Of a DNA stretch of 64,000 nucleotides, positions 1 through 64,000 are shown one piece after another. Source of the stretch: Kiloniellaceae bacterium. Its GTDB lineage: Bacteria; Pseudomonadota; Alphaproteobacteria; Kiloniellales; J153. The DNA is taken from positions 1 to 64,000 of the forward strand of contig JAJFGN010000049.1 of assembly GCA_021776115.1 (NCBI GenBank), written 5' to 3'. Made by a program: the position numbers and the translations under genes. The notes below the pieces were generated by a model. That model was not told where the DNA came from. It did not search any database and was given only the letters and a program-made list of their open reading frames with translations. The stretch's first letter is position 1; each line of letters begins with the position of its first letter.

Positions 1-216
1 CCAGGCGATGCCGTCGTACTGGCCGATCGCGGCCCCGGCCGGCAAGCCCGCGCCGGGATCGGCCGGATAAACGATGTCGGTGTCGCAATCGGGCGCGCAG
101 GACTTGAGCATGCGGGCATAAAGTTCGCCCGCCGGGCTCGCGCCGCCGGCGGCGAGGCTGTCGCGGCCTTCCTTGTTATAGCCGTCGACAATGAGAATAC
201 GCGGGCCGTTCGCCAT
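1..216 (-). CDS. Class I glutamine amidotransferase-like protein (3' end outside window)
   Basis: The reverse strand opens with an ATG at 214-216 and reads in frame to the window edge, giving the first 72 residues. They start MANGPRILIVDGYNKEGRD and continue to GQYDGIAW. The N-terminal beta strand (RILIVDGYN) and the later DYDG-like element (QYDGIAW) match the beginning of class I glutamine amidotransferases of the GMP-synthase type; the nucleophile Cys would lie beyond the edge. It is 26 nt downstream of the HAD hydrolase and on the same strand, so it is probably the last gene of the regulator-HAD-amidotransferase set. Family assignment rests on the N-terminus only. Confidence 0.6.
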   Translation of the reverse strand, partial: MANGPRILIVDGYNKEGRDSLAAGGASPAGELYARMLKSCAPDCDTDIVYPADPGAGLPAGAAIGQYDGIAW

Positions 217-242
217 ACTGGTCTCCCTTCCCTGGGTGCGGC

Positions 243-995
243 TCAGCGGCCGGCCAAGCTGTCGACGATACCGGGCAGATCGGCGTGCCGTTCGCACACG
301 GCCTCGGCCGAGGTGGTGTCTTTGTCGTGGGCGCGCGAGGCGGTGAAAAGGATTGCTTTCATGCCCAGCGACTGCGGGCCCTTGACGTCGTTGTGGTCGC
401 GGTCGCCGATATGAACCAACTCCGCCAACGCCAGACCGAGTTGATCCGCGGCCGCATCGAACATCGCGCGGTGCGGCTTGGAACGGCCGACCTCGTCGGA
501 AAAGGCGAAACCGCTGAAGTATTGCTTGATCCCGTGCTTTTCGAGTACGGCGCGCAGGCCGTTCGCGGGTGTGACGATGGTGTCCGAAATGACGCAGAGC
601 TTGTAGCGCTGCGCCAGATCGGCCAGCGCCTCGGCAATTCCCTCGATGGGGTCGGGCGAGATCTCGACCTCCATCGCCTCGTGGGCCCGGACCACGCGCG
701 CGAAGTCCGGCTCCGGCAAGGCCCGGCCCAGGCCGTTCAAAATGACGCGCAGGCGATCGGCGATGGTCCAGGTGACGAATTGCTCGTGCCAGACCTCATT
801 AAAGGCCGCGTCGCCGACATCGTAAGCCAGCTCGACCTGCTCGAAGGCGATCGGCTGTATCGCGTTCAGCGCTTCCCAAAGGACATAGCGGCGCTCCGCC
901 TTTTTGGGCCGAAGACCTCGGGCCGCGCGAACCGGTTCGTCCGAATCGTCGCGCACCATCGTATCCCAAAGGTCGAAGGTTACCCCCTTGATCAT
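243..995 (-). CDS. HAD-superfamily hydrolase
   Basis: A 250-residue haloacid-dehalogenase-type phosphatase or dehalogenase, presumably cytosolic. Motif I is FDLWDTM near the N-terminus (Asp nucleophile), motif II is the ISDT block, motif III the Lys in SKPHRAMFD, and motif IV HIGDRDHND, so all catalytic residues are present. Trp in place of Phe in DLWDT is a common variant. I chose the ATG at 993-995 over the GTG at 1005-1007 because a GGGG stretch lies about 7 nt upstream. It sits between the sigma-54 regulator (90 nt upstream) and the amidotransferase (26 nt downstream) on the same strand. The substrate cannot be read from sequence. Confidence 0.88.
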   Translation of the reverse strand: MIKGVTFDLWDTMVRDDSDEPVRAARGLRPKKAERRYVLWEALNAIQPIAFEQVELAYDVGDAAFNEVWHEQFVTWTIADRLRVILNGLGRALPEPDFARVVRAHEAMEVEISPDPIEGIAEALADLAQRYKLCVISDTIVTPANGLRAVLEKHGIKQYFSGFAFSDEVGRSKPHRAMFDAAADQLGLALAELVHIGDRDHNDVKGPQSLGMKAILFTASRAHDKDTTSAEAVCERHADLPGIVDSLAGR

Positions 996-1085
996 GACTG
1001 TCCCCACCCTGCGTCCGAGAAGGGCCGAAAGCTAGCCTCCCGGCCTGCGGAGAGCAAGTGGGCGCGCGTGCGGCATCCGGGCTTT

Positions 1086-2465
1086 TCAGGTACTTGCCGC
1101 GCGCGCCCAAGCGTGGCGCTTACGGTGCAGGGTCGAAGGGTTTACGCCCAGCCGCCGCGCCGCCACGGTTATGTTGCCATCGCACTCGGAAAGGGCGGCC
1201 TCGATGGCCACACGTTCGATCTCGCTCAGACGGCGCGCGGCTGGCCCGCGTGGGGCTTGGCCAGGGTGCAGCGGCGCCGGCAGCATGTGGCGGCGCACTG
1301 TTGGGCCCTGGTGCAGGACCGCGACATGACGGATCACGTTCTGCAACTGGCGCACGTTTCCGGGCCATTCGTAATCCGCCAGGATTCTTTCAACTTCAGG
1401 ATCGAAACTCCGAAAACTCTTGCCTTCCTCGCGCGACGCTTTGACCAAAAAATCACGCGCCAGAAGCAGGACATCCGCGCCCCGCTCGCGCAGGGGCGGG
1501 ACATGCAGGGGCACCACGTGCAGGCGGTAATAAAGGTCCTCGCGCAGTCGCCCGGCCTGAACCTCGGCCCAGGGGTCCCTGTTGGTCGCACAGATAAGAC
1601 GCACATCGACCCGCTCGAGCTTGTCGCTGCCGACCGCTTGGACCGCACCGGTCTGAGCGAAGCGCAGCAGCTTACTCTGCAAGGCCAAATCCATTTCGCA
1701 GATCTCGTCGAGAAACAGAGTCCCGCTATCGGCCCGGCGCGCGGCCCCGGCGCGCGCGCTCTGGGCGCCGGTAAAGGCGCCCTTGGCGTGGCCGAAGACC
1801 TCGCTCTCCATCAAGTCGCGCGCGATCGCAGCGCAGTTCAAAACCACGAAGGGCGCTTCGGGACGCTCGCCACAAGCGTGCACAGCCTGGGCGCAAACTT
1901 CCTTTCCGGCGCCGCTCTCGCCGGTGATGAAGACGGCGGCCTTGCTAGGGCCGACGCTTTCTATAGCGCGGTAGAGCGCCTGCATCGGCAAGGCCGCACC
2001 CAAGAATCCGTGAAAGCGTTCGCGGGCGAGGACTTCGAGCAGTCCGGCCAGGCGTTGGCGTTCCAGGGCGTTGCGCAGGGTCACGGCCAGGCGCTCCGCC
2101 TTAAAGGGCTTGGCCAGAAAATCGTAGGCGCCGGCCCGCATAGCCTCGACCGCGACATCGACGCCGCCCTGCGCCGTGATGACGACTACCGCCGTCGGGG
2201 CGCCGGAAGCCAGGGTCCGCTTCAGCACCTCCAACCCGTTCATATCCGGCAGCCTGAGGTCGAGCAGCATCACCGCCGGCGGCTTGGCCGCAACCCGCTC
2301 CAGCGCCGCCGTCCCAGTTATGACGAGATCAAGTGTGACCGCTTCCTGGGCAAGATAGCGGCGATAGATCCACGCCAGGTCGGGGTCGTCCTCGACCAGT
2401 AGAACGCTGGGGATGGCTGGCGATGATTTATGCCCCTCCGAAACAGGTGGAGGGCTGTTAACCAT
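1086..2465 (-). CDS. Sigma-54-dependent response regulator (NtrC/LuxO type)
   Basis: A 459-residue transcription activator that would use ATP hydrolysis to open RNA polymerase-sigma-54 complexes. Domains in order: receiver (about 20-135; acidic pocket VEDD, phospho-acceptor Asp in LLDLRLPDMNG, Lys in LAKPF); AAA+ domain (Walker A GESGAGKE, sigma-54 contact loop GAFTGA, Walker B GTLFLDEI, arginine-finger region LREDLYYRL); and a C-terminal Fis-type helix-turn-helix (NITVAARRLGVNPSTLHRK). The ORF is open further upstream, but the ATG at 2463-2465 starts just ahead of the receiver and is preferred. No sensor kinase is adjacent. A perfect 8-bp inverted repeat lies just upstream of the start. A sigma-54-type promoter is predicted elsewhere in the window (23.1 kb), but a link is untested. 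Confidence 0.92.
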   Translation of the reverse strand: MVNSPPPVSEGHKSSPAIPSVLLVEDDPDLAWIYRRYLAQEAVTLDLVITGTAALERVAAKPPAVMLLDLRLPDMNGLEVLKRTLASGAPTAVVVITAQGGVDVAVEAMRAGAYDFLAKPFKAERLAVTLRNALERQRLAGLLEVLARERFHGFLGAALPMQALYRAIESVGPSKAAVFITGESGAGKEVCAQAVHACGERPEAPFVVLNCAAIARDLMESEVFGHAKGAFTGAQSARAGAARRADSGTLFLDEICEMDLALQSKLLRFAQTGAVQAVGSDKLERVDVRLICATNRDPWAEVQAGRLREDLYYRLHVVPLHVPPLRERGADVLLLARDFLVKASREEGKSFRSFDPEVERILADYEWPGNVRQLQNVIRHVAVLHQGPTVRRHMLPAPLHPGQAPRGPAARRLSEIERVAIEAALSECDGNITVAARRLGVNPSTLHRKRHAWARAAST

Positions 2466-2487
2466 ATGATTTGGCGCGGTTTTCACG

Positions 2488-2506
2488 ATACAATCATAGA
2501 TTGTAT
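2488..2506. promoter_or_regulatory. Candidate operator: 8-bp inverted repeat upstream of the response regulator
   Basis: The arms ATACAATC and GATTGTAT are perfect complements separated by 3 bp. The element lies 22 bp upstream of the response-regulator start codon, inside the 272-bp divergent gap between that gene and the FAD oxidoreductase. The position suits autoregulation or shared control; the binding protein is unknown. Confidence 0.4.
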
Positions 2507-2737
2507 TACGCCTAAATCCAAGAATTCTTTGACTGCGGCACCCCACCGCACCAGCCAGAGGCTGGCCAAGCCGCATCGAATCTCGAGGTTCTTGCAAATT
2601 CAGGATACTTTACGTCCGGTCCGCGATCTTGCTTTTGCCGGACCTGGACATATTTTGCGCCTTTCGCCCGGCGGCCCTGGACCCCTTGTCCGGGAGATCG
2701 GGGGTTACCTTCTATGAGAATTGGGAGATTTTCGGCC

Positions 2738-4042
2738 ATGGCCAAGGACTTCGACGCGATCATCATCGGCGCCGGCATTATCGGCGCCGCGACGGCCCTG
2801 GCCATGGCTCGCAAGGGCTGGCGCACACTGAGCCTCGATAAGCTGCCCGCCGCCGGTTACGGCTCGACCTCCGGCTCCTGCGCCATCATCCGGCCCTACT
2901 ATTCGACCGTGGATGGCTCCGCCATCGCTTACGAAAGTCACTTCTATTGGAAGGATTGGGAGAAATTCCTGGGCGCGCCGGACGAGCGCGGCCTGGCGCG
3001 CTATGTCAACTGCGGGTGCATCGTCATGAAGACCGAGGGCAATAAAGGTCTGCGCCCGACCATGGAGCTTATGGAAACCATCGGCTGCCCCTATGAGGAG
3101 CTCTCGCCCGAGCAACTCATGCGCCGCCTCCCGATCGTCAACGCCGAGTCCTTCGGGCCGGCGAAACGGCCCGACGACCCCGGCTTCGGAGAGACAAACG
3201 GACGGCGCCTAGAAGGCGCGGTCCTGTTCCCGGCCGGGGGCTACGTGACCGACCCGCAACTGGCCACGCACAACTTGCAGCGCGCGGCCGAAGCCCAAGG
3301 CGCGGTCTTCCGCTTCAACACGGCGGTTGCCGATATTCTTCAGGAAGATGGGCACGTCGCGGGGGTGAAACTGGACAATGGCGAAACCGTCCGCAGCCCG
3401 GTGGTGGTCAACATCGCGGGACCGCATTCTTTCAAGATCAACCGCATGGCCGGGGTCGAGGACGGGATGAAGATCAAGACCCGGGCGCTGCGTCATGAGG
3501 TCGCTCACGTGCCCTCACCCCAAGGCTACGATTACGAGCACGACGGCACGGTCTTCTCGGACAGCGACATCGCGACCTACTTCCGCCCGGAAATGGGCAA
3601 TCACATTCTGATCGGCAGCGAGGACCCGCCGTGCGACACCCAGGAATGGGTCGATCCGGACGACTTCAACCGCGAATTCACCGAGCAGTGGAAGGTCCAG
3701 GTCATGCGTGTCGGCCAGCGCATACAAGACTTGGGCATTCCCAGCAAGACCAAGGGCGTGGTCGAACTCTACGATGTGACCGACGACTGGATCCCGATCT
3801 ACGACAAATCCGACTTGCCCGGTTTCTACATGGGCGTGGGGTCGAGCGGCAACCAGTTCAAGAACGCGCCCATCGCGGGCGAGATGATGGCCGATCTTGT
3901 GGAAGCCTGCGAGGGCGGCCGCGACCATGACAAAGACCCCGTCACCTTCACCCTGAAATACACCGGCCGCACGGTCAGCCTGGGCTTCTATTCCCGCCTG
4001 CGCGAGATCAATAAGGATAGCAGCTTTTCGGTGTTAGGTTAG
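2738..4042 (+). CDS. FAD-dependent oxidoreductase, DAO/sarcosine oxidase beta-like
   Basis: A 434-residue flavoprotein of the D-amino-acid/sarcosine oxidase family, expected to oxidise a C-N bond of an N-methyl or secondary amine substrate. The Rossmann motif IIGAGIIGAATALAM is at residues 8-22, followed by an acidic-end strand (LSLDK). A C-terminal FAD-contact region (GFYMGVGSSGNQFKNAP) is present. The ATG at 2738 is preferred because GGGAGA lies 9 nt upstream; an upstream in-frame ATG at 2714 would add a non-conserved extension. It ends 6 nt from the convergent GrdB-like gene, and the next gene is an MttB homologue. This suggests methylamine or betaine catabolism. The exact substrate is not determined. 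Confidence 0.87.
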   Translation: MAKDFDAIIIGAGIIGAATALAMARKGWRTLSLDKLPAAGYGSTSGSCAIIRPYYSTVDGSAIAYESHFYWKDWEKFLGAPDERGLARYVNCGCIVMKTEGNKGLRPTMELMETIGCPYEELSPEQLMRRLPIVNAESFGPAKRPDDPGFGETNGRRLEGAVLFPAGGYVTDPQLATHNLQRAAEAQGAVFRFNTAVADILQEDGHVAGVKLDNGETVRSPVVVNIAGPHSFKINRMAGVEDGMKIKTRALRHEVAHVPSPQGYDYEHDGTVFSDSDIATYFRPEMGNHILIGSEDPPCDTQEWVDPDDFNREFTEQWKVQVMRVGQRIQDLGIPSKTKGVVELYDVTDDWIPIYDKSDLPGFYMGVGSSGNQFKNAPIAGEMMADLVEACEGGRDHDKDPVTFTLKYTGRTVSLGFYSRLREINKDSSFSVLG

Positions 4043-4048
4043 CCTGGG

Positions 4049-4987
4049 CTAGGTTAGCCCGGCGTCGCGGCGCAAGGTCTTGGCCACGGCCTTTTGTTTG
4101 TCGAATTCGGCGCGCCGCTGGGCGATCTCTTCGGGCGTCAAGCGGGCGATGTTTGAGTAGTCGAGCTTCCAGTCCGCACTGGCACTCCACCGCAGCGGCG
4201 ATTGCACCGTCGTCCGTGCGCCCGGCGCATGCTCAAGGAGACTTAGGGCGAGCCCAAGCGTGAAGCCTTGCGAGTCCGGGTCTCCTGGCCGGCCCGCTGG
4301 GTTGCCGAGCGGGAAATCGGAAAACAGGAACCGTGGCACGCCGACATATTCGACAATGTCCTTAGCGCAGCCCATGACCACCGTGGCCACGCCGTTTTCC
4401 TCCAACATGCGCGCGGCCAGGCTAACGCTCTGATGGCAGACCGGGCAATTCGGAACCAGGATTGCCGCATCGACGCCGTCGGCCTTGCAGCGCACGACGA
4501 TCTCGGGACAGTCGACCTCAATCGTCGTGCGATGGCTGCGGTTGGTCGGCAGTCCATGAAAGCGGGGGGCGACAGACCCGATCCGTCCCTCCGCCGCTTC
4601 CTGGCGCAACACAGGCAGCGGAAAATACGTGCCCGGGTCCTCGGCTGTCGTGTGCTTGCGATCGATCGCGACATGGGAGATGCGCAAGTTGTGATCTTTC
4701 GCGGCATCGCCCGAGTAGACGCTGTAGAACTTCGCCGCGGCGTTATTGGCAGCCCCTGGCCCTTGGTCTCCCTTGCCTGCTTGGAACGGCGCCGCCGTGG
4801 TGACGATGGTCAACCGGCTTTCGGAAACCGGTTTCTGCAGCGGCTGGAAGGGGACCTCGGCATAGTGCGCCCACTCATAGGGCGCGCCGTATCCCAAAGC
4901 TTGGTAGTAGTCGCGAATGCGCGTCAAGTAAGGTATCGGCACATCCTGCGCCGGCGCAAAATCCAACCCTTTTTCACGCTCGCTCAT
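4049..4987 (-). CDS. GrdB-like (glycine/sarcosine/betaine reductase B) protein, Cys form
   Basis: A 312-residue protein resembling the selenoprotein-B subunit of glycine/sarcosine/betaine reductase, the family that cleaves C-N bonds in clostridia. The expected redox site appears as CPVC (C181, C184) in ILVPNCPVCHQ, where anaerobic relatives carry a Sec-x-x-Cys motif. No in-frame UGA is present, so this version uses Cys. The following AARMLEENGVATVVMG matches the conserved helix-strand after the site. The gene lies 30 nt downstream of the MttB homologue on the same strand, a pairing that implies joint function. No GrdA, GrdC/D or thioredoxin partner is in the window, so classical reductase chemistry is doubtful. 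Confidence 0.78.
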   Translation of the reverse strand: MSEREKGLDFAPAQDVPIPYLTRIRDYYQALGYGAPYEWAHYAEVPFQPLQKPVSESRLTIVTTAAPFQAGKGDQGPGAANNAAAKFYSVYSGDAAKDHNLRISHVAIDRKHTTAEDPGTYFPLPVLRQEAAEGRIGSVAPRFHGLPTNRSHRTTIEVDCPEIVVRCKADGVDAAILVPNCPVCHQSVSLAARMLEENGVATVVMGCAKDIVEYVGVPRFLFSDFPLGNPAGRPGDPDSQGFTLGLALSLLEHAPGARTTVQSPLRWSASADWKLDYSNIARLTPEEIAQRRAEFDKQKAVAKTLRRDAGLT

Positions 4988-5017
4988 GGTCGCGACTATG
5001 GCCTCTCGGCGGCGACG

Positions 5018-6583
5018 TCAGAAATCGGTCGGCGCACCGCCCTCTTCCTTGCGTTTCGCAACGAAGGCTTGAAGCTCCTCATCGATCGCCGGGTCGATCG
5101 GCGGGGCTTCGAACTCGGCCAGGATTGCTTTCCAAATCTTGTTGGCCCGCTCCGGCGTTTGAACCGCGCCACCTTCCTGCCAGTTCTCGAAATTCGACCA
5201 GTCGGACAGGAAGGGGCTGTAGAAGGCGGTCTCATAGCGTTCCTGCGTGTGCTGGCAGCCGAAGAAATGCCCCCCCGGCCCAACTTCCTTGATCGCATCG
5301 ACGGCGATGTCCGCCTCGGTGGTCCCAACCGGCTTCATGTAGGCGATCATCTGCTGCAGCGTCTCGCAATCCATCACGAACTTTTCGTAGGAAGCGCAGA
5401 GCCCACCCTCCAGCCAACCGGCCGCGTGATAGACCATGTTCACGCGCGAAGAGACCGCCGACCAGAGCGAGAATGCGCTTTCCCAGGCCGCCTGCGCGTC
5501 CGGGCAGTTCGCGGCGCAGGCATTCGAGGCCCGCAAGGGCAGACCGTAGAAGCGCGCCATCTGCCCCGACATTTGGGTCGCGCGCATGTAATCCGGCGTC
5601 CCGAAGGCGGGCGCGCCGGTTTTCATGTCCACATTGGAGGTAAAGGTGCCGATCGCCGTCGGACAACCGGGATTGATGAGCTGAAAAAGAACAATGGCGG
5701 CCAGTCCCTCGGCCATCGATTGCGCGACCGCGCCTGCCAGGGTCACCGGGGCCATGGCCCCGGCCAACGTGAAGGGCGTCACCACCGTCGGCTGGCCGCG
5801 CCGGGCCAGACGCATCGAACCGTCGAGCATTGGATAGTCGTGCTTGAGCGGCGAGGTCGAGTTGATGTTGGTGTACATGCGCGGCGTTGCGTCGAATTCC
5901 TCGTGAGTCAGACCGCCTGCGATGCGGACCATTTCCATCACGTCTTCGACACGCTCCTTACCCAGGCTGTAAGCGTGCACGGCCTTGTCGGTCAGGATCA
6001 GCTTATCGTAGAGGCAATCGAGGTGGCGGACCGAGGCGTGAATGTCGATCGGCTCCACCGGGTAACCGCCGGCGAAATGTATGCAGTTGAAGTACTGCGT
6101 CAGCTTGATGAGATCGCGGTAGGACTCACGCGATCCCACGCGCCGGCCCCGGTCGAGGTCGGAGCAGTTCGGCGGACTGGAGACATTACCGAAGACCATA
6201 CGGTCGCCGCCGATTTCGATGCGCCGATCCGGGTTGCGCGGGGTCAGGGTAAAGCTGGCCGGGACATGCTTTAGCTGTGCCATGACCATATCCCGGCCCA
6301 TGCGGACATTCTCGCCGTCGACGATACAGCCGGCCTTGCCCAGAATTTCCACCGCCTCGGGGTTCAGGAACTCGATGCCGATTTCCTCAAGGATGCGCAT
6401 GGCGCCATTGTGGATGGCTTGGACGCCCTCCTCACTCAGCGGCTCGGTCGGCTTGTCGGTGTTTATCGGCAAGCTCCAGGGAAGCTGGGCAATCGCCGCC
6501 CCCTTGCCGCGGGTGTTGCCCGCGCGTCCCCCGCTACGCCGGCCGCGTCTCGGGACGTCACTTATCAGAGCATCGGTATCCAT
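5018..6583 (-). CDS. MttB-family (trimethylamine methyltransferase-like) protein, non-pyrrolysine
   Basis: A 521-residue member of the MttB superfamily, which transfers a methyl group from quaternary or tertiary amines to a corrinoid protein. The N-terminus has a basic leader followed by the typical opening region (LSEEGVQAIHNGAMRILEEIG), and the barrel region includes HFAGGYPVEP and FTLAGAMAPVTLAGA. The frame is open throughout, so there is no amber codon for pyrrolysine; it belongs to the non-Pyl group, some members of which demethylate glycine betaine or related compounds. It is 30 nt upstream of the GrdB-like gene. No corrinoid protein or reactivase lies in the window. Proposed role: demethylation of a quaternary amine; substrate unknown. 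Confidence 0.88.
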   Translation of the reverse strand: MDTDALISDVPRRGRRSGGRAGNTRGKGAAIAQLPWSLPINTDKPTEPLSEEGVQAIHNGAMRILEEIGIEFLNPEAVEILGKAGCIVDGENVRMGRDMVMAQLKHVPASFTLTPRNPDRRIEIGGDRMVFGNVSSPPNCSDLDRGRRVGSRESYRDLIKLTQYFNCIHFAGGYPVEPIDIHASVRHLDCLYDKLILTDKAVHAYSLGKERVEDVMEMVRIAGGLTHEEFDATPRMYTNINSTSPLKHDYPMLDGSMRLARRGQPTVVTPFTLAGAMAPVTLAGAVAQSMAEGLAAIVLFQLINPGCPTAIGTFTSNVDMKTGAPAFGTPDYMRATQMSGQMARFYGLPLRASNACAANCPDAQAAWESAFSLWSAVSSRVNMVYHAAGWLEGGLCASYEKFVMDCETLQQMIAYMKPVGTTEADIAVDAIKEVGPGGHFFGCQHTQERYETAFYSPFLSDWSNFENWQEGGAVQTPERANKIWKAILAEFEAPPIDPAIDEELQAFVAKRKEEGGAPTDF

Positions 6584-6650
6584 ACGCGTCTAATCCCAAG
6601 TCGATCTATGCCGCCGCAGCTTACCGGATAGGCCGGGCCACCGGGCCACG

Positions 6651-6680
6651 AAAAAGCCCGCCCAAGCCGATATTGGGCGG
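6651..6680 (-). terminator. Rho-independent terminator of the desaturase-to-aminotransferase operon
   Basis: On the minus strand an 8-bp perfect stem (CCGCCCAA with TTGGGCGG, 7-nt loop; 6658-6680) is followed by GC and a T5 run. It lies about 100 nt downstream of the aminotransferase stop and closes the minus-strand operon that begins near 10.9 kb. Confidence 0.8.
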
Positions 6681-6780
6681 AACCGCCAAGCCAATCAATA
6701 CCATAGCGGCCAGGGCTCAATGCTCTCATTTTCGACATAAACTACCGGCGTTTTACATCCCGCCGGATGAGCGTCTCCGG

Positions 6781-7950
6781 CTAGGCGTCTTGCACGGCGG
6801 CGCAGAAACGCTCGATCTCCGCATCCGTGTTGTAGTAGTGGAGCGAAGCCCGCGCGACCGAGGACAGGCCCCGTGCCGCCAAATCCAGCCGGGCGTAAGC
6901 GGCGGTCGAGGTCGATATGTTGATCGATTTGCGGCCAAGGCGCGCCGCCAGGACCGCCGGTTCTTCGCCGGCCTTGTCGAAAGACACGATGCCGCAGCGT
7001 TTCGCGCCCAGGTCGCGCACCATAACGCCCTCGATCTTGGAGAGGCCTTCGCGTAAGGCAGCCCCCAGCGCAGTGACCCGTTTTTCGATGGCCGGCAGGC
7101 CCAGCCGGGTGGCATAACGCACCGCCTCGGCGAGCCCGAGACGCCCCGCGATGTAGCTTTCCCAATTCTCGAAACGCAACGCCCCCTCGGCCAGCGTGTA
7201 GCTGCCGGTATCGTTCCAGGTTGCCGCCAGGAGATCGACGAAGGGCGGCTCCAGCGTCTCCACGATCTCGTCGCTAACATAGAGAAACCCCGTGCCGCGC
7301 GGCCCGCGCAGAAACTTGCGCCCGGTACCCGACAGGATGTGGCAGCCGATCTCTTTCACGTTGAGGTCTATCTGCCCGGCCGATTGGCAAGCGTCGAGCA
7401 AATAGAGCAGTCCATGCTCGCGCGCGACCTGGCCGACTTGCGCCGCCGGGTTGACCAGGCCGCCCTGGGTTGGGACATGAGTGATCGCGATCAGCCGGGT
7501 TTTCGCGCCGATCATGGCCCGCATTGCTTCGACATCGATCTGCCCAGAAGCATCGGAAGGCGCGATATCTATCTCCAATCCGCGCCGCTTGGCCTGCTGC
7601 AGAAAGGCCAGATAATTCGACGCATACTCGGAGCCATGGGTAATGATCCGCTCGCCCTCACACAGGGGCAGGGCATAGAAGGCCATGTCCCAGGCCCGGG
7701 TTGCGTTCTCGACATAGGCGATCTCGCGCGGCTTTGCGCCCAACAAGCCGGCGAGGGCGGTATAGAAACCTTGCAGCGCCTCCGAGGCCCTAGCCGCCGC
7801 CTCATAGCCGCCGATCTCTTGCTCGAGCGTCAGATGATCGACCACCGCACGGTAGACCGGATCGGGCATCAGCGAAGCCCCGGCGTTGTTAAAGTGAAGC
7901 AAGGTTTCGCACGCGGGGGTATCGGCCCGGACGGCGGCAACATCGATCAT
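6781..7950 (-). CDS. Class V aminotransferase-fold PLP enzyme
   Basis: A 389-residue PLP enzyme of the class V aminotransferase/cysteine desulfurase fold. The cofactor site is visible: Asp186 in LLDACQS holds the pyridine nitrogen, Gln189 stacks near the ring, and Lys212 in SGTGRKFLRGPRGTG is the Schiff-base lysine. The N-terminal HFNNAGASLMP is typical of the family. No desulfurase catalytic-Cys loop is obvious, so a transaminase, lyase or epimerase role is more likely. It is the last gene of a minus-strand operon (desaturase, TIM barrel, ureohydrolase, this gene), 46 nt after the ureohydrolase and followed by a strong terminator. That context suggests processing of an amine released by the ureohydrolase, which is inference. 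Confidence 0.87.
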   Translation of the reverse strand: MIDVAAVRADTPACETLLHFNNAGASLMPDPVYRAVVDHLTLEQEIGGYEAAARASEALQGFYTALAGLLGAKPREIAYVENATRAWDMAFYALPLCEGERIITHGSEYASNYLAFLQQAKRRGLEIDIAPSDASGQIDVEAMRAMIGAKTRLIAITHVPTQGGLVNPAAQVGQVAREHGLLYLLDACQSAGQIDLNVKEIGCHILSGTGRKFLRGPRGTGFLYVSDEIVETLEPPFVDLLAATWNDTGSYTLAEGALRFENWESYIAGRLGLAEAVRYATRLGLPAIEKRVTALGAALREGLSKIEGVMVRDLGAKRCGIVSFDKAGEEPAVLAARLGRKSINISTSTAAYARLDLAARGLSSVARASLHYYNTDAEIERFCAAVQDA

Positions 7951-7996
7951 GGGGACTCTTTCGTCTCTCGAAAATCGATCCGGCAGATGAGTGTCG

Positions 7997-9046
7997 TTAA
8001 GACCGCCTTTTTAATCCCGGCGCCATCGCCATCAGCGACAGAATCTCGAAGAGGATCTGACCGCCGACCTGGGCGGTATTGGTGGTGGAGTCGTATTCGG
8101 GCGCGATCTCGACCACGTCGCCGCCGACAATATCGAGTCCGGCAAGGCCGCGCAGCAGGGCCTGAACCTCGCGCGGGGTCAGGCCGCCGACCTCCGGTGT
8201 GCCGGTGCCGGGCGCAAAGGCCGGGTCGATACCGTCGATGTCGAAGGATACGTAAACCGGGCCGTCGCCGACCACCTCTCGCGCCTTGGCGATCACCGCC
8301 TCGACGCCCATCGCGGCGAACTTCTCGGTATGGATCAGGGTCATGCCGGCATCGTAGGCGAACTCCCACAGGAACTCGGCGGAACCGCGGATGCCGATCT
8401 GAATGGTGCGTTCGGGGTCGAGCACGCCATCGAGCACGGCCCAGCGGAACGGACCGCCGTGGTGAAACTTCGCGCCGTCGTAGTCGCCGCTGGTGTCGCT
8501 ATGCGCGTCGATGTGCACCATGCCGAGTGGGCGCTTCTGGCCCAGGGCCTTCAGAATCGGATAGGTGATGGAATGATCGCCGCCGACGCTGCACGGCCGT
8601 ACCCCGGCAGCCACGAGGCGGGTGTAGAAGGCCTCTATATCCTCAATCGAGTCGTCGAGACTAAAGCGGCTGCGAAACGGCACGTCGCCGATATCGGCGG
8701 TCTTGGCCTCGGCCAGAGGCACCACCTTCAGCGCGTGATTGTAGGGACCGATGCGCTCCATCGCGCGCACCGCGCGCGGGCCGAAGCGGGCGCCCGGCCG
8801 GTTGGTCACCCCCAGGTCCATGGGCACGCCGACGAGCGCGATGTCGAGCCCGCCGAAATCGGGCAAGACCGCCGCGTCCTCGCGGTAGGGCGCGTCCAGG
8901 AGGGTCGGCACGCCGGAATAAGGCTTCTTGCGCGTGTCGCCGGTAAAAAGCAGGTCGGTGACCTTCTTGAATTCCGGGTCCATGACATCGCCGCCGGTCG
9001 GGTCGCTGTACTTCGCGCGCAGCCGCGCTAGATTCTTCTGGTCCAT
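7997..9046 (-). CDS. Agmatinase/ureohydrolase family protein
   Basis: A 349-residue manganese ureohydrolase (arginase/agmatinase fold) that would hydrolyse a guanidino compound to urea and an amine. All metal-binding blocks are present: SVGGDHS, HIDAHSDTSGD and SFDIDGIDPAFAPGTGTPEVGG. The agmatinase-type GTGTPE block argues against arginase but does not separate agmatine from guanidinobutyrate or guanidinopropionate. I start at the ATG 9044-9046 (MDQKNLARLRAKY), which has AGGAAGAG upstream; the frame is open further but that stretch is not family-like. It is 10 nt after the TIM-barrel gene. A longer N-terminus than typical agmatinases suggests a guanidino-acid substrate, but this is tentative. 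Confidence 0.9.
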   Translation of the reverse strand: MDQKNLARLRAKYSDPTGGDVMDPEFKKVTDLLFTGDTRKKPYSGVPTLLDAPYREDAAVLPDFGGLDIALVGVPMDLGVTNRPGARFGPRAVRAMERIGPYNHALKVVPLAEAKTADIGDVPFRSRFSLDDSIEDIEAFYTRLVAAGVRPCSVGGDHSITYPILKALGQKRPLGMVHIDAHSDTSGDYDGAKFHHGGPFRWAVLDGVLDPERTIQIGIRGSAEFLWEFAYDAGMTLIHTEKFAAMGVEAVIAKAREVVGDGPVYVSFDIDGIDPAFAPGTGTPEVGGLTPREVQALLRGLAGLDIVGGDVVEIAPEYDSTTNTAQVGGQILFEILSLMAMAPGLKRRS

Positions 9047-9056
9047 ATTTCTCTTC

Positions 9057-9914
9057 CTACGCCGTATTAGCGTCTTCCCGTTCCAGGCGTCCCCAAATCT
9101 CCTCGACCCGGTTGCGAATTTGCAGCGCCTCCTGCCAGCGGTCCGACAGCTCGCAACCATCCGGCCCGGTGATGGCGTAATCTGGCGGGCCAAGCTCGCA
9201 CAGGAAATTCAACGCCGAGCCCTCGGACGCCCGCGCCCGCCAGGCGCGGAAGCCGTCCTCCCACCAGCGGGCAAAAAGTTCGACCCATTTCTCATGCTGC
9301 GGAAAGCCGATCTGAACCTGGATCTGTTCGCGGCTGGCGACCCGGCCCTGGAAGGAATCGGCGCGCACCAAGACGCGCTGGATCAGCGCATCGTCTTCGG
9401 CCGAAATGGGATAGCGGAATTCGCGGTCCACGACATAATGCGAGAGGTCGGCGCAGAGCCGCATTTCCGGCACTGCGTCTAGCAAAAGGAGGGTCGCGAA
9501 AAGATCGTTGGTGATGCAGTTGCGGTGAGTCTCGAACTGGATTGGCACGCGCTCCTCCTCGGCCATGGAGATCCAGGCGCGCACGACCGGGATCATGCCC
9601 TCGACCGACAGCGGCATGACCTGGCCGATGATATTCACGAAGCGGGCGTCGAAATCCTTGGCCATATGCAAGACCGGGCGCAGGGATTCTATGGTTTGCG
9701 GAAAGGCGTTGATCAGGCAGCCGAGTTCATGCTTCTCGAATAGGGGCTTGGTCCTGCGGGCCGTTTCCATATCGGTCGCGCCCAGGTCGATGGCCATGCC
9801 ATGATAACCGGCCTTGGCAACCATCTCGAAGGACTCTTCGATCTCGCGCTCCACGCCGTCCGGCCGACGCAATTCCATGGCCCACAGCGATTGGAAAACC
9901 TCAAGCTTGGGCAT
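9057..9914 (-). CDS. Xylose-isomerase-like TIM-barrel protein
   Basis: A 285-residue protein of the sugar phosphate isomerase/epimerase (AP endonuclease-2-like) TIM-barrel family. Recognisable segments include GYHGMAIDLGATD near strand 2, FVNIIGQVMPLSVEG, PIQFETHRNC with the metal-ligand Glu and His, and MRLCADLSHYVVD. The start codon overlaps the 3' end of the desaturase gene by 14 nt, so the two are translationally coupled. It is followed after 10 nt by the ureohydrolase. Members act on sugars, hydroxypyruvate-type ketoacids or inosose, and the true substrate is not predictable here. Confidence 0.82.
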   Translation of the reverse strand: MPKLEVFQSLWAMELRRPDGVEREIEESFEMVAKAGYHGMAIDLGATDMETARRTKPLFEKHELGCLINAFPQTIESLRPVLHMAKDFDARFVNIIGQVMPLSVEGMIPVVRAWISMAEEERVPIQFETHRNCITNDLFATLLLLDAVPEMRLCADLSHYVVDREFRYPISAEDDALIQRVLVRADSFQGRVASREQIQVQIGFPQHEKWVELFARWWEDGFRAWRARASEGSALNFLCELGPPDYAITGPDGCELSDRWQEALQIRNRVEEIWGRLEREDANTA

Positions 9915-10896
9915 GCGATGTCGCGGCGCGCGGTTGCTCCGAAGGATCCAGAATCCAGGACTCGTTTTGCGGGTAATCGGACTCGCTTCGTCCGCCGGAC
10001 AACTTGCGGATCAATTCGCGCTGAAACCCCAGATACGTCATGCTGTGCGGCTCGCGCCCGGTGCGGGCGACAATCTCGGCATGCAATTGGGGCAGGGCGT
10101 GGAACGGCACCGCCGGATAGGTATGGTGCGCGGTGTGGTATTGCATGTTCCAAGCCATCCAGCGCATGACCGCGTTGGTGCGCACGGTGCGGGTGTTTTC
10201 CAACGTGTTGGCCTCATGCGTCAGACCCAGATGCTCCATGGTGTTCTGTAACTGGTGCACGCTTTTGGTTGCCAACATGGGCGCCAGCCAGAAAATCACA
10301 GCGGCCCAAGTTTGCAGGGCCAGAGATGCGGCGGCAACGATGGCGTAACCAATCAGGAGCCATCGCGCCTCGCCAATCACCAGGGCGCGCTTATCGGCGG
10401 GAATATAAGGTTCGGGAACGCGGCCCACGGCGAAACGCAGGATCCGGGCAAGCCGTGAGGTCCAATAGCTGAAGCCCGCGAGATAAATCAGATGGCCGCT
10501 CAGTGTGTAAGGCGGGCGGTCCAGCTCGCCGTCTTTCGCCCAATCCTGCGTATGCCGATGATGCGCGAAATGCTGGATCTGATCGAAATCGCGCGGGTAG
10601 AACATTAGAAAGCCGATCGCGCGGCCCACAACCTCGTTCAGCCAACGGGTCTTGAAAACGGTGGAGTGACTGAGCTCGTGCTGCCCGGCATAGAGGAAGT
10701 TGAGCAGAATGCCATGGGCGATAAAGACCGGGACCGCCCACCAGCTCCCCCAGGTGACGTGAAGCGCGAGGCCGGTCAGCAGGATCGCGCCAGCGTGGCC
10801 GCCAAGCTGCACGAAGCCCTTAAGATTTGAACGCCGGCTGAACGCGCGTAAGCGTTGCGGCTCGATGAGACCGCGACGCCCAATGAACCCCTCCAT
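9901..10896 (-). CDS. Membrane fatty acid desaturase/hydroxylase-type di-iron protein
   Basis: A 331-residue integral membrane protein with the three histidine boxes of the fatty-acid desaturase superfamily: HELSH (73-77), HFAHHRH (109-115) and HTAHH (254-258), plus an extra His in QNTMEHLGL. Several hydrophobic segments surround the boxes. The boxes would bind two irons for O2-dependent desaturation or hydroxylation. It heads a coupled set with a TIM-barrel protein, a ureohydrolase and an aminotransferase, an unusual setting for a lipid enzyme; oxidation of a small guanidino or amino compound should be considered. The downstream gene overlaps it by 14 nt. Confidence 0.87.
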   Translation of the reverse strand: MEGFIGRRGLIEPQRLRAFSRRSNLKGFVQLGGHAGAILLTGLALHVTWGSWWAVPVFIAHGILLNFLYAGQHELSHSTVFKTRWLNEVVGRAIGFLMFYPRDFDQIQHFAHHRHTQDWAKDGELDRPPYTLSGHLIYLAGFSYWTSRLARILRFAVGRVPEPYIPADKRALVIGEARWLLIGYAIVAAASLALQTWAAVIFWLAPMLATKSVHQLQNTMEHLGLTHEANTLENTRTVRTNAVMRWMAWNMQYHTAHHTYPAVPFHALPQLHAEIVARTGREPHSMTYLGFQRELIRKLSGGRSESDYPQNESWILDPSEQPRAATSHAQA

Positions 10897-10934
10897 CGAC
10901 GTCTCCTAGACCGGGTTTCGCCATCGCGCCGTGA

Positions 10935-10970
10935 CGCCGCGCCCCGGGACCGGAGTCCCGTGACGCGGCG
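10935..10970. other. Strong intergenic hairpin between the binding protein and the desaturase gene
   Basis: Inner arms CGGGAC/GTCCCG (loop CGGA) and outer arms CGCCGCG/CGCGGCG are separated by a 3/3 internal loop. It lies in the 89-bp gap between two minus-strand genes. There is no T run on either side, so it is more likely an mRNA-stabilising or processing hairpin than an intrinsic terminator. Confidence 0.4.
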
Positions 10971-10985
10971 CACAAGGTCATGGGT

Positions 10986-12587
10986 TTACGCGAACCACCA
11001 ACGCTCGCCGTTCTTATGTCCGTCGAGCTCCCAGTTGCTCGCGATTTGATCCGGCAGACCCACCTTGGTGCTGGCCGCATGCGTGTAGGCCATGTAGAGC
11101 GGGATCACCGAACCGCCGTCCTCGTGTACGAGAATCTGCATCTCAACATAGAGTTCGCGCCGCTTGACCGGATCCAGTTCGCCGCGCGCGATAATGAGGA
11201 GTTTGTTGAAGCGCTCGTTCTCCCAGTGCGATTCGTTCCAATCGGCGCCGGAGGAATAGATCTGCGAGAACACCCAATCCTCGGTCGGGCGGCCGCCCCA
11301 ATAACTGGCGCTCCAGGGCTTCTTGAGCCACACGTTCGACCAATAGCCGTCCTCAGGCTCGCGCACGACTTGGATGTCGATACCCGCCTTCTTGGCCGAT
11401 TCGGCATAGAGCTGCGCGGCGTCGACGGCGCCTTCGAAGGCGGAATCGGCGGTATGGAACTGAACCGACAGGTTCTCCATGCCCGCTTTCTTGAGGTGAA
11501 ACTTGGCCTTGTCGGGATCGTAGGGCCGTTGCGGCATCTCCTCGGCCGTCGCGCGATAGATGTTGGCCGGTCCGACCGGGCTGTCGTTACCGACCTCGCC
11601 CTGCCCTTTGAGAATCTTCTGCAACAGCTCCTCGCGGTCGATCGCGTACTTGAGCGCCAAACGCACGTGGTTGTTGTCGAAGGGGGCCACGTCCGTAAAC
11701 ATCGGCATCGTGGTGTGCTTGTTGCCGAAGGTCGGGAACACCTTGACCTTCTTGTCCCGCTCCAAGAGATGCACGGTCTTGAGGTCCAGGTTCGGTATGC
11801 TGTCCACTTCACCGGAGCGCAGGGCATTGGTGCGCGCGGCCACGTCCGAGATGAAGAGGTTTTCGATCGAATCGAAGTGCGCGCGGCCTTGCTTCCAATA
11901 GTTCGGATTGCGTTTGACCTTGGTGCGCACACCGGGATCGAAGTTATCCAGAACGTAGCCGCCGGTGCCGACGCCCGATTGCCAATCGACACTGCCGTCG
12001 CTCTTGGCCGGGCAGATCGTCAAGTGATAGTCGCTGACGATGAAGGGGAAGTCGGCGTTGCCCGACTTCATCTTGAAGACGACCCTGTCCTTGCCGTCGG
12101 CCTTGATGTCCTCGATCGGGCTGACGATGCCCTTGGCGGCGGACTTCGTGTCGTCGCCGCGATGGTGATTGAAAGAGGCGATGACATCGTTGGCGTCGAG
12201 CGACTTGCCGTTGTGGAACTCCACGCCCTTGCGCAGCTTGAAGGTCCAGGTCGAGGCGTCCGCGCTCGCTTCCCAGCTTTCCGCCAGTTCCGGCGTAAGC
12301 TGATTGTCCGAGCCGATCTCGGTCAGGTTGTTGCGCAACTGGCCCGAGCTGACGTTGATCATATATGAATCGAGCGTCTGTGCCGGGTCGAGAACGTCGC
12401 TGGTGGCGCCGCCGGTTAGAGCCTGGCGATATTTCCCGCCTTTCTTCGGCGTCGCGGCCAGGGCCTTGTCGAAGACCGAGGTCGCCATCGCCACCGTCGC
12501 GCCAGCCGCAACGGCACTGCGCATGAAGCTGCGGCGATCCATTTTATGCTGTTTTAAAAGCCTCTTAAGCGTAACTGGGTCACTCAT
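10986..12587 (-). CDS. ABC transporter substrate-binding protein, family 5 (peptide/opine/nickel type)
   Basis: A 533-residue periplasmic binding protein. The N-terminus carries a twin-arginine motif (DRRSFMRSA) and a hydrophobic stretch ending at DKALAATP, consistent with Tat export. Family-5 signatures include SWEASADASTWTFKLRKGV, FHNGKSLDANDV and YDPDKAKFHLKKAG. A strong ribosome site (AGGGAGG, 8 nt upstream) supports the ATG at 12585-12587. No permease or ATPase genes accompany it, so partners must be encoded elsewhere. It would deliver a peptide-like, opine-like or other amino compound; the ligand is unknown. Confidence 0.93.
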   Translation of the reverse strand: MSDPVTLKRLLKQHKMDRRSFMRSAVAAGATVAMATSVFDKALAATPKKGGKYRQALTGGATSDVLDPAQTLDSYMINVSSGQLRNNLTEIGSDNQLTPELAESWEASADASTWTFKLRKGVEFHNGKSLDANDVIASFNHHRGDDTKSAAKGIVSPIEDIKADGKDRVVFKMKSGNADFPFIVSDYHLTICPAKSDGSVDWQSGVGTGGYVLDNFDPGVRTKVKRNPNYWKQGRAHFDSIENLFISDVAARTNALRSGEVDSIPNLDLKTVHLLERDKKVKVFPTFGNKHTTMPMFTDVAPFDNNHVRLALKYAIDREELLQKILKGQGEVGNDSPVGPANIYRATAEEMPQRPYDPDKAKFHLKKAGMENLSVQFHTADSAFEGAVDAAQLYAESAKKAGIDIQVVREPEDGYWSNVWLKKPWSASYWGGRPTEDWVFSQIYSSGADWNESHWENERFNKLLIIARGELDPVKRRELYVEMQILVHEDGGSVIPLYMAYTHAASTKVGLPDQIASNWELDGHKNGERWWFA

Positions 12588-12693
12588 CGTGTCCTCCCTA
12601 GCGGTTTATTGTTTTATCCGGTGCAGACCTTAGAGCCCGGCAAACTTAAGTATATTAGGACCGGATACTAACCCGGTCCGGCGGTTCTGGCAC

Positions 12694-13830
12694 CTATCTT
12701 TCGGTGTCGGTCACCCTCAGGCGGCTCTCGAAATCCTCCCGATTGTGGTAGCAGCCGCAGAATACGCGTTTTCCGGTATAGGACATGCGGCCGTGCAGAC
12801 TGCGCCAATTGTCGAAGATCAGCGCCATACCGGGGCGCAGCGGAACTTTCAGCCAGTTTGCCTGGTCATTGACCCGCCGGTTGAGCTCGCCGTAAGCGCG
12901 GTAGAAGGCCATCATCTCAGCCTTCGGAAGCCGGAACGGCGCGCGGTCGTAGTTGTTGAAACTGATCTGCAGGAAGTCGCCCCTCTCGTCCAGCCTTATT
13001 GCCGGCCGCGCGGCGCGCAAATGGACACCGGCCTCGATGTAACGCGCGGGAACGCTCACCCGGGTCAGGACATCGAAGTCCTCCGGCCGCTCGGCGCGCA
13101 GCGTCTCGGCAACGGCCAAACCATCGACCAGAATGCTCTCCCCGCCCCGGCCATCGAATTCCAGGCAGTTGAAGAGTTGCAGGCCGGGTGCGTCGTGGCT
13201 GTAGGTGCCGTCGGTATGCGGGGCCAGATACTGGGTCGTGTAGGCGGTATCGTCGTGCTCGGCGATTTCCGCCGACAGCATCCACATGCCGCCGAAGATG
13301 GTCTCGCGCACCGGGCCGATCCGCCGCGCGAGCTCGGCCGCCGCCTCTTGGGTGCCGGGCACTCCGTCGACCAGCGAAAACCCCCAAACGCGGATGTTTT
13401 CGAGCCAATCCCGCAACCCGGCGTTTCCCGCCATGATCGCCTCGAACGCGGCGCTCGGCAGCGGGTCCGGCCGCGAGCCGCCAGCCCAAGCGCGCCGCTG
13501 CAGCTTCGGCGCCAGAACCTCGTCTCCCGCACTTAAACCCGCAAGAGCGGCCAGCCGCGCCGCCGAATACGTGCTAGGCGCGCCATCGTCGGACCAACGC
13601 ACGACGATCCGGCGGCCGTCCTGCTCGACCTCCGCGCCCAAGCCCCTAATCCCGGCGGGAATCGCGAAGGTATCCACGCGGCGCTGCAAGGTCGCCGGAT
13701 CCAGGCTGGCTTCGTCCTCGCCGTGATCGCGCAGCCAAAACCACTCGAAGATCGTCGGCGCGCGATCCCCGCCCCAGGTCACGGAAAGCCCCTCGTCACC
13801 GGGCTCCACGGCCACTACCCTAAAATCCAT
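12694..13830 (-). CDS. TauD/TfdA-type dioxygenase, gamma-butyrobetaine hydroxylase-like
   Basis: A 378-residue Fe(II)/2-oxoglutarate oxygenase of the gamma-butyrobetaine/trimethyllysine hydroxylase group. The N-terminal DUF971-type domain (about 1-100) precedes the catalytic domain. The facial triad is His205-x-Asp207 (APHTDGTYSHD) and His346 (NWRSLHGRMSY), with a nearby Arg for 2-oxoglutarate. The N-terminal WLRDHGEDEASLDPATLQ lacks the Cys cluster that binds zinc in classical butyrobetaine hydroxylases, and no Cys occurs before residue 222. It lies 29 nt after the TRAP large permease, last in a long minus-strand run. A carnitine-type or other amino-acid-derived substrate is plausible but unproven. 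Confidence 0.87.
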   Translation of the reverse strand: MDFRVVAVEPGDEGLSVTWGGDRAPTIFEWFWLRDHGEDEASLDPATLQRRVDTFAIPAGIRGLGAEVEQDGRRIVVRWSDDGAPSTYSAARLAALAGLSAGDEVLAPKLQRRAWAGGSRPDPLPSAAFEAIMAGNAGLRDWLENIRVWGFSLVDGVPGTQEAAAELARRIGPVRETIFGGMWMLSAEIAEHDDTAYTTQYLAPHTDGTYSHDAPGLQLFNCLEFDGRGGESILVDGLAVAETLRAERPEDFDVLTRVSVPARYIEAGVHLRAARPAIRLDERGDFLQISFNNYDRAPFRLPKAEMMAFYRAYGELNRRVNDQANWLKVPLRPGMALIFDNWRSLHGRMSYTGKRVFCGCYHNREDFESRLRVTDTER

Positions 13831-13859
13831 CCGTAAGTCTCACGGTTGTAAATGTGGCG

Positions 13860-15173
13860 CTACCCTCCCGGCCGCGATCTCATGTTTTCGGGCAGCCAGG
13901 TGGCGAGGTCGGGGAAGGCGATCAGGACAAAGACCATCACAACCATAATCAGGAACATCGGCACGGCGGCGCGCGCGATGTAGTTCATCTCGTGATGGGT
14001 CATGCCCTGCAGGACGAAGAGGTTGAAACCGATCGGCGGCGTGATCTGCGCCATCTCCACGACCACGACGATGAAGATGCCGAACCAGATCACGTCGATG
14101 CCCGCTTGGCGGATCATCGGCTCGACCACGGCCATGGTCAGCACCACCGAGGATATGCCGTCCAGAAAGCAACCGATGACGATGTAGAAGATCATCAAGG
14201 CGAAGATCAGCACCGTCGGCGAAAGCTCCATGCTTCCGATCCAATTCGCCAACCCCCGCGGCAGGCCGGTGAAACCCATGGAGAGCGACAGGAAGGCGGC
14301 CCCGGCCAGGATCAGCGCGATCATGGCCGAGGTGCGGGTCGCGCCCATTAGGCTTTCGGTGAAGGTCGCGAGCGTTAGCGAACCCTGACCGGCGGCGAGG
14401 ATAAGCGCGCCGATGACACCAAAGGCGGCGGCCTCGGTCGCGGTCGCGACGCCTAAGTACATGGAGCCGATAACCATGAGAATCAGCAGGATAACCGGGA
14501 TCAGGAAGCGCGAATTCTTCACCTTGGTGATGAAGCTTTGCCGGATCTCGGCGGCCGGCACTTCGTGCTTTTTGAAGATCGACCACAGCGCGACATAGCC
14601 CATGAACATCGCCGCCAGGGTCAAACCTGGCAGGATGCCGGCGATAAACAGCTTGGAAATCGATTCGTTGATCGTCACCCCATAGACGATGAGCGTAAGC
14701 GAGGGCGGAATCATGAGACCCAGCGTGGCCGCGCCGGCCAGGGTGCCGATGACCATGCGCTCCGGATAATTGCGTCGGCGCAATTCGGGGATCGACATCT
14801 TGCCGACCGTGGTCAGAGTCGCGGCGGAGGAGCCGGAGACCGCCGCGAAGATCGTGCAACCGACGATGTTGGTGTGGATCAAGCCGCCGGGCAGCCCCGC
14901 CATCCAGGGCGCGAGGCCCTTGAACATGTCCTCCGATAGGCGGGTACGGTAGAGAATCTCGCCCATCCAGATGAACAGCGGCAGCGCGGTCAGGGACCAG
15001 GACGAGGACGAGGTCCAGATCGTCGTGATCATGGCGTCGCCGGCCGGGCGTGTGGTGAAAAGCTCCATCCCGACGAAGGCGACGCCGAGTAGCGCGAGCC
15101 CGACCCAGACCCCGGTGCCAAGCAGCAGGAACAGGACGAACAGGAAAATGCCGGTCAGCGCGACTTGTTCCAC
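13860..15173 (-). CDS. TRAP transporter large permease (DctM type)
   Basis: A 437-residue polytopic membrane protein of the TRAP large-subunit family, which drives Na+-coupled uptake of solutes handed over by the periplasmic binding protein. Signature stretches include FAAVSGSSAATLTTVGKM, LMIPPSLTLIVYG and ITPPIGFNLFVLQG. It follows the small permease by 9 nt and precedes the dioxygenase gene by 29 nt. The P-Q-M order in a catabolic run implies that the imported solute is the substrate of the neighbouring enzymes. Confidence 0.95.
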   Translation of the reverse strand: MEQVALTGIFLFVLFLLLGTGVWVGLALLGVAFVGMELFTTRPAGDAMITTIWTSSSSWSLTALPLFIWMGEILYRTRLSEDMFKGLAPWMAGLPGGLIHTNIVGCTIFAAVSGSSAATLTTVGKMSIPELRRRNYPERMVIGTLAGAATLGLMIPPSLTLIVYGVTINESISKLFIAGILPGLTLAAMFMGYVALWSIFKKHEVPAAEIRQSFITKVKNSRFLIPVILLILMVIGSMYLGVATATEAAAFGVIGALILAAGQGSLTLATFTESLMGATRTSAMIALILAGAAFLSLSMGFTGLPRGLANWIGSMELSPTVLIFALMIFYIVIGCFLDGISSVVLTMAVVEPMIRQAGIDVIWFGIFIVVVVEMAQITPPIGFNLFVLQGMTHHEMNYIARAAVPMFLIMVVMVFVLIAFPDLATWLPENMRSRPGG

Positions 15174-15182
15174 GATGCGCCC

Positions 15183-15716
15183 CTACTCGCCGTGACTCTG
15201 TTCGACGATTTCGGATTCGATCCCGTGCGATCCCAAGAACAGGATGCGGTACAGGTTATCGACCAGCGCGATCGCGAACAGGATGGTGCCTGCGGCCATG
15301 GCAAGTTGCGGAATCCAAATCGGCCAGGCGTCCTGGCCCTGGCTGATGTCGTTCAGCTTCCACGACCAATAGACCGCGCGGACCGCGTAATAGGCGAAAT
15401 AACACCCCAGAGCGGAGCCTATCGCGAAGCACCAGACCTCGCCCCAGCGGCGAAACCGCCCCAACTTGCTGAGCACCAGGCTGACGCGGATGTGCGCGCC
15501 GCGGTTGAGCGCATGGGCGAAGGCGAAGAACGAGGCCCCCGCCATGCAATAGCCGGCGTATTCGGTCGAGCCGGGGAAGACCTGTCCGCCCCAGCGGGCG
15601 GCCATCTGCAGGACGATGATGACCAGCATGGCGATCAGGAATCCGGCTGCGATCACGCCCCCGGCAAAATACAGACGGTCGAGCGCAGCCCGAATCGCTG
15701 TCCCCATGGCGGTCAT
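15183..15716 (-). CDS. TRAP transporter small permease (DctQ type)
   Basis: A 177-residue membrane protein with four hydrophobic segments, the size and topology of TRAP small subunits. The first helix begins LYFAGGVIAAGFLIAMLVII, and the RGAHIRVSL element after helix 2 is a DctQ hallmark. It sits between the binding-protein gene and the large permease gene (9-nt gap to the latter). It is expected to pair with the large permease in the inner membrane. Confidence 0.92.
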   Translation of the reverse strand: MTAMGTAIRAALDRLYFAGGVIAAGFLIAMLVIIVLQMAARWGGQVFPGSTEYAGYCMAGASFFAFAHALNRGAHIRVSLVLSKLGRFRRWGEVWCFAIGSALGCYFAYYAVRAVYWSWKLNDISQGQDAWPIWIPQLAMAAGTILFAIALVDNLYRILFLGSHGIESEIVEQSHGE

Positions 15717-15791
15717 AGTAGCCCCCCTGCCGCTCTTATTTTTTTCGCGCCCGGCCGGGAAGGGCGCACTGCCCGTCCCGGCCGGCCGGGC

Positions 15792-16778
15792 TTACATGCC
15801 TTTGAACTTGTCGACGACGGCCTTGCCCTCGGCGCCGGCTTGTTTCAGCCACTCGTCGGACATGGTCTCGCCGATCTTATTCAAGTCGGCGCGCAGCTGG
15901 TCACCGGCCTTCTGCACCTTCATGCCGCCTTCGCGCAGGCCATTGAGCGTGAAGTCGGTATAGGCGATGGCCCGATTCAAACCGGCCTTCGCCGCGGTCT
16001 TGGCGCAGACCTCGATCGCCGCCCGCTTGGCGTCGTCAAGACCGTTCCAGGCGTCCTTGTTGGCGAAGATCGTGTTACGCGGTAGCCAGGCATCGACCTC
16101 GTAGAAGTGGGTTAACTGCTCCCAGACCTTGCGGTCGTATCCGGTCGCGCCGGAGGAGATGAAGGCCTCGGCGACGCCCGTAGCGAGCGCCTGCGACAGT
16201 TCCGCCGCCTCGACCTGGACCGGCAGCATGCCCGCCAATTCGGCCATGCGCGCCGTCGCGGTATTGTAGGAGCGGAACTTGATGCCCTTCATGTCGGCAA
16301 CAGAGTTGACTTCCTTCTTGAAGTACAGCCCCTGCGGCGGCCACGGTACGGAATAGAGCAAAACCAGGTTTTGGCTATCGAGAATCTTTTCGAGGGTCGG
16401 GGTCGCGGCCTGCGACAACTTCTCGGCGGCGTCGAACGAGGTCGCCAGGAACGGGATCGAATCGATTCCGAAGATGGCGTTCTCGTTGGCGTGGGCGGAA
16501 AGCAAACGCTCGCCAATCGGCGCCTGGCCGGTCTGCACGGCGCGCTTGATCTCGTTGCCCTTGAACAGCGAGCCCGAGGGATGGGTCACGATCTCCAGCG
16601 CCCCTTTCGTGCCCACGCCCACGCACTTGGCGAAGTCGGCGGCGTTCTCGGAATGGTAATTGGTCGCCGCATAGGCCAGCGGCATATCCCACTTCTCGGC
16701 CGCGGCCGGGGTTGCCGCGAGCCCGGCCAAGAGGCCGACCGTGGCGGTGCATGTCATGAGTTCCTTTATGAGTCTCAT
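15792..16778 (-). CDS. TRAP transporter substrate-binding protein (DctP type)
   Basis: A 328-residue periplasmic solute receptor. It has a Sec signal (hydrophobic core TATVGLLAGLAATPAAA, cleavage near AAA-EKW). DctP features include KCVGVGTKGALEIVTHPSGS near the N-terminal lobe, the MKGIKFRSYNTATARMAEL region with the ligand-carboxylate Arg, and EAFISSGATGYDR. A GGGAGAG ribosome site precedes the ATG. It leads the P-Q-M transporter set, 42 nt downstream of the FAD dehydrogenase gene, so it may be co-transcribed with the upstream enzymes. The conserved Arg suggests a carboxylate-bearing ligand. Confidence 0.94.
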   Translation of the reverse strand: MRLIKELMTCTATVGLLAGLAATPAAAEKWDMPLAYAATNYHSENAADFAKCVGVGTKGALEIVTHPSGSLFKGNEIKRAVQTGQAPIGERLLSAHANENAIFGIDSIPFLATSFDAAEKLSQAATPTLEKILDSQNLVLLYSVPWPPQGLYFKKEVNSVADMKGIKFRSYNTATARMAELAGMLPVQVEAAELSQALATGVAEAFISSGATGYDRKVWEQLTHFYEVDAWLPRNTIFANKDAWNGLDDAKRAAIEVCAKTAAKAGLNRAIAYTDFTLNGLREGGMKVQKAGDQLRADLNKIGETMSDEWLKQAGAEGKAVVDKFKGM

Positions 16779-16820
16779 AGCTTCTCTCCCTGTAAGTCGG
16801 TTGCGCTTCTTAGTCTGGTC

Positions 16821-18074
16821 CTATGAAAACCGTTCGGGACGGTAGGGCGCAAGCTCGATGTTTGGCCGTTGGCCCGAAATCATGCCGGCCAAGAGGCGCC
16901 CGGTCTTGGGACCGCCGGTCAAACCGACGTGGTGATGGCCGAATCCCATATAGGCCCCGGCAACCCCGGGTACCGGCCCGATAACGGGAATCGAGTCGGT
17001 CAGGGTTGGCCGGTGCCCCATCCATTCGCGGGTTTCGCGCCAAGTCAGGCCCGGCAGGGCCTGCTTCGCGCGCTTCAGCAGCAACTCGACCGGCTTGCGG
17101 CTGGGAGGCGCCTCCGTGCCCCCTAGCTCCACGATTCCCGCCAGGCGCAACCGCCCCTCCATGGGCGTGGCCACGAACTTACCGGCGGCGATCATGGAGG
17201 GCGCGCGCGGCGCCATATTGGCGCCAAGTAACTCGACGTGGTAGCCGCGCTCGCTCTCCAAGGGCAGGCGCAGGCCCAGACGCCGGGCCAGCGGGCCCGA
17301 CCAGACGCCGGCGGAGATCACCACCGTATCGCAAGTGACGGGGCCGCGATCGGTTTCAAGTCCGGTAACCCGGCCGCCTTCGCGCCGGATGTCGTGCGCG
17401 TCGGCGAGAAGCAAGCGTCCGCCCTTGGCCTCGACATGGGCGGCTAGATCCTTCACGTAGCGCCCGGGGTCGCGGATGAAGCCATGACCCGGAACCCGGA
17501 CGGCGAAACCCGCGCCCGGGCCGAAAGCGGGGTCGTAGGCGCGCAGCGCCGGGGTATCCATCTCCTCCCAGTCGAACCCGTTTTCCCGGCGCAGCGACCA
17601 CCCAAAAGCATCGGCCTCATAGGCGGCCCGGTCGGCATAGATGAAGACGTAATCGGAGGGCGCGATCCATTTCTCCGCGCCGGTGCCTTGGGCGAGCGCC
17701 TGATGCTGCTCCAAGCTGTCGCCAACGATGGGGCTCAAGGCCCGCGCGATGCGCCGGGTTTCGTCGGCCCGGCAATGGCTCAGGAACCTGGCCAGCCAGG
17801 GCAGGAGTCGCGGCAGATAGGACCAGCGCAGGAAAAGCGGGCTGTCCGGGTCCAAGAGCATAGCTGGCGCCTTGACGATCAAGCTGGGCACCGTGACCGG
17901 CACCACGCCGCAGGAGGCGAGCACGCCGGCGTTCCCGTGGGAGGCGCCTTCGGCCGGCCCTAAGCGGTCGACCAACACGACGTCGTGGCCGTCGCGCTGC
18001 AACCAAAGCGCGGTCGAGACGCCTACGATTCCCGCACCGACGATCGCGACGGTTTTCTTTTCGGGCAGGCTCAT
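16821..18074 (-). CDS. FAD-dependent amine/D-amino-acid dehydrogenase (DadA-like)
   Basis: A 417-residue DAO-family flavoprotein. The FAD site is VAIVGAGIVGVSTALWLQRDG at the N-terminus (residues 9-29), with VLVDR closing the Rossmann fold and SHGNAGVLA typical of DadA-like enzymes. The C-terminal AYMGFGHHHVGLTGGPKTGR resembles the FAD-contact loop. Its start overlaps the stop of the enolase-superfamily gene in an ATGA junction. In this operon it most likely oxidises an amino-acid or imino-acid intermediate and passes electrons to the respiratory chain. Substrate and stereochemistry are unknown. Confidence 0.87.
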   Translation of the reverse strand: MSLPEKKTVAIVGAGIVGVSTALWLQRDGHDVVLVDRLGPAEGASHGNAGVLASCGVVPVTVPSLIVKAPAMLLDPDSPLFLRWSYLPRLLPWLARFLSHCRADETRRIARALSPIVGDSLEQHQALAQGTGAEKWIAPSDYVFIYADRAAYEADAFGWSLRRENGFDWEEMDTPALRAYDPAFGPGAGFAVRVPGHGFIRDPGRYVKDLAAHVEAKGGRLLLADAHDIRREGGRVTGLETDRGPVTCDTVVISAGVWSGPLARRLGLRLPLESERGYHVELLGANMAPRAPSMIAAGKFVATPMEGRLRLAGIVELGGTEAPPSRKPVELLLKRAKQALPGLTWRETREWMGHRPTLTDSIPVIGPVPGVAGAYMGFGHHHVGLTGGPKTGRLLAGMISGQRPNIELAPYRPERFS

Positions 18075-19216
18075 GCGGACTCCTCGCGCGTTGTCAGGGC
18101 GTGGGCACGCACAACATCCTCGTCGACCTCGATCCCCAGACCGGGCGTCTCAGGCACGATCACGTGACCGTCTTGAATCGGAAAAGGGTTCGCCAGGACA
18201 TCGTGCAGCAAATACCAGCGCGCCTGATAGAACTCGCACCCGAGCGAGATGTTGGGCGCGGCCGCGATCATGTGCGTGCCGGCCAAATGCGCGACGCCGC
18301 TTTCGAACATATCGCCGCCGTAGCACGCGATTCCTGCCGCGGCGCCGATGGCGGCGACCTCCAGGCCCCGGCGCGGGCCGCCCGATTTCATGATTTTCAC
18401 GGAGAACAGATCCGCGACCCGGTCACGCGCGGCGCGTATCGCGTCCTCGGGCCCGAACACGCTTTCGTCGGCCAGGATGGGCGTGTCGAGGGCCGCAGTC
18501 AGATCGGCCATGACCTCCCGCTCGCCACCTGGAACCGGCTGCTCGATGAAAGTCACCTGAAACGCTTCGACATCGCGTAAACGGCGTAAGGCCTCATGCG
18601 CGGCCAGGCCCTGATTGTAATCGACGCGAATATCGAGATCGCCGTGATCCGCGCGCAAACGCTCCAAACGCTCCAGATCGAACGCATGATCTTTGGTGCC
18701 GGTTTTGACTTTCACGATCCCCACACCCTCGGCGCGAATCTGCACCAAGAGGTCCAGATCGGCCGCGAAATCGGGGTCGGCGAGAGAGACGGACAGGGCG
18801 ATGCGCTCGCGGCATTGCCCGCCCAGCAGGGCACAAACCGGCAGGCCACTCATCCGGCCGAGCAAATCCAGAAACGCGGTCTCCATCGCCGCCTTGGCTT
18901 CCGGGTGACCGACCAGGGTCTTGTCTGCCTGCGCCATGAGGCCCGCGAGTCCGCGCGGATCGGCGCCCAGAATCAGGGGCCGCAGGTAGCGGTCGAGGGC
19001 CGCCGCCGCGGCCTCGGCGGTTCCGGTGAAGACCGACCAGGGCGAGGCCTCGCCCCACCCGACCAGCCCGCCCGCCGTTTCCAGACGCAGGAGCACGATC
19101 TCGATCGTCTCGGCGACCCTGCCAATGCCGTGGTCGCGGGGGCGGCGGACCGGCAGGCTCAAGTGATGGACCGCCATGCGCATAACGGGTTCGCGTGAAC
19201 GAGCCGGCGCGGTCAT
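18071..19216 (-). CDS. Enolase-superfamily enzyme (muconate cycloisomerase/epimerase group)
   Basis: A 381-residue mandelate racemase/muconate lactonizing enzyme homologue. The active site is complete: Lys169 and Lys171 (KVKTG), metal ligands Asp199 (RVDYN), Glu225 (FIEQP) and Asp250 (ADESVF), and Lys274 (SVKIMKSGG). Lysines on both sides place it in the MLE subgroup, which includes cycloisomerases, N-acylamino-acid racemases, dipeptide epimerases and hydroxyproline dehydratases or betaine epimerases. The ATG at 19214-19216 overlaps the upstream ThDP gene by ATGA, and its stop overlaps the FAD dehydrogenase start the same way. The FAD amine dehydrogenase and TRAP neighbours favour an amino-acid-like substrate. 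Confidence 0.87.
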   Translation of the reverse strand: MTAPARSREPVMRMAVHHLSLPVRRPRDHGIGRVAETIEIVLLRLETAGGLVGWGEASPWSVFTGTAEAAAAALDRYLRPLILGADPRGLAGLMAQADKTLVGHPEAKAAMETAFLDLLGRMSGLPVCALLGGQCRERIALSVSLADPDFAADLDLLVQIRAEGVGIVKVKTGTKDHAFDLERLERLRADHGDLDIRVDYNQGLAAHEALRRLRDVEAFQVTFIEQPVPGGEREVMADLTAALDTPILADESVFGPEDAIRAARDRVADLFSVKIMKSGGPRRGLEVAAIGAAAGIACYGGDMFESGVAHLAGTHMIAAAPNISLGCEFYQARWYLLHDVLANPFPIQDGHVIVPETPGLGIEVDEDVVRAHALTTREESA

Positions 19217-20904
19217 GCAACCCACTCGCTGACCGGCGCTTTGGCCTCGTGCAGGGGCTGGCAAATCACGTCGACCAAGGTCGGGCCATTGTGATTGATC
19301 GCCTCGCGCAGAACGCTTTCGAGCATCCCCGGGTCTTCGACGCGCCAGGACTTAACCCCGAAGGCCGACGCGACGGCGGCATGATCGGTCTCGCCGAAAT
19401 CGACCGAGTAGTAGCGCCCATCGAAGCCGGTCTTCTGTCCGGCCTTGATCCAGCCGTAGACGCTGTTGGAGACAACCACGAAGGTGATCGGCTGGCGGCT
19501 GCGTACGACGGTTTCCAACTCGCCGCAGGTAAAGCCGAAGGAGCCGTCGCCCATAACCGCGACAACCTTCACCCCCGGCCGGCCATAGCTGGCGCCCACG
19601 GCCGCCGAAAGCGAGTACCCGAGGGCCCCGTGCGCCCGGTTGGAAAACAGCGTCCGCCCGGTCGTGCGCACCTCGTAGAAGGCCGAGAGATAGGGGCAGG
19701 GCGTGCCCGGATCGGCCACCACAATCGCGTCGTCGTCCAGGGCGCGCTGGAGGGCGGCGATCAAACGCTCGGGCCGAATCGGCGCTTCCGCGCTTGCCGC
19801 CAGGGGCGCGAAGGCGGCGGCCTTTTCCGCCTTGGCCTTGGCCGCGCGCGCCGCGCCGCCGAAACTTGGGAGAGACTTGCGCGTATCGAGCACCCGGTTG
19901 AGCGCCGTCAGGGCCAGGCGCGCGTCGCCCAGGACCGCCGCTTCGGTCTCATAGTTCGCGCCGATCGCCGCTGGATCGGAATCGATGTGCACAATGCGCG
20001 TGCCGGGCGTGGGAGAACGCCAGCGCTCGGTCGTGACCGAGCCCGCCCGGCAGCCGATGAAAAGCACCAAGTCGGCGGCGTCGACAACCGCGCGAGTTGA
20101 GGGAACGCCGCCGTTCGAGCCGACGACGCCAACCGCGTTGGGATGGGTTTCCGCCAGGCTGCCCTGGCCGGAAATCGTGGTCGCGACGGCCAGGTCGAGG
20201 CGCCGCGCCAGGCGGTCGAGTTCCGCTTCCGCCCCAGCGATAACTACCCCGCCGCCGCAGATCGCGACCGGATGCTTGGCCGAGAGAATCGCCTCGGCCG
20301 CCGCCGCGACCGCGCCCTCGTCCGGCCCGACCGGCCAAGCGGGCCAGACGCCCAGCGCCGGGTCGGCCCAGATTTCCTCGCCCGGAACCGGCGCCTTCTG
20401 AACGTCGAAGGGAAAGCCGAGATGGGCCGAGCCCGGCCGTCCGGTGGTCATGGCCCGGAACGCGGCGCGCACCATGCGCGGCAGCATCTCGGCCTTGGGG
20501 ATGACGCCATTCCACTTGGTCAGGGGCCGGAACAGTCCTTGCTGGTCCAGCTCGGTCAGGGGAAAGCGGCCAGCTGACGCGACGGACACGTCGGTGGTGA
20601 TCGCCAGAACCGGCACCGAGGATTCGTTCGCCTCGACCAATCCGGGGGCGATGTAGGTGGCGCCGCCGCCCGAAGGCCCCTCGCACACGCCGACCCGGCC
20701 GGACACACGCGCGTAGCCGTCAGCCATGTAGGCGGCGGAGCGCTCGTCGCGAGTCAGGACATGGGTCATGCCGTGGTCGAGCCGGTACAGCGCATCGTAG
20801 AAGGGCAAAGTCGTGTCGCCGCACAGACCGAAGATATGACGCACACCATGGGCGGCGAGCAGGGTCACCATCGCCTCGGCGCCGTTCGGACTGTTGCTGC
20901 TCAT
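19213..20904 (-). CDS. ThDP-dependent enzyme, acetolactate synthase large-subunit-like
   Basis: A 563-residue thiamine-diphosphate enzyme with the standard Pyr, central and PP domains. The Pyr-domain Glu lies in TRDERSAAYMADGYAR, and the ThDP/Mg motif is GDGSFGFTCGELETV with the closing Asn in VVSNSVYG. The family includes acetolactate synthases, oxo-acid decarboxylases and sulfoacetaldehyde/sulfopyruvate enzymes, so the reaction is open. No regulatory small subunit follows, which argues against branched-chain biosynthesis. It is the first gene of the minus-strand run to the TRAP transporter, with a 91-bp divergent promoter region shared with the racemase gene. Confidence 0.87.
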   Translation of the reverse strand: MSSNSPNGAEAMVTLLAAHGVRHIFGLCGDTTLPFYDALYRLDHGMTHVLTRDERSAAYMADGYARVSGRVGVCEGPSGGGATYIAPGLVEANESSVPVLAITTDVSVASAGRFPLTELDQQGLFRPLTKWNGVIPKAEMLPRMVRAAFRAMTTGRPGSAHLGFPFDVQKAPVPGEEIWADPALGVWPAWPVGPDEGAVAAAAEAILSAKHPVAICGGGVVIAGAEAELDRLARRLDLAVATTISGQGSLAETHPNAVGVVGSNGGVPSTRAVVDAADLVLFIGCRAGSVTTERWRSPTPGTRIVHIDSDPAAIGANYETEAAVLGDARLALTALNRVLDTRKSLPSFGGAARAAKAKAEKAAAFAPLAASAEAPIRPERLIAALQRALDDDAIVVADPGTPCPYLSAFYEVRTTGRTLFSNRAHGALGYSLSAAVGASYGRPGVKVVAVMGDGSFGFTCGELETVVRSRQPITFVVVSNSVYGWIKAGQKTGFDGRYYSVDFGETDHAAVASAFGVKSWRVEDPGMLESVLREAINHNGPTLVDVICQPLHEAKAPVSEWVA

Positions 20905-20995
20905 GCCGGTCTCTGTTCCAATTGCGGCCGTTGGGCTAGGCTAAGGTCCCGCGTCTTCCAGGGTCAATCTAATTGCGGGCGTAAGGGTGGGGCGC

Positions 20996-21718
20996 ATGGC
21001 GAAAGTTACCGGCGGTAAGGCGCTTTACGGTGCGGCGGTTGGCATTCTGATGCTTGAGGCCCGCTTTCCACGCATCCAAGGCGACATGGGCAACGCCCTG
21101 ACCTGGCCATTCCCGGTTCTCTACAAGGTGGTGCGCGACGCCTCGCCGGAGCGTGTGGTGCACCGCCGGGCCGAAGGCTTGCTGGACGCCTTCATCGCGG
21201 CCGGACGAACGTTGGTCGCCGAGGGCGCCGACGGCATCGCCACCAATTGCGGATTTCTGTCCCTTTACCAGGACGACTTATCGGCCGCACTCGGCGTGCC
21301 GGTCGCAACCTCCTCACTGATGCAGGTGCCGCTGATCGCGCGCACCCTGCCGCCGGGCCGGGGCGTGGGGATCTTGACCATCTCCGCTAAAACGCTAAGC
21401 GAGGAACATCTGGTGAAAGCGGGCGTCGATCCCGCGACTCCGGTGATGGGGACCGAGGCCGGCCGGGAATTCACCCGCGTTATCCTGGGCAATGAGACCG
21501 AACTCGATATCGAGGCGGCGCGCCAGGACAACCTCGACGCCGCCCGCGCCCTGCAGGCCCGCCATCCCGATTTGGGCGCGATCGTGCTGGAGTGCACCAA
21601 CATGATCCCCTACGCGGCGGACATTCGTACCGCGACCGGCCTGCCGGTCTATTCGATGTACAATTTCGTGACCTGGTTTCAAACGGCCTTGGCGCCGCCA
21701 CGCTTCCCCCCCACATAA
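20996..21718 (+). CDS. Aspartate/glutamate racemase family protein
   Basis: A 240-residue member of the Asp/Glu/hydantoin racemase family, cofactor-independent with two catalytic cysteines. Both appear in conserved settings: ATNCGFLSLYQ and VLECTNMIPYA. The ATG at 20996 is preferred over a GTG 9 nt upstream because AAGGG lies 8 nt before it. It is transcribed divergently from the ThDP gene and separated by 91 bp, implying shared control. It may racemise an amino acid for the FAD dehydrogenase pathway or, as in arylmalonate decarboxylases, act on a substituted acid. Confidence 0.82.
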   Translation: MAKVTGGKALYGAAVGILMLEARFPRIQGDMGNALTWPFPVLYKVVRDASPERVVHRRAEGLLDAFIAAGRTLVAEGADGIATNCGFLSLYQDDLSAALGVPVATSSLMQVPLIARTLPPGRGVGILTISAKTLSEEHLVKAGVDPATPVMGTEAGREFTRVILGNETELDIEAARQDNLDAARALQARHPDLGAIVLECTNMIPYAADIRTATGLPVYSMYNFVTWFQTALAPPRFPPT

Positions 21719-21756
21719 GACGTTCGCCCCCTTTCCCGGTCACTCTGGAGGCTCTC

Positions 21757-22374
21757 GTGACCTTTTGGCTTCGTAGTGCCGCCGCCACGGTTCTTCTAGT
21801 CCTGGCCCTCGCCTCGCCGCCGGTCCAGGCCGCGCCATCGCGCCCGGGTGAGATCGTCGCCGGCTTGAACGAGGCCCTCTTGGGCGTCATGCGGGACGCG
21901 GACGCCCTGGGCTTTCAAGGCCGCTACGACCAGCTCGCCCCGGTCCTGAGCGAGGCTTTCAACTTCAAAGTCATGGCCGGCATTTCGGCGGGCCGGCACT
22001 GGCGCGGTTTATCTTCCGAGCAACGCATCAAGCTCGTCGAATCCTTCGGCCGCATGAGTATCGGCACCTTCGCCGCGCGCTTCGACGGTTTCGGCGGCGA
22101 ACGCTTCGAGGTCACCGGCGAGGAGCCGGGCCCGCGCGACTCGGTCCTGGTGCGCAACAAACTGATCAAGAGCGACGGCGAGACGATCGAGATCAACTAC
22201 CTGATGAAACGCTACGACGAGCGCTGGCGGGCGGTCGATGTCTATCTGGATTCGAAATACAGCGAACTGGCGCTCAAGCGGTCCGAGTATTCCTCGGTCC
22301 TGGACAACGAGGGCTACGACAGCCTGATCCAAAGGATCGACGACAAGCTGACCGCCCTGGCCGCCAAGGGCTAG
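21757..22374 (+). CDS. MlaC/Ttg2D-like phospholipid-binding protein (HpnM-like)
   Basis: A 205-residue periplasmic protein of the MlaC/Tgt2 family, which carries phospholipids or other lipids between membranes. It begins at a GTG (21757) with GGAG 6 nt upstream and has a Sec signal (hydrophobic AATVLLVLALASPPVQAAP). The body contains FNFKVMAGISAGRHWRGLSSEQ, the conserved fold element of the family, and DVYLDSKYSELALKRSEYSS near the C-terminus. It stands alone, without MlaD/E/F genes, 38 nt downstream of the racemase gene. Solitary copies also occur in hopanoid loci, so an HpnM-like role is possible. Family assignment is solid, lipid cargo unknown. Confidence 0.83.
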   Translation: MTFWLRSAAATVLLVLALASPPVQAAPSRPGEIVAGLNEALLGVMRDADALGFQGRYDQLAPVLSEAFNFKVMAGISAGRHWRGLSSEQRIKLVESFGRMSIGTFAARFDGFGGERFEVTGEEPGPRDSVLVRNKLIKSDGETIEINYLMKRYDERWRAVDVYLDSKYSELALKRSEYSSVLDNEGYDSLIQRIDDKLTALAAKG

Positions 22375-22493
22375 CGGCCGGGAGAAATGAGGCCTCGGAG
22401 AATTCCCTGTTATTCCCTCAGGAACAGGGAAATAAAAAACTGTCTCCCGGCGCGTCCCTCTGAACCAGCGATCATAGCGCACGCCAGGGCCCA

Positions 22494-22524
22494 CGCAACC
22501 AACAGGCTGTGGAGAATGCGCTGA
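22494..22524 (+). repeat. Left copy of a repeat flanking the surface-protein island
   Basis: This 31-bp stretch shares about 24 positions, including the perfect core CAACAGGCTGTGGAGA, with 27289-27319 on the same strand. The two copies bracket the beta-helix/dockerin/PEP-CTERM genes. It may be a dispersed intergenic repeat rather than an insertion scar. Confidence 0.5.
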
Positions 22525-22793
22525 TCCCAAACCCGGTGAGGCCGACCCAGTTCTGAGGGCGAGGCTCGATCTCGCAGTCAGGTAGCCACGGCCTGGGTTG
22601 CGGCCGTCCAATTGAACGCTAGCACTCGGGAGCGGAATTGGTTGAGACGCGGTTTGGAGGGAGAGGGTTGATTCCCTGCCGGCCTGGCCGGACATCGACA
22701 ATTTTTATAACGCTTGCGAAACGAGCGGGCGGCGGGGAAATATTCTCAAGAGATTTGAATTAGTTGATTTTTCCGCGAATTGAGTGACCCTGA

Positions 22794-22825
22794 TTACAAC
22801 TTAAGGTGTCGAAATCCTTTACACT
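22794..22825 (+). repeat. 32-bp direct repeat, copy 1 (candidate activator site)
   Basis: It starts TTACAACTT, has AGGTGTC in the middle and ends TCCTTTACACT. It matches copy 2 at 22904-22935 in 28 of 32 positions, exactly 110 bp apart. A weaker match with the GGTGTCAGGAT core is at 23036. The position 290-330 bp upstream of a sigma-54-type promoter fits an enhancer-like site for a bacterial activator. Confidence 0.6.
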
Positions 22826-22903
22826 CGCAAAAGCTGCGAGCGCCGGTCTATTTTCCTTAACCGCCTGGAATTCTTTAGCTTTGTCCTGAATCCAGTATCC
22901 TTA

Positions 22904-22935
22904 TTACAACTTCAGGTGTCAGATTCCTTTACACT
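22904..22935 (+). repeat. 32-bp direct repeat, copy 2 (candidate activator site)
   Basis: Second copy of the 22794 element (28 of 32 identical; differences at one position before AGGTGTC and three after it). The shared half TGTC followed by ATTCCTTTACAC resembles conserved boxes reported upstream of PEP-CTERM genes in other bacteria, but I am citing that resemblance from memory. Confidence 0.6.
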
Positions 22936-22980
22936 GCAGAACACCGCAGAAATCGGCCCGCGACACTTGGCCAAAACCAT

Positions 22981-23067
22981 TAACCATATTTTTCTTATGG
23001 TTATGAAATCATATCAACGCATTCCAGCTCGAAACGGTGTCAGGATCGTTAACAGTTATGGTTAACG
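22981..23067. promoter_or_regulatory. Cluster of TAACCATA/GTTAAC inverted repeats
   Basis: TAACCATA (22981-22988) and TATGGTTA (22996-23003) form a perfect 8-bp inverted repeat. CGTTAAC (23047-23053) and GTTAACG (23061-23067) form a second 7-bp pair, and TATGGTTA recurs at 23057. These lie between the 32-bp repeats and the sigma-54-type promoter and could bind a repressor or activator of the downstream genes. Confidence 0.4.
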
Positions 23068-23116
23068 ACGATCAGCCCTTTTCAGTTAACCGACTGTTTC
23101 TCCGCCACTTTTCCGT

Positions 23117-23135
23117 TTCGGCGCAATTCTTGCTT
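23117..23135 (+). promoter_or_regulatory. Putative sigma-54 (-24/-12) promoter of the surface-protein island
   Basis: The sequence CGGCGCAATTCTTGCT carries GG and GC spaced by exactly 10 nt (GG 23120-23121, GC 23132-23133), as sigma-54 promoters require, with TTGC at -12. It is 107 nt upstream of the first beta-helix gene. Mismatches to the -24 consensus keep confidence moderate. Confidence 0.5.
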
Positions 23136-23242
23136 CTATCTTCGGCGAGGGGCTCAACGACCGCACAAAGGCGCTGTCGTCGTGGGAACGGGCCCCGAAA
23201 AGATAAGCCCAGCGGTCAGCGCGAACGACGGAGGAGGACGCG

Positions 23243-24319
23243 ATGCGCAAGGGTTTTGATGTGACCACGTGGCCGTCCGCGGCTTTCGGCCGGTCAACGA
23301 AGCTACTGGGAATTCTGTCGGTGTCGGCACCCTTGATTTTGACCCTTGCCGGTCCGGTCCATGCCGTCGACGGGGTCATCGAGATCAACCAGGCGCGGGC
23401 CCTGGCGGGTAGCGTCACGCCGGGCGACCTACCGGGCTTTCCCGTGACCATCAGCCAACCCGGCAGCTATCGCCTGACGGGTAACCTGGTCTTGACCTCC
23501 TTGACCGGCCCCGTATGCGGCCCGACAAGATTCGGTGGTTCCTCGGTTTGTGTCATCGATGTAGAGAGCGGCAACGTCTCGCTCGACTTAAACGGATTCG
23601 AGATTGTGTCGGGCGTGGGAGCCGTATTCGCTGGTGATGAACCAAACACAACCGTCATGAACGGCACTATCCGCAGTGGAGGGCAATTGGCCGTTCAAGT
23701 CGGCGCCGGTAGCCGCCTTGAGAGACTCCAAGTATTGACGTTCCTTTCAGGCGTTCCCGTGATCAGTGCTTTGGACGCCTGCATCATACGGGATAACGTT
23801 ATCGGGTCGTCACAAGCAACGCCATCGGCAGCCATAGAAGTAGACGGCGATGGCTGCACGATTACCGGCAATACAATAAGTGCCGTTAGTGTCAGCATCT
23901 CCGTGCAAGGTCGTGCAACGATCACTGACAACACCGTAAGCGGCGGTGTCGGCATAGCGTGTTCTGACGCATGCACAATAACCAACAACACAAGCACTAG
24001 AATAATCGCTGGCGATGGAAGCTCGATAATCAACAATAGCGTCAGGCGAGCGATTTTACGCGGCATAGCGTGTTCCGGCGCATGCACAATCACCAGCAAT
24101 ACGGTGACCAATCCATTCCCGGGATTTGAGGACACCGCCATTGAGGCCGAGGACGGGAGCCTGGTTCTCAGCAACACCGTGCGCGGCTACGACGTCGGCT
24201 TGGATCTCGGTAACTTCGTCGGTTATGCCGGCAATGTTCTGACCGAAAACACCACTACGGTCTCGGGCGGGATCGAGATCGGCACCAACCTGTGCGGCAC
24301 CAACACGATATGTCCCTAG
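23243..24319 (+). CDS. Secreted right-handed beta-helix repeat protein A
   Basis: A 358-residue exported protein. A hydrophobic signal (LLGILSVSAPLILTLAGPVHA) ends just before AVDGVIEINQARALAG. The conserved opening PGFPVTISQPGSYRLTGNL is followed by NVSLDLNGFEI and a series of short Ile/Asn/Thr turns (CTITGNTIS, ATITDNTVS, CTITNNTST, CTITSNTVT) typical of parallel beta-helix coils. It ends IEIGTNLCGTNTICP with two Cys. The next gene is a paralogue sharing both ends. There is no PEP-CTERM tail, so it is secreted or surface-associated by other means. The ribosome site GGAGGAGG is strong. An adhesin-like or polysaccharide-binding role is possible but unproven. Confidence 0.85.
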   Translation: MRKGFDVTTWPSAAFGRSTKLLGILSVSAPLILTLAGPVHAVDGVIEINQARALAGSVTPGDLPGFPVTISQPGSYRLTGNLVLTSLTGPVCGPTRFGGSSVCVIDVESGNVSLDLNGFEIVSGVGAVFAGDEPNTTVMNGTIRSGGQLAVQVGAGSRLERLQVLTFLSGVPVISALDACIIRDNVIGSSQATPSAAIEVDGDGCTITGNTISAVSVSISVQGRATITDNTVSGGVGIACSDACTITNNTSTRIIAGDGSSIINNSVRRAILRGIACSGACTITSNTVTNPFPGFEDTAIEAEDGSLVLSNTVRGYDVGLDLGNFVGYAGNVLTENTTTVSGGIEIGTNLCGTNTICP

Positions 24320-24362
24320 GCGTTGGACAGCCGTCGTGCCGCCAAAGAAAGGAAAACAAGAG

Positions 24363-25304
24363 ATGCGCGTGAATCCGAGAGGGCTTCATCACGGGGCGCT
24401 GCTGCTGTGCGTAGTGGCACTGTTGGGTACCGCATCGTCTGCCTACGCCGTCGACGGGGTCATCGAAATCAACCAGACGCGAGCGAACGCCGGCAGTATT
24501 ACACCAGGCGATAATCCAGGCTTTCCGGTGACGATCAATCAACCCGGCAGCTATCGCCTCACGGGCAACCTGGTCGTCTCGGCGGCCGATGTAACCGAAC
24601 AGAATTGCGACCCGAGCGGCACCGCAGGCTGCGTCATCGATATCAACAGCAGTAATGTGTCGCTCGATTTGAATGGGTTCGAGATCGAAATGGTCGGACA
24701 AGCGGTGCGCGATGGCGTATTCGCATTCGACCGAGAAAATGTCGCCGTCGAGAATGGTGCGATCCGCGGCGCACAACGCAGCGGTATTTCGGTGGGGCCG
24801 AATAGTCGCATTGAGAAAATCCGCGGAACTAACAGCGCCATAGAAGAAGCAGGAAACATTATGGCCAAGGGAGGCTGCATAATTCGGGATAATTTACTGA
24901 CCGATGGTGACGGCGGGCAGAGCATCCTTGTTGTTGGCGACGGTTGCACGATCGAGGGCAATACCCTGACCGCCATCGGCGAGGTCGGCATATTCGTTCA
25001 GGGCGATGGCTGCACGATCACTGGGAATTCGATAGCCAACCATCTGATCGGGATTCAAGTTATCGGCGCCTGCACAATCTCGCACAACGCGGTCACGAAT
25101 GCCGGCGGTGTCGGCATTGATGCGGCCAACGGCAGCCTGATCCTGGCCAATAGCGTGCGAAACACAGGAAGTGCAAATGCCCTTCTGCTGGGCGATTTAG
25201 TCGGCTATGCCAGCAATGTTCTCACCGGGGGACAAGAGGTTCAGGTACAGGGCGGGATCGAGATCGGCACCAACCTGTGCGGGACGGACACGATCTGTCC
25301 TTAG
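24363..25304 (+). CDS. Secreted right-handed beta-helix repeat protein B (paralogue of A)
   Basis: A 313-residue exported protein with signal peptide (HGALLLCVVALLGTASSAYA, cleavage before VDGVIEINQ). The first 60 mature residues and the C-terminal IEIGTNLCGTDTICP are nearly the same as in the preceding protein, while the central coils (CIIRDNLL, CTIEGNTL, CTITGNSIA, CTISHNAVT) differ in number and sequence. This indicates tandem duplication followed by divergence of the helix. I start at the ATG at 24363 (AAGGAAAAC upstream) rather than the GTG 27 nt earlier. It is separated from protein A by 43 nt and is probably co-transcribed. Confidence 0.85.
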   Translation: MRVNPRGLHHGALLLCVVALLGTASSAYAVDGVIEINQTRANAGSITPGDNPGFPVTINQPGSYRLTGNLVVSAADVTEQNCDPSGTAGCVIDINSSNVSLDLNGFEIEMVGQAVRDGVFAFDRENVAVENGAIRGAQRSGISVGPNSRIEKIRGTNSAIEEAGNIMAKGGCIIRDNLLTDGDGGQSILVVGDGCTIEGNTLTAIGEVGIFVQGDGCTITGNSIANHLIGIQVIGACTISHNAVTNAGGVGIDAANGSLILANSVRNTGSANALLLGDLVGYASNVLTGGQEVQVQGGIEIGTNLCGTDTICP

Positions 25305-25323
25305 CTGGCTGTCCTTAGCTGGC
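25296..25323 (+). repeat. Perfect 14-bp tandem duplication at the protein B stop codon
   Basis: TGTCCTTAGCTGGC occurs twice head to tail, with the first copy containing the TAG stop of protein B. It looks like a recent replication-slippage duplication in the intercistronic gap and has no obvious function. Confidence 0.7.
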
Positions 25324-25367
25324 TCGCGCGCGGCCGTGAGCCGATCTGACGCGAAAGGTACAAGATC

Positions 25368-26363
25368 ATGCAGAACAAATCGAACGGGAGGCCAAGTGCG
25401 CAAAGAGGCTTTGCGGCAGCTGTGGCCACGATCGCGTTCCTGTGCTGGCCGGCGCCTTCTCTCTACGCGCAAACCATCCTCGGAAACGTGATTTTCTCAC
25501 CCGACGTGACAACGGTCTTTGCCGAGGAAACGGTGGACGACGAGCAAGTCGCCGACGATATCTTGAAGAATAACTTGAGCGTAGCCGTCTCATTGCGCGA
25601 CATCGGAAACATCCCGCAAGCGACGGACGTGAACGGGTACTTCCTTTTCTCTAACGACGACCTGCCGCAACGGCAACTTCTGTCGTTCGACACCACGGTC
25701 GAGTTGCCAGGCGGTCTGATCGCCGAGCCGCGCGACGTCGTCCTTTTCGACGGGACGGACTTCAGCCTGTTCTTCGATGGCTCCGTCGAGGGCATCCCCG
25801 ATGGTGCAATGGTGGATGCAGTGAGCTTGGTTGGGGCTCTGCTCTTTCTATCATTCGACACCACCGTGGCGCTGGACGGCTTGATAGTTGAAGACGAAGA
25901 CATCGTATTCTTCTCCACCGTGACGGGCGAATTCGGCGAGTTTTTCGTCGGGTCGGATGCAGGCGTGACCCCCGATCTGGACCTCGACGGCCTCCACCGG
26001 CTCGGCGGCCTGCTGTTTGTCTCCTTCGATGGCAGTGGCGAGATCGACGGGATTAGCTTCGATGACGACGATGTCCTCGAATTCGATCCAGGCATCGGCA
26101 GCTGGAAACTTGCCTACGATGGCTCTTCCCAACACGTCGGCTGGGCCGCTGCGGACCTCAACGCGCTCCACGTGAGAGCAGCCGGCGACCTGGATGGTGA
26201 TAACGATGTGGACCGGGGCGATTTGAACATCATCCTAGCCGCGTTGAATACGGATGCCACCGGGCCTGACGACCCTCGGGACCTGGACGGTGACGGCCGG
26301 ATAACGGTCTTGGATGCGCGGAAGCTAGTCCTGATGTGCGACCTGCCGCGATGCGCGAGTTGA
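25368..26363 (+). CDS. Secreted repeat protein with C-terminal dockerin-like calcium-binding domain
   Basis: A 331-residue exported protein. A signal peptide (AAAVATIAFLCWPAPSLYAQ) is followed by at least three related units of 50-65 residues, each with an LSFDTT/VSFDGS core, acidic Asp-rich turns and an FFDGS/AYDGS end (about 105-138, 160-196, 217-252; a fourth, weaker unit near 42-70). Residues 273-331 carry two EF-hand-like loops, DLDGDNDVDRGD and DLDGDGRITVLD, spaced as in type I dockerins, then MCDLPRC. Dockerins bind cohesins, and the next gene encodes a cohesin-like protein with a membrane-sorting tail. The function of the repeats is unknown; they may bind Ca2+ or act as a stalk. Confidence 0.8.
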   Translation: MQNKSNGRPSAQRGFAAAVATIAFLCWPAPSLYAQTILGNVIFSPDVTTVFAEETVDDEQVADDILKNNLSVAVSLRDIGNIPQATDVNGYFLFSNDDLPQRQLLSFDTTVELPGGLIAEPRDVVLFDGTDFSLFFDGSVEGIPDGAMVDAVSLVGALLFLSFDTTVALDGLIVEDEDIVFFSTVTGEFGEFFVGSDAGVTPDLDLDGLHRLGGLLFVSFDGSGEIDGISFDDDDVLEFDPGIGSWKLAYDGSSQHVGWAAADLNALHVRAAGDLDGDNDVDRGDLNIILAALNTDATGPDDPRDLDGDGRITVLDARKLVLMCDLPRCAS

Positions 26364-26413
26364 CGGAAGTGTGACTATCTTCATAGACCAAGAAGAAGAG
26401 CACGGAGGGACCA

Positions 26414-27037
26414 ATGAAAAGACTATCACTGATAGTTGCCATGATATGCGCCCTGGCGCTGCTACCCCAGCGCGCGTCGGCCGCTCTTATTGTTTCACTT
26501 GACCCCCAACCGCCGAAGATTCATGGGTTAGAGAACGTCTTTGTCGATATCAACATCTCCGGGCTCGACACGTTGCTCGGCGCATTCGATTTGGACTTCC
26601 TTTATGAGCCCAGTGTCTTTGTGCCTCTTTTGGTGCCGCCTGCAGGATTCGGGGATCACCTGGGAGACGTTTTCCTAGGCGAGGCTGTCGGTGGAATCGA
26701 TACCTCGACGCCGGGCGTCATAAATCTGTTTGAGATTTCCCTCCTGTTGGATTTCGAGCTCGATGCCTTGCAGCGGGATCCGGGTACAGGTGATCTGCTG
26801 GATAGCTTTACCCTGGCAACTGTGGGGCTTTTTCGGTTTGACTCCTCTACTGGCAGTCCCGCAACCACTTTGGTGGCAGACAATATTCTCCTGAGCGATG
26901 CCATTGGGAACCCGATTTTCCCGGTCGCGAATCCGACAGCCACCGTGCAGATCCCGGAGCCAGCCACGTTCTCCCTGTTCGTCCTTGGCCTCGCCGGGTT
27001 TGGCTTCCTCATGCGGCGGCGCGGTACGAAATCATAG
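26414..27037 (+). CDS. PEP-CTERM sorting domain protein with cohesin-like domain
   Basis: A 207-residue exported protein. It has an N-terminal signal (LIVAMICALALLPQRASA) and a C-terminal tail (residues 180-207) made of IPEPATFSL, a hydrophobic helix and MRRRG, the PEP-CTERM/exosortase sorting signal. Residues 24-150 (VFVDINISGLDTLLGAFDLD, FLYEPSVF, then FEISLL, LATVGLFRFD) follow the pattern of cohesin-like beta-sandwich domains. It follows the dockerin-like gene by 50 nt and precedes a strong terminator. GGAGGGACC lies before the ATG. No exosortase gene is in the window, so processing would depend on one encoded elsewhere. The cohesin call is from pattern only. Confidence 0.85.
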   Translation: MKRLSLIVAMICALALLPQRASAALIVSLDPQPPKIHGLENVFVDINISGLDTLLGAFDLDFLYEPSVFVPLLVPPAGFGDHLGDVFLGEAVGGIDTSTPGVINLFEISLLLDFELDALQRDPGTGDLLDSFTLATVGLFRFDSSTGSPATTLVADNILLSDAIGNPIFPVANPTATVQIPEPATFSLFVLGLAGFGFLMRRRGTKS

Positions 27038-27070
27038 TGAGACCGCGTCGGCGTCACCGCCAAAGTCACT

Positions 27071-27096
27071 CGAGGCCAGGTAGGCCTCGTTTTTCT
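27071..27096 (+). terminator. Rho-independent terminator closing the surface-protein island
   Basis: A perfect 7-bp stem CGAGGCC/GGCCTCG with a 5-nt loop is followed immediately by TTTTT. It is 34 nt after the PEP-CTERM stop codon and ends the plus-strand transcript. Confidence 0.88.
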
Positions 27097-27288
27097 TGGG
27101 AGCGCTCAACGCCACTCGCTAACTCACTCACCTGGCCCGCGACACCGGCGAGCCCATGATTGGGTTCACCCCCCCATGATTGGGCTCTCCCCAAAGGCCC
27201 GCCTCCCTTCGGCAGGTTACGAGATCGCCTTCCGCCTTCGCGCCATCGTGCCGAGACCGGCAACGAACAGCGCGCACCACAACCAGCG

Positions 27289-27319
27289 CAATCAACAGGC
27301 TGTGGAGACCGCTCTGACC
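27289..27319 (+). repeat. Right copy of the repeat flanking the surface-protein island
   Basis: It shares the CAACAGGCTGTGGAGA core and surrounding bases with 22494-22524 in the same orientation, lying just upstream of the RraA gene. The remaining 27097-27288 stretch holds a short duplicated CCCATGATTGGG-type element and no gene. Confidence 0.5.
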
Positions 27320-27354
27320 TGCTATCCTGGGCCGGTATTGGGAAAGGGATTACG

Positions 27355-28023
27355 ATCGCAACTGAAATTAGACGACCGTCGGCCGAGCTCATCGGGCGGG
27401 CCGCGCTCTTGGCGACCAGCACCTTGGCCAATGCGCTCGACGATGCGGGATTTCACAGCCAGGTTCTCCCCAGCATAAAAGCCGTTTCACCCGGCATGAA
27501 GTTCGCGGGCCCAGCAATGACGGTGCGCGAAGTTACCGGCGAGCACGGGAGCTTCACCTCGGCCGATTTCCGGGTTGGCGCGATTATCGATGCCGCGCAA
27601 GCGGGCGACGTCGTGGTCATCGATATGGGCGGGGCGAGGTGTTCGACCTGGGGCGGAATGGCTTCCTTGGCGGCGCGGAAAAAGGGCGTTAGCGGTCTTC
27701 TCGTCGATGGCGGAGTCCGGGACCTGGAGGAAATGATCGACTTCGGATTTCCGGTTTTCGCGCGCCACCTGGTGCCGACGACCGGGCGTACCCGCCTGAA
27801 GGTCGAGGCGATCAACGAAGCGGTTTGCGTCGATGGCGTCGTTGTGGAGCCGGGTGACCTGATTGTCGCGGATGGGACGGGCGTCGTTTGTTTGCCGAAA
27901 GCCGAGGCGGCGGTTCTGGTGTCGCGGGCCGAAGACATGCAGCGCGACGACGAGGCGGCCGTCGCCGAGATTAGAAACGGCTTGAGTTTCTCCGACGCCA
28001 TGAAGAAATTCACGCGAATATGA
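27355..28023 (+). CDS. RraA-family protein (start codon uncertain)
   Basis: A protein of about 222 residues of the RraA/HMG-aldolase fold (regulator of RNase E activity or 4-hydroxy-4-methyl-2-oxoglutarate aldolase). Family-like sequence starts at about EIRRPSAELIGRAALLA. Core elements are FAGPAMTVREVTG, GDVVVIDMGGARCSTWGG and LLVDGGVRDLEEM, the last with the catalytic Arg-Asp. No ATG, GTG or TTG lies near the start of homology; the nearest canonical in-frame start is a TTG at 27160, which would add 65 unlike residues. GGAAAGGG at 27341-27348 is 6 nt before an ATC at 27355, suggesting a rare start there. The stop overlaps the next gene's ATG by 4 nt. Confidence 0.82.
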   Translation: MATEIRRPSAELIGRAALLATSTLANALDDAGFHSQVLPSIKAVSPGMKFAGPAMTVREVTGEHGSFTSADFRVGAIIDAAQAGDVVVIDMGGARCSTWGGMASLAARKKGVSGLLVDGGVRDLEEMIDFGFPVFARHLVPTTGRTRLKVEAINEAVCVDGVVVEPGDLIVADGTGVVCLPKAEAAVLVSRAEDMQRDDEAAVAEIRNGLSFSDAMKKFTRI

Positions 28024-29624
28024 CGGAAACGGTTGTCGAGAGGCTGGCCGCCCGGTTCCGGACGCTTGGGGTGGAGCGCATGTTCGGGGTTCCGGGCGGG
28101 GGTTCGAGCCTCGATCTTATCGAAGCGGCGGGGCGCGCCGGCATCGATTTCGTTCTGTGCCGGACGGAAACCGCGGCGGCCTTGATGGCGGCGGTCGGCG
28201 CGGAACTGACCGGCGTGCCAGGTGTGGTCTTGACCGGTATCGGCCCAAGTGCGGCGAGCGTGGTGAACGGCGTCGCCTATGCCTCCTTGGAACGCGTACC
28301 CTTGATCCTGATTACCGATGCGGGTGAGCGGGATGACAGCCTGCCGCCCCATCAGGTTTTCGATCAGCAAGCCCTGTTCGCGCCGATCACCAAGGGCAGC
28401 CTGCGCCTGACCGCTGAAAACGCGGGCACGGCCTTAGACGCGCTTATCCAATCCACGCTTGTCGACCCCTGCGGTCCGGTTCATTTCGATCTCTCGGTGA
28501 AAGACGCCCGCGCGCCCGTTTTGCCGGACCTCGATCCGGGAGACACGGCGCCGCTGGCGACGCACCCGGATATCGAACAACCCTTGCATGAAATGGCTGA
28601 ACTGCTTTCACGCAGCCGCCGGCCAGTTCTCGTTGTCGGACTTCAGGCGCGCCGGGCCGGGGTTTCCGAAAAATTACACCGGCTGGCCGAGCGGCTCGGC
28701 TGTCCGGTTTTGGTGTCCTACAAAGCCAAGGGAGCGATACCTGAAAACGATCCGCGCTTCGTCGGACTGTTCACCGGGGCGACGGCCGAAGGCGATACCC
28801 TTTCCAAGGCCGATCTGATCCTGACCCTGGGTCTCGATCCCATCGAAATGATTCCGGCACCCTGGACCTACGCCGCGCCGGTCGGCGTGGTTATGCAAGG
28901 CATGTCGAAGGCGTTTCCCTTCGCGCCCGCGGTTTGTCTCGACGGCGATCTGGCGGCCAACATTGAAAACTTGACCGCGAAGGCGTCCGGTTCCGATTGG
29001 CGCGTGCCGGAGATCGCGGACTTGCGCACGCGCCTGCGCGAAAAATTGTCGCTGCGCGGGGGCGGCCACACGGCGGACAGCATTATCGATGCGCTTGCGA
29101 AAGCGGCGCCCTCTGGAACCCGATTGGCGGTCGATGCCGGTGCGCATATGTTTTCGGTCATGGCGCGCTGGCCGGCGACGCAACCGCACGACGTTCTAAA
29201 ATCGAACGGCCTCTCGACCATGGGCTTTGCCCTTCCCGCGGCGATCGCGTCGTATCTGACCGACCCGGACCGCCCGGTGATCGCGGTTACCGGGGACGGC
29301 GGCATGCTGATGTGCCTGGCCGAGCTTTCGACCGCCGCGCGTTTGAACGTTCCGGTCACGGTTGTCGTTTTGAACGATGCGGCGCTGTCGCTTATCGATA
29401 TCAAACAACAACGCCTGCAACATCCGGTTAGCGGGGTAAGATATCCGGCGGTCGATTTCGCGGCGGCAGCCAGAGGATTAGGGTGCCAGGCCTGGACCAT
29501 CGGCGCCAATGAGCCGATTGAGAGCGTATTGCCTCTGGCCTTTTCGGCACAGAGGCCGAGCGTGATAGACGTGACCACAAACCCCAAGGGTTACGGCGAT
29601 CAACTGGCGGCACTCCGGAATTAG
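28020..29624 (+). CDS. ThDP-dependent enzyme (acetolactate synthase/benzoylformate decarboxylase-like)
   Basis: A 534-residue thiamine-diphosphate enzyme. The Pyr-domain Glu is in CRTETAAALMAAVGAEL, and the PP-domain motif is TGDGGMLMCLAELSTA followed by VVLNDAALSL (Asn ligand). Overall it resembles acetolactate synthase-type and oxo-acid decarboxylase-type enzymes. It is translationally coupled to the RraA-family gene (ATGA overlap), which suggests a shared substrate: an aldolase-like cleavage and a 2-oxo-acid decarboxylation or ligation would form a short route. It is only distantly similar to the ThDP enzyme at 19.2-20.9 kb, which has a different sequence around its GDG motif. Reaction not determined. 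Confidence 0.85.
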   Translation: MTETVVERLAARFRTLGVERMFGVPGGGSSLDLIEAAGRAGIDFVLCRTETAAALMAAVGAELTGVPGVVLTGIGPSAASVVNGVAYASLERVPLILITDAGERDDSLPPHQVFDQQALFAPITKGSLRLTAENAGTALDALIQSTLVDPCGPVHFDLSVKDARAPVLPDLDPGDTAPLATHPDIEQPLHEMAELLSRSRRPVLVVGLQARRAGVSEKLHRLAERLGCPVLVSYKAKGAIPENDPRFVGLFTGATAEGDTLSKADLILTLGLDPIEMIPAPWTYAAPVGVVMQGMSKAFPFAPAVCLDGDLAANIENLTAKASGSDWRVPEIADLRTRLREKLSLRGGGHTADSIIDALAKAAPSGTRLAVDAGAHMFSVMARWPATQPHDVLKSNGLSTMGFALPAAIASYLTDPDRPVIAVTGDGGMLMCLAELSTAARLNVPVTVVVLNDAALSLIDIKQQRLQHPVSGVRYPAVDFAAAARGLGCQAWTIGANEPIESVLPLAFSAQRPSVIDVTTNPKGYGDQLAALRN

Positions 29625-30805
29625 TGTTGGTCGATCCGGCGCACATAGAGCGCCGCAAGCAGCGCCATCAGCGACGAAAATAGCATCATGCCCAGGAGCG
29701 CATAGGCCCCGTTCTCCTCGGTCAGGATCGCGCCGGTGATCGAGGACAGCACCGCACCGCCCCCAACCATCAGCGCCCCCGACAGCCCCGAGGCGCTGCC
29801 GGCCAGCGCGGGCCGCACCGACATCGCGCCGGCAGCGCCGCTCGGCATGGTCAGCCCATTGCCCAGGCCAACAAACACTGTCGCGCCAAACAGCGATATC
29901 ACATTCACGAACCCGGCCAGAAACAGAACCAGCCCCACCGTAAGTCCGGCGCAAGCGACAATCCTGCCCGAAATCATCATCGTGGTCAGCGGATACCGCG
30001 CAGCAAAGCGGCCGGAGAGGAAACTACCCAGCATATAACCTACCGAGATGGTCCCCATATAGATCCCCAACGTCGCCGGCGACAGCGCCAACACCGTCTT
30101 AGCCACCAGCGGCACACCGCCCAGGAATGCGTAAAACGCCCCCGTCGAAAACGCCATGCACAGCGCATAGCCCCAGAACCGCCGTGACCGTAACAACTCC
30201 GGATAGCTCTGGAACTGTTTCACGAAGGTCGCGGCCGGCTTTTTATTCGTCTCGCCCAGATCGACCCAGCACAAGCCGAGTATCGCCACACCAAAGCCGA
30301 CGAAGGCCAGGAAACTCGCGCGCCAACCAAACAGCCCATCCAGGACCCCGCCAAACGTCGGTCCCAGCATCGGTGCAACCGCCCACGCCATTGCGAGATA
30401 GCCCATCAAGCTCGCCGCCTCGCGCGCGGGCACCATATCCCGGACCACCGCATTCGACAGCACCCAGCCGCAGATGATCGCGCCTTGCAGCATCCGAAAG
30501 ATCAGGAAGACCCAGATAGAGGTGGCCAGCAAACAACCCAGCGACGCCAGAATGAAAATCACCAGGCCTGCCAGAAGCACAGGCCGCCGACCGAAGCGGT
30601 CCGACAAGGGGCCCATGATCAGCTGCAACACCGCCGTCGTCCCCGCATAGCCTGCAATCGATAGGTTCACGAGCGCATAATCGGCCTGGAACGCCTCCGC
30701 TATGTTCGACAGCGAGGGCAGAAACATGTTCAGAGACAGAACCGAAAGTGCGGAGAGCAGCACCAGCGTGACCATTCTTGGCGGGGAGGCGGCGGCGGAG
30801 AGCAT
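29621..30805 (-). CDS. Bcr/CflA-family MFS drug efflux transporter
   Basis: A 394-residue major facilitator with 12 predicted hydrophobic segments. The MFS signature GPLSDRFGRRPVLLAGL lies after helix 2, and the N-terminal half has the FLPSLSNIAEAFQA element common to Bcr/CflA drug:H+ antiporters. I place the start at the ATG 30803-30805; the frame is open further upstream but runs through the leader structure. A leader peptide and terminator upstream suggest induction by translation-inhibiting compounds. It converges on the ThDP gene with a 4-nt overlap of stop regions. Confidence 0.9.
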   Translation of the reverse strand: MLSAAASPPRMVTLVLLSALSVLSLNMFLPSLSNIAEAFQADYALVNLSIAGYAGTTAVLQLIMGPLSDRFGRRPVLLAGLVIFILASLGCLLATSIWVFLIFRMLQGAIICGWVLSNAVVRDMVPAREAASLMGYLAMAWAVAPMLGPTFGGVLDGLFGWRASFLAFVGFGVAILGLCWVDLGETNKKPAATFVKQFQSYPELLRSRRFWGYALCMAFSTGAFYAFLGGVPLVAKTVLALSPATLGIYMGTISVGYMLGSFLSGRFAARYPLTTMMISGRIVACAGLTVGLVLFLAGFVNVISLFGATVFVGLGNGLTMPSGAAGAMSVRPALAGSASGLSGALMVGGGAVLSSITGAILTEENGAYALLGMMLFSSLMALLAALYVRRIDQH

Positions 30806-30827
30806 TATCAAATCTTCTAATCGGAAC

Positions 30828-30857
30828 AAAAAAAAGCCCCCGACAATTTTCGGAGGC
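30828..30857 (-). terminator. Attenuator terminator in the leader of the Bcr/CflA gene
   Basis: On the minus strand, GCCTCCGA pairs with TCGGGGGC (8 bp, one G-U) and is followed by T8. It lies between a 15-codon leader ORF and the transporter start, 22 nt upstream of the latter, so it would stop transcription before the gene unless disrupted. The right arm GGGGGCTTT could alternatively pair with AGGAGCCCC at the leader ribosome site. Confidence 0.75.
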
Positions 30858-30882
30858 GCATGGGGACCCGTTATGGTGTCCG

Positions 30883-30930
30883 TTACCGGTCCATGCGTCT
30901 GCTTCCTACAAAGACGACTAGAAGTTTCAT
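30883..30930 (-). CDS. Leader peptide of the Bcr/CflA attenuator (15 aa)
   Basis: The minus-strand ORF reads MKLLVVFVGSRRMDR then TAA. AGGAG is 9 nt upstream of the ATG. Its 3' half (CGCATGGACC) can pair with a segment just downstream (GGTCC-CC-ATGCG), placing a translating ribosome where it could change which hairpin forms ahead of the terminator. The ORF sits directly upstream of the terminator and the efflux gene. It is too short to be recognised as a gene by length. Confidence 0.6.
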   Translation of the reverse strand: MKLLVVFVGSRRMDR

Positions 30931-31127
30931 ATCGAGGGGCTCCTGTTTGCTTGCGCAGTGAATTTTGAGTGCGCAGCCAAATCGCGTCAACAGCCAATTA
31001 GAGACTGAATTTCTTTTCTAACCCAAATATGCTTCCGAAAATCACCTTATCTGACTTTTGCCGAATGGCCATGGCACTACCTTACAAGTCTTGAGTGCGC
31101 GGCCCGGCCGGATGTGTCTCTCACGTC

Positions 31128-31210
31128 TCAATCGCGCGCGGGGTCATTTTTTAGGTCTTCGACATCTTCTAGCCCGGCGGAGAAGCGGATCATGCCGTCG
31201 GCCGCTGCCC
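31128..31210 (-). pseudogene. Remnant of a metZ-like gene (3' end only)
   Basis: Read on the minus strand, this stretch gives ADGMIRFSAGLEDVEDLKND followed by PARD and a stop. The intact metZ at 34534 ends TDGMIRFSIGLEDIEDLKDD, with the same orientation and high nucleotide similarity. The remnant is a decayed C-terminus of a second copy. It ends where a perfect palindrome begins. The intact LysR-controlled module lies between the two copies. Confidence 0.75.
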
Positions 31211-31243
31211 TGCGCTGATTGTCCCATGGGACAATCAGCGCAG
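31210..31243. repeat. 34-bp perfect palindrome
   Basis: The half-site reads CTGCGCTGATTGTCCCA, followed directly by its exact reverse complement, with no spacer. It lies between the metZ remnant and the stop codon of the flavin/ferredoxin fusion gene. It has no T run. It could be a cruciform-forming recombination scar or a binding site; an assembly artefact should also be considered. Confidence 0.85.
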
Positions 31244-31278
31244 ATGCACTCCATAGTTTTCGCGTCAGCTCACCTGGA

Positions 31279-32862
31279 TCAAATGTCGAGCACGAGCCGT
31301 TCCGATGCGGCGCGCGACACGCAGGTGCACATCAATGCTGCCCGGTCGCGTTCGGCATCCGAGAGAACGCTGTCGCGATGCAGCGGGGACCCTTCCAGCA
31401 CCTTGACGGCACAGGTGCCGCAGGTGCCCGAACGGCAGGAATAGTCGGGATCCACGTCAGCATCGATCAGGGCGTCCAGAATGGTTTGGCCATGATCCAC
31501 CCGCACCGTCTTGTTCGAGCGCGCGAGATGCACATCGAAGGCAGTGTCGTCGGGCTCGGTGCTCAGAGCCACGAAGCGCTCGAATCGAATGCGATCCGGG
31601 GCGATGCCGAGGTCGGCGGCGGATCGGCGGATAGCGTCCAGCAATCGGTCGGGACCACAGAAATAGAATACCGCGTCGGCGGGCGCGGCAGACAGCAGGG
31701 CTGCTATATCGATGCGCCGGCCCTCGTCTCCGGGATAGAGGGTCACCGCACCACCCATCGCCAACGCCAGTTTCGAGCCATAGGCCATCAGCGATCGCGA
31801 TCGCGCGGCGTAGTGGAGATGAAACGCGCGCCCGTCCGCCTTAAGCGCCTGGGCCATGGCCTTCAGCGGCGTGATGCCGATACCGCCGGCGATCAAGACG
31901 GCCGGCCGGGCGTCATGGTGCAGCCCAAAGGCGTTCTTCGGCCGGCCGGCCCGAATGCGCATGCCCAGCGCGTAACCTTCGTGGATGGCGCGCGATCCGC
32001 CCCTGCCCGCCGGGTCCAACCGCACCGCGATCTCGTAGATGTCGCGACGGCTCGGATTGCTGCTGATCGAATAGGGGCGGGTTTCGCGCCGGCCGCCCTC
32101 GGCCGGAACCGGGATCTCGATGTGGGAACCGGCGATGACTTCGGGCAGGTCACTGTCGTCGGGACGCTTCAACTCATAGGCGCGAACCTCAGGCGTGAGT
32201 TGGCGAATGCCGGTGATCACAAGCTCCAGGGGGCCGTCGCCAAGCACCGGTGGCGGCGCGAGTGTAGCGGCGGGCGCCATCTCGAGCCCGGCGATCCGCG
32301 CCTTGAGTGGCGCGACCAGCTCGTCAATCTCCGCCTCGGTGAAACGCGGCGTGATGTGCTGCGGACAGTTCCAATCTACCGCTTCGACGGTCAATACCAC
32401 GGCGCGCTCTATTCTAGCGCGGTAGGTCGGAACTTCCAGCCGCGCAATCAGTTCGGGATCCTCGGCGGCGTCCACGACGCGGGCGCGCGCCCAGATTTTC
32501 AACCGGCGGCGGTTTGGATAGTCCATCAAGATCAGAGCGATCCGCTCATCGGCATTCAGGTTGCCGATGCTGAGGTACTGGACGTTGCCGCGGAAATCGG
32601 CGTAACCGATCGTTCGGTCGTCCAGCACCTTCAGGAATCCCGCCGGTCCGCCGCGGAACTGGACGTAGGGCCAACCGGTTTCGGAAACGGTCGCCTGATA
32701 GAAGCCGTCACGGGCCTCGATAAACTCGATCTCGGTTTCGCTCAGGGTGTCCCCCGAGTCCTCCAGGTCCTCGAAGCGCTGATTGGCGTTCCGGCTGCCG
32801 TATCGTTCCTGTGCGGCCTTGACCGAGGGAGTGAAGGTGATCGCGGCGAACTTGCGGGCCAT
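31279..32862 (-). CDS. Fusion protein: PPOX-type FMN domain, ferredoxin reductase and 2Fe-2S ferredoxin
   Basis: A 527-residue redox protein with three parts. Residues about 40-190 form a pyridoxamine-phosphate-oxidase-like split barrel (TVSETGWPYVQFRGGPAGFLK, RGNVQYLS). About 215-440 is an FNR-type reductase with FAD site RPYSISSNP, NAD site AGGIGITPLKAM and CGPDRLL. The C-terminus is a plant-type 2Fe-2S ferredoxin (C476, C481, C484 in CRSGTCGTC, C512). Electrons would flow NAD(P)H to FAD to 2Fe-2S. The start is the ATG at 32860-32862 (MARKFAAITFTPSV). It lies downstream of the AhpD-like gene and both diverge from a LysR regulator. A detoxification or monooxygenase-reductase role is plausible. 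Confidence 0.87.
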   Translation of the reverse strand: MARKFAAITFTPSVKAAQERYGSRNANQRFEDLEDSGDTLSETEIEFIEARDGFYQATVSETGWPYVQFRGGPAGFLKVLDDRTIGYADFRGNVQYLSIGNLNADERIALILMDYPNRRRLKIWARARVVDAAEDPELIARLEVPTYRARIERAVVLTVEAVDWNCPQHITPRFTEAEIDELVAPLKARIAGLEMAPAATLAPPPVLGDGPLELVITGIRQLTPEVRAYELKRPDDSDLPEVIAGSHIEIPVPAEGGRRETRPYSISSNPSRRDIYEIAVRLDPAGRGGSRAIHEGYALGMRIRAGRPKNAFGLHHDARPAVLIAGGIGITPLKAMAQALKADGRAFHLHYAARSRSLMAYGSKLALAMGGAVTLYPGDEGRRIDIAALLSAAPADAVFYFCGPDRLLDAIRRSAADLGIAPDRIRFERFVALSTEPDDTAFDVHLARSNKTVRVDHGQTILDALIDADVDPDYSCRSGTCGTCAVKVLEGSPLHRDSVLSDAERDRAALMCTCVSRAASERLVLDI

Positions 32863-32938
32863 GACGGGCTTCCTTGAATAAGAGCGGGGCGAGTGGGGCA
32901 ACGAGGGCACTCGCCCCAGGCGACAAGCGGCCGGGAGG

Positions 32939-33487
32939 CTACGCCGCTTGGCTTTGCAGGGAGACTTTCGGGAAATCGATCTCCACCCGTGTGGCCTTCC
33001 CGATCAGGTTGGTCAGGATGTTCATGCCCACATGGGTGATAATCTCGACAATCTCGGCGTTGCCGTAGCCGGCCTCGCGAACCGCGTCGAATTCGGCCTG
33101 AGTCACTTCGCCCAGATTGGTGTTCAGCGCCTGGGCAAAGGCGACCGCGGCGGCGGCTTCGGCATCCTGGGAGGTGCCGGCCCGGTTCGCCTCGATCTCG
33201 GCCCCGGTCAGTCCCGCCTTGCGGCCCAAGGCCGTGTGTGCGGACACACAGTATTCGCAGGCGTTGCCCTGAGCGACAACCAAGGCAATGCGCTCGCGGG
33301 TCTGCGGGTCCAAACTGCCGGATTCGGCGACGCCATGCAGGCCGAGAAAGGCCTTCAGGGCATCGGGCGAGTGGGCCAGGACCTTGAGAAAGTTCGGAAC
33401 CACGCCCAGCTTGCTCTGGATCGCGTCCAGCAGCGCTTTTTGCTCGGCATTTGCGGTTTCCTGGGTAACGACGGCGATACGGCTCAT
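32939..33487 (-). CDS. Carboxymuconolactone decarboxylase/AhpD-like protein
   Basis: A 182-residue alkylhydroperoxidase-D-like protein. The redox site is ACEYCVSAHTALGRKAGL, with Cys-x-x-Cys and the downstream His that completes the AhpD proton relay. Helical CMD-family features follow (NIGEVTQAEFDAVREAGYGN, EIVEIITHV). I start at the ATG 33485-33487 rather than an upstream in-frame ATG. It precedes the flavin/ferredoxin fusion by 76 nt on the same strand and diverges from the LysR gene, so it is likely regulated by it. Expected role: peroxide or electrophile detoxification. Confidence 0.87.
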   Translation of the reverse strand: MSRIAVVTQETANAEQKALLDAIQSKLGVVPNFLKVLAHSPDALKAFLGLHGVAESGSLDPQTRERIALVVAQGNACEYCVSAHTALGRKAGLTGAEIEANRAGTSQDAEAAAAVAFAQALNTNLGEVTQAEFDAVREAGYGNAEIVEIITHVGMNILTNLIGKATRVEIDFPKVSLQSQAA

Positions 33488-33601
33488 GATGAAACACCTC
33501 TTCGTGTCTTGGGTTGCGGAGGTCCGGCCGATAAGCGCGCCGGACACCGAAGAGATTATTCATTTCATCAAATATTAGAATGCGCGTATTATTGAATTCA
33601 C

Positions 33602-33620
33602 TATTCCGTAAACTGGAATA
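33602..33620. promoter_or_regulatory. Candidate LysR operator between the regulator and the AhpD-like gene
   Basis: TATTCC and GGAATA are perfect inverted arms with a 7-nt centre, fitting the T-N11-A form of LysR-type sites. It ends 5 bp before the LysR start codon and about 115 bp from the divergent AhpD-like start. Surrounding sequence is AT-rich, as expected for a promoter. Confidence 0.5.
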
Positions 33621-33625
33621 ATCGG

Positions 33626-34525
33626 ATGGACCGCTTCCAATCACTCCAGGTCTTCGTCAAGGTTGCCGAGCAAGGCGGCTTTGCCGCCGCCGCGCGCGCG
33701 TTGGCTATGTCGCCGCCGGCCGTGACCCGCGCCGTTGCGGCGCTGGAGGACCGGATCGGCACACGGTTGTTGATCCGCACGACACGCTCGGTCCGCTTGA
33801 CCGAGAGCGGTGAGCGCTTCCTGCAAGACAGCCGGCGCATTCTGGTGGACTTGGAGGAGGCGGAAGAAGCGGCGGTGGGCTCTCACGCCGCGCCGCGCGG
33901 CGAACTGCGCGTCACCGCGCCTGTCTTGTTCGGCCGACTGTTCGTCACGTCGATTCTGGGCGACTTCCTGGATCAATATCCGTCGGTGAACTGCCGGACC
34001 TTGTTTGTCGACCGGATCGTCAACCTGATGGACGAGGGCCTGGACATTGCCATTCGGATCGGCAACCTGCCGGATTCCTCCTTGACCGCCGTTCGGGCCG
34101 GAACGGTGCGCTGGGTCCTGTTCGCCGCCCCGGCGTATCTGAAAAAGCGTGGGATGCCCCAGCACCCCGAGGATCTCGCCCGCCACCGATTGATCCAAGC
34201 GATCGCGGTAGAGACCGCGTCGGAATGGCCGTATCAGGAGAACGGTAAGCCGCGTTCGATCCGGATCGAGCCCCGTCTACGCATGAATACCAACGACGCG
34301 GTGATCGAATTGGTCGCTCGGGGGTGGGGATTGTCTCGCCTGCTGTCCTACCAGATCGCGCCCTACCTCGCCGACGGGCGCCTCCAGACCGTCCTCGGCG
34401 AATTCGAACTGCCTCCCATGCCGGTCCATGTGGTTCATCAGGAAGGCCGGATGGTGTCGACCAAGGTAAGGGCCTTCGTCGACTTCATGGTCGATCGCTT
34501 GCGCGCCGATCCCGCGATTAATTGA
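33626..34525 (+). CDS. LysR-family transcriptional regulator
   Basis: A 299-residue regulator. The N-terminal winged helix shows FVKVAEQGGFAAAARALAMS, PPAVTRAVAALEDRIGTRLL and TTRSVRLTESGERFL, the canonical LysR helix-turn-helix. The effector domain (about 90-290) follows. It is divergent from the AhpD-like gene with a 138-bp gap that includes a palindromic T-N11-A site. Its stop is 8 nt from the metZ stop (tail to tail). It most likely controls the AhpD-like gene and the flavin/ferredoxin fusion in response to an oxidant or aromatic electrophile, which is inference. Confidence 0.93.
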   Translation: MDRFQSLQVFVKVAEQGGFAAAARALAMSPPAVTRAVAALEDRIGTRLLIRTTRSVRLTESGERFLQDSRRILVDLEEAEEAAVGSHAAPRGELRVTAPVLFGRLFVTSILGDFLDQYPSVNCRTLFVDRIVNLMDEGLDIAIRIGNLPDSSLTAVRAGTVRWVLFAAPAYLKKRGMPQHPEDLARHRLIQAIAVETASEWPYQENGKPRSIRIEPRLRMNTNDAVIELVARGWGLSRLLSYQIAPYLADGRLQTVLGEFELPPMPVHVVHQEGRMVSTKVRAFVDFMVDRLRADPAIN

Positions 34526-34533
34526 GCCGTAGC

Positions 34534-35757
34534 TCACACCTCGATCGCGCGGGCGAGGTCGTCTTTCAGATCTTCGATATCTTCCAACCCGATGGAGAAG
34601 CGGATCATGCCGTCGGTGATGCCCAGCGCCGCGCGTTCTTCGGCGGGCAGGCGCTGGTGCGTGGTGGTCGCGGGATGGGTTGCCAAGCTTTTCGAATCGC
34701 CCAGGTTGTTGGAGATATCGATCAGCGACAGGGCGTTCAGCAGCCGGAACGCCCGCGCTTTCCCGCCTTCAACACCACTTTCAACTTCGATGGTGACGAT
34801 GGTGCCGGAACCTTGCATCTGACGGCGCGCGAGGTCGGCTTGGGGGTGACTGTCCAGACCGGGATAGACGACCCGGCGCACGCCCGGCCGGCCTTCCAGA
34901 AATTGCGCCAAGGCCAAGGCGTTGCTGCAGTGCCGCTCGACCCGCAGGCTCAAGGTTTCCAGACCCTTGACCAAAACCCAGGCGTTGAAAGGGCTGAGCG
35001 AGGGTCCGGTGTGGCGCAAAAAGCCCTGCAGGTGGTTCTTCATGAAAGCGGCGGAACACAGAATCGCGCCGCCCAGCGTGCGGCCCTGCCCGTCGATGTG
35101 CTTGGTCGCGGAATAGACCACCACATCGGCGCCGAACCGCAAGGGCCGCTGCAAGACCGGCGTCGCGAAGACGTTGTCGACGATCAGGCAGGCGCCGGCG
35201 GCGTGCGCCAACTCGGCCACCGCCGCCAGGTCGATAATCTCCAACATCGGATTGGACGGCGTCTCGACGAAGACGCACCGCGTTGGCTTGGCCAGCGCCG
35301 CCTTCCAGGCCGCCAGATCGGTCCCATCGACCAAGGTCGTCTCGATACCGTAACGGGGCAGCAATTCGGCGATGATGTAGTGACACGATCCGAACAAGGC
35401 GCGCGAGGCCACCACCCGGTCGCCCGCCTTGAGCTGACACATCAGCGACGCGAAGACGGCGGACATCCCGCTGGCCGTGGCCTGGCAAACCTCCGCGCCC
35501 TCCAGCAAGCGCAAGCGCTCCTCGAACATGGAAACGGTCGGGTTGGCGTAGCGCGAGTATTGGTAGCGCGCGAGATCGCCCTTGAAGGCGGCTTCGGCCT
35601 CCTCCGGCGAAGGATAAACATAGCCCGAGGTCAGAAACATCGCCTCGCTGGTTTCCTCGAAGCCGCTGCGCGTTAAGCCCCCGCGCACCAGCTTGGTTTG
35701 CTGGCGCAGCTCGGGTGCACTCCTGGGCGCGTTGCCGCCGGTTTTGTTCTGAATCAT
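34534..35757 (-). CDS. metZ: O-succinylhomoserine sulfhydrylase (MetZ)
   Basis: A 407-residue PLP enzyme of the Cys/Met metabolism family that makes homocysteine from O-succinylhomoserine and sulfide. The PLP lysine is in VVYSATKHIDGQGR, and YSRYANPTVSMFEERL is the conserved phosphate-side region. I start at the ATG at 35755-35757 (MIQNKTGGNAPRS), as the longer frame contains unlike sequence. It follows the rhodanese gene by 17 nt, and a SAM-II riboswitch with terminator precedes that gene, so methionine status controls both. The variant name (succinyl versus acetyl) rests on the alphaproteobacterial metZ context. Confidence 0.9.
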   Translation of the reverse strand: MIQNKTGGNAPRSAPELRQQTKLVRGGLTRSGFEETSEAMFLTSGYVYPSPEEAEAAFKGDLARYQYSRYANPTVSMFEERLRLLEGAEVCQATASGMSAVFASLMCQLKAGDRVVASRALFGSCHYIIAELLPRYGIETTLVDGTDLAAWKAALAKPTRCVFVETPSNPMLEIIDLAAVAELAHAAGACLIVDNVFATPVLQRPLRFGADVVVYSATKHIDGQGRTLGGAILCSAAFMKNHLQGFLRHTGPSLSPFNAWVLVKGLETLSLRVERHCSNALALAQFLEGRPGVRRVVYPGLDSHPQADLARRQMQGSGTIVTIEVESGVEGGKARAFRLLNALSLIDISNNLGDSKSLATHPATTTHQRLPAEERAALGITDGMIRFSIGLEDIEDLKDDLARAIEV

Positions 35758-35774
35758 AATTTCGGTCCTTGGGT

Positions 35775-36203
35775 CTAGCCCTGCCGCCATGGCAGATCGG
35801 CGGCCTGCCAGCCTGCCACCGTCCCGCGATGGCCGTGTTCGTCGTGCGGGCCCTCGAAGCCATCCGCGACGTTGTAGCAAGGGCCGTACCCCGCCGCCGT
35901 GAGCGCGAGCGCCGCGTTGCGCGAGCGCTGCCCCGAGCGGCACAGCAGATAGACCGGGTCTTGCGGCGCGACGCCGGCCGCCGCGACATCCTGCGCGAAG
36001 CGTTCATTGACTTGCATGTCGGGATAGCCTTGCCAGCATATACAGATCGCGCGCTTGCCCAGGGACGACAGATCGGGCACGCCGATGAAGCTCCACTCCG
36101 GCTGAGTCCGCACATCGATCAATGTTGCTTTAGGATTGCTCGATAGAATTTCCCAGGCCTCGCGCGACGACACATCGCCCGCATAACCGTTTCCGTTCGC
36201 CAT
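35775..36203 (-). CDS. Rhodanese-like sulfurtransferase
   Basis: A 142-residue single-domain rhodanese. The active-site loop is LLCRSGQRSRNAA with catalytic Cys. It starts at the ATG 36201-36203 with GGAGG 5 nt upstream. It is the first gene behind the SAM-II riboswitch and terminator, and metZ follows after 17 nt. It probably carries or releases sulfane sulfur for homocysteine synthesis, or removes excess sulfide; the pairing is inferred from co-regulation. Confidence 0.9.
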   Translation of the reverse strand: MANGNGYAGDVSSREAWEILSSNPKATLIDVRTQPEWSFIGVPDLSSLGKRAICICWQGYPDMQVNERFAQDVAAAGVAPQDPVYLLCRSGQRSRNAALALTAAGYGPCYNVADGFEGPHDEHGHRGTVAGWQAADLPWRQG

Positions 36204-36245
36204 GATGACCTCCCCGTCCCAGTGTGCGCCGTCGCGTTTGCGCGC

Positions 36246-36276
36246 ACAAAAAAACCGCCGCGGCTGAAAGCCGGGC
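36246..36276 (-). terminator. Intrinsic terminator of the SAM-II riboswitch
   Basis: On the minus strand, CCGCC-CGGCT pairs with AGCCG-GGCGG (TTC loop, one bulge) and is followed by T7. It lies between the SAM-II aptamer and the rhodanese start. Its stability suggests transcriptional rather than translational control. Confidence 0.85.
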
Positions 36277-36280
36277 GGAT

Positions 36281-36340
36281 CCATCCGCTCGCTTTAGCCG
36301 CATTTTTAAAGCGCCCGCAAGCTAAGCATCAAATCGGCGC
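36281..36340 (-). promoter_or_regulatory. SAM-II riboswitch (rhodanese-metZ leader)
   Basis: The minus-strand leader has the SAM-II pseudoknot layout: P1 arms GCGCC and GGCGC, an A/U-rich GATTTGAT segment, loop GCTTGC, and downstream GGCTAAAGCGAGC, in which GCGAGC pairs with the loop GCTTGC to form P2. The GATTT and CTAAAG blocks match conserved SAM-II positions. An intrinsic terminator follows. Binding of S-adenosylmethionine would reduce expression of rhodanese-metZ. Confidence 0.85.
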
Positions 36341-36414
36341 TAGGGTTCAGGCAATACGAGAGAGCCGTGGCTGTCAAGAAATATCTGGAATGTCCATTTC
36401 CTTGGGCCCGCCCC

Positions 36415-37146
36415 TCAGGGGTATTTGCAGCGGTCGCCGGTGACTTGAACGAAGCCTTGGGTCTTTGCCGCGATCATGGTGAAGCGGTATTCGTAGCCGC
36501 CGTGCACGACCGTGGCATGGAGCGGCAGGGCGCCCGACTTATCGCTGACCCGGCCGCCAATGGCCGTGAAGCGCGCCGTGACCGACTTGGCGGTATCGTA
36601 CCAGGCCTGAACCTCGCCCGCCTCGCTAACCGCCGACACGCCCTGCGCGGTCACCGTTATCGTGCCTTTGGCGTAGCTGACCGAATCGTTGGCGCCGCTG
36701 TAGAGCGGCGTCTGGACCAGGAACCGCTTGGTCGCGGGAATCGCCTCGCACTCGCGCGGGTTGTCGGCGCTGGCGATCAGGAACTCGAGCCGCTCAAATT
36801 TGACGCCCTTGTCCAGCTTGGCTTGCATCTGACCGAGCAGGGCCGCCATGCGGCCGGCCGGCACATCCCTGTCGTAACGCGCCTTATCCTCGCGTTGGCG
36901 TTGCGCCAAGAGGATTTCGTTGGCGCGTAGATCCGTGTTTTGCCGTTGCAGGTCCGCCGCCTTGTCGCTGAGCGTCTCGATCTCGCGGGTCAGGGCGATG
37001 ACCTTGCGCTCGGCCAAGCTGGTGCCCGTGCGGTAGGCGAACACGCCGGCGGCGAAGATCGCCCCCAGGGTGATCACCCACTTCGCTATTGTCCAGCGCA
37101 CCCGCCTCTGACGGCGCTGGCGCGTTTCGTGCAAACCCAAGCTCAT
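36415..37146 (-). CDS. Single-pass membrane protein with coiled coil, function unknown
   Basis: A 243-residue protein. After a basic N-terminus (RQRRQRRVRWTIAKWV), a hydrophobic helix (ITLGAIFAAGVFAY) precedes a charged heptad-rich stretch (EIETLSDKAADLQRQNTDLR), consistent with a membrane-anchored coiled coil. The C-terminal half is mostly beta-like, with Ser/Thr/Val-rich segments. No family was recognised. I start at ATG 37144-37146, which has GGGAG upstream at a long distance; an in-frame ATG 39 nt earlier is possible. It is divergent from the nitrile hydratase set and its role there is unclear. Confidence 0.7.
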   Translation of the reverse strand: MSLGLHETRQRRQRRVRWTIAKWVITLGAIFAAGVFAYRTGTSLAERKVIALTREIETLSDKAADLQRQNTDLRANEILLAQRQREDKARYDRDVPAGRMAALLGQMQAKLDKGVKFERLEFLIASADNPRECEAIPATKRFLVQTPLYSGANDSVSYAKGTITVTAQGVSAVSEAGEVQAWYDTAKSVTARFTAIGGRVSDKSGALPLHATVVHGGYEYRFTMIAAKTQGFVQVTGDRCKYP

Positions 37147-37301
37147 TCGTCTGAGTATCTCCCTCGATGCCGCAAGCCTATTCATCGCGGCGAAATGCGC
37201 AAGGCCGGTGGCGGAATTTCCGGGACCTGGGCTGGCGCGGGGCCTCCGGCCCCGTTTATAGTGCCCGTAACTTTAGTGCAGGCAACGAAGGAGTTCGACT
37301 T

Positions 37302-37937
37302 TTGCCCGGCGACGACCACCTCCACAATCACGACCACAGCGACGTCCCCTCGGACCTCGCGCTACGGGTCAAGGCACTGGAATCCTTGCTGGTTGAGAAA
37401 GGCCTGGTCGACCCAGAGGCGCTCAACGTCTTGATCGACACCTACGAGACCAAGGTCGGTCCGCGTAACGGCGCCAAGGTCGTGGCCCGGGCCTGGAGCG
37501 ACCCGGCCTACAAGGCGCGGCTCCTAAGCAAGGGCGGTAAGGCGATCGCCGAGCTTGGCTTCACCGGTCGCCAGGGCGAGGACATGATCGTGGTCGAAAA
37601 CACCGACACGACACACAACATGGTCGTCTGCACCCTGTGCTCCTGCTACCCCTGGCCGGTCCTGGGCTTGCCGCCGGTGTGGTACAAGGCGGCCCCCTAC
37701 CGGTCCCGCGCGGTGCGCGATCCACGCGGCGTGCTGGCGGATTTCGGGGTCACCCTGCCGGATAGCGTGGAAGTTCGGGTCTGGGACAGCACGGCGGAGC
37801 TGCGCTACCTGGTGCTGCCGCAACGGCCGCCGGGGACCGACGGCATGAGCGAGAACGAGCTTGCCGCGCTGGTCACCCGCGATTCCATGATCGGAACCGG
37901 CCTGGCGAAGACCCCGAGCACGAAAGGCTCAACATGA
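37302..37937 (+). CDS. nthA: Nitrile hydratase alpha subunit, cobalt type
   Basis: A 211-residue catalytic subunit. The metal-binding loop is [11 protein letters not shown], with Cys110, Cys113 and Cys115 (cysteine-sulfinate and sulfenate ligands in mature enzyme) and Thr after the first Cys, the cobalt-type variant. I start at a TTG (37302) with GAAGGAG 8 nt upstream, since the longer frame to 37167 is not family-like; the His-rich start [10 protein letters not shown] is unusual. The stop overlaps the ATG of the next gene. It converts nitriles to amides; natural substrate unknown. Confidence 0.9.
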
Positions 37938-38245
37938 ACGGCGCGCACGACCTTGGCGGCATGGATGGTTTCGGTCCGGTCGATCCGGATCCGGATCAGC
38001 CGGTATTCCATGCCGAGTGGGAGCGCCGCGTCTTCGCGATGACGGTCGCCTCGGGCTTTCTCGGACGCTGGAACATCGACATGTCGCGCCATGCGCGTGA
38101 ACGCATGGATCCGGTCGAGTACCTTTCGACCAGCTATTACGAACACTGGCTGCACGGACTGGAAACCCTGCTGGTGGAACAGGGCTTGATCACGAGCGAT
38201 GAACTGGCAGCGCGCAAGGCCAAGCTATCCGCGGAGGCGCGCTGA
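37934..38245 (+). CDS. Nitrile hydratase beta subunit, N-terminal half (separate gene)
   Basis: A 103-residue protein corresponding to the first half of the NHase beta subunit: [16 protein letters not shown], then [24 protein letters not shown], both conserved in full-length beta chains. The catalytic-site Arg region is present (RHARERMDP). It stops at TGA, which shares its last A with the ATG of the next ORF (TGATG). The residual half is encoded next in another frame. This mirrors thiocyanate hydrolase and toyocamycin nitrile hydratase, in which beta is two polypeptides, but a frameshift could also explain it. Confidence 0.88.
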
Positions 38246-38589
38246 TGCTTAAGGCCGCGGACGTAGAGCAAACTCTGCGCAAGGGCGGGTCGGCCCGGGT
38301 GGACGACGACGTGGCGCCCAAGTTCAAACCGGGCCAGCGGGTCGTGGCGCGTAATCTCAACCCGCTTGGGCACACCCGCGTGCCGCGCTACATCCGCGGC
38401 CGGAGCGGCACGGTCGACCGCGATCACGGTGTCTTCGTGTTTCCAGACACCAACGCCGCCGGGACCGGCAAGTCGCCGCAGCATGTCTACAGCGTGCGCT
38501 TCGAGGCGAGCGAGGTCTGGGGTGCGGAGACAGGCGCCAAGGACGCGATCTACATCGACCTATGGGACGATTACCTGGATCCGGTATGA
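38245..38589 (+). CDS. Nitrile hydratase beta subunit, C-terminal half (separate gene)
   Basis: A 114-residue protein matching the C-terminal domain of the NHase beta subunit: FKPGQRVVARNLNPLGHTRVPRY, RSGTVDRDHGVFVFPDTN, then QHVYSVRFEASEVWG and IYIDLWDDYLDPV. It begins with the linker-type helix [15 protein letters not shown]. It overlaps the N-half stop by one base. Together the halves total 217 residues, near a normal beta length. Its TGA overlaps the ATG of the accessory gene. Co-folding with the N-half and alpha chain is expected. Confidence 0.88.
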   Translation: MLKAADVEQTLRKGGSARVDDDVAPKFKPGQRVVARNLNPLGHTRVPRYIRGRSGTVDRDHGVFVFPDTNAAGTGKSPQHVYSVRFEASEVWGAETGAKDAIYIDLWDDYLDPV

Positions 38590-38945
38590 GCGAACTGGCT
38601 GCAACGCCCCTGCCCGGGCAACCGGCGGGCGACGCCGGCCCGGTGTTTCGTGAGCCTTGGGAAGCCCAGGCCTTCGCCCTAGCGGTCGAACTTTCGCAGG
38701 CCGGGCATTTCACCTGGAACGAGTGGGCCCGCGCGCTAAGCGAAGAGATCAAGGCGGCGCAGACCGCCGGCGATCCCGATCTGGGCGATACCTATTACCA
38801 TCACTGGCTGGCGGCGCTGGAGCGTTTGGTCGCCGAGAAAGGGCTGGTGATTCCGGACGATATGCGAAGCCGCCGCGACGCCTGGGAGAGAGCTTACCTC
38901 GACACGCCGCACGGCCGGCCGGTGGAATTGAAGGGTAAGTCTTAG
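38586..38945 (+). CDS. Nitrile hydratase accessory/activator protein
   Basis: A 119-residue protein homologous to the beta N-terminal fold and to activators (P14K/NhlE type) that load cobalt or mature the active site. Signatures: PVFREPWEAQAFALAVELSQ, YYHHWLAALERLVAEKGLV and PHGRPVEL near the C-terminus. The ATG overlaps the stop of the beta C-half in ATGA, giving one translationally coupled four-gene unit. The location right after beta is usual for this activator. Confidence 0.87.
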   Translation: MSELAATPLPGQPAGDAGPVFREPWEAQAFALAVELSQAGHFTWNEWARALSEEIKAAQTAGDPDLGDTYYHHWLAALERLVAEKGLVIPDDMRSRRDAWERAYLDTPHGRPVELKGKS

Positions 38946-38983
38946 GGTCTGACCCAAAATGAATCGTAGTTATTCAATGACTT

Positions 38984-39071
38984 ACTCGTCACCCCCGCGG
39001 AAGCGGGGGTCCATGCGGATACACGAAACCTGCGGCGGACATGGATTCCCGCTTGCGCGGGAATGACGAGT
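38984..39071. repeat. REP-like palindromic element
   Basis: Outer arms ACTCGTCA (38984-38991) and TGACGAGT (39064-39071) enclose two hairpins, CCCCCGC/GCGGGGG and CCCGC/GCGGG, with GTCCATG and CATGGAT facing each other. Elements of this type are common in alphaproteobacterial intergenic DNA. It follows the nitrile hydratase unit and precedes the SleB gene. Confidence 0.75.
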
Positions 39072-39231
39072 GGCATGCTGTAATGCATTGATAATGCGGC
39101 GTTCGTTTCCGGTCAGCCCCTTAGGGTTTTTTGGTCCAGAGGCGGCCGGAGCGCCATCGACGCCCTGCGCCTTTCTTTTGAGGCTTTGGGCTAGGCTTGT
39201 CGCACCCGGCCGCCCTGGTCCCGATTGTCCC

Positions 39232-39912
39232 TTAGTTGCTGATCCGGCGGCTGGCTACGCGGGCTCCGCGATCCGCCGCGCGGTAGAAGAGATGGCGGCC
39301 GATCTTCGGGCCGGCCTCGAAATCGTTGCGCCAAGCCGGGCTGACGTAATCGGCATGGTACCACAAGGCGCCCTCTGTCGGATCGACCGTGAGGCCCCAA
39401 TACACGTTTAAGGCAACCTCGTTGCTCAATTCCCAGTCGCGCTGGTTACGCGGCTTGTCGCTGCGCCCATCGCACCACCAACTGAACTGGCAGCGATAGC
39501 GGCGCACTTCGCCGCCCTGCTGGACGACGCCGCAGATGGTGTCGGGAAAGCGGCCGCTTGCGACCCGGTTCAAGACCACATGGCCGACCGCGAACTTGCC
39601 CTGATCCGGCTCGCCCCGAGCCTCGAAATAGATATTGAGCGCCAGGCAAGCGATCTCTTCCCGGGGGTCGGCCTTTGTCGGCCGTTCGAAGACCATGGTC
39701 TTCTCACGCTCGGCCCCACCCAAGGGGTCCAGCTTGCCCATCTCGGCCAGGCCCAAGGGACCATAGGCGGGCTGTAGATCCGTGCTCACGGGCTCGGCCA
39801 TGGCGGAGCCGCTCAGGTAAACGCCATAAACGACCAAGGCCGCCCAGATCGCCGCACGAAGAGCCTTTCGGCCGCCGAATCCCCCAAGAGTCCTGCTTTG
39901 AGTCTCAAACAT
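39232..39912 (-). CDS. Cell wall hydrolase, SleB family
   Basis: A 226-residue exported enzyme of the Hydrolase_2/SleB family, likely a peptidoglycan lytic transglycosylase-like hydrolase. A signal or anchor (IWAALVVYGVYLSGSAMA) is followed by the catalytic domain, with EIACLALNIYFEARGEP containing the catalytic Glu, then AVGHVVLNRV, CQFSWWCDG and ALWYHADYV, all family-typical. It lies alone on the minus strand between the REP-like element and an AT-rich gap. Role: cell-wall remodelling, target unknown. Confidence 0.9.
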   Translation of the reverse strand: MFETQSRTLGGFGGRKALRAAIWAALVVYGVYLSGSAMAEPVSTDLQPAYGPLGLAEMGKLDPLGGAEREKTMVFERPTKADPREEIACLALNIYFEARGEPDQGKFAVGHVVLNRVASGRFPDTICGVVQQGGEVRRYRCQFSWWCDGRSDKPRNQRDWELSNEVALNVYWGLTVDPTEGALWYHADYVSPAWRNDFEAGPKIGRHLFYRAADRGARVASRRISN

Positions 39913-40360
39913 TGTAATACTTCCCCATTCCCGTGAAACGGTGACGTGGGCTTGGCCTTGTCTTTGGCCGGGCGGCGTTTCGCCGCCTCATATGCCCGCG
40001 CCAATTTCGCGACAACAAGGCAAGATTATGGCAAGTTTTAAGGAAATGTCAAAGAAATAAGTAAGATTTCATAAATAATCGTGTATCTTTATTAAGGTTA
40101 ATTTCTCAATATTTACCACTATACTCCTTGATTTCGGCGAGTATATGAATTTTTAGCTTTCTATTCATCGTAAACAACAAATTAATCTTGAGGAAGGCGG
40201 CGCCCGCAATTCGAATTCTGTGGCGCGGCGCGGCCCCTGGCACAGACACGCCAAAAGGGGCATATAGGGGTAATGACGTCTCCTGTATCGCAACCCCTTC
40301 CGCGCCAGCGGCAATCCCGGCCTCCCGCCCTGGAAAGCCGAGGGCCCTGGGCGGCCGAAC
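39913..40360. other. 448-bp gap with an AT-rich core
   Basis: No convincing gene. The part from about 40020 to 40190 is strongly AT-rich compared with neighbours and contains poly-T/A runs, consistent with promoters for the divergent SleB (minus) and DUF2652 (plus) genes. The remaining 170 bp is GC-rich leader sequence. No repeat or RNA structure was recognised. Confidence 0.6.
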
Positions 40361-41317
40361 ATGCCTGAACACGTGAGCCGGTCCGGCTGGGAAGCCATGA
40401 GCGGATCCGGTTGGGGAGCCATGAGCGGCAACGCGTGGATGGGTAACGCCATGATCGTCATGGCCGTCATTCTGGTCCTGGCGATAGTCGGCGCGCTGGC
40501 CCTGGCGATCGTGCTTCGGCGCGCCGTCGCTGGCGACCCGGGCGAGCGGGTGCGTAGCGGCGCCCTGCACCGTGTGGCGGCGCGCCACGGGACCGGTACG
40601 GCGAAAGCTTACAAGTCCGGCGAGACCGAGGCTTTCATGATTATCCCGGACATCAGCGGCTACACGGAGTTCATGCAGTTGAGCCACTTCTCGCTGGCGC
40701 ATGCCCAGTACGCCGTGTCCTCATTGCTGGAAAGCATCATCGAAGCGGTGGAAGACTGCCTGGTGATCGCCAAGGTCGAGGGCGACGCCGTCTTCCTTTA
40801 CGCCATGCGCGGCGCCGGAGACGGCGGCGGCGGCGCGACCGGGCCGGACATCGCCCGAGCGATCGGCCATATCCTGACGGCGTTCTACAACAAGCGCGCG
40901 GAGCTGGCGGCCAAGAACACATGCCCGTGCGAGGCATGCCGCAACGTCGGGCGCCTGGAGCTCAAGACCGTGCTGCACAGCGGCCGGCTGTTGCTTTACG
41001 ACCTGCGCGGCCAGCAGGAACTGTCTGGCCTGCCCGTGATCGTCGCGCACCGTCTCCTGAAGAACTCGCTGGGCCTGCCACGTTACGTTTTGGTCTCCGC
41101 GACGGCGCACGAGGAGGTGGCGCTATCGCTGGCCGCCAGCCCGGCGCGGCACGTCGAGAGCTACGAGGGAATCGGCGAGGTCGCGTCCTATGTCTACCTT
41201 TTCGACCCTGAGATGCTACCCGGCGACGAGGCCGGAGCGCTCAAGGCGGGAATCGCGGAAAAGGCCGGCGAAGCCGCGCGCAAGTTCCGCGAGAACCTGC
41301 GCACCCTCAGGTCCTAG
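40361..41317 (+). CDS. DUF2652-family protein with N-terminal membrane anchor
   Basis: A 318-residue protein. A Gly/Ser-rich start is followed by a hydrophobic helix (IVMAVILVLAIVGALALAIVL), so it is probably anchored. The soluble part (about 88-318) begins MIIPDISGYTEFMQLSHF and runs through VIAKVEGDAVFLYAM, a pattern of DUF2652, which has a class-III cyclase-like fold. The conserved Cys pair CPCEACRN may bind metal. The tail SYVYLFDPEMLPGDEAGALK is repeated as a remnant upstream of uvrB. Neighbours are a SleB hydrolase and a Na/Pi transporter. Enzymatic activity is not established. Confidence 0.8.
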   Translation: MPEHVSRSGWEAMSGSGWGAMSGNAWMGNAMIVMAVILVLAIVGALALAIVLRRAVAGDPGERVRSGALHRVAARHGTGTAKAYKSGETEAFMIIPDISGYTEFMQLSHFSLAHAQYAVSSLLESIIEAVEDCLVIAKVEGDAVFLYAMRGAGDGGGGATGPDIARAIGHILTAFYNKRAELAAKNTCPCEACRNVGRLELKTVLHSGRLLLYDLRGQQELSGLPVIVAHRLLKNSLGLPRYVLVSATAHEEVALSLAASPARHVESYEGIGEVASYVYLFDPEMLPGDEAGALKAGIAEKAGEAARKFRENLRTLRS

Positions 41318-41770
41318 AGCATGATCCGATCGTATTGACCCATTTGATGGCGCCAAATCAGGCATAGGCCGCCATCCGCGATGCGCGGCCGCACTTCCGC
41401 CTTCGGTCACCCTATGCGCCCGATTCTCGACCTTGCCCGGTATTCTCGAATTCCTGCGGTCCGCCGATTTGTTCGATCTCGTGCGTTGGCAGATCCGTAC
41501 CGGCAGGCCTGGCACTTACGCCGTACCAGAACGCCGATCTTTCCGAAGCGTTCCATCCGGCCCGCAGCGAGCGAGCCGCCGAGTCCAGCAACTTGCGATA
41601 AGCCACCACCATCTGCTCCTTAGAGCTTTTTACCCGATTGAAGTCTTTACTATTTCCGCGAGTTTCGCGTTGACCTGGGTCAAGGGCGGCGCGTGTATCG
41701 CCCGATTTTACGGCGTCCGCCCCAGTGGCCACGGGGTTTCGGGCCCGGGCCGGGACGAGGCCGGGCGCCA
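41318..41770. other. 453-bp gap without a recognised gene
   Basis: Open frames exist on both strands here, but none shows a family resemblance. The left edge contains TAGAGCATGATCC, a motif frequent in alphaproteobacterial intergenic repeats. No terminator or promoter stands out. Confidence 0.5.
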
Positions 41771-43582
41771 TCACTCGGCGGCTTCAGGAACCTCCGGGGC
41801 TTCGTCGTCTCGCCACTCCGTACGGGCGATCTTGCGGCACAGCCGATAGATCCGGCTCAGGCTCTCGATTATTTCCATCTCGCGGGTGAAGGTCTTTAGC
41901 CGGTTGGGCTCGTCGGTTACCAGCCGGCCCACCTGGTAGCGCGCGGTTTCCTCGGCGAGCTGCGCCATCGACTTCTTCATGTGCTTGACCGCCAAGGCGG
42001 CCGCCGGGTCATCCTCGCTCGCCGCCTTCACCGCGGCGTCGAGCGCCTTGGCGACCTCCGCGTGATAGCGTCGGATCACCGCCGCGGTGCTTTCGCTCAC
42101 GACCACATCTTCCTCGATGCGCTGGTAGCCGATCCGCACCACATTCGTTTCGATGACGTCGCCGATCTGCTCCAGATAGTTCGCGACCTGCAAGAGATCC
42201 AGGACCTGCTTGGAGTCCTCGGCCGAGAGCTTGGCCGTGCCGATCTTAGCGAGGTATTCCACGATATGTCCGTGCAGGATGTCGATGTCTGTATCCAGCG
42301 CGGCGAGTGCCGCCAGGTCTTCGCGCGTGCCGGAAATCACCGTCGGCAGGGCGACGTCGAGCATCCTCTGGGTCAGCCCGCCGATGCGGCCGATCTCGCG
42401 GCGTACCCCGTCGATTGCCAGGGGAACGGTCGGAAGCAGCTCGGGGTCGAGATACTTGGGCCGGATGACCAGCGGCTCCACCGCCGGCCTGTCTGGGACA
42501 ACCCACTCGCAGAACCGCGCGAAGAGCCCCGCCAGCGGCAAGAAGAGGAAGGCGATACCGATATTGAAGATGGTGTGCGCGTTGGCGATCTGCCGCGGCG
42601 TCTCGGCCGCCAGTTGCTCGAAACCCGTTAGTTCGGGATAGGCCGGGGAGATCGAGCGCACGAACTCGGCAAAGGGTGGAATGAACCAAACGATTAAGAG
42701 CACGCCGACAACCTTGAAGGTCACGTGAGCAACCGCAACACGCACAGCCTCGCGTGGCTTGCCGATCGCCGCCAGGCCGGCCGTCGCGCAGGTGCCTATA
42801 TTGGCGCCCAGGGCTAGGGCGATGCCGCCCTCGAGGGTGACCAGGCCTTGCAGGGCCAAGGCAATAACCACACCCATGGTCGCGGAGGAGGATTGGACCA
42901 AACCCGTGAACGCGGTCGCGATCAGGATACCGACGATCGGGCTCGAGACATCCTGCATAAGGTTTATGAAGGGCTCATAACTTCTGAGCGGCTTCATACC
43001 CTCGCTCATGATTCCCATGCCAAAGAAAATCAGGCCCAGGCCCATAATCAGGCCGCCGTAGGCCTTGGCCGTATCCCTCTTGCCCGTGAAGATCAGGAGA
43101 AAGCCAAGCGCAACCAAAAGCAGTGCGTATTTCGTGACCTTGAAGGCGACGATCTGGGCCGTGATGGTGGTGCCGATATCGGCGCCCAAAATAACCCCGA
43201 TGGCTTGCGACAGCGACATCAGCCCGGCGGTCACGAAACCGACCAGCATGACGGTCGTGACCGAGGATGACTGAATAATCGCGGTGACGAAGGTGCCGGT
43301 GATCAAGCCCGTGATCCGGCTGGTCGTCAGCTTGCCTAGGACTGTCTTCATCCGGTTGCCCGCGACTCTCTTGAGGGCTTCGGCCATCTGTTCCATACCG
43401 AACAGGAAGACGGCGAGCCCGCCGAAGAGCTCCATCCCCATGGTGGCCCAGCTTATCTCCTTGCCGCCGGCCGCGGCGGCCAAGGCCGGTGTCGCCGCGA
43501 ACCAAGCCAGGATGCCCATAACCAGGAAGACCGGGAGCCGGGTGCGATGTGCGCCGGGATTGGAAGGATGGATCGTTTTCAT
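41771..43582 (-). CDS. Na+/phosphate cotransporter family protein with PhoU-like C-terminus
   Basis: A 603-residue inner-membrane protein of the NptA/PNaS family. The N-terminal signal or helix (LPVFLVMGILAWFAATPALA) leads to two QSSS repeats, TAIIQSSSVTTVMLVGF and GLVQSSSATMGVVIALALQG, the hallmark of sodium-phosphate transporters. The C-terminal part (about 390-590) resembles PhoU helical bundles, seen in many bacterial members and probably regulatory. It runs towards a 453-bp gap without genes and is head-to-head with no plus gene. Likely phosphate uptake or export control. Confidence 0.92.
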   Translation of the reverse strand: MKTIHPSNPGAHRTRLPVFLVMGILAWFAATPALAAAAGGKEISWATMGMELFGGLAVFLFGMEQMAEALKRVAGNRMKTVLGKLTTSRITGLITGTFVTAIIQSSSVTTVMLVGFVTAGLMSLSQAIGVILGADIGTTITAQIVAFKVTKYALLLVALGFLLIFTGKRDTAKAYGGLIMGLGLIFFGMGIMSEGMKPLRSYEPFINLMQDVSSPIVGILIATAFTGLVQSSSATMGVVIALALQGLVTLEGGIALALGANIGTCATAGLAAIGKPREAVRVAVAHVTFKVVGVLLIVWFIPPFAEFVRSISPAYPELTGFEQLAAETPRQIANAHTIFNIGIAFLFLPLAGLFARFCEWVVPDRPAVEPLVIRPKYLDPELLPTVPLAIDGVRREIGRIGGLTQRMLDVALPTVISGTREDLAALAALDTDIDILHGHIVEYLAKIGTAKLSAEDSKQVLDLLQVANYLEQIGDVIETNVVRIGYQRIEEDVVVSESTAAVIRRYHAEVAKALDAAVKAASEDDPAAALAVKHMKKSMAQLAEETARYQVGRLVTDEPNRLKTFTREMEIIESLSRIYRLCRKIARTEWRDDEAPEVPEAAE

Positions 43583-43714
43583 GCCGAATTTCCAATAACG
43601 GAGGCCGAGATAGAGAAGTTCTATGAGCGCGAGCCTCCCGTGCCGGGCGTGCCCGGCGCCTCGGCGCCCTTACCAGATGGCGCCAGGTGCATCGGCGCGT
43701 CGGACCGCATCATG

Positions 43715-44266
43715 TCAGCCGTCGTTTTTCTTTGCCTTGACGATCGTCACCGGGATCGGGGCAAGTTGAACGACCCGCTCCGCCTTCGAACCCAGCAGCA
43801 GATGAGGAAGCCCGGTATGACCCCGGCTGCCCATTACGATAATGCGTGCCTTTTGTAACCTTGCCTGCTCGAGTATTCGAGACGCGGGCAGGCCCTTTAC
43901 CAGAACGGCTTCGGCCTCTCGCAACGTGGCGAGACCGGGATGCTTGGCGCGGACCTGCTCCAGAAAATCTTCCATCATGCCGGCGGCGACGTCCTGCATC
44001 GGGCGCAACAGGTCCGTGTCCTGTGTCCGATACGATCCCGGCGCGTCGGCGGGGTCGTGCACGACGTGAAGGACAGTAACAGGCACGCCGAGCAAGCCGG
44101 CGTACTCGCAACCCCAGATCAAGGCCGCCTCCGAATCCGGGGTAAAATCCACCGCGACCAGGATCTGGCCGTCACGGGCCGGGCCGCCGGCCGGTTTTTC
44201 GTCTGCTGTCAAATCCGGCGCATCACTCAAGGACTTACCCTCCACCTGCGGCGAGGCTGCGTTCAC
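43715..44266 (-). CDS. Universal stress protein (UspA family)
   Basis: A 183-residue UspA protein. A 33-residue Ala/Ser/Lys-rich N-terminal extension precedes the fold, which starts QILVAVDFTPDSEAALIW. The ATP-binding signature GSRGHTGLPHLLLGSKAE is intact, followed by PIPVTIVKAKK. It lies upstream of a decayed DUF2652 fragment and uvrB in the opposite orientation. It is expected to be cytosolic and stress-induced, but no regulator is adjacent. Confidence 0.92.
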   Translation of the reverse strand: MNAASPQVEGKSLSDAPDLTADEKPAGGPARDGQILVAVDFTPDSEAALIWGCEYAGLLGVPVTVLHVVHDPADAPGSYRTQDTDLLRPMQDVAAGMMEDFLEQVRAKHPGLATLREAEAVLVKGLPASRILEQARLQKARIIVMGSRGHTGLPHLLLGSKAERVVQLAPIPVTIVKAKKNDG

Positions 44267-44398
44267 CTCTGGCGCCAGCCTCGCAAATATGGAATCTAAA
44301 ACCTTTACACGGTTTTGTCAGAGCATTTCGGCTGGAGCCTCCTGGCGAGGTTCCTTGGCTTCCGGGGATGCAAAATCCTTATCCGGTATTTCAAGCGT

Positions 44399-44488
44399 TC
44401 ACCCGAAGAAGCGTCCTATTTCTACCTATTCGACCTCGAGCGGCCGCCTGGCGACGAGGCCGGGCCGTTTGGGGCGGTGATCGCCGGC
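44399..44488 (+). pseudogene. Remnant of a DUF2652 gene C-terminus
   Basis: The plus frame here reads SPEEASYFYLFDLERPPGDE then AGPFGAVIAG, matching the C-terminus of the intact DUF2652 protein (GEVASYVYLFDPEMLPGDEA then GALKAGIAE). Upstream sequence lacks the rest of the domain, so it is a truncated second copy. It sits in the 260-bp gap between the stress protein and uvrB. Confidence 0.65.
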
Positions 44489-44526
44489 CCTGGCAAGACG
44501 GGCGCGGAGAGGGCATATAGGACATC

Positions 44527-46704
44527 ATGAGCGCGCCCCTTCTCGAGCCCCTGATTACGCCCTTCGTCAAGGCGGAAAGCCGGCCGCTGCGCATTGTTTC
44601 CGACTACGCCCCGGCCGGCGATCAACCGCAGGCCATTGAAGCGCTGCTTGAGGGATTGAGCCGGGGTGAGCGCGACCAGGTCCTGCTCGGCGTCACCGGC
44701 TCGGGCAAGACCTTCACCATGGCCCATATCATCGAACGCCTGCAGCGCCCGGCCCTGATCCTGGCGCCGAACAAGACTCTGGCGGCCCAACTCTACGCGG
44801 AAATGAAGGGCTTCTTCCCGGACAACGCGGTCGAGTATTTCGTGTCTTACTACGACTACTACCAGCCGGAAGCCTACGTCCCGCGCAGCGACACCTATGT
44901 CGAGAAGGAAAGCTCGGTCAACGAACAGATCGACCGCATGCGCCACTCCGCGACTCGCGCCTTGTTCGAGCGCGAGGACGTGATCATCGTCGCCTCGGTT
45001 TCCTGCATCTACGGCATCGGTTCGCCGGAAACCTATGCCAGCATGACGGTCAGCGTGACCGTGGGCGAAACGCTGCGCCGCAACGACTTACTGAAGTCCT
45101 TGGTGGAGTTGCAATACAAGCGCAACGACATGGCGTTTCAGCGCGGCGCGTTCCGGGTTCGCGGCGATACGATCGAGATATTTCCGGCCCATCTGGAAGA
45201 CCGGGCGTGGCGGATCAGCCTGTTCGGCGACGACGTCGAGGCAATCCACGAATTCGATCCCTTGACCGGAGAAAAAACCGCCGCGCTCGAGACCGTGAAG
45301 GTCTACGGCAACTCTCACTACATCACGCCGCGCCCGACGCTTCAGCAAGCGGTCAAGAAGATCAAGGAGGAACTGAAGGACCGCCTCGACTACTACGACA
45401 AGGCCGGCAAGCCGCTCGAAGCCGAACGCCTGCAACAGCGCGCCACCTTCGACATGGAGATGATCGAGGCCACCGGGTCGTGCGCCGGAATCGAAAACTA
45501 CTCGCGCTATCTGACCGGCCGCGCGCCGGGCGAACCGCCGCCGACCCTGTTCGAGTACCTGCCCGACAACGCGCTGCTCTTCGTCGATGAATCCCATGTC
45601 ACGGTGGGGCAATTGCACGGCATGTACCGGGGCGACTATCAGCGAAAATCGACCCTGGCCGAGTACGGCTTCCGCCTGCCCTCCTGCATCGACAACCGGC
45701 CGCTTAAGTTCGAGGAATGGGACGCCATGCGGCCGCAGACGACCTGTGTCTCGGCGACGCCGGGCCCCTGGGAGTTGAAGCAGACCGACGGCGTCTTCGC
45801 CGAGCAAGTCATCCGCCCGACCGGCCTCATCGATCCGGTGTGCACGATCCGCCCGACCGAACATCAGGTCGACGATCTGATCGCCGAATGCCGGGCGACC
45901 ATCGCCAAGGGCTTCCGCGTGCTGGTGACCACGCTGACCAAGCGCATGGCCGAAGACCTGACCGAATACCTGCACGAGGCCGGGCTCAAGGTCCGCTACC
46001 TGCATTCCGACATCGACACCTTGGAGCGTATCGAGATTATCCGCGATCTGCGCCTGGGCGTGTTCGACGTGCTGGTCGGCATCAACCTACTGCGCGAAGG
46101 GTTGGACATCCCCGAATGCGCGCTGGTCACGATCCTGGATGCCGACAAGGAAGGCTTCCTGCGCTCGGAGACCTCTCTGGTGCAAACCATCGGCCGCGCC
46201 GCACGCAACGTCGAAGGCCGAGTCATTCTTTACGCCGACAAGATGACCCGGTCGCTCACCGCCGCGCTGGACGAGACCAACCGCCGGCGCGAAAAGCAGC
46301 AAGCCTATAACGCCGCCAACGGCATCACGCCGGAAACCATCAAGAAGCAGATCGGCGACATTCTGCAAAGCGTCTATGAGCGCGACCACGTGCTGGTCGA
46401 TACCGGCGACGCCGACACGCCGCATCTGGTCGGGCACAACCTGCGCGCCCACGTCGCCGATCTGGAAAAGCGGATGCAGACCGCCGCCGCCGAGTTGGAG
46501 TTCGAGGAAGCGGCGCGCCTGCGCGACGAAATTCGCCGCCTGGAAAACCAGGAGTTGGAAATGCCCGAACCCCTGGGGCGCTCAACCAGCGGCTTCGCCG
46601 GCCGCATCGCCCGCGCCGACGCCAAATCCAAAAGCCGCAAAGGCAAACACGCCGGCCCGACCGGCAGGCCCAAGGGAACCTATAAGGGACGCAGGGGGCC
46701 GTAG
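44527..46704 (+). CDS. uvrB: Excinuclease ABC subunit B
   Basis: A 725-residue nucleotide-excision-repair helicase-like protein. Walker A is [13 protein letters not shown], the beta-hairpin region is [17 protein letters not shown], the DEAD-like box LLFVDESHV, and motif [17 protein letters not shown]-terminal UVR domain ([20 protein letters not shown]) binds UvrC. It starts at ATG 44527 and the length is normal. It partners UvrC, encoded 5 kb downstream, and UvrA, outside the window. Confidence 0.98.
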
Positions 46705-46710
46705 CCTCGC

Positions 46711-46810
46711 CCGTCATCCCGGAAAGCACCGCCAGGCGCTTATCCGGGATCTTCGGTGCGCAACCCGAGCGAAGACCCCGGCTCTCGCTCACGCTCGGCC
46801 GGGATGACGG
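46711..46810. repeat. Palindromic intergenic repeat (CCGTCATCCCGG type)
   Basis: Outer arms CCGTCATCCCGG (46711-46722) and CCGGGATGACGG (46799-46810) are perfect complements, with internal CCGGGAT and GAAGACCCCGG elements. This is the familiar dispersed alphaproteobacterial repeat placed after genes; it lies between uvrB and the DinB gene. Confidence 0.75.
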
Positions 46811-46846
46811 CCATCGATTTGGAGTGGACAAGAGAGGCGAATAGCG

Positions 46847-47377
46847 ATGACCCACCTCCCCTTCATGGCGCGTTTCACGGCCTGGGCGAACGAGCGGCTT
46901 TACGCTTGCGTCGCGGGGGTGCCGGAGGAAACTTACCGGCGCGATTGCGGGCTGTTCTTTAAGTCGATCCACGGCACCCTCAATCACATCCTGGTCGTCG
47001 ACCGCATGTGGATACGGCGCATCGAAGGCGCGGCGCACGGCCTCAAGTCACTCGACGAGGTTCTTTACGACGACTTGGCGGAATTGCGCGCGGCCCAGCG
47101 CGACGAGAACGCGCGTTTGATCGCGCTCGTCGGGGACCTGACGGCGGAGGACCTGACCCAACCCATTCGCTACACGCGTATGATCGGCACCGGCGAGGAG
47201 GAAGCGCGCTGCGACCACGTCCTGCTGACGCTCTTCAATCACCAGACCTATCACCGCGGCCAAGTAACCGCCGCGCTGACCCAGGCTGGCGTGGAGCCAC
47301 CGCCTCTCGACATCGGCTTTTACACCGAGGACGTGGGCCTTAGCGGCGATCCCGGAACCGTGAAGGCCGGGGCGTAG
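46847..47377 (+). CDS. DinB-family protein
   Basis: A 176-residue four-helix-bundle protein of the DinB/YfiT family, usually metal-dependent thiol transferases or of unknown function. Metal-site histidines appear as IHGTLNHILVVDRMW and NHQTYHRGQVTAAL, in the family's usual order. The start ATG at 46847 has AGAGGCG upstream. It follows the repeat after uvrB and precedes a glyoxalase II gene. A mycothiol or bacillithiol role is unlikely in this lineage; its substrate is open. Confidence 0.88.
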   Translation: MTHLPFMARFTAWANERLYACVAGVPEETYRRDCGLFFKSIHGTLNHILVVDRMWIRRIEGAAHGLKSLDEVLYDDLAELRAAQRDENARLIALVGDLTAEDLTQPIRYTRMIGTGEEEARCDHVLLTLFNHQTYHRGQVTAALTQAGVEPPPLDIGFYTEDVGLSGDPGTVKAGA

Positions 47378-47443
47378 CAAGTCCGGCCGTTTCCCGATAG
47401 CCTTATACCCTCATCCACTCTTCATGCCCAAAGGACCCGCGCC

Positions 47444-48235
47444 GTGATCGTCAAGCAAATCTGGACCGCCAACGCCTATCGCAACTTCAATTATCTGATC
47501 GTCTGCCCGGAGACCGGGGAGGCCATGGCGATCGATCCGCTGGACCACAAGAAGTGCCTGGCCGCCGCCAAGGATGCCGGTTGGGAGATCACGCAGATCC
47601 TCAATACCCACGAGCACGGCGACCACACCGGCGGCAACACGGCGATGGTCGCGGCCACGGGCGCCAAATTGCTCGCCCACAAGAACGCCAAGAACAGCAT
47701 TCCGGGCATGGACCGCGGCCTCTCTGCCGGCGATGTCATCAAGGTCGGCAAGACGGTCGATCTCGAGGTCCTGGACACGCCCGGCCATACCATGAGCCAT
47801 GTCTGCCTGCTCTCGCGCACGGAGGTGCCGTCCCTGTTCTGCGGCGACACCCTGTTCAACGCGGGGGCCGGCAATTGCCACAACGGCGGCCACCCGAACG
47901 AGCTCTATCGGACCTTCGCGGATCAGCTTGCCAAGCTGCCGGATACAACCCGCTTCTACCCCGGCCACGACTACATCGCGGGTAACTTGCGCTTCACCCT
48001 GGACCGGGAGCCGGACAACGCCGCGGCCAAGCGCCTGCTGGAGGACGTCGAGCCGCAAGACCCGGCTCACGCCAAGGTCACCACCCTGGCCCTGGAGAAG
48101 GAGATCAACACCTTCTTCCGCCTGCATTCGCCCAGCGTTATCGCCCGCCTGCGCGAAGCCTTTCCCAACCTGCCGGACCGGCCGGACGAGAAAACCGTGT
48201 TTTTGAAGCTGCGGGAATTACGCAATTCTTGGTAG
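47444..48235 (+). CDS. gloB: Hydroxyacylglutathione hydrolase (glyoxalase II)
   Basis: A 263-residue metallo-beta-lactamase-fold hydrolase. The zinc motif is THEHGDHTGGN, with further ligands in TPGHTMSHVCLL and CGDTLF, and FYPGHDYIAGN. The C-terminal HAGH domain ends VFLKLRELRNSW, typical of GloB, which cleaves S-lactoylglutathione. It starts at a GTG (47444) with AAGGA 8 nt upstream. It stands as a single gene 66 nt after the DinB gene. Confidence 0.9.
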   Translation: MIVKQIWTANAYRNFNYLIVCPETGEAMAIDPLDHKKCLAAAKDAGWEITQILNTHEHGDHTGGNTAMVAATGAKLLAHKNAKNSIPGMDRGLSAGDVIKVGKTVDLEVLDTPGHTMSHVCLLSRTEVPSLFCGDTLFNAGAGNCHNGGHPNELYRTFADQLAKLPDTTRFYPGHDYIAGNLRFTLDREPDNAAAKRLLEDVEPQDPAHAKVTTLALEKEINTFFRLHSPSVIARLREAFPNLPDRPDEKTVFLKLRELRNSW

Positions 48236-48417
48236 CAAATAATGAGTAATTATTCATCTTATAAGGGTGTGTTGCTTCGACCCAGATCCGGCTGAAAACC
48301 GGCCGGAAAGCAGTGCTTGCCGGGCAAAACATTTGTGCTAAATGCCGAATTCAACACCCTGTCAAGTATCCGGCCCTAAGTTGACCACAGACCCGGTCAG
48401 CTTGGCAGAATTCATCG

Positions 48418-48843
48418 ATGAAACGCCGCTCCCTTTGGCTCCGTCCCTGCGCTTTCGTGCTCGTCATCGGTATCGCCGGCACGGCGGGCGGCTGTGCCCT
48501 GGCCGAGCGGGCCGAGGCGCTGTTTCTACGCCAGCAAAGTGCGCAAGGCGCCTTGGCCAACACCGTATCGGAGGTGGAGATGGCGCAACCGGCCCTGGCG
48601 CAACAGCTCTACGGGCTGGAGGATGATTTGCACAGCGCCTGCAGCCCCCTGCGAGAGGCGAGTCAACGCCGCTTTAAGGGCGAGGAGGTCGGGTCGGACC
48701 TGGAATGGGCGATCGTAACCTCCCTTCAGAAATGCGAATCGACGACCGGCACGGTCGAACATATGGTTCAGCAGGCCGAGGCCGGAAACCTGGATGGCGA
48801 TCTGTCAAGGGACATCGCTCCGGCCGGATTCGACGGCCGATAA
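48418..48843 (+). CDS. Small putative lipoprotein of unknown function
   Basis: A 141-residue exported protein. The N-terminus LWLRPCAFVLVIGIAGTAGGC carries a lipobox-like TAGGC at its end, so it is probably lipidated. The mature part is helical and charged, with a repeated Ala-rich QQLYGLEDDL element and two further Cys (SACSPL and QKCEST). No family was recognised. It lies between gloB and msrB in the same direction without obvious coupling. Confidence 0.7.
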   Translation: MKRRSLWLRPCAFVLVIGIAGTAGGCALAERAEALFLRQQSAQGALANTVSEVEMAQPALAQQLYGLEDDLHSACSPLREASQRRFKGEEVGSDLEWAIVTSLQKCESTTGTVEHMVQQAEAGNLDGDLSRDIAPAGFDGR

Positions 48844-48966
48844 AAAGGATGTGAGCGGCCGGCCCCACCCCGCGCCAGCCCTGTTCCCCCTATCTCCGAA
48901 TCCCTATATCTAGTCTTAAAGCGCGTGCCTTGCCGCCGCTTAGGGACTTATCGGAGATTTGCAGCC

Positions 48967-49398
48967 ATGCCCGACGACACGGCCCAAGACAAGATCCGCA
49001 AGCCGGAAGAAGAGTGGAAGCGCCTCTTGACCCCGGAGCAGTTCCAGGTAACCCGGCTTAAAGGCACCGAGCGGGCCTTCTCCGGCAAGTACAACGACTG
49101 CAAGACGCCGGGCACCTATAGCTGCGTGTGCTGCGGTCAAGCCCTGTTCTCTTCGCAAGCCAAGTTCGACTCGGGAACCGGCTGGCCCTCCTTCTATGAG
49201 CCGGTCGCGCCACGGGCGGTCGCGACGGAAACAGACCGCACACTCTGGATGGAGCGAACGGAGGTTCTGTGCGCGCGCTGCGACGCGCATCTGGGTCACG
49301 TCTTCGAGGATGGCCCGGCGCCAAGCGGCCAGCGCTTCTGCATGAACTCGGCTGCCCTGGCCTTAAAACCGGCGGTGCCGGACTCGGAGACAAAGTAA
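48967..49398 (+). CDS. msrB: Peptide-methionine (R)-S-oxide reductase
   Basis: A 143-residue MsrB. Zinc pairs are CVCCGQALF and LCARCDAHLGHVF, and the catalytic motif is RFCMNSAALAL with the active-site Cys. I start at ATG 48967 (MPDDTAQDK), since the longer frame has no ribosome site. It repairs methionine-R-sulfoxide in the cytosol. It is a stand-alone gene, 124 nt after the lipoprotein gene. Confidence 0.96.
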   Translation: MPDDTAQDKIRKPEEEWKRLLTPEQFQVTRLKGTERAFSGKYNDCKTPGTYSCVCCGQALFSSQAKFDSGTGWPSFYEPVAPRAVATETDRTLWMERTEVLCARCDAHLGHVFEDGPAPSGQRFCMNSAALALKPAVPDSETK

Positions 49399-49580
49399 AA
49401 TTCGGCCCGGGCACGGCTCAGCCACGCTGTTTCATTGAAAAATCGGACGATCGAGTGCATGTAAGGGACAGCCGCGCAGGTCCCACGTGGCGCGCGCGCC
49501 CCTCCAGGCCGCGATTCCTTGGGGAAAAAATAAAAACAGGGACGAACCGGCCGCGCCGGGAAGGAACCGAGACGGTCTGA

Positions 49581-50546
49581 ATGCAGTATGTTCTCGTGGC
49601 GGCTGGCCTCAGCCTCCTGCTCCTTGGTGGCGAGATGCTGGTGCGGGGCGCCGTCGTTCTGGCGCGCGGCTTGGGCGTTTCGCCTCTCCTCATCGGGCTG
49701 ACCATCGTCGCCTACGGTACCAGTGCGCCCGAGCTTCTGGTGAGCCTGGAAGCGAGCCTCGCCGGCTCACCCGGAATCGCGATCGGCAACGTCGTCGGCT
49801 CTAATATCGCGAACATCCTGCTGATCGTCGGGTGCAGCGCCTTGATTAGCCCGATCGTCTGTACCAACGGATCCGTCAACTTCAACGGTATGATGATGCT
49901 GGGGTCGACGGCGCTCTTCGTCGCTCTCGGCTATACCGGGGCCATCACGCCTTGGGCCGCCTTGCCGATGCTGGGGCTCCTGGCCGCATTTACGGTCTAT
50001 AGCTATCTGTCCGGCCGCAAAGACATGCAGGCCGCGGAAGCCGCCCTCGAGGCAGAGGGATTCGATTGTTTACCCACTTCCCTGCCCAAGGCATCGGCGA
50101 TCCTGCTTGCCGGCCTGCTCGGCGTGGCCCTGGGCAGCCATCTGCTCGTCACCGGCGCCGTCGACATCGCCCGCAGCTTCGGGGTCGCTGAAGCAACTAT
50201 CGGCCTAACACTCGTTGCCTTTGGGACCTCCCTGCCCGAGCTTGCAACCGCGGTCGTCGCGGCCTATCGGCGTCATTCCGATGTCGCCCTGGGAAATGTT
50301 GTCGGATCGAATCTCTTCAACATACTAGGCATCATGGGAATCGTTCCCTTGTTCGGATCGCTGCCGGTGCCTGAAGCAGTCGTGGCCTTCGACTTTTGGG
50401 TGATGCTGGGCGCGACCGTCGTCTTCGTTGGCTTGACCGCGTTCTGCGTCAAGGTCGGACGCCTCGTGGCGGGCCTTTTCCTCTTGGGCTACCTGACCTA
50501 CATCGCGTGCCATTATTATGGGATCTCGGCCATGGTCCTGGGCTGA
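49581..50546 (+). CDS. Calcium/sodium:proton antiporter of the CaCA superfamily
   Basis: A 321-residue membrane protein with two inverted repeats. The ion-binding motifs are YGTSAPELLVSLEAS with GNVVGSNIANILLI, and FGTSLPELATAVVAAY with GNVVGSNLFNILGI, as in YrbG-type exchangers. Ten or eleven hydrophobic helices are evident. It runs 68 nt ahead of the FolM-like gene. The transported ions may be Ca2+, Na+ or K+; the exact pair is not readable. Confidence 0.94.
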   Translation: MQYVLVAAGLSLLLLGGEMLVRGAVVLARGLGVSPLLIGLTIVAYGTSAPELLVSLEASLAGSPGIAIGNVVGSNIANILLIVGCSALISPIVCTNGSVNFNGMMMLGSTALFVALGYTGAITPWAALPMLGLLAAFTVYSYLSGRKDMQAAEAALEAEGFDCLPTSLPKASAILLAGLLGVALGSHLLVTGAVDIARSFGVAEATIGLTLVAFGTSLPELATAVVAAYRRHSDVALGNVVGSNLFNILGIMGIVPLFGSLPVPEAVVAFDFWVMLGATVVFVGLTAFCVKVGRLVAGLFLLGYLTYIACHYYGISAMVLG

Positions 50547-50614
50547 TACCAAGGGTCACGGCGCGGCGCCCTTGTACCGGGGCAGGTCATTCTGCATTCT
50601 CGGACAGGTTCCAA

Positions 50615-51409
50615 ATGGCAGCTTCACCCCGACCTTCGCATCCCGATAGCTACCCGCGCGCCGCCTTGGTCACGGGTGCGGCGCAGCGCCTTGGCCGGGC
50701 CATCGCCCTAGACCTGGCGCGCGACGGCTGGGCGGTCGCCGTTCACTGCCACCGATCGCGCGCCGCCGCCGAGGAGACCGCTAAAGAAATCGAAGCCAGC
50801 GGTGGGCGCGCCATCGTCCTCCAAGCCGACTTGGCGCGCGAGGATGAAACGAGCGAGTTGGTCGCCCGCGCCGTCGAGGCCTTCGGCCCGCTCGGCTGTC
50901 TAGTCAACAACGCATCCGCGTTCGAGATGGACACGGCGGCCAGCGCCACCCGGGCGAGCTGGGAGCGGCACATCGAACCGAACCTGCGCGCGCCGCTGGT
51001 TTTGGCTCAGAACTTCGCCAAGGCCCTAAAATCCAGCCAAGGCGGCGTCATCGTCAACATGCTCGACCAAAGGGTGTGGAACCTGACGCCCTATTTCTTG
51101 AGTTACAGCGTCACAAAGTCAGCCCTCTGGACACTGACCCGCACGCTCGCCATGGCCCTGGCGCCCCGCATTCGCGTCAACGGTATCGGCCCCGGCCCGG
51201 CCTTGCCGAGCCCGCGCCAGAGCGATGCCCAGTTCGCCCGGCAATGCACCCTGATGCCGCTTGGCCGCGGCACGTCTCCCGAGGAGGTATGCGCGGCGGT
51301 CCGCTTTATACTGGCAACGAAATCCATGACCGGCCAAATGATCGCGCTGGACGGTGGGCAGCACCTCGGTTGGGCGCAGCCGGGGCAACCCGAACCGGCG
51401 CCCGAATAG
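50615..51409 (+). CDS. SDR-family reductase, FolM/pteridine reductase-like
   Basis: A 264-residue short-chain dehydrogenase. The NADPH loop is VTGAAQRLGRAIA, the NNAS block is LVNNAS, and the catalytic Tyr-Lys is YSVTKSAL. The usual catalytic Ser is replaced by Asp in NMLDQRVWNLTPYFLSYS, a feature of FolM/pteridine reductases that reduce dihydromonapterin or dihydrofolate. I start at ATG 50615 because the frame upstream runs through the antiporter gene. Downstream is the uvrC gene after a 420-bp gap. Confidence 0.87.
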   Translation: MAASPRPSHPDSYPRAALVTGAAQRLGRAIALDLARDGWAVAVHCHRSRAAAEETAKEIEASGGRAIVLQADLAREDETSELVARAVEAFGPLGCLVNNASAFEMDTAASATRASWERHIEPNLRAPLVLAQNFAKALKSSQGGVIVNMLDQRVWNLTPYFLSYSVTKSALWTLTRTLAMALAPRIRVNGIGPGPALPSPRQSDAQFARQCTLMPLGRGTSPEEVCAAVRFILATKSMTGQMIALDGGQHLGWAQPGQPEPAPE

Positions 51410-51829
51410 GAATGCGAGACTCCCATTCGCATTTGACAGAAACGGAAAGTGCGCGGAGATGCCAAGCCCGCCGGCTCCGCTCGAATCTTCAAGCTAGGCG
51501 CTAAGGCCTTGCGGAATCGAGAAAACCAGCCGCTGAGCGGCGTCAGTTTTACACAGGACGCCGGTTTGCTGGACGGCGCTTATCTCGGCAAGCGATTGGG
51601 CAGGAGTGTGACATATTCTTTACCGATTTCCCATAAATCTCCTTTTTATATCAATAAGTTAGAATTTATGCTAAAAAAATAGGCAAAGTGACACAAGCTG
51701 AGGTTTCTCTAGGGTGACGCAGCCAAATCGAGGCCCACTCCACAGACTTATCCACAGGAATCGTGGAAATCCGCGCGACCCCTCGGCATTGGGACGATTC
51801 GCTGGATTTCGCGTAGCGGACCAGGCTCG
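51410..51829. other. 420-bp gap upstream of uvrC
   Basis: No convincing gene. An AT-rich segment (51600-51700) likely holds promoters. A single perfect DnaA-type box (TTATCCACA, 51749-51757) occurs, without the cluster of boxes or AT-rich unwinding element expected of an origin. Confidence 0.55.
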
Positions 51830-53863
51830 ATGACGCGAGGCCGCGTCACCGGCCCGGCGGGCCCGAACAAGGCGGCCAAGGATCGCTCTGAAGGCGGTAA
51901 GCGTTCCGCCATGACACCGGAGAGCGATCCCGGCGACGGGCCGACGCGCGATACGATATTGCGGACCCGGCGCCGGCAATCGAGCGAGCGTACGCCGCCG
52001 GCGCGCGGCGAAATGGCGCGCGGCGCGGCGGTCATCGCCAAAGCTCTAAAGACCTTGCCGGGTAGCCCCGGCGTCTACCGCATGCTGGACCGGCGCGGCG
52101 ACGCGCTTTATGTCGGCAAGGCGAAAAACCTGAAGAAACGGGTGTCGTCGTATTGCCATACCGACCGATTGCCGCACCGCCTGCAGCGCATGGTGGCGGC
52201 GACGGTGTCGCTGGAAGTCGTCACCACGCATACCGAGACCGAAGCGTTGCTGCTTGAGAGCAATCTCATCAAGCGGCTGATGCCGCGTTACAACGTGCTC
52301 CTACGGGACGATAAATCCTTCCCCTACATCTTGATCGCGGACGACCATGAATTTCCGCAAATCGTGAAACACCGCGGTGCACGGACCCGCAGCGGCGCGT
52401 ACTTCGGCCCCTTCGCCTCGGCCGGAGCGGTCAACCGCACGGTAACCGCGCTGGAGAAGGGGTTCCTTCTGCGGTCCTGCAGCGACGGGGTATTTTCAGC
52501 GCGCACCCGGCCCTGCTTGATGTACCAAATCAAACGCTGCGCGGCGCCCTGCGTCGGGCGCATCGGCACGGCGGACTACGGCGTGCTGGTTCGCCAGGCG
52601 CGTGACTTCTTGACCGGCCGCTCGCACGATATGCAGCAGGATCTGGCCGGCGCCATGCAGGAGGCCTCGGACCGCCTGGATTTCGAAACCGCCGCCGTTT
52701 ACCGCGACCGCATCCGGGCGCTCACACAGATCCAATCGCGCCAGGACATCAACCTCGAAGGCTTAGACGACGCCGATGTCGTAGCGGCTTACCAGGAAGC
52801 GGGCGAAACTTCGATCCAGGTGTTTTTCTTCCGCGCGGGGCGCAACTACGGCAACCGCGCTTACTTCCCGCGCCACGACAAGACGCTGTCGCCGGAAGAG
52901 GTGCTGAGCGCCTTCGTGCCGCAGTTTTATGAGAACAAGCCGGTGCCCAAGACCATCCTGGTCAGCCACGCCTTAAACGACCAAAACTTGATCGCCGAAG
53001 CGCTTTCCGTGCGCGCCGACCGCAGAATCGGAATCCTCAAGCCCGCGCGCGGGCCCAAGCGCAAGCTGGTCGAACATGCTCTGAGCAACGCGCGCGACGC
53101 GATGGGCCGGCGCCTCGCCGAAAGCTCGGCCCAGCGCGAGCTCTTGGAGGGCTTGGCCGACCGCCTGGGTCTGGACAGCACGCCAGAGCGGATCGAGGTC
53201 TACGACAACAGCCATATCCAGGGCAGCGACCCTTACGGCGCCATGATCGTCGCCGGACCCGAAGGTTTCATGAAAAACGCCTATCGCAAGTACCGGATCA
53301 AGGAAGCGCTCAACCCTGACGGCGGCGACGACTACGCCATGATGCGCGAAGTCATGACCCGTCGTTTTTCGCGCGCCTTAAAGGAAGACCCGGAGCGTGA
53401 AAGCGAGCAATGGCCGGGGCTTTTGCTGATCGATGGCGGCCGTGGACAGCTTTCCGCCGTGCGCGAGGCCCTGGCCGACCTCGGTCTCAGCGACATTGCG
53501 GTCGCCGGCATCGCCAAGGGCCCCGAGCGCAATGCCGGACGCGAGCAAATCTTCCAGCCGGAGCGCAGCCAACCGCTGCTGCTCGAACCGCGCGACCCCG
53601 TGCTCTACTTCCTGCAACGCCTGCGCGACGAGGCGCACCGCTTCGTCATCGGCAGTCACCGGGCCGGGCGCACCAAGTCACGGCTTCAGTCCGTCCTCGA
53701 CGGCGTCCCCGGCATCGGGCCCAAGCGTAAAAAGGCCTTGCTGCATCGCTTCGGTTCAGCCCAGGCTGTGGCGCGCGCCGGTTTGGCCGATCTCGAATCG
53801 GTCGAGGGCATTAATAAAGTGGTCGCGAAGAAGATTTACGATTACTTTCACACCGACGGATGA
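51830..53863 (+). CDS. uvrC: Excinuclease ABC subunit C
   Basis: A 677-residue nuclease subunit. The GIY-YIG domain (SPGVYRMLDRRGDALYVGKA) sits after a 60-residue basic/Ser-rich N-terminal extension that is not typical. The UVR linker (MQEASDRLDFETAAVYRDRI), the RNase H-like endonuclease region (IEVYDNSHIQGSDPYGAMIV, LLIDGGRGQL) and a helix-hairpin-helix end (GVPGIGPKRKKALLHRFG) follow. The exact start is uncertain; an in-frame ATG at 51911 would trim part of the extension. It leads the uvrC-pgsA-mobB-moeA-moaD-moaE run. Confidence 0.96.
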   Translation: MTRGRVTGPAGPNKAAKDRSEGGKRSAMTPESDPGDGPTRDTILRTRRRQSSERTPPARGEMARGAAVIAKALKTLPGSPGVYRMLDRRGDALYVGKAKNLKKRVSSYCHTDRLPHRLQRMVAATVSLEVVTTHTETEALLLESNLIKRLMPRYNVLLRDDKSFPYILIADDHEFPQIVKHRGARTRSGAYFGPFASAGAVNRTVTALEKGFLLRSCSDGVFSARTRPCLMYQIKRCAAPCVGRIGTADYGVLVRQARDFLTGRSHDMQQDLAGAMQEASDRLDFETAAVYRDRIRALTQIQSRQDINLEGLDDADVVAAYQEAGETSIQVFFFRAGRNYGNRAYFPRHDKTLSPEEVLSAFVPQFYENKPVPKTILVSHALNDQNLIAEALSVRADRRIGILKPARGPKRKLVEHALSNARDAMGRRLAESSAQRELLEGLADRLGLDSTPERIEVYDNSHIQGSDPYGAMIVAGPEGFMKNAYRKYRIKEALNPDGGDDYAMMREVMTRRFSRALKEDPERESEQWPGLLLIDGGRGQLSAVREALADLGLSDIAVAGIAKGPERNAGREQIFQPERSQPLLLEPRDPVLYFLQRLRDEAHRFVIGSHRAGRTKSRLQSVLDGVPGIGPKRKKALLHRFGSAQAVARAGLADLESVEGINKVVAKKIYDYFHTDG

Positions 53864-53968
53864 CGGCGACGAGACCTGCTCGTCCATGCCCGCGTCTCCC
53901 CGAACGTTAGAGAGGTCTTGCGTTCGACTTTCCCGGTACACCTTTGGACCGAAACTTGGACCGGAACG

Positions 53969-54523
53969 ATGCTGACCAGCCTACCCAACCTGCTGACCTT
54001 GTCGCGTATCGCGGCAATTCCGGTGCTGTTGGGACTGCTGTACTTTCACGACCCGATCACCCGCTGGATCGGCCTCGGCCTCTTTACCTTGGCGGGCATC
54101 ACCGATTTTTTCGACGGCTATCTGGCGCGCCACCGAAACCAGGTTTCGCCGCTCGGCCGTTTTCTCGATCCCATCGCGGATAAGCTGCTGGTGGCCAGCC
54201 TGATCGTCATGCTGGTCGCGCTCGGCGACGTGCGCGGTCTGGTCGTGTTTCCGGCGATCATTATCCTGGGCCGAGAGATCCTGGTCTCCGGCCTCCGCGA
54301 GTTCCTGGCCGAAATCAAGGAACCCCTGCCGGTCAGCAAACTGGCCAAATGGAAGACCACGATCCAGATGGTGGCCCTGGGCTTCTTAATTGTCGGCGAG
54401 GAGGCAGGGCCCGCCTTCCTGCCCATGGAACTGCTCGGCGATACCGGTATTTGGATCGCCGCCGTCCTGACCCTGATCACCGGCTACGACTACCTCGCCC
54501 GCGGCCTCAAACACATGTCCTGA
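53969..54523 (+). CDS. pgsA: CDP-diacylglycerol-glycerol-3-phosphate 3-phosphatidyltransferase
   Basis: A 184-residue membrane enzyme of phospholipid synthesis. The CDP-alcohol signature is intact as DFFDGYLARHRNQVSPLGRF then LDPIADK. The start ATG at 53969 is the first Met giving the family-like MLTSLPNLLTLSRI; a TTG at 53918 is less likely. It follows uvrC by 105 nt. PgsA next to uvrC is a familiar alphaproteobacterial arrangement. Confidence 0.95.
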   Translation: MLTSLPNLLTLSRIAAIPVLLGLLYFHDPITRWIGLGLFTLAGITDFFDGYLARHRNQVSPLGRFLDPIADKLLVASLIVMLVALGDVRGLVVFPAIIILGREILVSGLREFLAEIKEPLPVSKLAKWKTTIQMVALGFLIVGEEAGPAFLPMELLGDTGIWIAAVLTLITGYDYLARGLKHMS

Positions 54524-54616
54524 GGTAGCCTGTAAAACCCCAACTGCCCGGTGGTTGACTTTACCGGGCCGGGCCGCCTTCTTATTCGCTGCGGACCAAA
54601 TCTCGAGGACCGGTGC

Positions 54617-55150
54617 GTGCCTGACAGGGACACAAAAATTTTCGGCCTGGCCGGATGGAGCGGCAGCGGCAAGACGACGCTGTTGCGCGCCTTGATCCCG
54701 GCGCTGGTGCGGCGAAACTTGCGCGTCTCGACCCTGAAACACGCGCACCACAATTTCGACGTAGACCAGCCGGGTAAGGATTCCTACGAGCACCGCGAGG
54801 CCGGCGCCACCGAGGTCATGGTCTCCTCCGCCAACCGCTGGGCCCTGATGCATGAGCTGCGCGGCGCAGCGGAGCCGGCCAGCGCCGACTTGATCCGGCA
54901 CATGACGCCGGTCGATCTCCTCTTGATCGAAGGCTTTAAGAGCGAGACTCACGACAAGTTGGAGATCCATCGCCCGGCCTTAGGCAAGCCGCCGCTTTAT
55001 CCCGACGATCCCAATGTCGTGGCGGTCGCCACCGACGGCTCCATCGAGGGATTATACTTGCCCCATCTGGATCTCAACGACGCCGACGCCATCGCCGATT
55101 TCATCGTCGCGCACTGCGGTCTCGAAGACCGCGCGCGCGGACCGGCTTAG
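54617..55150 (+). CDS. mobB: Molybdopterin-guanine dinucleotide biosynthesis protein B
   Basis: A 177-residue GTPase-like MobB. The Walker A is GWSGSGKTTLLRAL. Typical blocks VSTLKHAHHNFDVDQPGKD and LLLIEGFKSETHDKLEIHR follow. I start at GTG 54617, which has GAGGA upstream, over a 66-nt longer frame. It assists MobA in attaching GMP to molybdopterin. The next gene, moeA, starts 12 nt later. Confidence 0.93.
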   Translation: MPDRDTKIFGLAGWSGSGKTTLLRALIPALVRRNLRVSTLKHAHHNFDVDQPGKDSYEHREAGATEVMVSSANRWALMHELRGAAEPASADLIRHMTPVDLLLIEGFKSETHDKLEIHRPALGKPPLYPDDPNVVAVATDGSIEGLYLPHLDLNDADAIADFIVAHCGLEDRARGPA

Positions 55151-55162
55151 CTCCGGTTTCCC

Positions 55163-56419
55163 ATGGCGCAGCTAAGCGACGACTGCTTTGCCCAGGACGG
55201 GCGCCTGATGCGGGTCGAAGAGGCGCAGGCGCTGCTCGGCCAAGTCATATCTCAGGTCAGCGCGGCGGAGGCGGTGCCCCTGCGCCTGGCCCTGGGACGC
55301 ATCCTGCTGGAGGATATCGTGGCGGCCTTCGATGTGCCGCCGCACGACAATTCCGCCGTCGACGGCTATGCGGTTTTTTTCGACGATCTCGACCCCAAGG
55401 CCGAGACGGTCTTGCCGGTAACCGGGCGGGTCGCCGCGGGCCATCCCCTGGACCGCCCGGCCCGGCGTGGCGAAGCCGTGCGTATCTTCACCGGCGCACC
55501 CATGCCGGCGGGTCCCGACACGGTCATGATGCAGGAGGACTGCCGCCTGGAGGGAGAGCGCGTCGCGATCGCGCCCGGCATCGAGCGCGGCGCCAACCGG
55601 CGCGCGCGCGGCGTGGATATCGCGGCCGGCGGCACGGTCCTGCGCCGAGGGATGCGCCTGCGCCCGCAGGACTTGGGCCAAGCGGCCGCGACGGGGCGGC
55701 ACGAACTCCTCGTCGCGCGGCCCTTGCGCGTGGCCTTGTTCTCGACCGGGGACGAACTTTGCGAACCCGGCGCGCCGCTCACGCCCGGCAAGATCTACGA
55801 TTCCAACCGCTCCACGATTCACGCCCTGCTGAGCGGACTGGGCTGCGCCGTGACCGATCTGGGCATCTTGCCGGATCGCTTCGAGAGCGTGCGCGCGGCC
55901 CTCGATGCTGCCGCGAAGGACCAGGATCTCCTCGTCACCTCGGGCGGGGTTTCGGTCGGCGAGGAGGACCACGTCAAGCAGGCGGTCGAGGCTCTGGGCA
56001 AGCTGCACCTCTGGCGTCTGGCGATCAAACCGGGCCGGCCGCTCGCGCTGGGCCAGGTTGGGGCCGTGCCCTTCGTCGGCCTGCCGGGCAATCCGGTCGC
56101 GGTGATGGTCACCTTCCTGACCCTGGTGCGGCCCATAATCCTGCGTCTCATGGGCGCCGATGCCGCCGCGCCGCGCCGCTTTAAGGTGCGCGCCGATTTC
56201 GCTCACAAAAAGAAAAAAGACCGGCGGGAATGGCTGCGCGTCCGCCTGGAAGGCGGCGGGCCGGGAACCTGGCGGGCGGTCAAGTTCCCACGCGAAGGGG
56301 CGGGCATCCTGTCGTCGCTGGTCGAGGCGGACGGGCTGGTCGAGCTGCCGGAGGATTTGACCCGGCTGGAGCCCGGAACCATGGTAGACTTCCTGCCCTT
56401 CAGCGAGGTGTGCCCGTGA
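55163..56419 (+). CDS. moeA: Molybdopterin molybdenumtransferase
   Basis: A 418-residue MoeA, which inserts molybdate into adenylated molybdopterin. Landmarks: PPHDNSAVDGYAVFF, RIFTGAPMPAGPDTVMMQED, LFSTGDELCEPGAPL, TSGGVSVGEEDHVK and GLPGNPVAVMVTF, all in order. The stop overlaps the moaD GTG start. It belongs to a molybdenum-cofactor cluster with mobB, moaD and moaE. Confidence 0.97.
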   Translation: MAQLSDDCFAQDGRLMRVEEAQALLGQVISQVSAAEAVPLRLALGRILLEDIVAAFDVPPHDNSAVDGYAVFFDDLDPKAETVLPVTGRVAAGHPLDRPARRGEAVRIFTGAPMPAGPDTVMMQEDCRLEGERVAIAPGIERGANRRARGVDIAAGGTVLRRGMRLRPQDLGQAAATGRHELLVARPLRVALFSTGDELCEPGAPLTPGKIYDSNRSTIHALLSGLGCAVTDLGILPDRFESVRAALDAAAKDQDLLVTSGGVSVGEEDHVKQAVEALGKLHLWRLAIKPGRPLALGQVGAVPFVGLPGNPVAVMVTFLTLVRPIILRLMGADAAAPRRFKVRADFAHKKKKDRREWLRVRLEGGGPGTWRAVKFPREGAGILSSLVEADGLVELPEDLTRLEPGTMVDFLPFSEVCP

Positions 56420-56667
56420 AGCTTTTGTATTTCGCCTGGCTCAAGACCAAGACCGGCGTCGCCGAGGAAGACGTCGCGCCGCCGCCCGAGGTGACCACAG
56501 TGGCGGAGCTTCTGGCCTGGCTGCAACAACGCGGTCCCGGCCATGCCGAGGCCCTGGCCGATTTGAGCGCGCTCAAGGTCGCGGTCAATCAGGAATACGC
56601 CCAGCCCGGCGATCCGGTCCGCCCCGGCGACGAGGTCGCCCTCTTCCCGCCGGTCACGGGCGGTTGA
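56416..56667 (+). CDS. moaD: Molybdopterin synthase small subunit
   Basis: An 83-residue ubiquitin-like sulfur carrier that ends in the diglycine PPVTGG required for thiocarboxylation. It starts with a GTG overlapping the moeA stop in GTGA, so it is translationally coupled. It works with MoaE, encoded 165 nt downstream beyond a palindromic element. Confidence 0.94.
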   Translation: MKLLYFAWLKTKTGVAEEDVAPPPEVTTVAELLAWLQQRGPGHAEALADLSALKVAVNQEYAQPGDPVRPGDEVALFPPVTGG

Positions 56668-56694
56668 CGTTGTGACAGGCAGCGCGAAGGTCCC

Positions 56695-56810
56695 CCCCAC
56701 CCTAACCCTCCCCCTCAAGGGGGGAGGGAATAGAAGGTGGAAACGTGGGCGGCTTTCTTCCCCCTTCCCCTTGAGGGGGGAGGACCGGGGTGGGGGTGAG
56801 CGGACCTATC
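56695..56810. repeat. Palindromic intergenic repeat between moaD and moaE
   Basis: CCCCCACCCTAACCCTCCCC at the left faces GGACCGGGGTGGGGGTG at the right, with paired CCCTCAAGGGGGGAGGG and CCCCTTGAGGGGGGAGG hairpins inside. It splits the Moco cluster and is of the short dispersed type common in GC-rich proteobacteria. Confidence 0.75.
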
Positions 56811-56832
56811 CGCCGCACCGGAGTCCGCACCG

Positions 56833-57303
56833 ATGATCCGGGTCCAGGAACATGACTTCGACGTCGGCGCCGAGTTGGCCGCCCTGACCGCTGGCAATCA
56901 TCAGGTCGGCGGTCTCGCGGTTTTCGTCGGCCTGGTCCGCGACATGGCCGGCGATCGGGACATCGACGCCATGACCCTGGAACACTATCCCGGCATGACC
57001 GAGAAAATGCTGGCGCGCATTGAGACTGAAGCGAACGAACGCTGGCCGCTCGAAGCAAGTCTCATTATCCACCGGGTTGGGCGCCTGGAGCCGGGCGAGC
57101 AAATCGTCCTGGTCGCCGCCGCCAGCGCGCATCGCCAAGCCGCCTTCGATGCCTGCCAGTTCCTGATCGACTGGCTCAAGACCAAGGCGCCGTTCTGGAA
57201 GCTTGAAGAAACCGGCCAGGGCGCGCTCTGGGTCGACGCCCGCGACAGCGACACGGCCGCCACCGAGCGCTGGAGCACGCCGAAGAAGGGCGCGGCGGAG
57301 TAA
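56833..57303 (+). CDS. moaE: Molybdopterin synthase catalytic subunit
   Basis: A 156-residue MoaE. Conserved parts include GGLAVFVGLVRDM, LEHYPGMTEK, the ASAHRQAAFDACQFLID block, and catalytic lysines in KTKAPFWKLE. It converts precursor Z to molybdopterin with MoaD. It is convergent with the MarR-type regulator. Confidence 0.96.
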   Translation: MIRVQEHDFDVGAELAALTAGNHQVGGLAVFVGLVRDMAGDRDIDAMTLEHYPGMTEKMLARIETEANERWPLEASLIIHRVGRLEPGEQIVLVAAASAHRQAAFDACQFLIDWLKTKAPFWKLEETGQGALWVDARDSDTAATERWSTPKKGAAE

Positions 57304-57308
57304 GGCCC

Positions 57309-57857
57309 TTACAGCGACGTCGCCGCGCGCGCGGCTTGATCGTAGAGACCGGAGAGGGCGCGCAAGAGTTGGGCGGTCTCACCAAGCTGCGCGTCCTGGG
57401 TTTCGGCGCTTTCGCCGCCACGCAGATCGGTGAAGGCGCCGAAGGCGGCGACGAGGCAATCCTCGCGCACGGCGCGGTACTTGGCGCAGGCGTCTTCCCC
57501 GGCCTTGGTCGTCTTGTAGAAGATCTCCTTGCCCCGGCGCGCGCCCGCCACAAGTCCCAGGCGCGTTAGCTTGCGCAACGCGTAGTTGACCGTATGGGTG
57601 TCTTCGACATTGAGGACGAAACACAAATCGGCCAGCTTCTTCTCGCGCGCGCGGTGATTGACCGAGTGTAAGACCAGGATGTCCAAGGCGCCGAGGTCTT
57701 TCCATCCGGCCGCCGCCATGCCGCGCACGATCCAGCGGTTGAAGGCGTTGGCCGCGACGATCAAGCCGTACTCTAGCTCGCTGAGCGCGCCGGCGGTCTC
57801 CGACACCAAGTGCGCGGACGACACAATAGCCCGGCCGCCCCGGCGTTTGCCCGTCAT
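57309..57857 (-). CDS. MarR-like winged-helix transcriptional regulator
   Basis: A 182-residue winged-helix protein. The DNA-binding region includes DILVLHSVNHRAREKKLADL, then VEDTHTVNYALRKLTRLGLV, the recognition helix and wing. An alpha-helical dimerisation part surrounds it. It overlaps the 3' end of the fused 5-oxoprolinase gene by 4 nt, so it is made from the same transcript. A palindromic site in the oxoprolinase promoter (61521-61552) is a candidate target for autoregulation. Confidence 0.85.
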   Translation of the reverse strand: MTGKRRGGRAIVSSAHLVSETAGALSELEYGLIVAANAFNRWIVRGMAAAGWKDLGALDILVLHSVNHRAREKKLADLCFVLNVEDTHTVNYALRKLTRLGLVAGARRGKEIFYKTTKAGEDACAKYRAVREDCLVAAFGAFTDLRGGESAETQDAQLGETAQLLRALSGLYDQAARAATSL

Positions 57858-60800
57858 TGAGCGTCCTCCTCGCGCTTACGCGCCTCGCCGTATCCGCCGC
57901 CACCCGGTGTCTCGATGACGAAGACGTCGCCCGGTGTCATCTGCGTCGAATCGGTGCCGGACAACTCGGTTCTCTCCCCGTTTGCACGCTCGACCCAGTT
58001 GCGGCCCAGGGCGCCCGGCGCGCCGCCATCGAGCCCGAAGGGCGCGACCTTGCGGTGGCCCGATAGGATCGCGGCGGTCATCGCCTCGCGGAAGCGAATC
58101 CGCCGCCGCGCGCCATCGCCGCCGCGATGCCGTCCGGCCCCGCCGGAGCCGCGGCGGATCTCGAACGCTTCCACCACGACCGGGAAGCGCCACTCCAGAA
58201 CTTCCGGATCGGTTAGGCGTGAGTTGGTCATGTGCGTATGCACCGCATCCGTGCCGTCGAAATCCGGCCCGGCGCCGGAGCCGCCGCAAATCGTCTCGTA
58301 GTATTGGTAGGTGTCGTTGCCGAAGGTGAAGTTGTTCATGGTGCCCTGAGCCCCGGCCATGACGCCCAGTGCGCCGTAGAGGGTATCGACGACGATCTGG
58401 CTGGTTTCCACGTTGCCCGCGACAACCGCCGCCGGATAGCTCGGGTTGAGCATGCTGCCTTTCGGAACGATGAGATCGAGAGGTTTCAAGACGCCTTCGT
58501 TCATCGGAATCTCTTCGTCGATCAAGGTTCGAAACACGTACAGCACGGCGGCGCGGCACACCGAAGAGGGCGCGTTGAAGTTATTGGGCTGCTGCGCGCT
58601 GGTCCCTGTGAAGTCGATCCGCGCGCGGCGCGCCTCACGATCGACACTTATCGACACCTTGATCTGCGCGCCCTGGTCCAGAGCATAGGTGAAGGTGCCG
58701 TCCTTCAAGAGTCCGAGTACGCGGCGCACCTGTTCTTCCGCGTTGTCCTGAACATGGCCCATATAGGCGTGAACCACCTCGAGGCCATAGTGATCGATCA
58801 TGCGGCGCAATTCCCGCAGCCCCATCTCGTTGGCCGCGATCTGCGCCTTAAGGTCGGCGATGTTCTGATCGACGTTGCGCGCGGGATAAGGGCCGGCGCT
58901 CAGCAGGTCGCGCACCTCCACCTCCAAAAACCTTCCGCGTTCAACCAGGGTCACATTGTCGATCAGGATACCTTCCTCCTCGACGCTGCGGCTACCGGGC
59001 GGCATGGACCCGGGTGTGATGCCGCCCACATCGGCATGATGGCCACGGCTACCGACGAAAAACAAAATATCCGCCCCGGCCACGTCGAAGACCGGGGTGA
59101 TGACGGTTATGTCGGGCAGATGGGTGCCGCCGTTGTAGGGCGCGTTCAGCATGAACACGTCGCCCGGCGCCATGGTCCCCGTGCGGGCCTGGATGATCGC
59201 GCGTACACTGTCGCTCATGGAGCCGAGATGGACCGGCATGTGCGGGGCGTTCGCGACCAGGTCGCCTTGAGCATTGAACAGCGCGCAGGAGAAATCCAAG
59301 CGCTCCTTGATGTTGACCGAATAGGCGGTGTTTTCGAGCGTTGAGCCCATCTGCTCAGCGATCGACATGAAGAGGTTGTTGAAGACCTCAAGCATCACGG
59401 GATCGACCTGAGTGCCGATCGCGACCGCGCGCGTGAGCGGAACCACGCGCTCGAGCACCAGATGATCGCGCTGCGTCAAGCGAGCCTGCCAGCCCGGCTC
59501 CAGCACCGTTGTTGAAGTGGGCTCGATGATGATCGCCGGTCCGTCGATTCGGTCACCTGGCGAGAGGTCCTCACGCAGAAATACCGGCGTGTCGGCCCAG
59601 GCGCCGGTGGTATACATGCGTGTGGTTGCGGCCGGTTCCGGGGCGCCGCCGCCCCTTGGCGCGGCTTCGAGCACCGGGTCCTCGACGGCATCGGTTTCGC
59701 CCACGGCCTCGGCCGACACGGCTTCGACGATGAAGGGCCTGTCCGGCATGACGAAGCCGTAGCGCTGCCGGTGCGCTTCCTCGAAACGCGCGACGATCTC
59801 GGCGCGCGCGCCATGATCGACGACGACCGCCGAATCCGTGCCTTGATAGCGAAGGTGAACCCGCTTCAGGATCTTGACGCGATCGGGCGCGATGTCTTGC
59901 GCCAGAATTTCCCGGCGTCCGTCCTCGGCCAGAACTTCGAGAGTTTCCTCGATCTCGGCCATCAGGCCGTCGTCGAGGACGCGCTCCACCGCCCGTTCGC
60001 GCAGGGCGCGGACATCGGCCAGCCCCATACCGTAAGCCGACAGAACCCCCGCGAGGGGGTGCAAGAAAATGCGCGTCATCCCCAGCGTATCGGCCATGTC
60101 GCAAGCATGCTGTCCACCGGCCCCGCCAAAGCAGCAGAGCGTGTAGTCGGTCACATCATAGCCGCGCTGGGTCGAGATCTTCTTGATCGCATTGGCCATG
60201 TTCTCGACCGCAATCATGCGGAAACCTTGAGCGACCGCCTCCGGCGTGCGGGTATCGCCGGTCGCGCCGTGAATTTCTTTTGCGAGGTCTTCGAACTTCG
60301 CCCTAACGACGTCCGCGTCCAGCGCCTGATCTGCACTAGGTCCGAACACCTTGGGAAAATACTCGGGTGCGATACGCCCTAGCATGACGTTGCAGTCGGT
60401 CACCGCGAGCGGGCCGTCGCGCCGGTAACAGGCCGGGCCGGGATTGGCGCCCGCCGACTCCGGACCGACGCGGTAGCGGGCCCCGTCGAAGTGGAGGATC
60501 GAGCCGCCGCCCGCGGCCACGGTATGAATCCGCATCATCGGCGCGCGCATGCGCACGCCCGCGACCAGGGTTTCAAAGGCGCGCTCGTATTCGCCGTCGT
60601 AGTGCGCGACGTCGGTCGAGGTCCCGCCCATATCGAAGGTGATGAGCCGATCGAGGCCCGCCATCGCGGAGGTGCGCACCGCGCCGACAATTCCCCCCGC
60701 GGGCCCCGACAGAATCGAATCCTTGCCCTGAAACAAGCGCGCGTCGGTCAGACCGCCGTTCGACTGCATGAACATCAAACGGGTATCGCCCAGCTGGCTG

Positions 60801-61477
60801 GCGACCTGATCGACATAGCGGCGCAGAATCGGCGAGAGATAGGCGTCGACAACCGTTGTGTCGCCGCGCGAGACCAGCTTCATGAGCGGGCTGACTTCGT
60901 GACTGACCGAAATCTGGGTAAACCCAATGCCGCGCGCCAACTCGGCCAGCTTCAACTCGTGCTCCGGGTAGCGATAACCGTGGAGCAAGACGACGGCCAG
61001 CGAGCGAACGCCCCGGTCGAATCCCGCCTGCAAGTTCGCCCGCGCTCTTTCCAGGTCCAAGGCGCGCAGGATTTCGCCCTCGGCGCTCATCCGCTCGTCG
61101 ATCTCGACCGTGGCGCAATAAAGCAATTCCGGCAGATCGATGCGGCGGGCGAAAATGTGCGGGCGGTTCTGATAGGCGATGCGCAGCGCGTCGCGAAACC
61201 CGCGCGTAATGGCAAGCAGTGTGGGCTCGCCCTTGCGCTCCAGCAACGCGTTCGTCGCAACGGTCGTGCCCATCTTGACGGCGCGAACCGTCGCTGCCGG
61301 AAACTCGGCCTCCTTCGGGATATCCAGAAGCGTTCGAATGCCATGAATCGCGGCATCGGGGTATTGCTCGGGATTCTCCGACAATAGCTTGTGCGATACC
61401 AGCGACCCGTCCGGCCGCTGCGCGACGATGTCGGTGAAGGTACCGCCCCGGTCGATCCAAAACTGCCACGCCGTCAT
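57854..61477 (-). CDS. 5-Oxoprolinase/hydantoinase, fused A and B domains
   Basis: A 1207-residue ATP-dependent amidohydrolase of the hydantoinase/oxoprolinase family. The N-terminal HyuA half has the actin-like ATP site FWIDRGGTFTDIVA, ITFDMGGTSTDVA and CCFGGAGGQHACDMAD. The HyuB half begins near VMLEVFNNLFMSIAEQMGS and includes MLNAPYNGGTHLPDITVI and GSRGHHADVGG. Fusion is normal for eukaryotic and many bacterial 5-oxoprolinases. It opens 5-oxoproline or a related cyclic amide to an amino acid. The MarR-like gene follows with overlap. Confidence 0.93.
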   Translation of the reverse strand: MTAWQFWIDRGGTFTDIVAQRPDGSLVSHKLLSENPEQYPDAAIHGIRTLLDIPKEAEFPAATVRAVKMGTTVATNALLERKGEPTLLAITRGFRDALRIAYQNRPHIFARRIDLPELLYCATVEIDERMSAEGEILRALDLERARANLQAGFDRGVRSLAVVLLHGYRYPEHELKLAELARGIGFTQISVSHEVSPLMKLVSRGDTTVVDAYLSPILRRYVDQVASQLGDTRLMFMQSNGGLTDARLFQGKDSILSGPAGGIVGAVRTSAMAGLDRLITFDMGGTSTDVAHYDGEYERAFETLVAGVRMRAPMMRIHTVAAGGGSILHFDGARYRVGPESAGANPGPACYRRDGPLAVTDCNVMLGRIAPEYFPKVFGPSADQALDADVVRAKFEDLAKEIHGATGDTRTPEAVAQGFRMIAVENMANAIKKISTQRGYDVTDYTLCCFGGAGGQHACDMADTLGMTRIFLHPLAGVLSAYGMGLADVRALRERAVERVLDDGLMAEIEETLEVLAEDGRREILAQDIAPDRVKILKRVHLRYQGTDSAVVVDHGARAEIVARFEEAHRQRYGFVMPDRPFIVEAVSAEAVGETDAVEDPVLEAAPRGGGAPEPAATTRMYTTGAWADTPVFLREDLSPGDRIDGPAIIIEPTSTTVLEPGWQARLTQRDHLVLERVVPLTRAVAIGTQVDPVMLEVFNNLFMSIAEQMGSTLENTAYSVNIKERLDFSCALFNAQGDLVANAPHMPVHLGSMSDSVRAIIQARTGTMAPGDVFMLNAPYNGGTHLPDITVITPVFDVAGADILFFVGSRGHHADVGGITPGSMPPGSRSVEEEGILIDNVTLVERGRFLEVEVRDLLSAGPYPARNVDQNIADLKAQIAANEMGLRELRRMIDHYGLEVVHAYMGHVQDNAEEQVRRVLGLLKDGTFTYALDQGAQIKVSISVDREARRARIDFTGTSAQQPNNFNAPSSVCRAAVLYVFRTLIDEEIPMNEGVLKPLDLIVPKGSMLNPSYPAAVVAGNVETSQIVVDTLYGALGVMAGAQGTMNNFTFGNDTYQYYETICGGSGAGPDFDGTDAVHTHMTNSRLTDPEVLEWRFPVVVEAFEIRRGSGGAGRHRGGDGARRRIRFREAMTAAILSGHRKVAPFGLDGGAPGALGRNWVERANGERTELSGTDSTQMTPGDVFVIETPGGGGYGEARKREEDAQ

Positions 61478-61520
61478 GGTCCTAGCTCAATCTCTGCCGT
61501 TGAAACTCTTTGTTGTCGAT

Positions 61521-61552
61521 ATGTTGATATTTTATTTATATAATGTCAACAT
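61521..61552. promoter_or_regulatory. Candidate MarR operator upstream of the oxoprolinase gene
   Basis: ATGTTGATATT and AATGTCAACAT form an imperfect inverted repeat (10 of 11) in an AT-rich promoter region 43 nt upstream of the oxoprolinase start. The MarR-like gene ends the same operon, and such regulators commonly bind sites of this size. A binding test would confirm. Confidence 0.5.
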
Positions 61553-61614
61553 CACAAAACCTTGATTGAGTAAGCACGCTAACCTCAGCGCGCTGGACGT
61601 GTTAGAGTCGCGTG

Positions 61615-62379
61615 ATGTTGGGGATTTTCGTTTCTATCCGGCGGCTGGCCCTCCTCGTCCTCGTCCTGCTGACGGGCCCGGTCGTGGCCGTGGCCGGCGG
61701 TCTGGCTCGCGTCGATGGCGATTGGCGCACCGCCAGCCGGGAAAGCGCGGGCATCGCCCCGGACCCCGCCCTTGTGACCGAGCCCATCGTACAGGTCTAT
61801 GGCGCCCGCGCTTTCGGCTGGCGGGGCGCCTTCGCGGTGCATACCTGGGTCGCGGTAAAACGCGCCAATGCGTCCAGCTTTAAGACATACGAGGTCATCG
61901 GCTGGCGCTATTGGCACAACGGATCGCCCCTCTCGGTACGCGAAGGCCCGCCGGACCGTAAGTGGTTCGGCGCCGTGCCCGAGATCTATGTCGATCTGCG
62001 CGGGCCGGAGATCGAGAGCTTGATCGATAAGGTCGAGGCCGCCGTGAAAGCCTATCCCTTCATGGATACCTACCAGACCTGGCCGGGGCCCAATTCCAAC
62101 ACCTTCACGGCCAGCATCGCCCGCGCGGCGCCCGAACTCGGTCTCGACCTGCCGCCAACCGCGATCGGAAAGGACTATCTCGGCATCACCCGTTTTGTGG
62201 CGTCATCGCCCAGCGGCACCGGCTTTCAAGTTTCCGTTCTGGGCGTTCTTGGTTTCATGGTGGGGTTAGAAGAAGGCCTGGAAGTGAACGTATTGGGCCT
62301 CAGCTTCGGCCTTGATCCTCTCGGTCTCGCCATCAAGCTGCCGGGGATTGGCCGCCTTGGCGCGGAGCGTTCCCCCTAA
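61615..62379 (+). CDS. DUF3750-family exported protein
   Basis: A 254-residue protein with a hydrophobic start (LALLVLVLLTGPVVAVAGG) followed by a soluble domain of the DUF3750 type: VQVYGARAFGWRGAFAVHTW, KTYEVIGWRYW and TYQTWPGPNSNTFTASIAR. I use the ATG at 61615, one codon after a GTG. Its function is unknown; homologues are scattered in proteobacteria. It is followed by DjiA after 116 nt. Confidence 0.85.
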   Translation: MLGIFVSIRRLALLVLVLLTGPVVAVAGGLARVDGDWRTASRESAGIAPDPALVTEPIVQVYGARAFGWRGAFAVHTWVAVKRANASSFKTYEVIGWRYWHNGSPLSVREGPPDRKWFGAVPEIYVDLRGPEIESLIDKVEAAVKAYPFMDTYQTWPGPNSNTFTASIARAAPELGLDLPPTAIGKDYLGITRFVASSPSGTGFQVSVLGVLGFMVGLEEGLEVNVLGLSFGLDPLGLAIKLPGIGRLGAERSP

Positions 62380-62495
62380 GGTGAATTCGCCCTAGGCGCC
62401 GCTTGCCCGCCACTTCATCGCGTGGAATAACGGCCTCGAGGGCGAATCGCACCACGCTTACCGCGTCGGCGGCCAAAGGTAGTTGTGACAAGACC

Positions 62496-63227
62496 ATGAG
62501 TGTTTGGGGCAAAATTCTTGGGGGCGCCGCTGGCTTCGCTTTGGGCGGGCCGCTTGGGGCGTTGATCGGCGCCGCCGCTGGACACGCGGTCGATAAAATG
62601 CGTGCGCCTGAGCAAGAGGGCGGCGAGGACGACGCCACCAAAAAAGTCGCCTTCACGATCGCGGTGGTCGTACTCGGCGCCAAGATGGCCAAGGCCGACG
62701 GCAAGGTCACGCCCGACGAGATAAGTGCTTTCAAAGAAGTCTTCCGGGTCCCGCCCGACGAAATGAAGAACGTCGGCCGCTTGTTCAACAAAGCACGCAA
62801 CGATGCGTCCGGGTTCGAACCTTATGCCTGGCAGATCGGGCGCATGTTCAAGAACAACCCGGCGGTCCTGGCCGAATTGCTGGACGGCCTGTTCCACATC
62901 GCCCGTGCCGACGGCGCGGTCACCGACGACGAGTTGACTTTCCTGGAGCAGATCGCGCGGATCTTCGGGCTGGATGCGGCCGAGTGGGACCGGATCCGCG
63001 CCGCGAACTTGGGGCCGGACAAGTCCGATCCTCACGTCATTCTGGGCGTTACCCGTGACGCGAGCCGCGATGAGATCAAGTCGGCGTACCGAAAACTCGT
63101 GCGCGAGAACCATCCCGACCGCCTGGTCGCCCAAGGCATGCCGCAAGAATTCGTCGACCTGGCCAATGAGCGCCTGGCAACGATCAATGCCGCCTATGAG
63201 AAGGTCCGCCCACGGGCCGGTACGTGA
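62496..63227 (+). CDS. djiA: DnaJ-like membrane chaperone (DjiA type)
   Basis: A 243-residue J-domain protein. A Gly/Ala-rich segment (ILGGAAGFALGGPLGALIGA) near the N-terminus can insert in the membrane. A TerB-like helical domain follows (GAKMAKADGKVTPDEISAF and DGAVTDDELTFLEQIARIFG), and the C-terminal J domain has DPHVILGVTRDASRDEIKSA with HPD (ENHPDRL). It starts at ATG 62496. Its stop overlaps a GTG for the DMT transporter. It would recruit DnaK at the membrane. Confidence 0.9.
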   Translation: MSVWGKILGGAAGFALGGPLGALIGAAAGHAVDKMRAPEQEGGEDDATKKVAFTIAVVVLGAKMAKADGKVTPDEISAFKEVFRVPPDEMKNVGRLFNKARNDASGFEPYAWQIGRMFKNNPAVLAELLDGLFHIARADGAVTDDELTFLEQIARIFGLDAAEWDRIRAANLGPDKSDPHVILGVTRDASRDEIKSAYRKLVRENHPDRLVAQGMPQEFVDLANERLATINAAYEKVRPRAGT

Positions 63228-64000
63228 TTTCCGTGCCTATCCGCCCGCTTCACCTGGCCGCCCTGGTTTTTGTCACCCTTGTTTGGGGCATGAACTTCGC
63301 CGCTGCGAAGATTGGCTTGGCGCAACTGCCACCACTCCTGATGATGTCTTTGCGCTGGGCCCTGGTCGGCCTGATGGTGGCGCCCTTCGTGCCGATGCCT
63401 CGCGGGCGTTGGCGCGAAACCTTCTTGGTTTCTTTCACCTTGGGGTTCGCACACTTTTCCCTAATGTTTTCGGGCTTGCGGGACCTCGATGCCGCCACCG
63501 CCGCGATCGCAATTCAACTGCAGGTGCCTTTCGCCGCCTTGCTGGCCGCGGTTATCTTCAAGGATACTTTGGGCTGGCGGCGGGCCTTGGGAATGGCGGT
63601 CGCGTTCGCCGGCGTCGCAATCATCGCCGGGGAGCCGAAGCTCGACGGTCACTACGCCGCCTTGGCGATGGTAATCGCGGCGGCCTGCATATGGTCGGTC
63701 GCGAATATGCAAATCAAGCTGATGGGCGAGATCAACGGCATGGTTTTTAACGGGTGGATCGGGATCTTCGCAGCGCCGCAACTGGCGCTAGGGTCTTGGC
63801 TACTCGAAGAAGGTCAACTCGCGGCGCTCTCGGCGGCCGATTGGCGGGCCTATGTCTCGATCCTGTATCAAGCCGTCGTGGTTGTGATCGTAGGGTACGG
63901 CCTTTGGTTCTACCTGCTGCGTAAGTACGAGGTAAATCAGGTGATGCCGTTTATCCTGTTGGTCCCGCCCTTCGGGGTTCTGTCCGGCATACTCCTGCTC
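63224..64000 (+). CDS. DMT/EamA-family transporter (3' end outside window)
   Basis: From the GTG at 63224, overlapping the DjiA TGA, the frame stays open to the window edge (258 codons). It begins VISVPIRPLHLAALVFVTLV and has the EamA opening WGMNFAAAKIG, then further helices (LMFSGLRDLDAATAAIAIQL and others) typical of 10-helix drug/metabolite exporters. A GTG at 63233 is an alternative start. Substrate unknown. Confidence 0.85.
   Translation, partial: MISVPIRPLHLAALVFVTLVWGMNFAAAKIGLAQLPPLLMMSLRWALVGLMVAPFVPMPRGRWRETFLVSFTLGFAHFSLMFSGLRDLDAATAAIAIQLQVPFAALLAAVIFKDTLGWRRALGMAVAFAGVAIIAGEPKLDGHYAALAMVIAAACIWSVANMQIKLMGEINGMVFNGWIGIFAAPQLALGSWLLEEGQLAALSAADWRAYVSILYQAVVVVIVGYGLWFYLLRKYEVNQVMPFILLVPPFGVLSGILLL

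Follow-up and report, generated by a model that had tools for sequence, protein, structure and literature searches.

Two adjacent genes, P0001 and P0002, lie on the plus strand of the window (the whole 64,000-nucleotide stretch that was analyzed), exactly where the initial annotation had placed them. The features that concern us here are as follows.

25368..26363, plus strand: P0001, a 331-aa secreted protein with a signal-type N-terminal segment (by eye), repeats, and a C-terminal dockerin
25678..26180, plus strand: repeat region of P0001, with copies starting at 25678, 25846, and 26017
26181..26360, plus strand: dockerin domain of P0001, with two Ca2+-type loops and a C-terminal Cys pair
Codons at 26337 and 26352, plus strand: the Cys pair of P0001, C-terminal to the dockerin loops
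26414..27037, plus strand: P0002, a 207-aa secreted single-cohesin protein with a PEP-CTERM tail (N-terminal signal by eye only)
26948..27022, plus strand: PEP-CTERM sorting tail of P0002 (residues 179-203)
27071..27089, plus strand: terminator-like stem-loop followed by a T run, 3′ of P0002 (consensus match only)

Both open reading frames are intact, and the genes are spaced 53 bp apart, the P0001 stop codon included. The scan for terminator-like sites gave 12, where 4.4 would be expected. P0003 and P0004 (window positions 23243-24319 and 24336-25304) encode secreted proteins in tandem that share 44% identity. A right-handed beta-helix was matched by the second of them, and the two have similar short C-terminal tails that contain Cys. 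These genes had been proposed as part of the same system, a proposal that we have abandoned, as the 15 other dockerin-locus stretches examined showed no homologue of P0003 or P0004 nearby.

Domains of P0001 and P0002

Ahead of its C-terminal domain, P0001 contains three Asp-rich repeat copies that are recognizable in the DNA and spaced by 168 and 171 bp (ca. 56 to 57 aa), where three or four had been suggested. These repeats, for which a Pfam search gave no family, would be the cargo part of the protein. The two EF-hand-like loops with which the gene was said to end are indeed present; each is a 12-residue EF-hand-type loop, the first at residues 274-285 (DLDGDNDVDRGD, 26187-26222) and the second at residues 305-316 (DLDGDGRITVLD, 26280-26315).

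The description of this domain as a type I dockerin needs to be divided: the dockerin assignment stood, and the type did not. PF00404 matched whole P0001 at 17.9 bits (E = 0.0037) and the dockerin domain by itself at 22.4 bits, in both cases just below the curated cut-off of 22.9, which is exceeded by 6 of the 13 other dockerin-bearing proteins tested; in the host genome, P0001 is the single match to this model at E ≤ 1. In an alignment of 15 dockerins, 14 of which match PF00404 at E ≤ 1, the acidic loop positions are invariant or nearly so, and a Cys pair C-terminal to loop 2 (C56 and C61, alignment numbering) is invariant and would presumably form a disulfide. An AlphaFold2 model of the P0001 dockerin (pLDDT 85.8) was closest by VIA-align to 2y3n_B (Z 8.9, rmsd 1.9 over 56 residues), the type II dockerin of a Bacteroides cellulosolvens entry, with the NagH dockerin 2ozn_B second by Z (7.7). 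In a Foldseek search with the same model, the top 28 rows were cohesin-dockerin entries or dockerins; no row reached E ≤ 0.001, which is not surprising for a model of 63 residues. Judged from the model, then, the P0001 dockerin looks nearer to type II than to type I, and this agrees with the cohesin profile described below, which also favors ScaB-type and B. cellulosolvens cohesins. A candidate second dockerin at the end of the window (14.1 bits) was rejected as a half-domain match in a frame that is otherwise unsupported.

The cohesin assignment of P0002 likewise held in part. P0002 by itself gave no match to PF00963 up to E = 10 (HMMER, filters on) and none to other cohesin models, and an AlphaFold2 model built on a three-row alignment was too poor for use in judging the nine-stranded jelly-roll fold of cohesins (pLDDT 45.9). 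We therefore give the evidence for its family, an alignment of 12 members comprising P0002 and 11 linked relatives. When the profile of this family was run against all PDB sequences, 22 matched at E < 0.05 and all 22 are cohesins; the best was 3l8q, ScaB of a cellulosome (E = 1e-18), and four were NagJ constructs. PF00963 matches 6 of the 12 members at E ≤ 1, at best 4.4e-5. With tails removed and each member left out in turn, all 12 exceeded their own shuffles (the weakest by 18.1 to 10.4 bits), and P0002 reached 63.3 bits, against 9.0 for the top of 200 shuffles. By these comparisons P0002 is a cohesin, confirmed only through its family.

The PEP-CTERM tail reported for P0002 is clear: it exceeds the cut-offs of both PF07589 (28.5 bits; cut-off 20.7) and TIGR02595 (21.6 bits; cut-off 16), and the protein has what defines a PEP-CTERM substrate, namely, a signal peptide (by eye) and a C-terminal motif followed by a hydrophobic helix and a basic end. 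Nine PEP-CTERM loci in the host genome exceed the cut-off, and among these P0002 stands alone: it reached 67.2 bits with the tail-less cohesin profile, and the next locus 1.7.

Recurrence of the gene pair and its cargo

Relatives of both genes were found in two of the nine genomes of the host family, the host itself and a second Kiloniellaceae MAG (G006). In the latter (L031), a 1,211-aa protein with a C-terminal dockerin, unrelated to P0001 outside the tail, is followed after 33 bp by the gene for a 198-aa cohesin-like PEP-CTERM protein. A contig scan with the dockerin, which was not a census, gave at least five loci (L029 to L033), among them this one and a Competibacteraceae contig (L030) on which the end of a dockerin gene precedes a cohesin-family PEP-CTERM protein. 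Because the contig end cuts its dockerin, we left L030 out of the dockerin alignment and out of the gap and correlation counts below.

We then surveyed the phylum with a profile of five dockerin tails, scoring at most 15 candidates in each of 398 genomes, so that the resulting figures (at least 12 dockerin loci in at least 11 genomes, host included) are lower bounds. Neighboring frames were scored after removal of the signal and sorting tail, against profiles built without the member from the locus in question. At 9 of the 11 nonhost loci, an adjacent cohesin-family gene lies on the same strand, downstream of the dockerin gene at eight and upstream at one; at each of the nine it was the best frame (21.8 to 69.8 bits), the next best reaching 4.6 bits at most. 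Including the two linked pairs outside this survey (G006 and L030), a cohesin neighbor was found at 12 of all 17 dockerin loci read (the host, L029 to L033, and the 11 survey loci), and the intergenic gaps in the 11 pairs measured are 13 to 119 bp, all on the same strand. The recurrence of the linked pair elsewhere shows that its pairing in the host is nonrandom. A class-wide survey with a single dockerin sequence recovered the host only (1 of 385 genomes), so the pair is either uncommon in the class or too divergent to be recovered with a single-sequence query, and tblastn of a plasmid collection with the dockerin domain gave no match.

At the remaining loci the picture is varied. L029 lies on a contig that ends 126 bp past the dockerin match; L032 has no cohesin neighbor; and L033, from Phycisphaerales, has no cohesin nearby and was left out of the dockerin family because its dockerin is without the Cys pair. 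At L072, no PEP-CTERM cohesin neighbor was found by running the tail-less profile over the frames; an upstream frame scored 6.9 bits and was left uncounted because its sequence has no PEP-CTERM tail. At L065 (3899-6472, genome G679), the gene after that of the dockerin-tailed protein encodes a PEP-CTERM protein outside the P0002 cohesin family, which was rejected as a cohesin (17.4 bits with the tail-including profile and 0.1 bits with the tail-less one) and is possibly a different dockerin partner.

Two further loci may be described here. One genome (G500) has two dockerin genes, for a nuclease (L067) and a collagenase (L073), each beside its own cohesin gene, and these two pairs constitute a natural specificity test. 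At L063:4669-7234 (genome G478), the cohesin closest to P0002 (48% identical) precedes its dockerin gene, which encodes a GDSL lipase. Across the 11 measured pairs, dockerin distances correlate with cohesin distances (r = 0.50, permutation p = 2.5e-4; within one family, seven pairs, r = 0.50, exact p = 0.013), although this is weak support, since shared descent of both genes could yield the same result.

What the dockerins are attached to differs widely. Six loci (L066, L067, and L069 to L072) encode endonuclease/exonuclease/phosphatase domains, in most cases together with a lamin-tail domain; L069 and L072 have endonuclease I as well. The lipase and the collagenase have been mentioned; PKD domains occur at L064 and, with a weak Big_1 match, at L031, and L032 has a purple-acid-phosphatase N-terminal domain with a nuclease-type domain. 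Pfam gave no domain at L065 and the dockerin only at L068. By resemblance, the nuclease cargoes are of the ExeM type. According to the accessible part of the source, Shewanella ExeM bears a GlyGly-CTERM tail of its own (PMC6085458), and this suggests that the dockerin may substitute for a sorting tail. The same portion of that source, however, describes ExeM as staying in the membrane fraction after its putative anchor was deleted (PMC6085458), which calls for caution toward simple anchor logic.

Sorting, a proposed tether, and competing explanations

The initial annotation had set the absence of an exosortase beforehand as a result that would count against it, and no match to PF09721 or TIGR02602 was found in the host assembly (85 contigs, 98.7% complete, not closed). 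Two exosortase-A-system genes are nevertheless present on host contig C29, one for a glycosyltransferase (TIGR03087; L039:16978-18195; 450 bits, cut-off 316.65) and one for an O-glycosylation ligase (TIGR03097; L040:1843-3186; 481.3 bits, cut-off 188.1). All three congeners of the host have PF09721 over the cut-off, and the exosortase typed in one of them (G007) is XrtD (604 bits; cut-off 400). The left flank of the G007 exosortase site aligns to C29 and the right flank to the C29 end, with different genes in between. No exosortase was present in the intervening host stretches; the right-flank homology is only partial, so that loss at this site is not proven. In the phylum survey, PF09721 exceeds its cut-off in all 10 other dockerin genomes, against a base rate of 81 of 398 in the same draw (one-sided Fisher p = 7e-7, with the host entered as lacking), a test that, like the distance correlations above, is phylogenetically nonindependent because 8 of these 10 genomes belong to one family.

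The recurrence of the pair, the family cohesin profile, and the dockerin model give good support to the core of the initial annotation, an anchored cohesin-dockerin pair. We consider it likely that P0001 and P0002 form a private, one-to-one cohesin-dockerin tether, probably Ca2+ dependent, in which the cohesin is the exosortase-sorted partner. Both proteins would be exported. With its one cohesin and its PEP-CTERM tail, P0002 should be delivered by an exosortase to the surface of the cell or the matrix of that surface. The P0001 dockerin would fold with two bound Ca2+ ions and plug into this cohesin, so that P0001 would need no sorting tail itself to stay at the surface. Elsewhere, the equivalent two-gene cassette would hold nucleases, a GDSL lipase, or a collagenase. 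As far as sequence allows us to judge, the finding is real and extends further than the initial annotation had it, to a predicted cassette, private and portable, in which a cohesin-dockerin pair has an exosortase-type anchor.

One alternative, which we regard as rather unlikely but the most serious of those considered, is that the tail is cleaved and the P0001-P0002 complex released to the extracellular matrix, where it would serve in biofilm or floc building and not as a surface scaffold. Our analyses do not tell where PEP-CTERM proteins go once cleaved, and one NCBIfam PEP-CTERM family is named as flocculation associated (PepA), although the P0002 tail reaches only 19 bits with this model, well below its cut-off of 80. 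Arguing against matrix release, the enzymes carried elsewhere (nucleases, lipase, and collagenase) would gain from nearness to the cell.

It is less probable still that the pair is a relic in the host strain, the exosortase having been lost and the sorting of P0002 having ceased. The lack of an exosortase match in the host and its presence in three of three congeners are what such a loss would leave behind, but the assembly is not closed, the nine PEP-CTERM tails and the two exosortase-A-system genes persist over their cut-offs, and neither open reading frame has decayed. Least probable, in our opinion, is that the dockerin-like tail only serves P0001 as a Ca2+-stabilized cap and that P0002 is a separate PEP-CTERM surface protein, the two sharing a process without binding: EF-hand pairs are common as Ca2+ sites, the dockerin family profile also matches PDB calmodulins (at weak E-values), binding of P0001 to P0002 is itself a prediction from sequence, and L065 and L072 have the tail without an adjoining P0002-family cohesin, yet whatever the cargo, the neighbor belongs to the cohesin family, a known dockerin partner, G500 has one cohesin for each dockerin, and the two domains covary.

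The tether between P0001 and P0002 may exemplify a broader arrangement, which we put forward more tentatively, at somewhat less than an even chance. This would be a portable Gram-negative trans-anchoring cassette, in which a disulfide-capped, type II-like dockerin can be placed on any secreted enzyme and an adjacent single cohesin carries the exosortase tail. The attachment would be reversible and Ca2+ dependent, replacing the covalent or membrane-linked tails (e.g., GlyGly-CTERM) of relatives of those enzymes.

A kit with such varied cargoes points to a little-noticed means of retaining secreted proteins at the cell surface. Cohesins and dockerins exist outside cellulosomes, where their function is mostly open; the present cassette is small and cloneable and provides one-to-one pairs with defined cargo in exosortase bacteria, so that the function of noncellulosomal cohesins and dockerins becomes directly testable. 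If the proposal is true, a PEP-CTERM tail can sort another protein in trans, and lists of exosortase-dependent surface proteins that are based on tails only would then be incomplete. Another possible use of the pairs is as new orthogonal protein couplers.

Relation to known systems

Among the papers searched, none linked a cohesin or dockerin with PEP-CTERM, although an earlier mention is possible in Peer et al. 2009, reportedly a review of noncellulosomal cohesins and dockerins. The closest structural relatives come from the type II anchoring of cellulosomes (ScaB 3l8q/1qzn; B. cellulosolvens 2y3n): the top cohesin sequence matches are ScaB type, the top dockerin fold is 2y3n_B, and, by analogy, a surface-fixed cohesin would take up a dockerin in both cases. 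However, there is one cohesin and one dockerin here and no multicohesin scaffoldin was seen, there is no cellulase cargo, the host is Gram negative, the anchor is an exosortase-type tail and not SLH or LPXTG, and an extra Cys pair lies behind the dockerin. With one dockerin in the host genome (at E ≤ 1) and a single cohesin-sized body in P0002, the locus falls outside what defines a cellulosome, a multicohesin scaffoldin together with several dockerin enzymes.

A second comparison is with the noncellulosomal NagJ/NagH cohesin-dockerin pair of Clostridium perfringens (2ozn). Both halves find a match, NagJ among the PDB matches of the cohesin profile and NagH through its dockerin (Z 7.7). The two systems differ in that the NagJ cohesin is a module of an enzyme, while the cohesin of P0002 accounts for the entire mature part of a small PEP-CTERM protein whose gene adjoins that of its dockerin.

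Noncellulosomal cohesins and dockerins, partly in adjacent genes, have also been described in the sulfate reducers and ANME archaea of methane consortia, where, in the portions of these papers available to us, they are thought to act at the surface and are described as adhesins (PMC10553843, PMC9012536). Those portions contain no pairing with PEP-CTERM or exosortase, and the ANME proteins, unlike P0002, include multicohesin forms; a search for exosortase together with cohesin or dockerin returned the ANME review only, which treats the two subjects apart in the text available. Unpaired dockerin-like and cohesin-like modules appear in the Saccharophagus genome paper, which, in the part accessible, leaves their binding open (PMC2386152).

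Finally, P0002 resembles the substrates of PEP-CTERM/exosortase and GlyGly-CTERM/rhombosortase sorting, as set out in the available sections of PMC3237569, in that it bears a PEP-CTERM tail. It differs in what the tail would serve: no sorting tail was seen on P0001-type cargo, and a separate cohesin protein carries one instead, so that sorting would act in trans.
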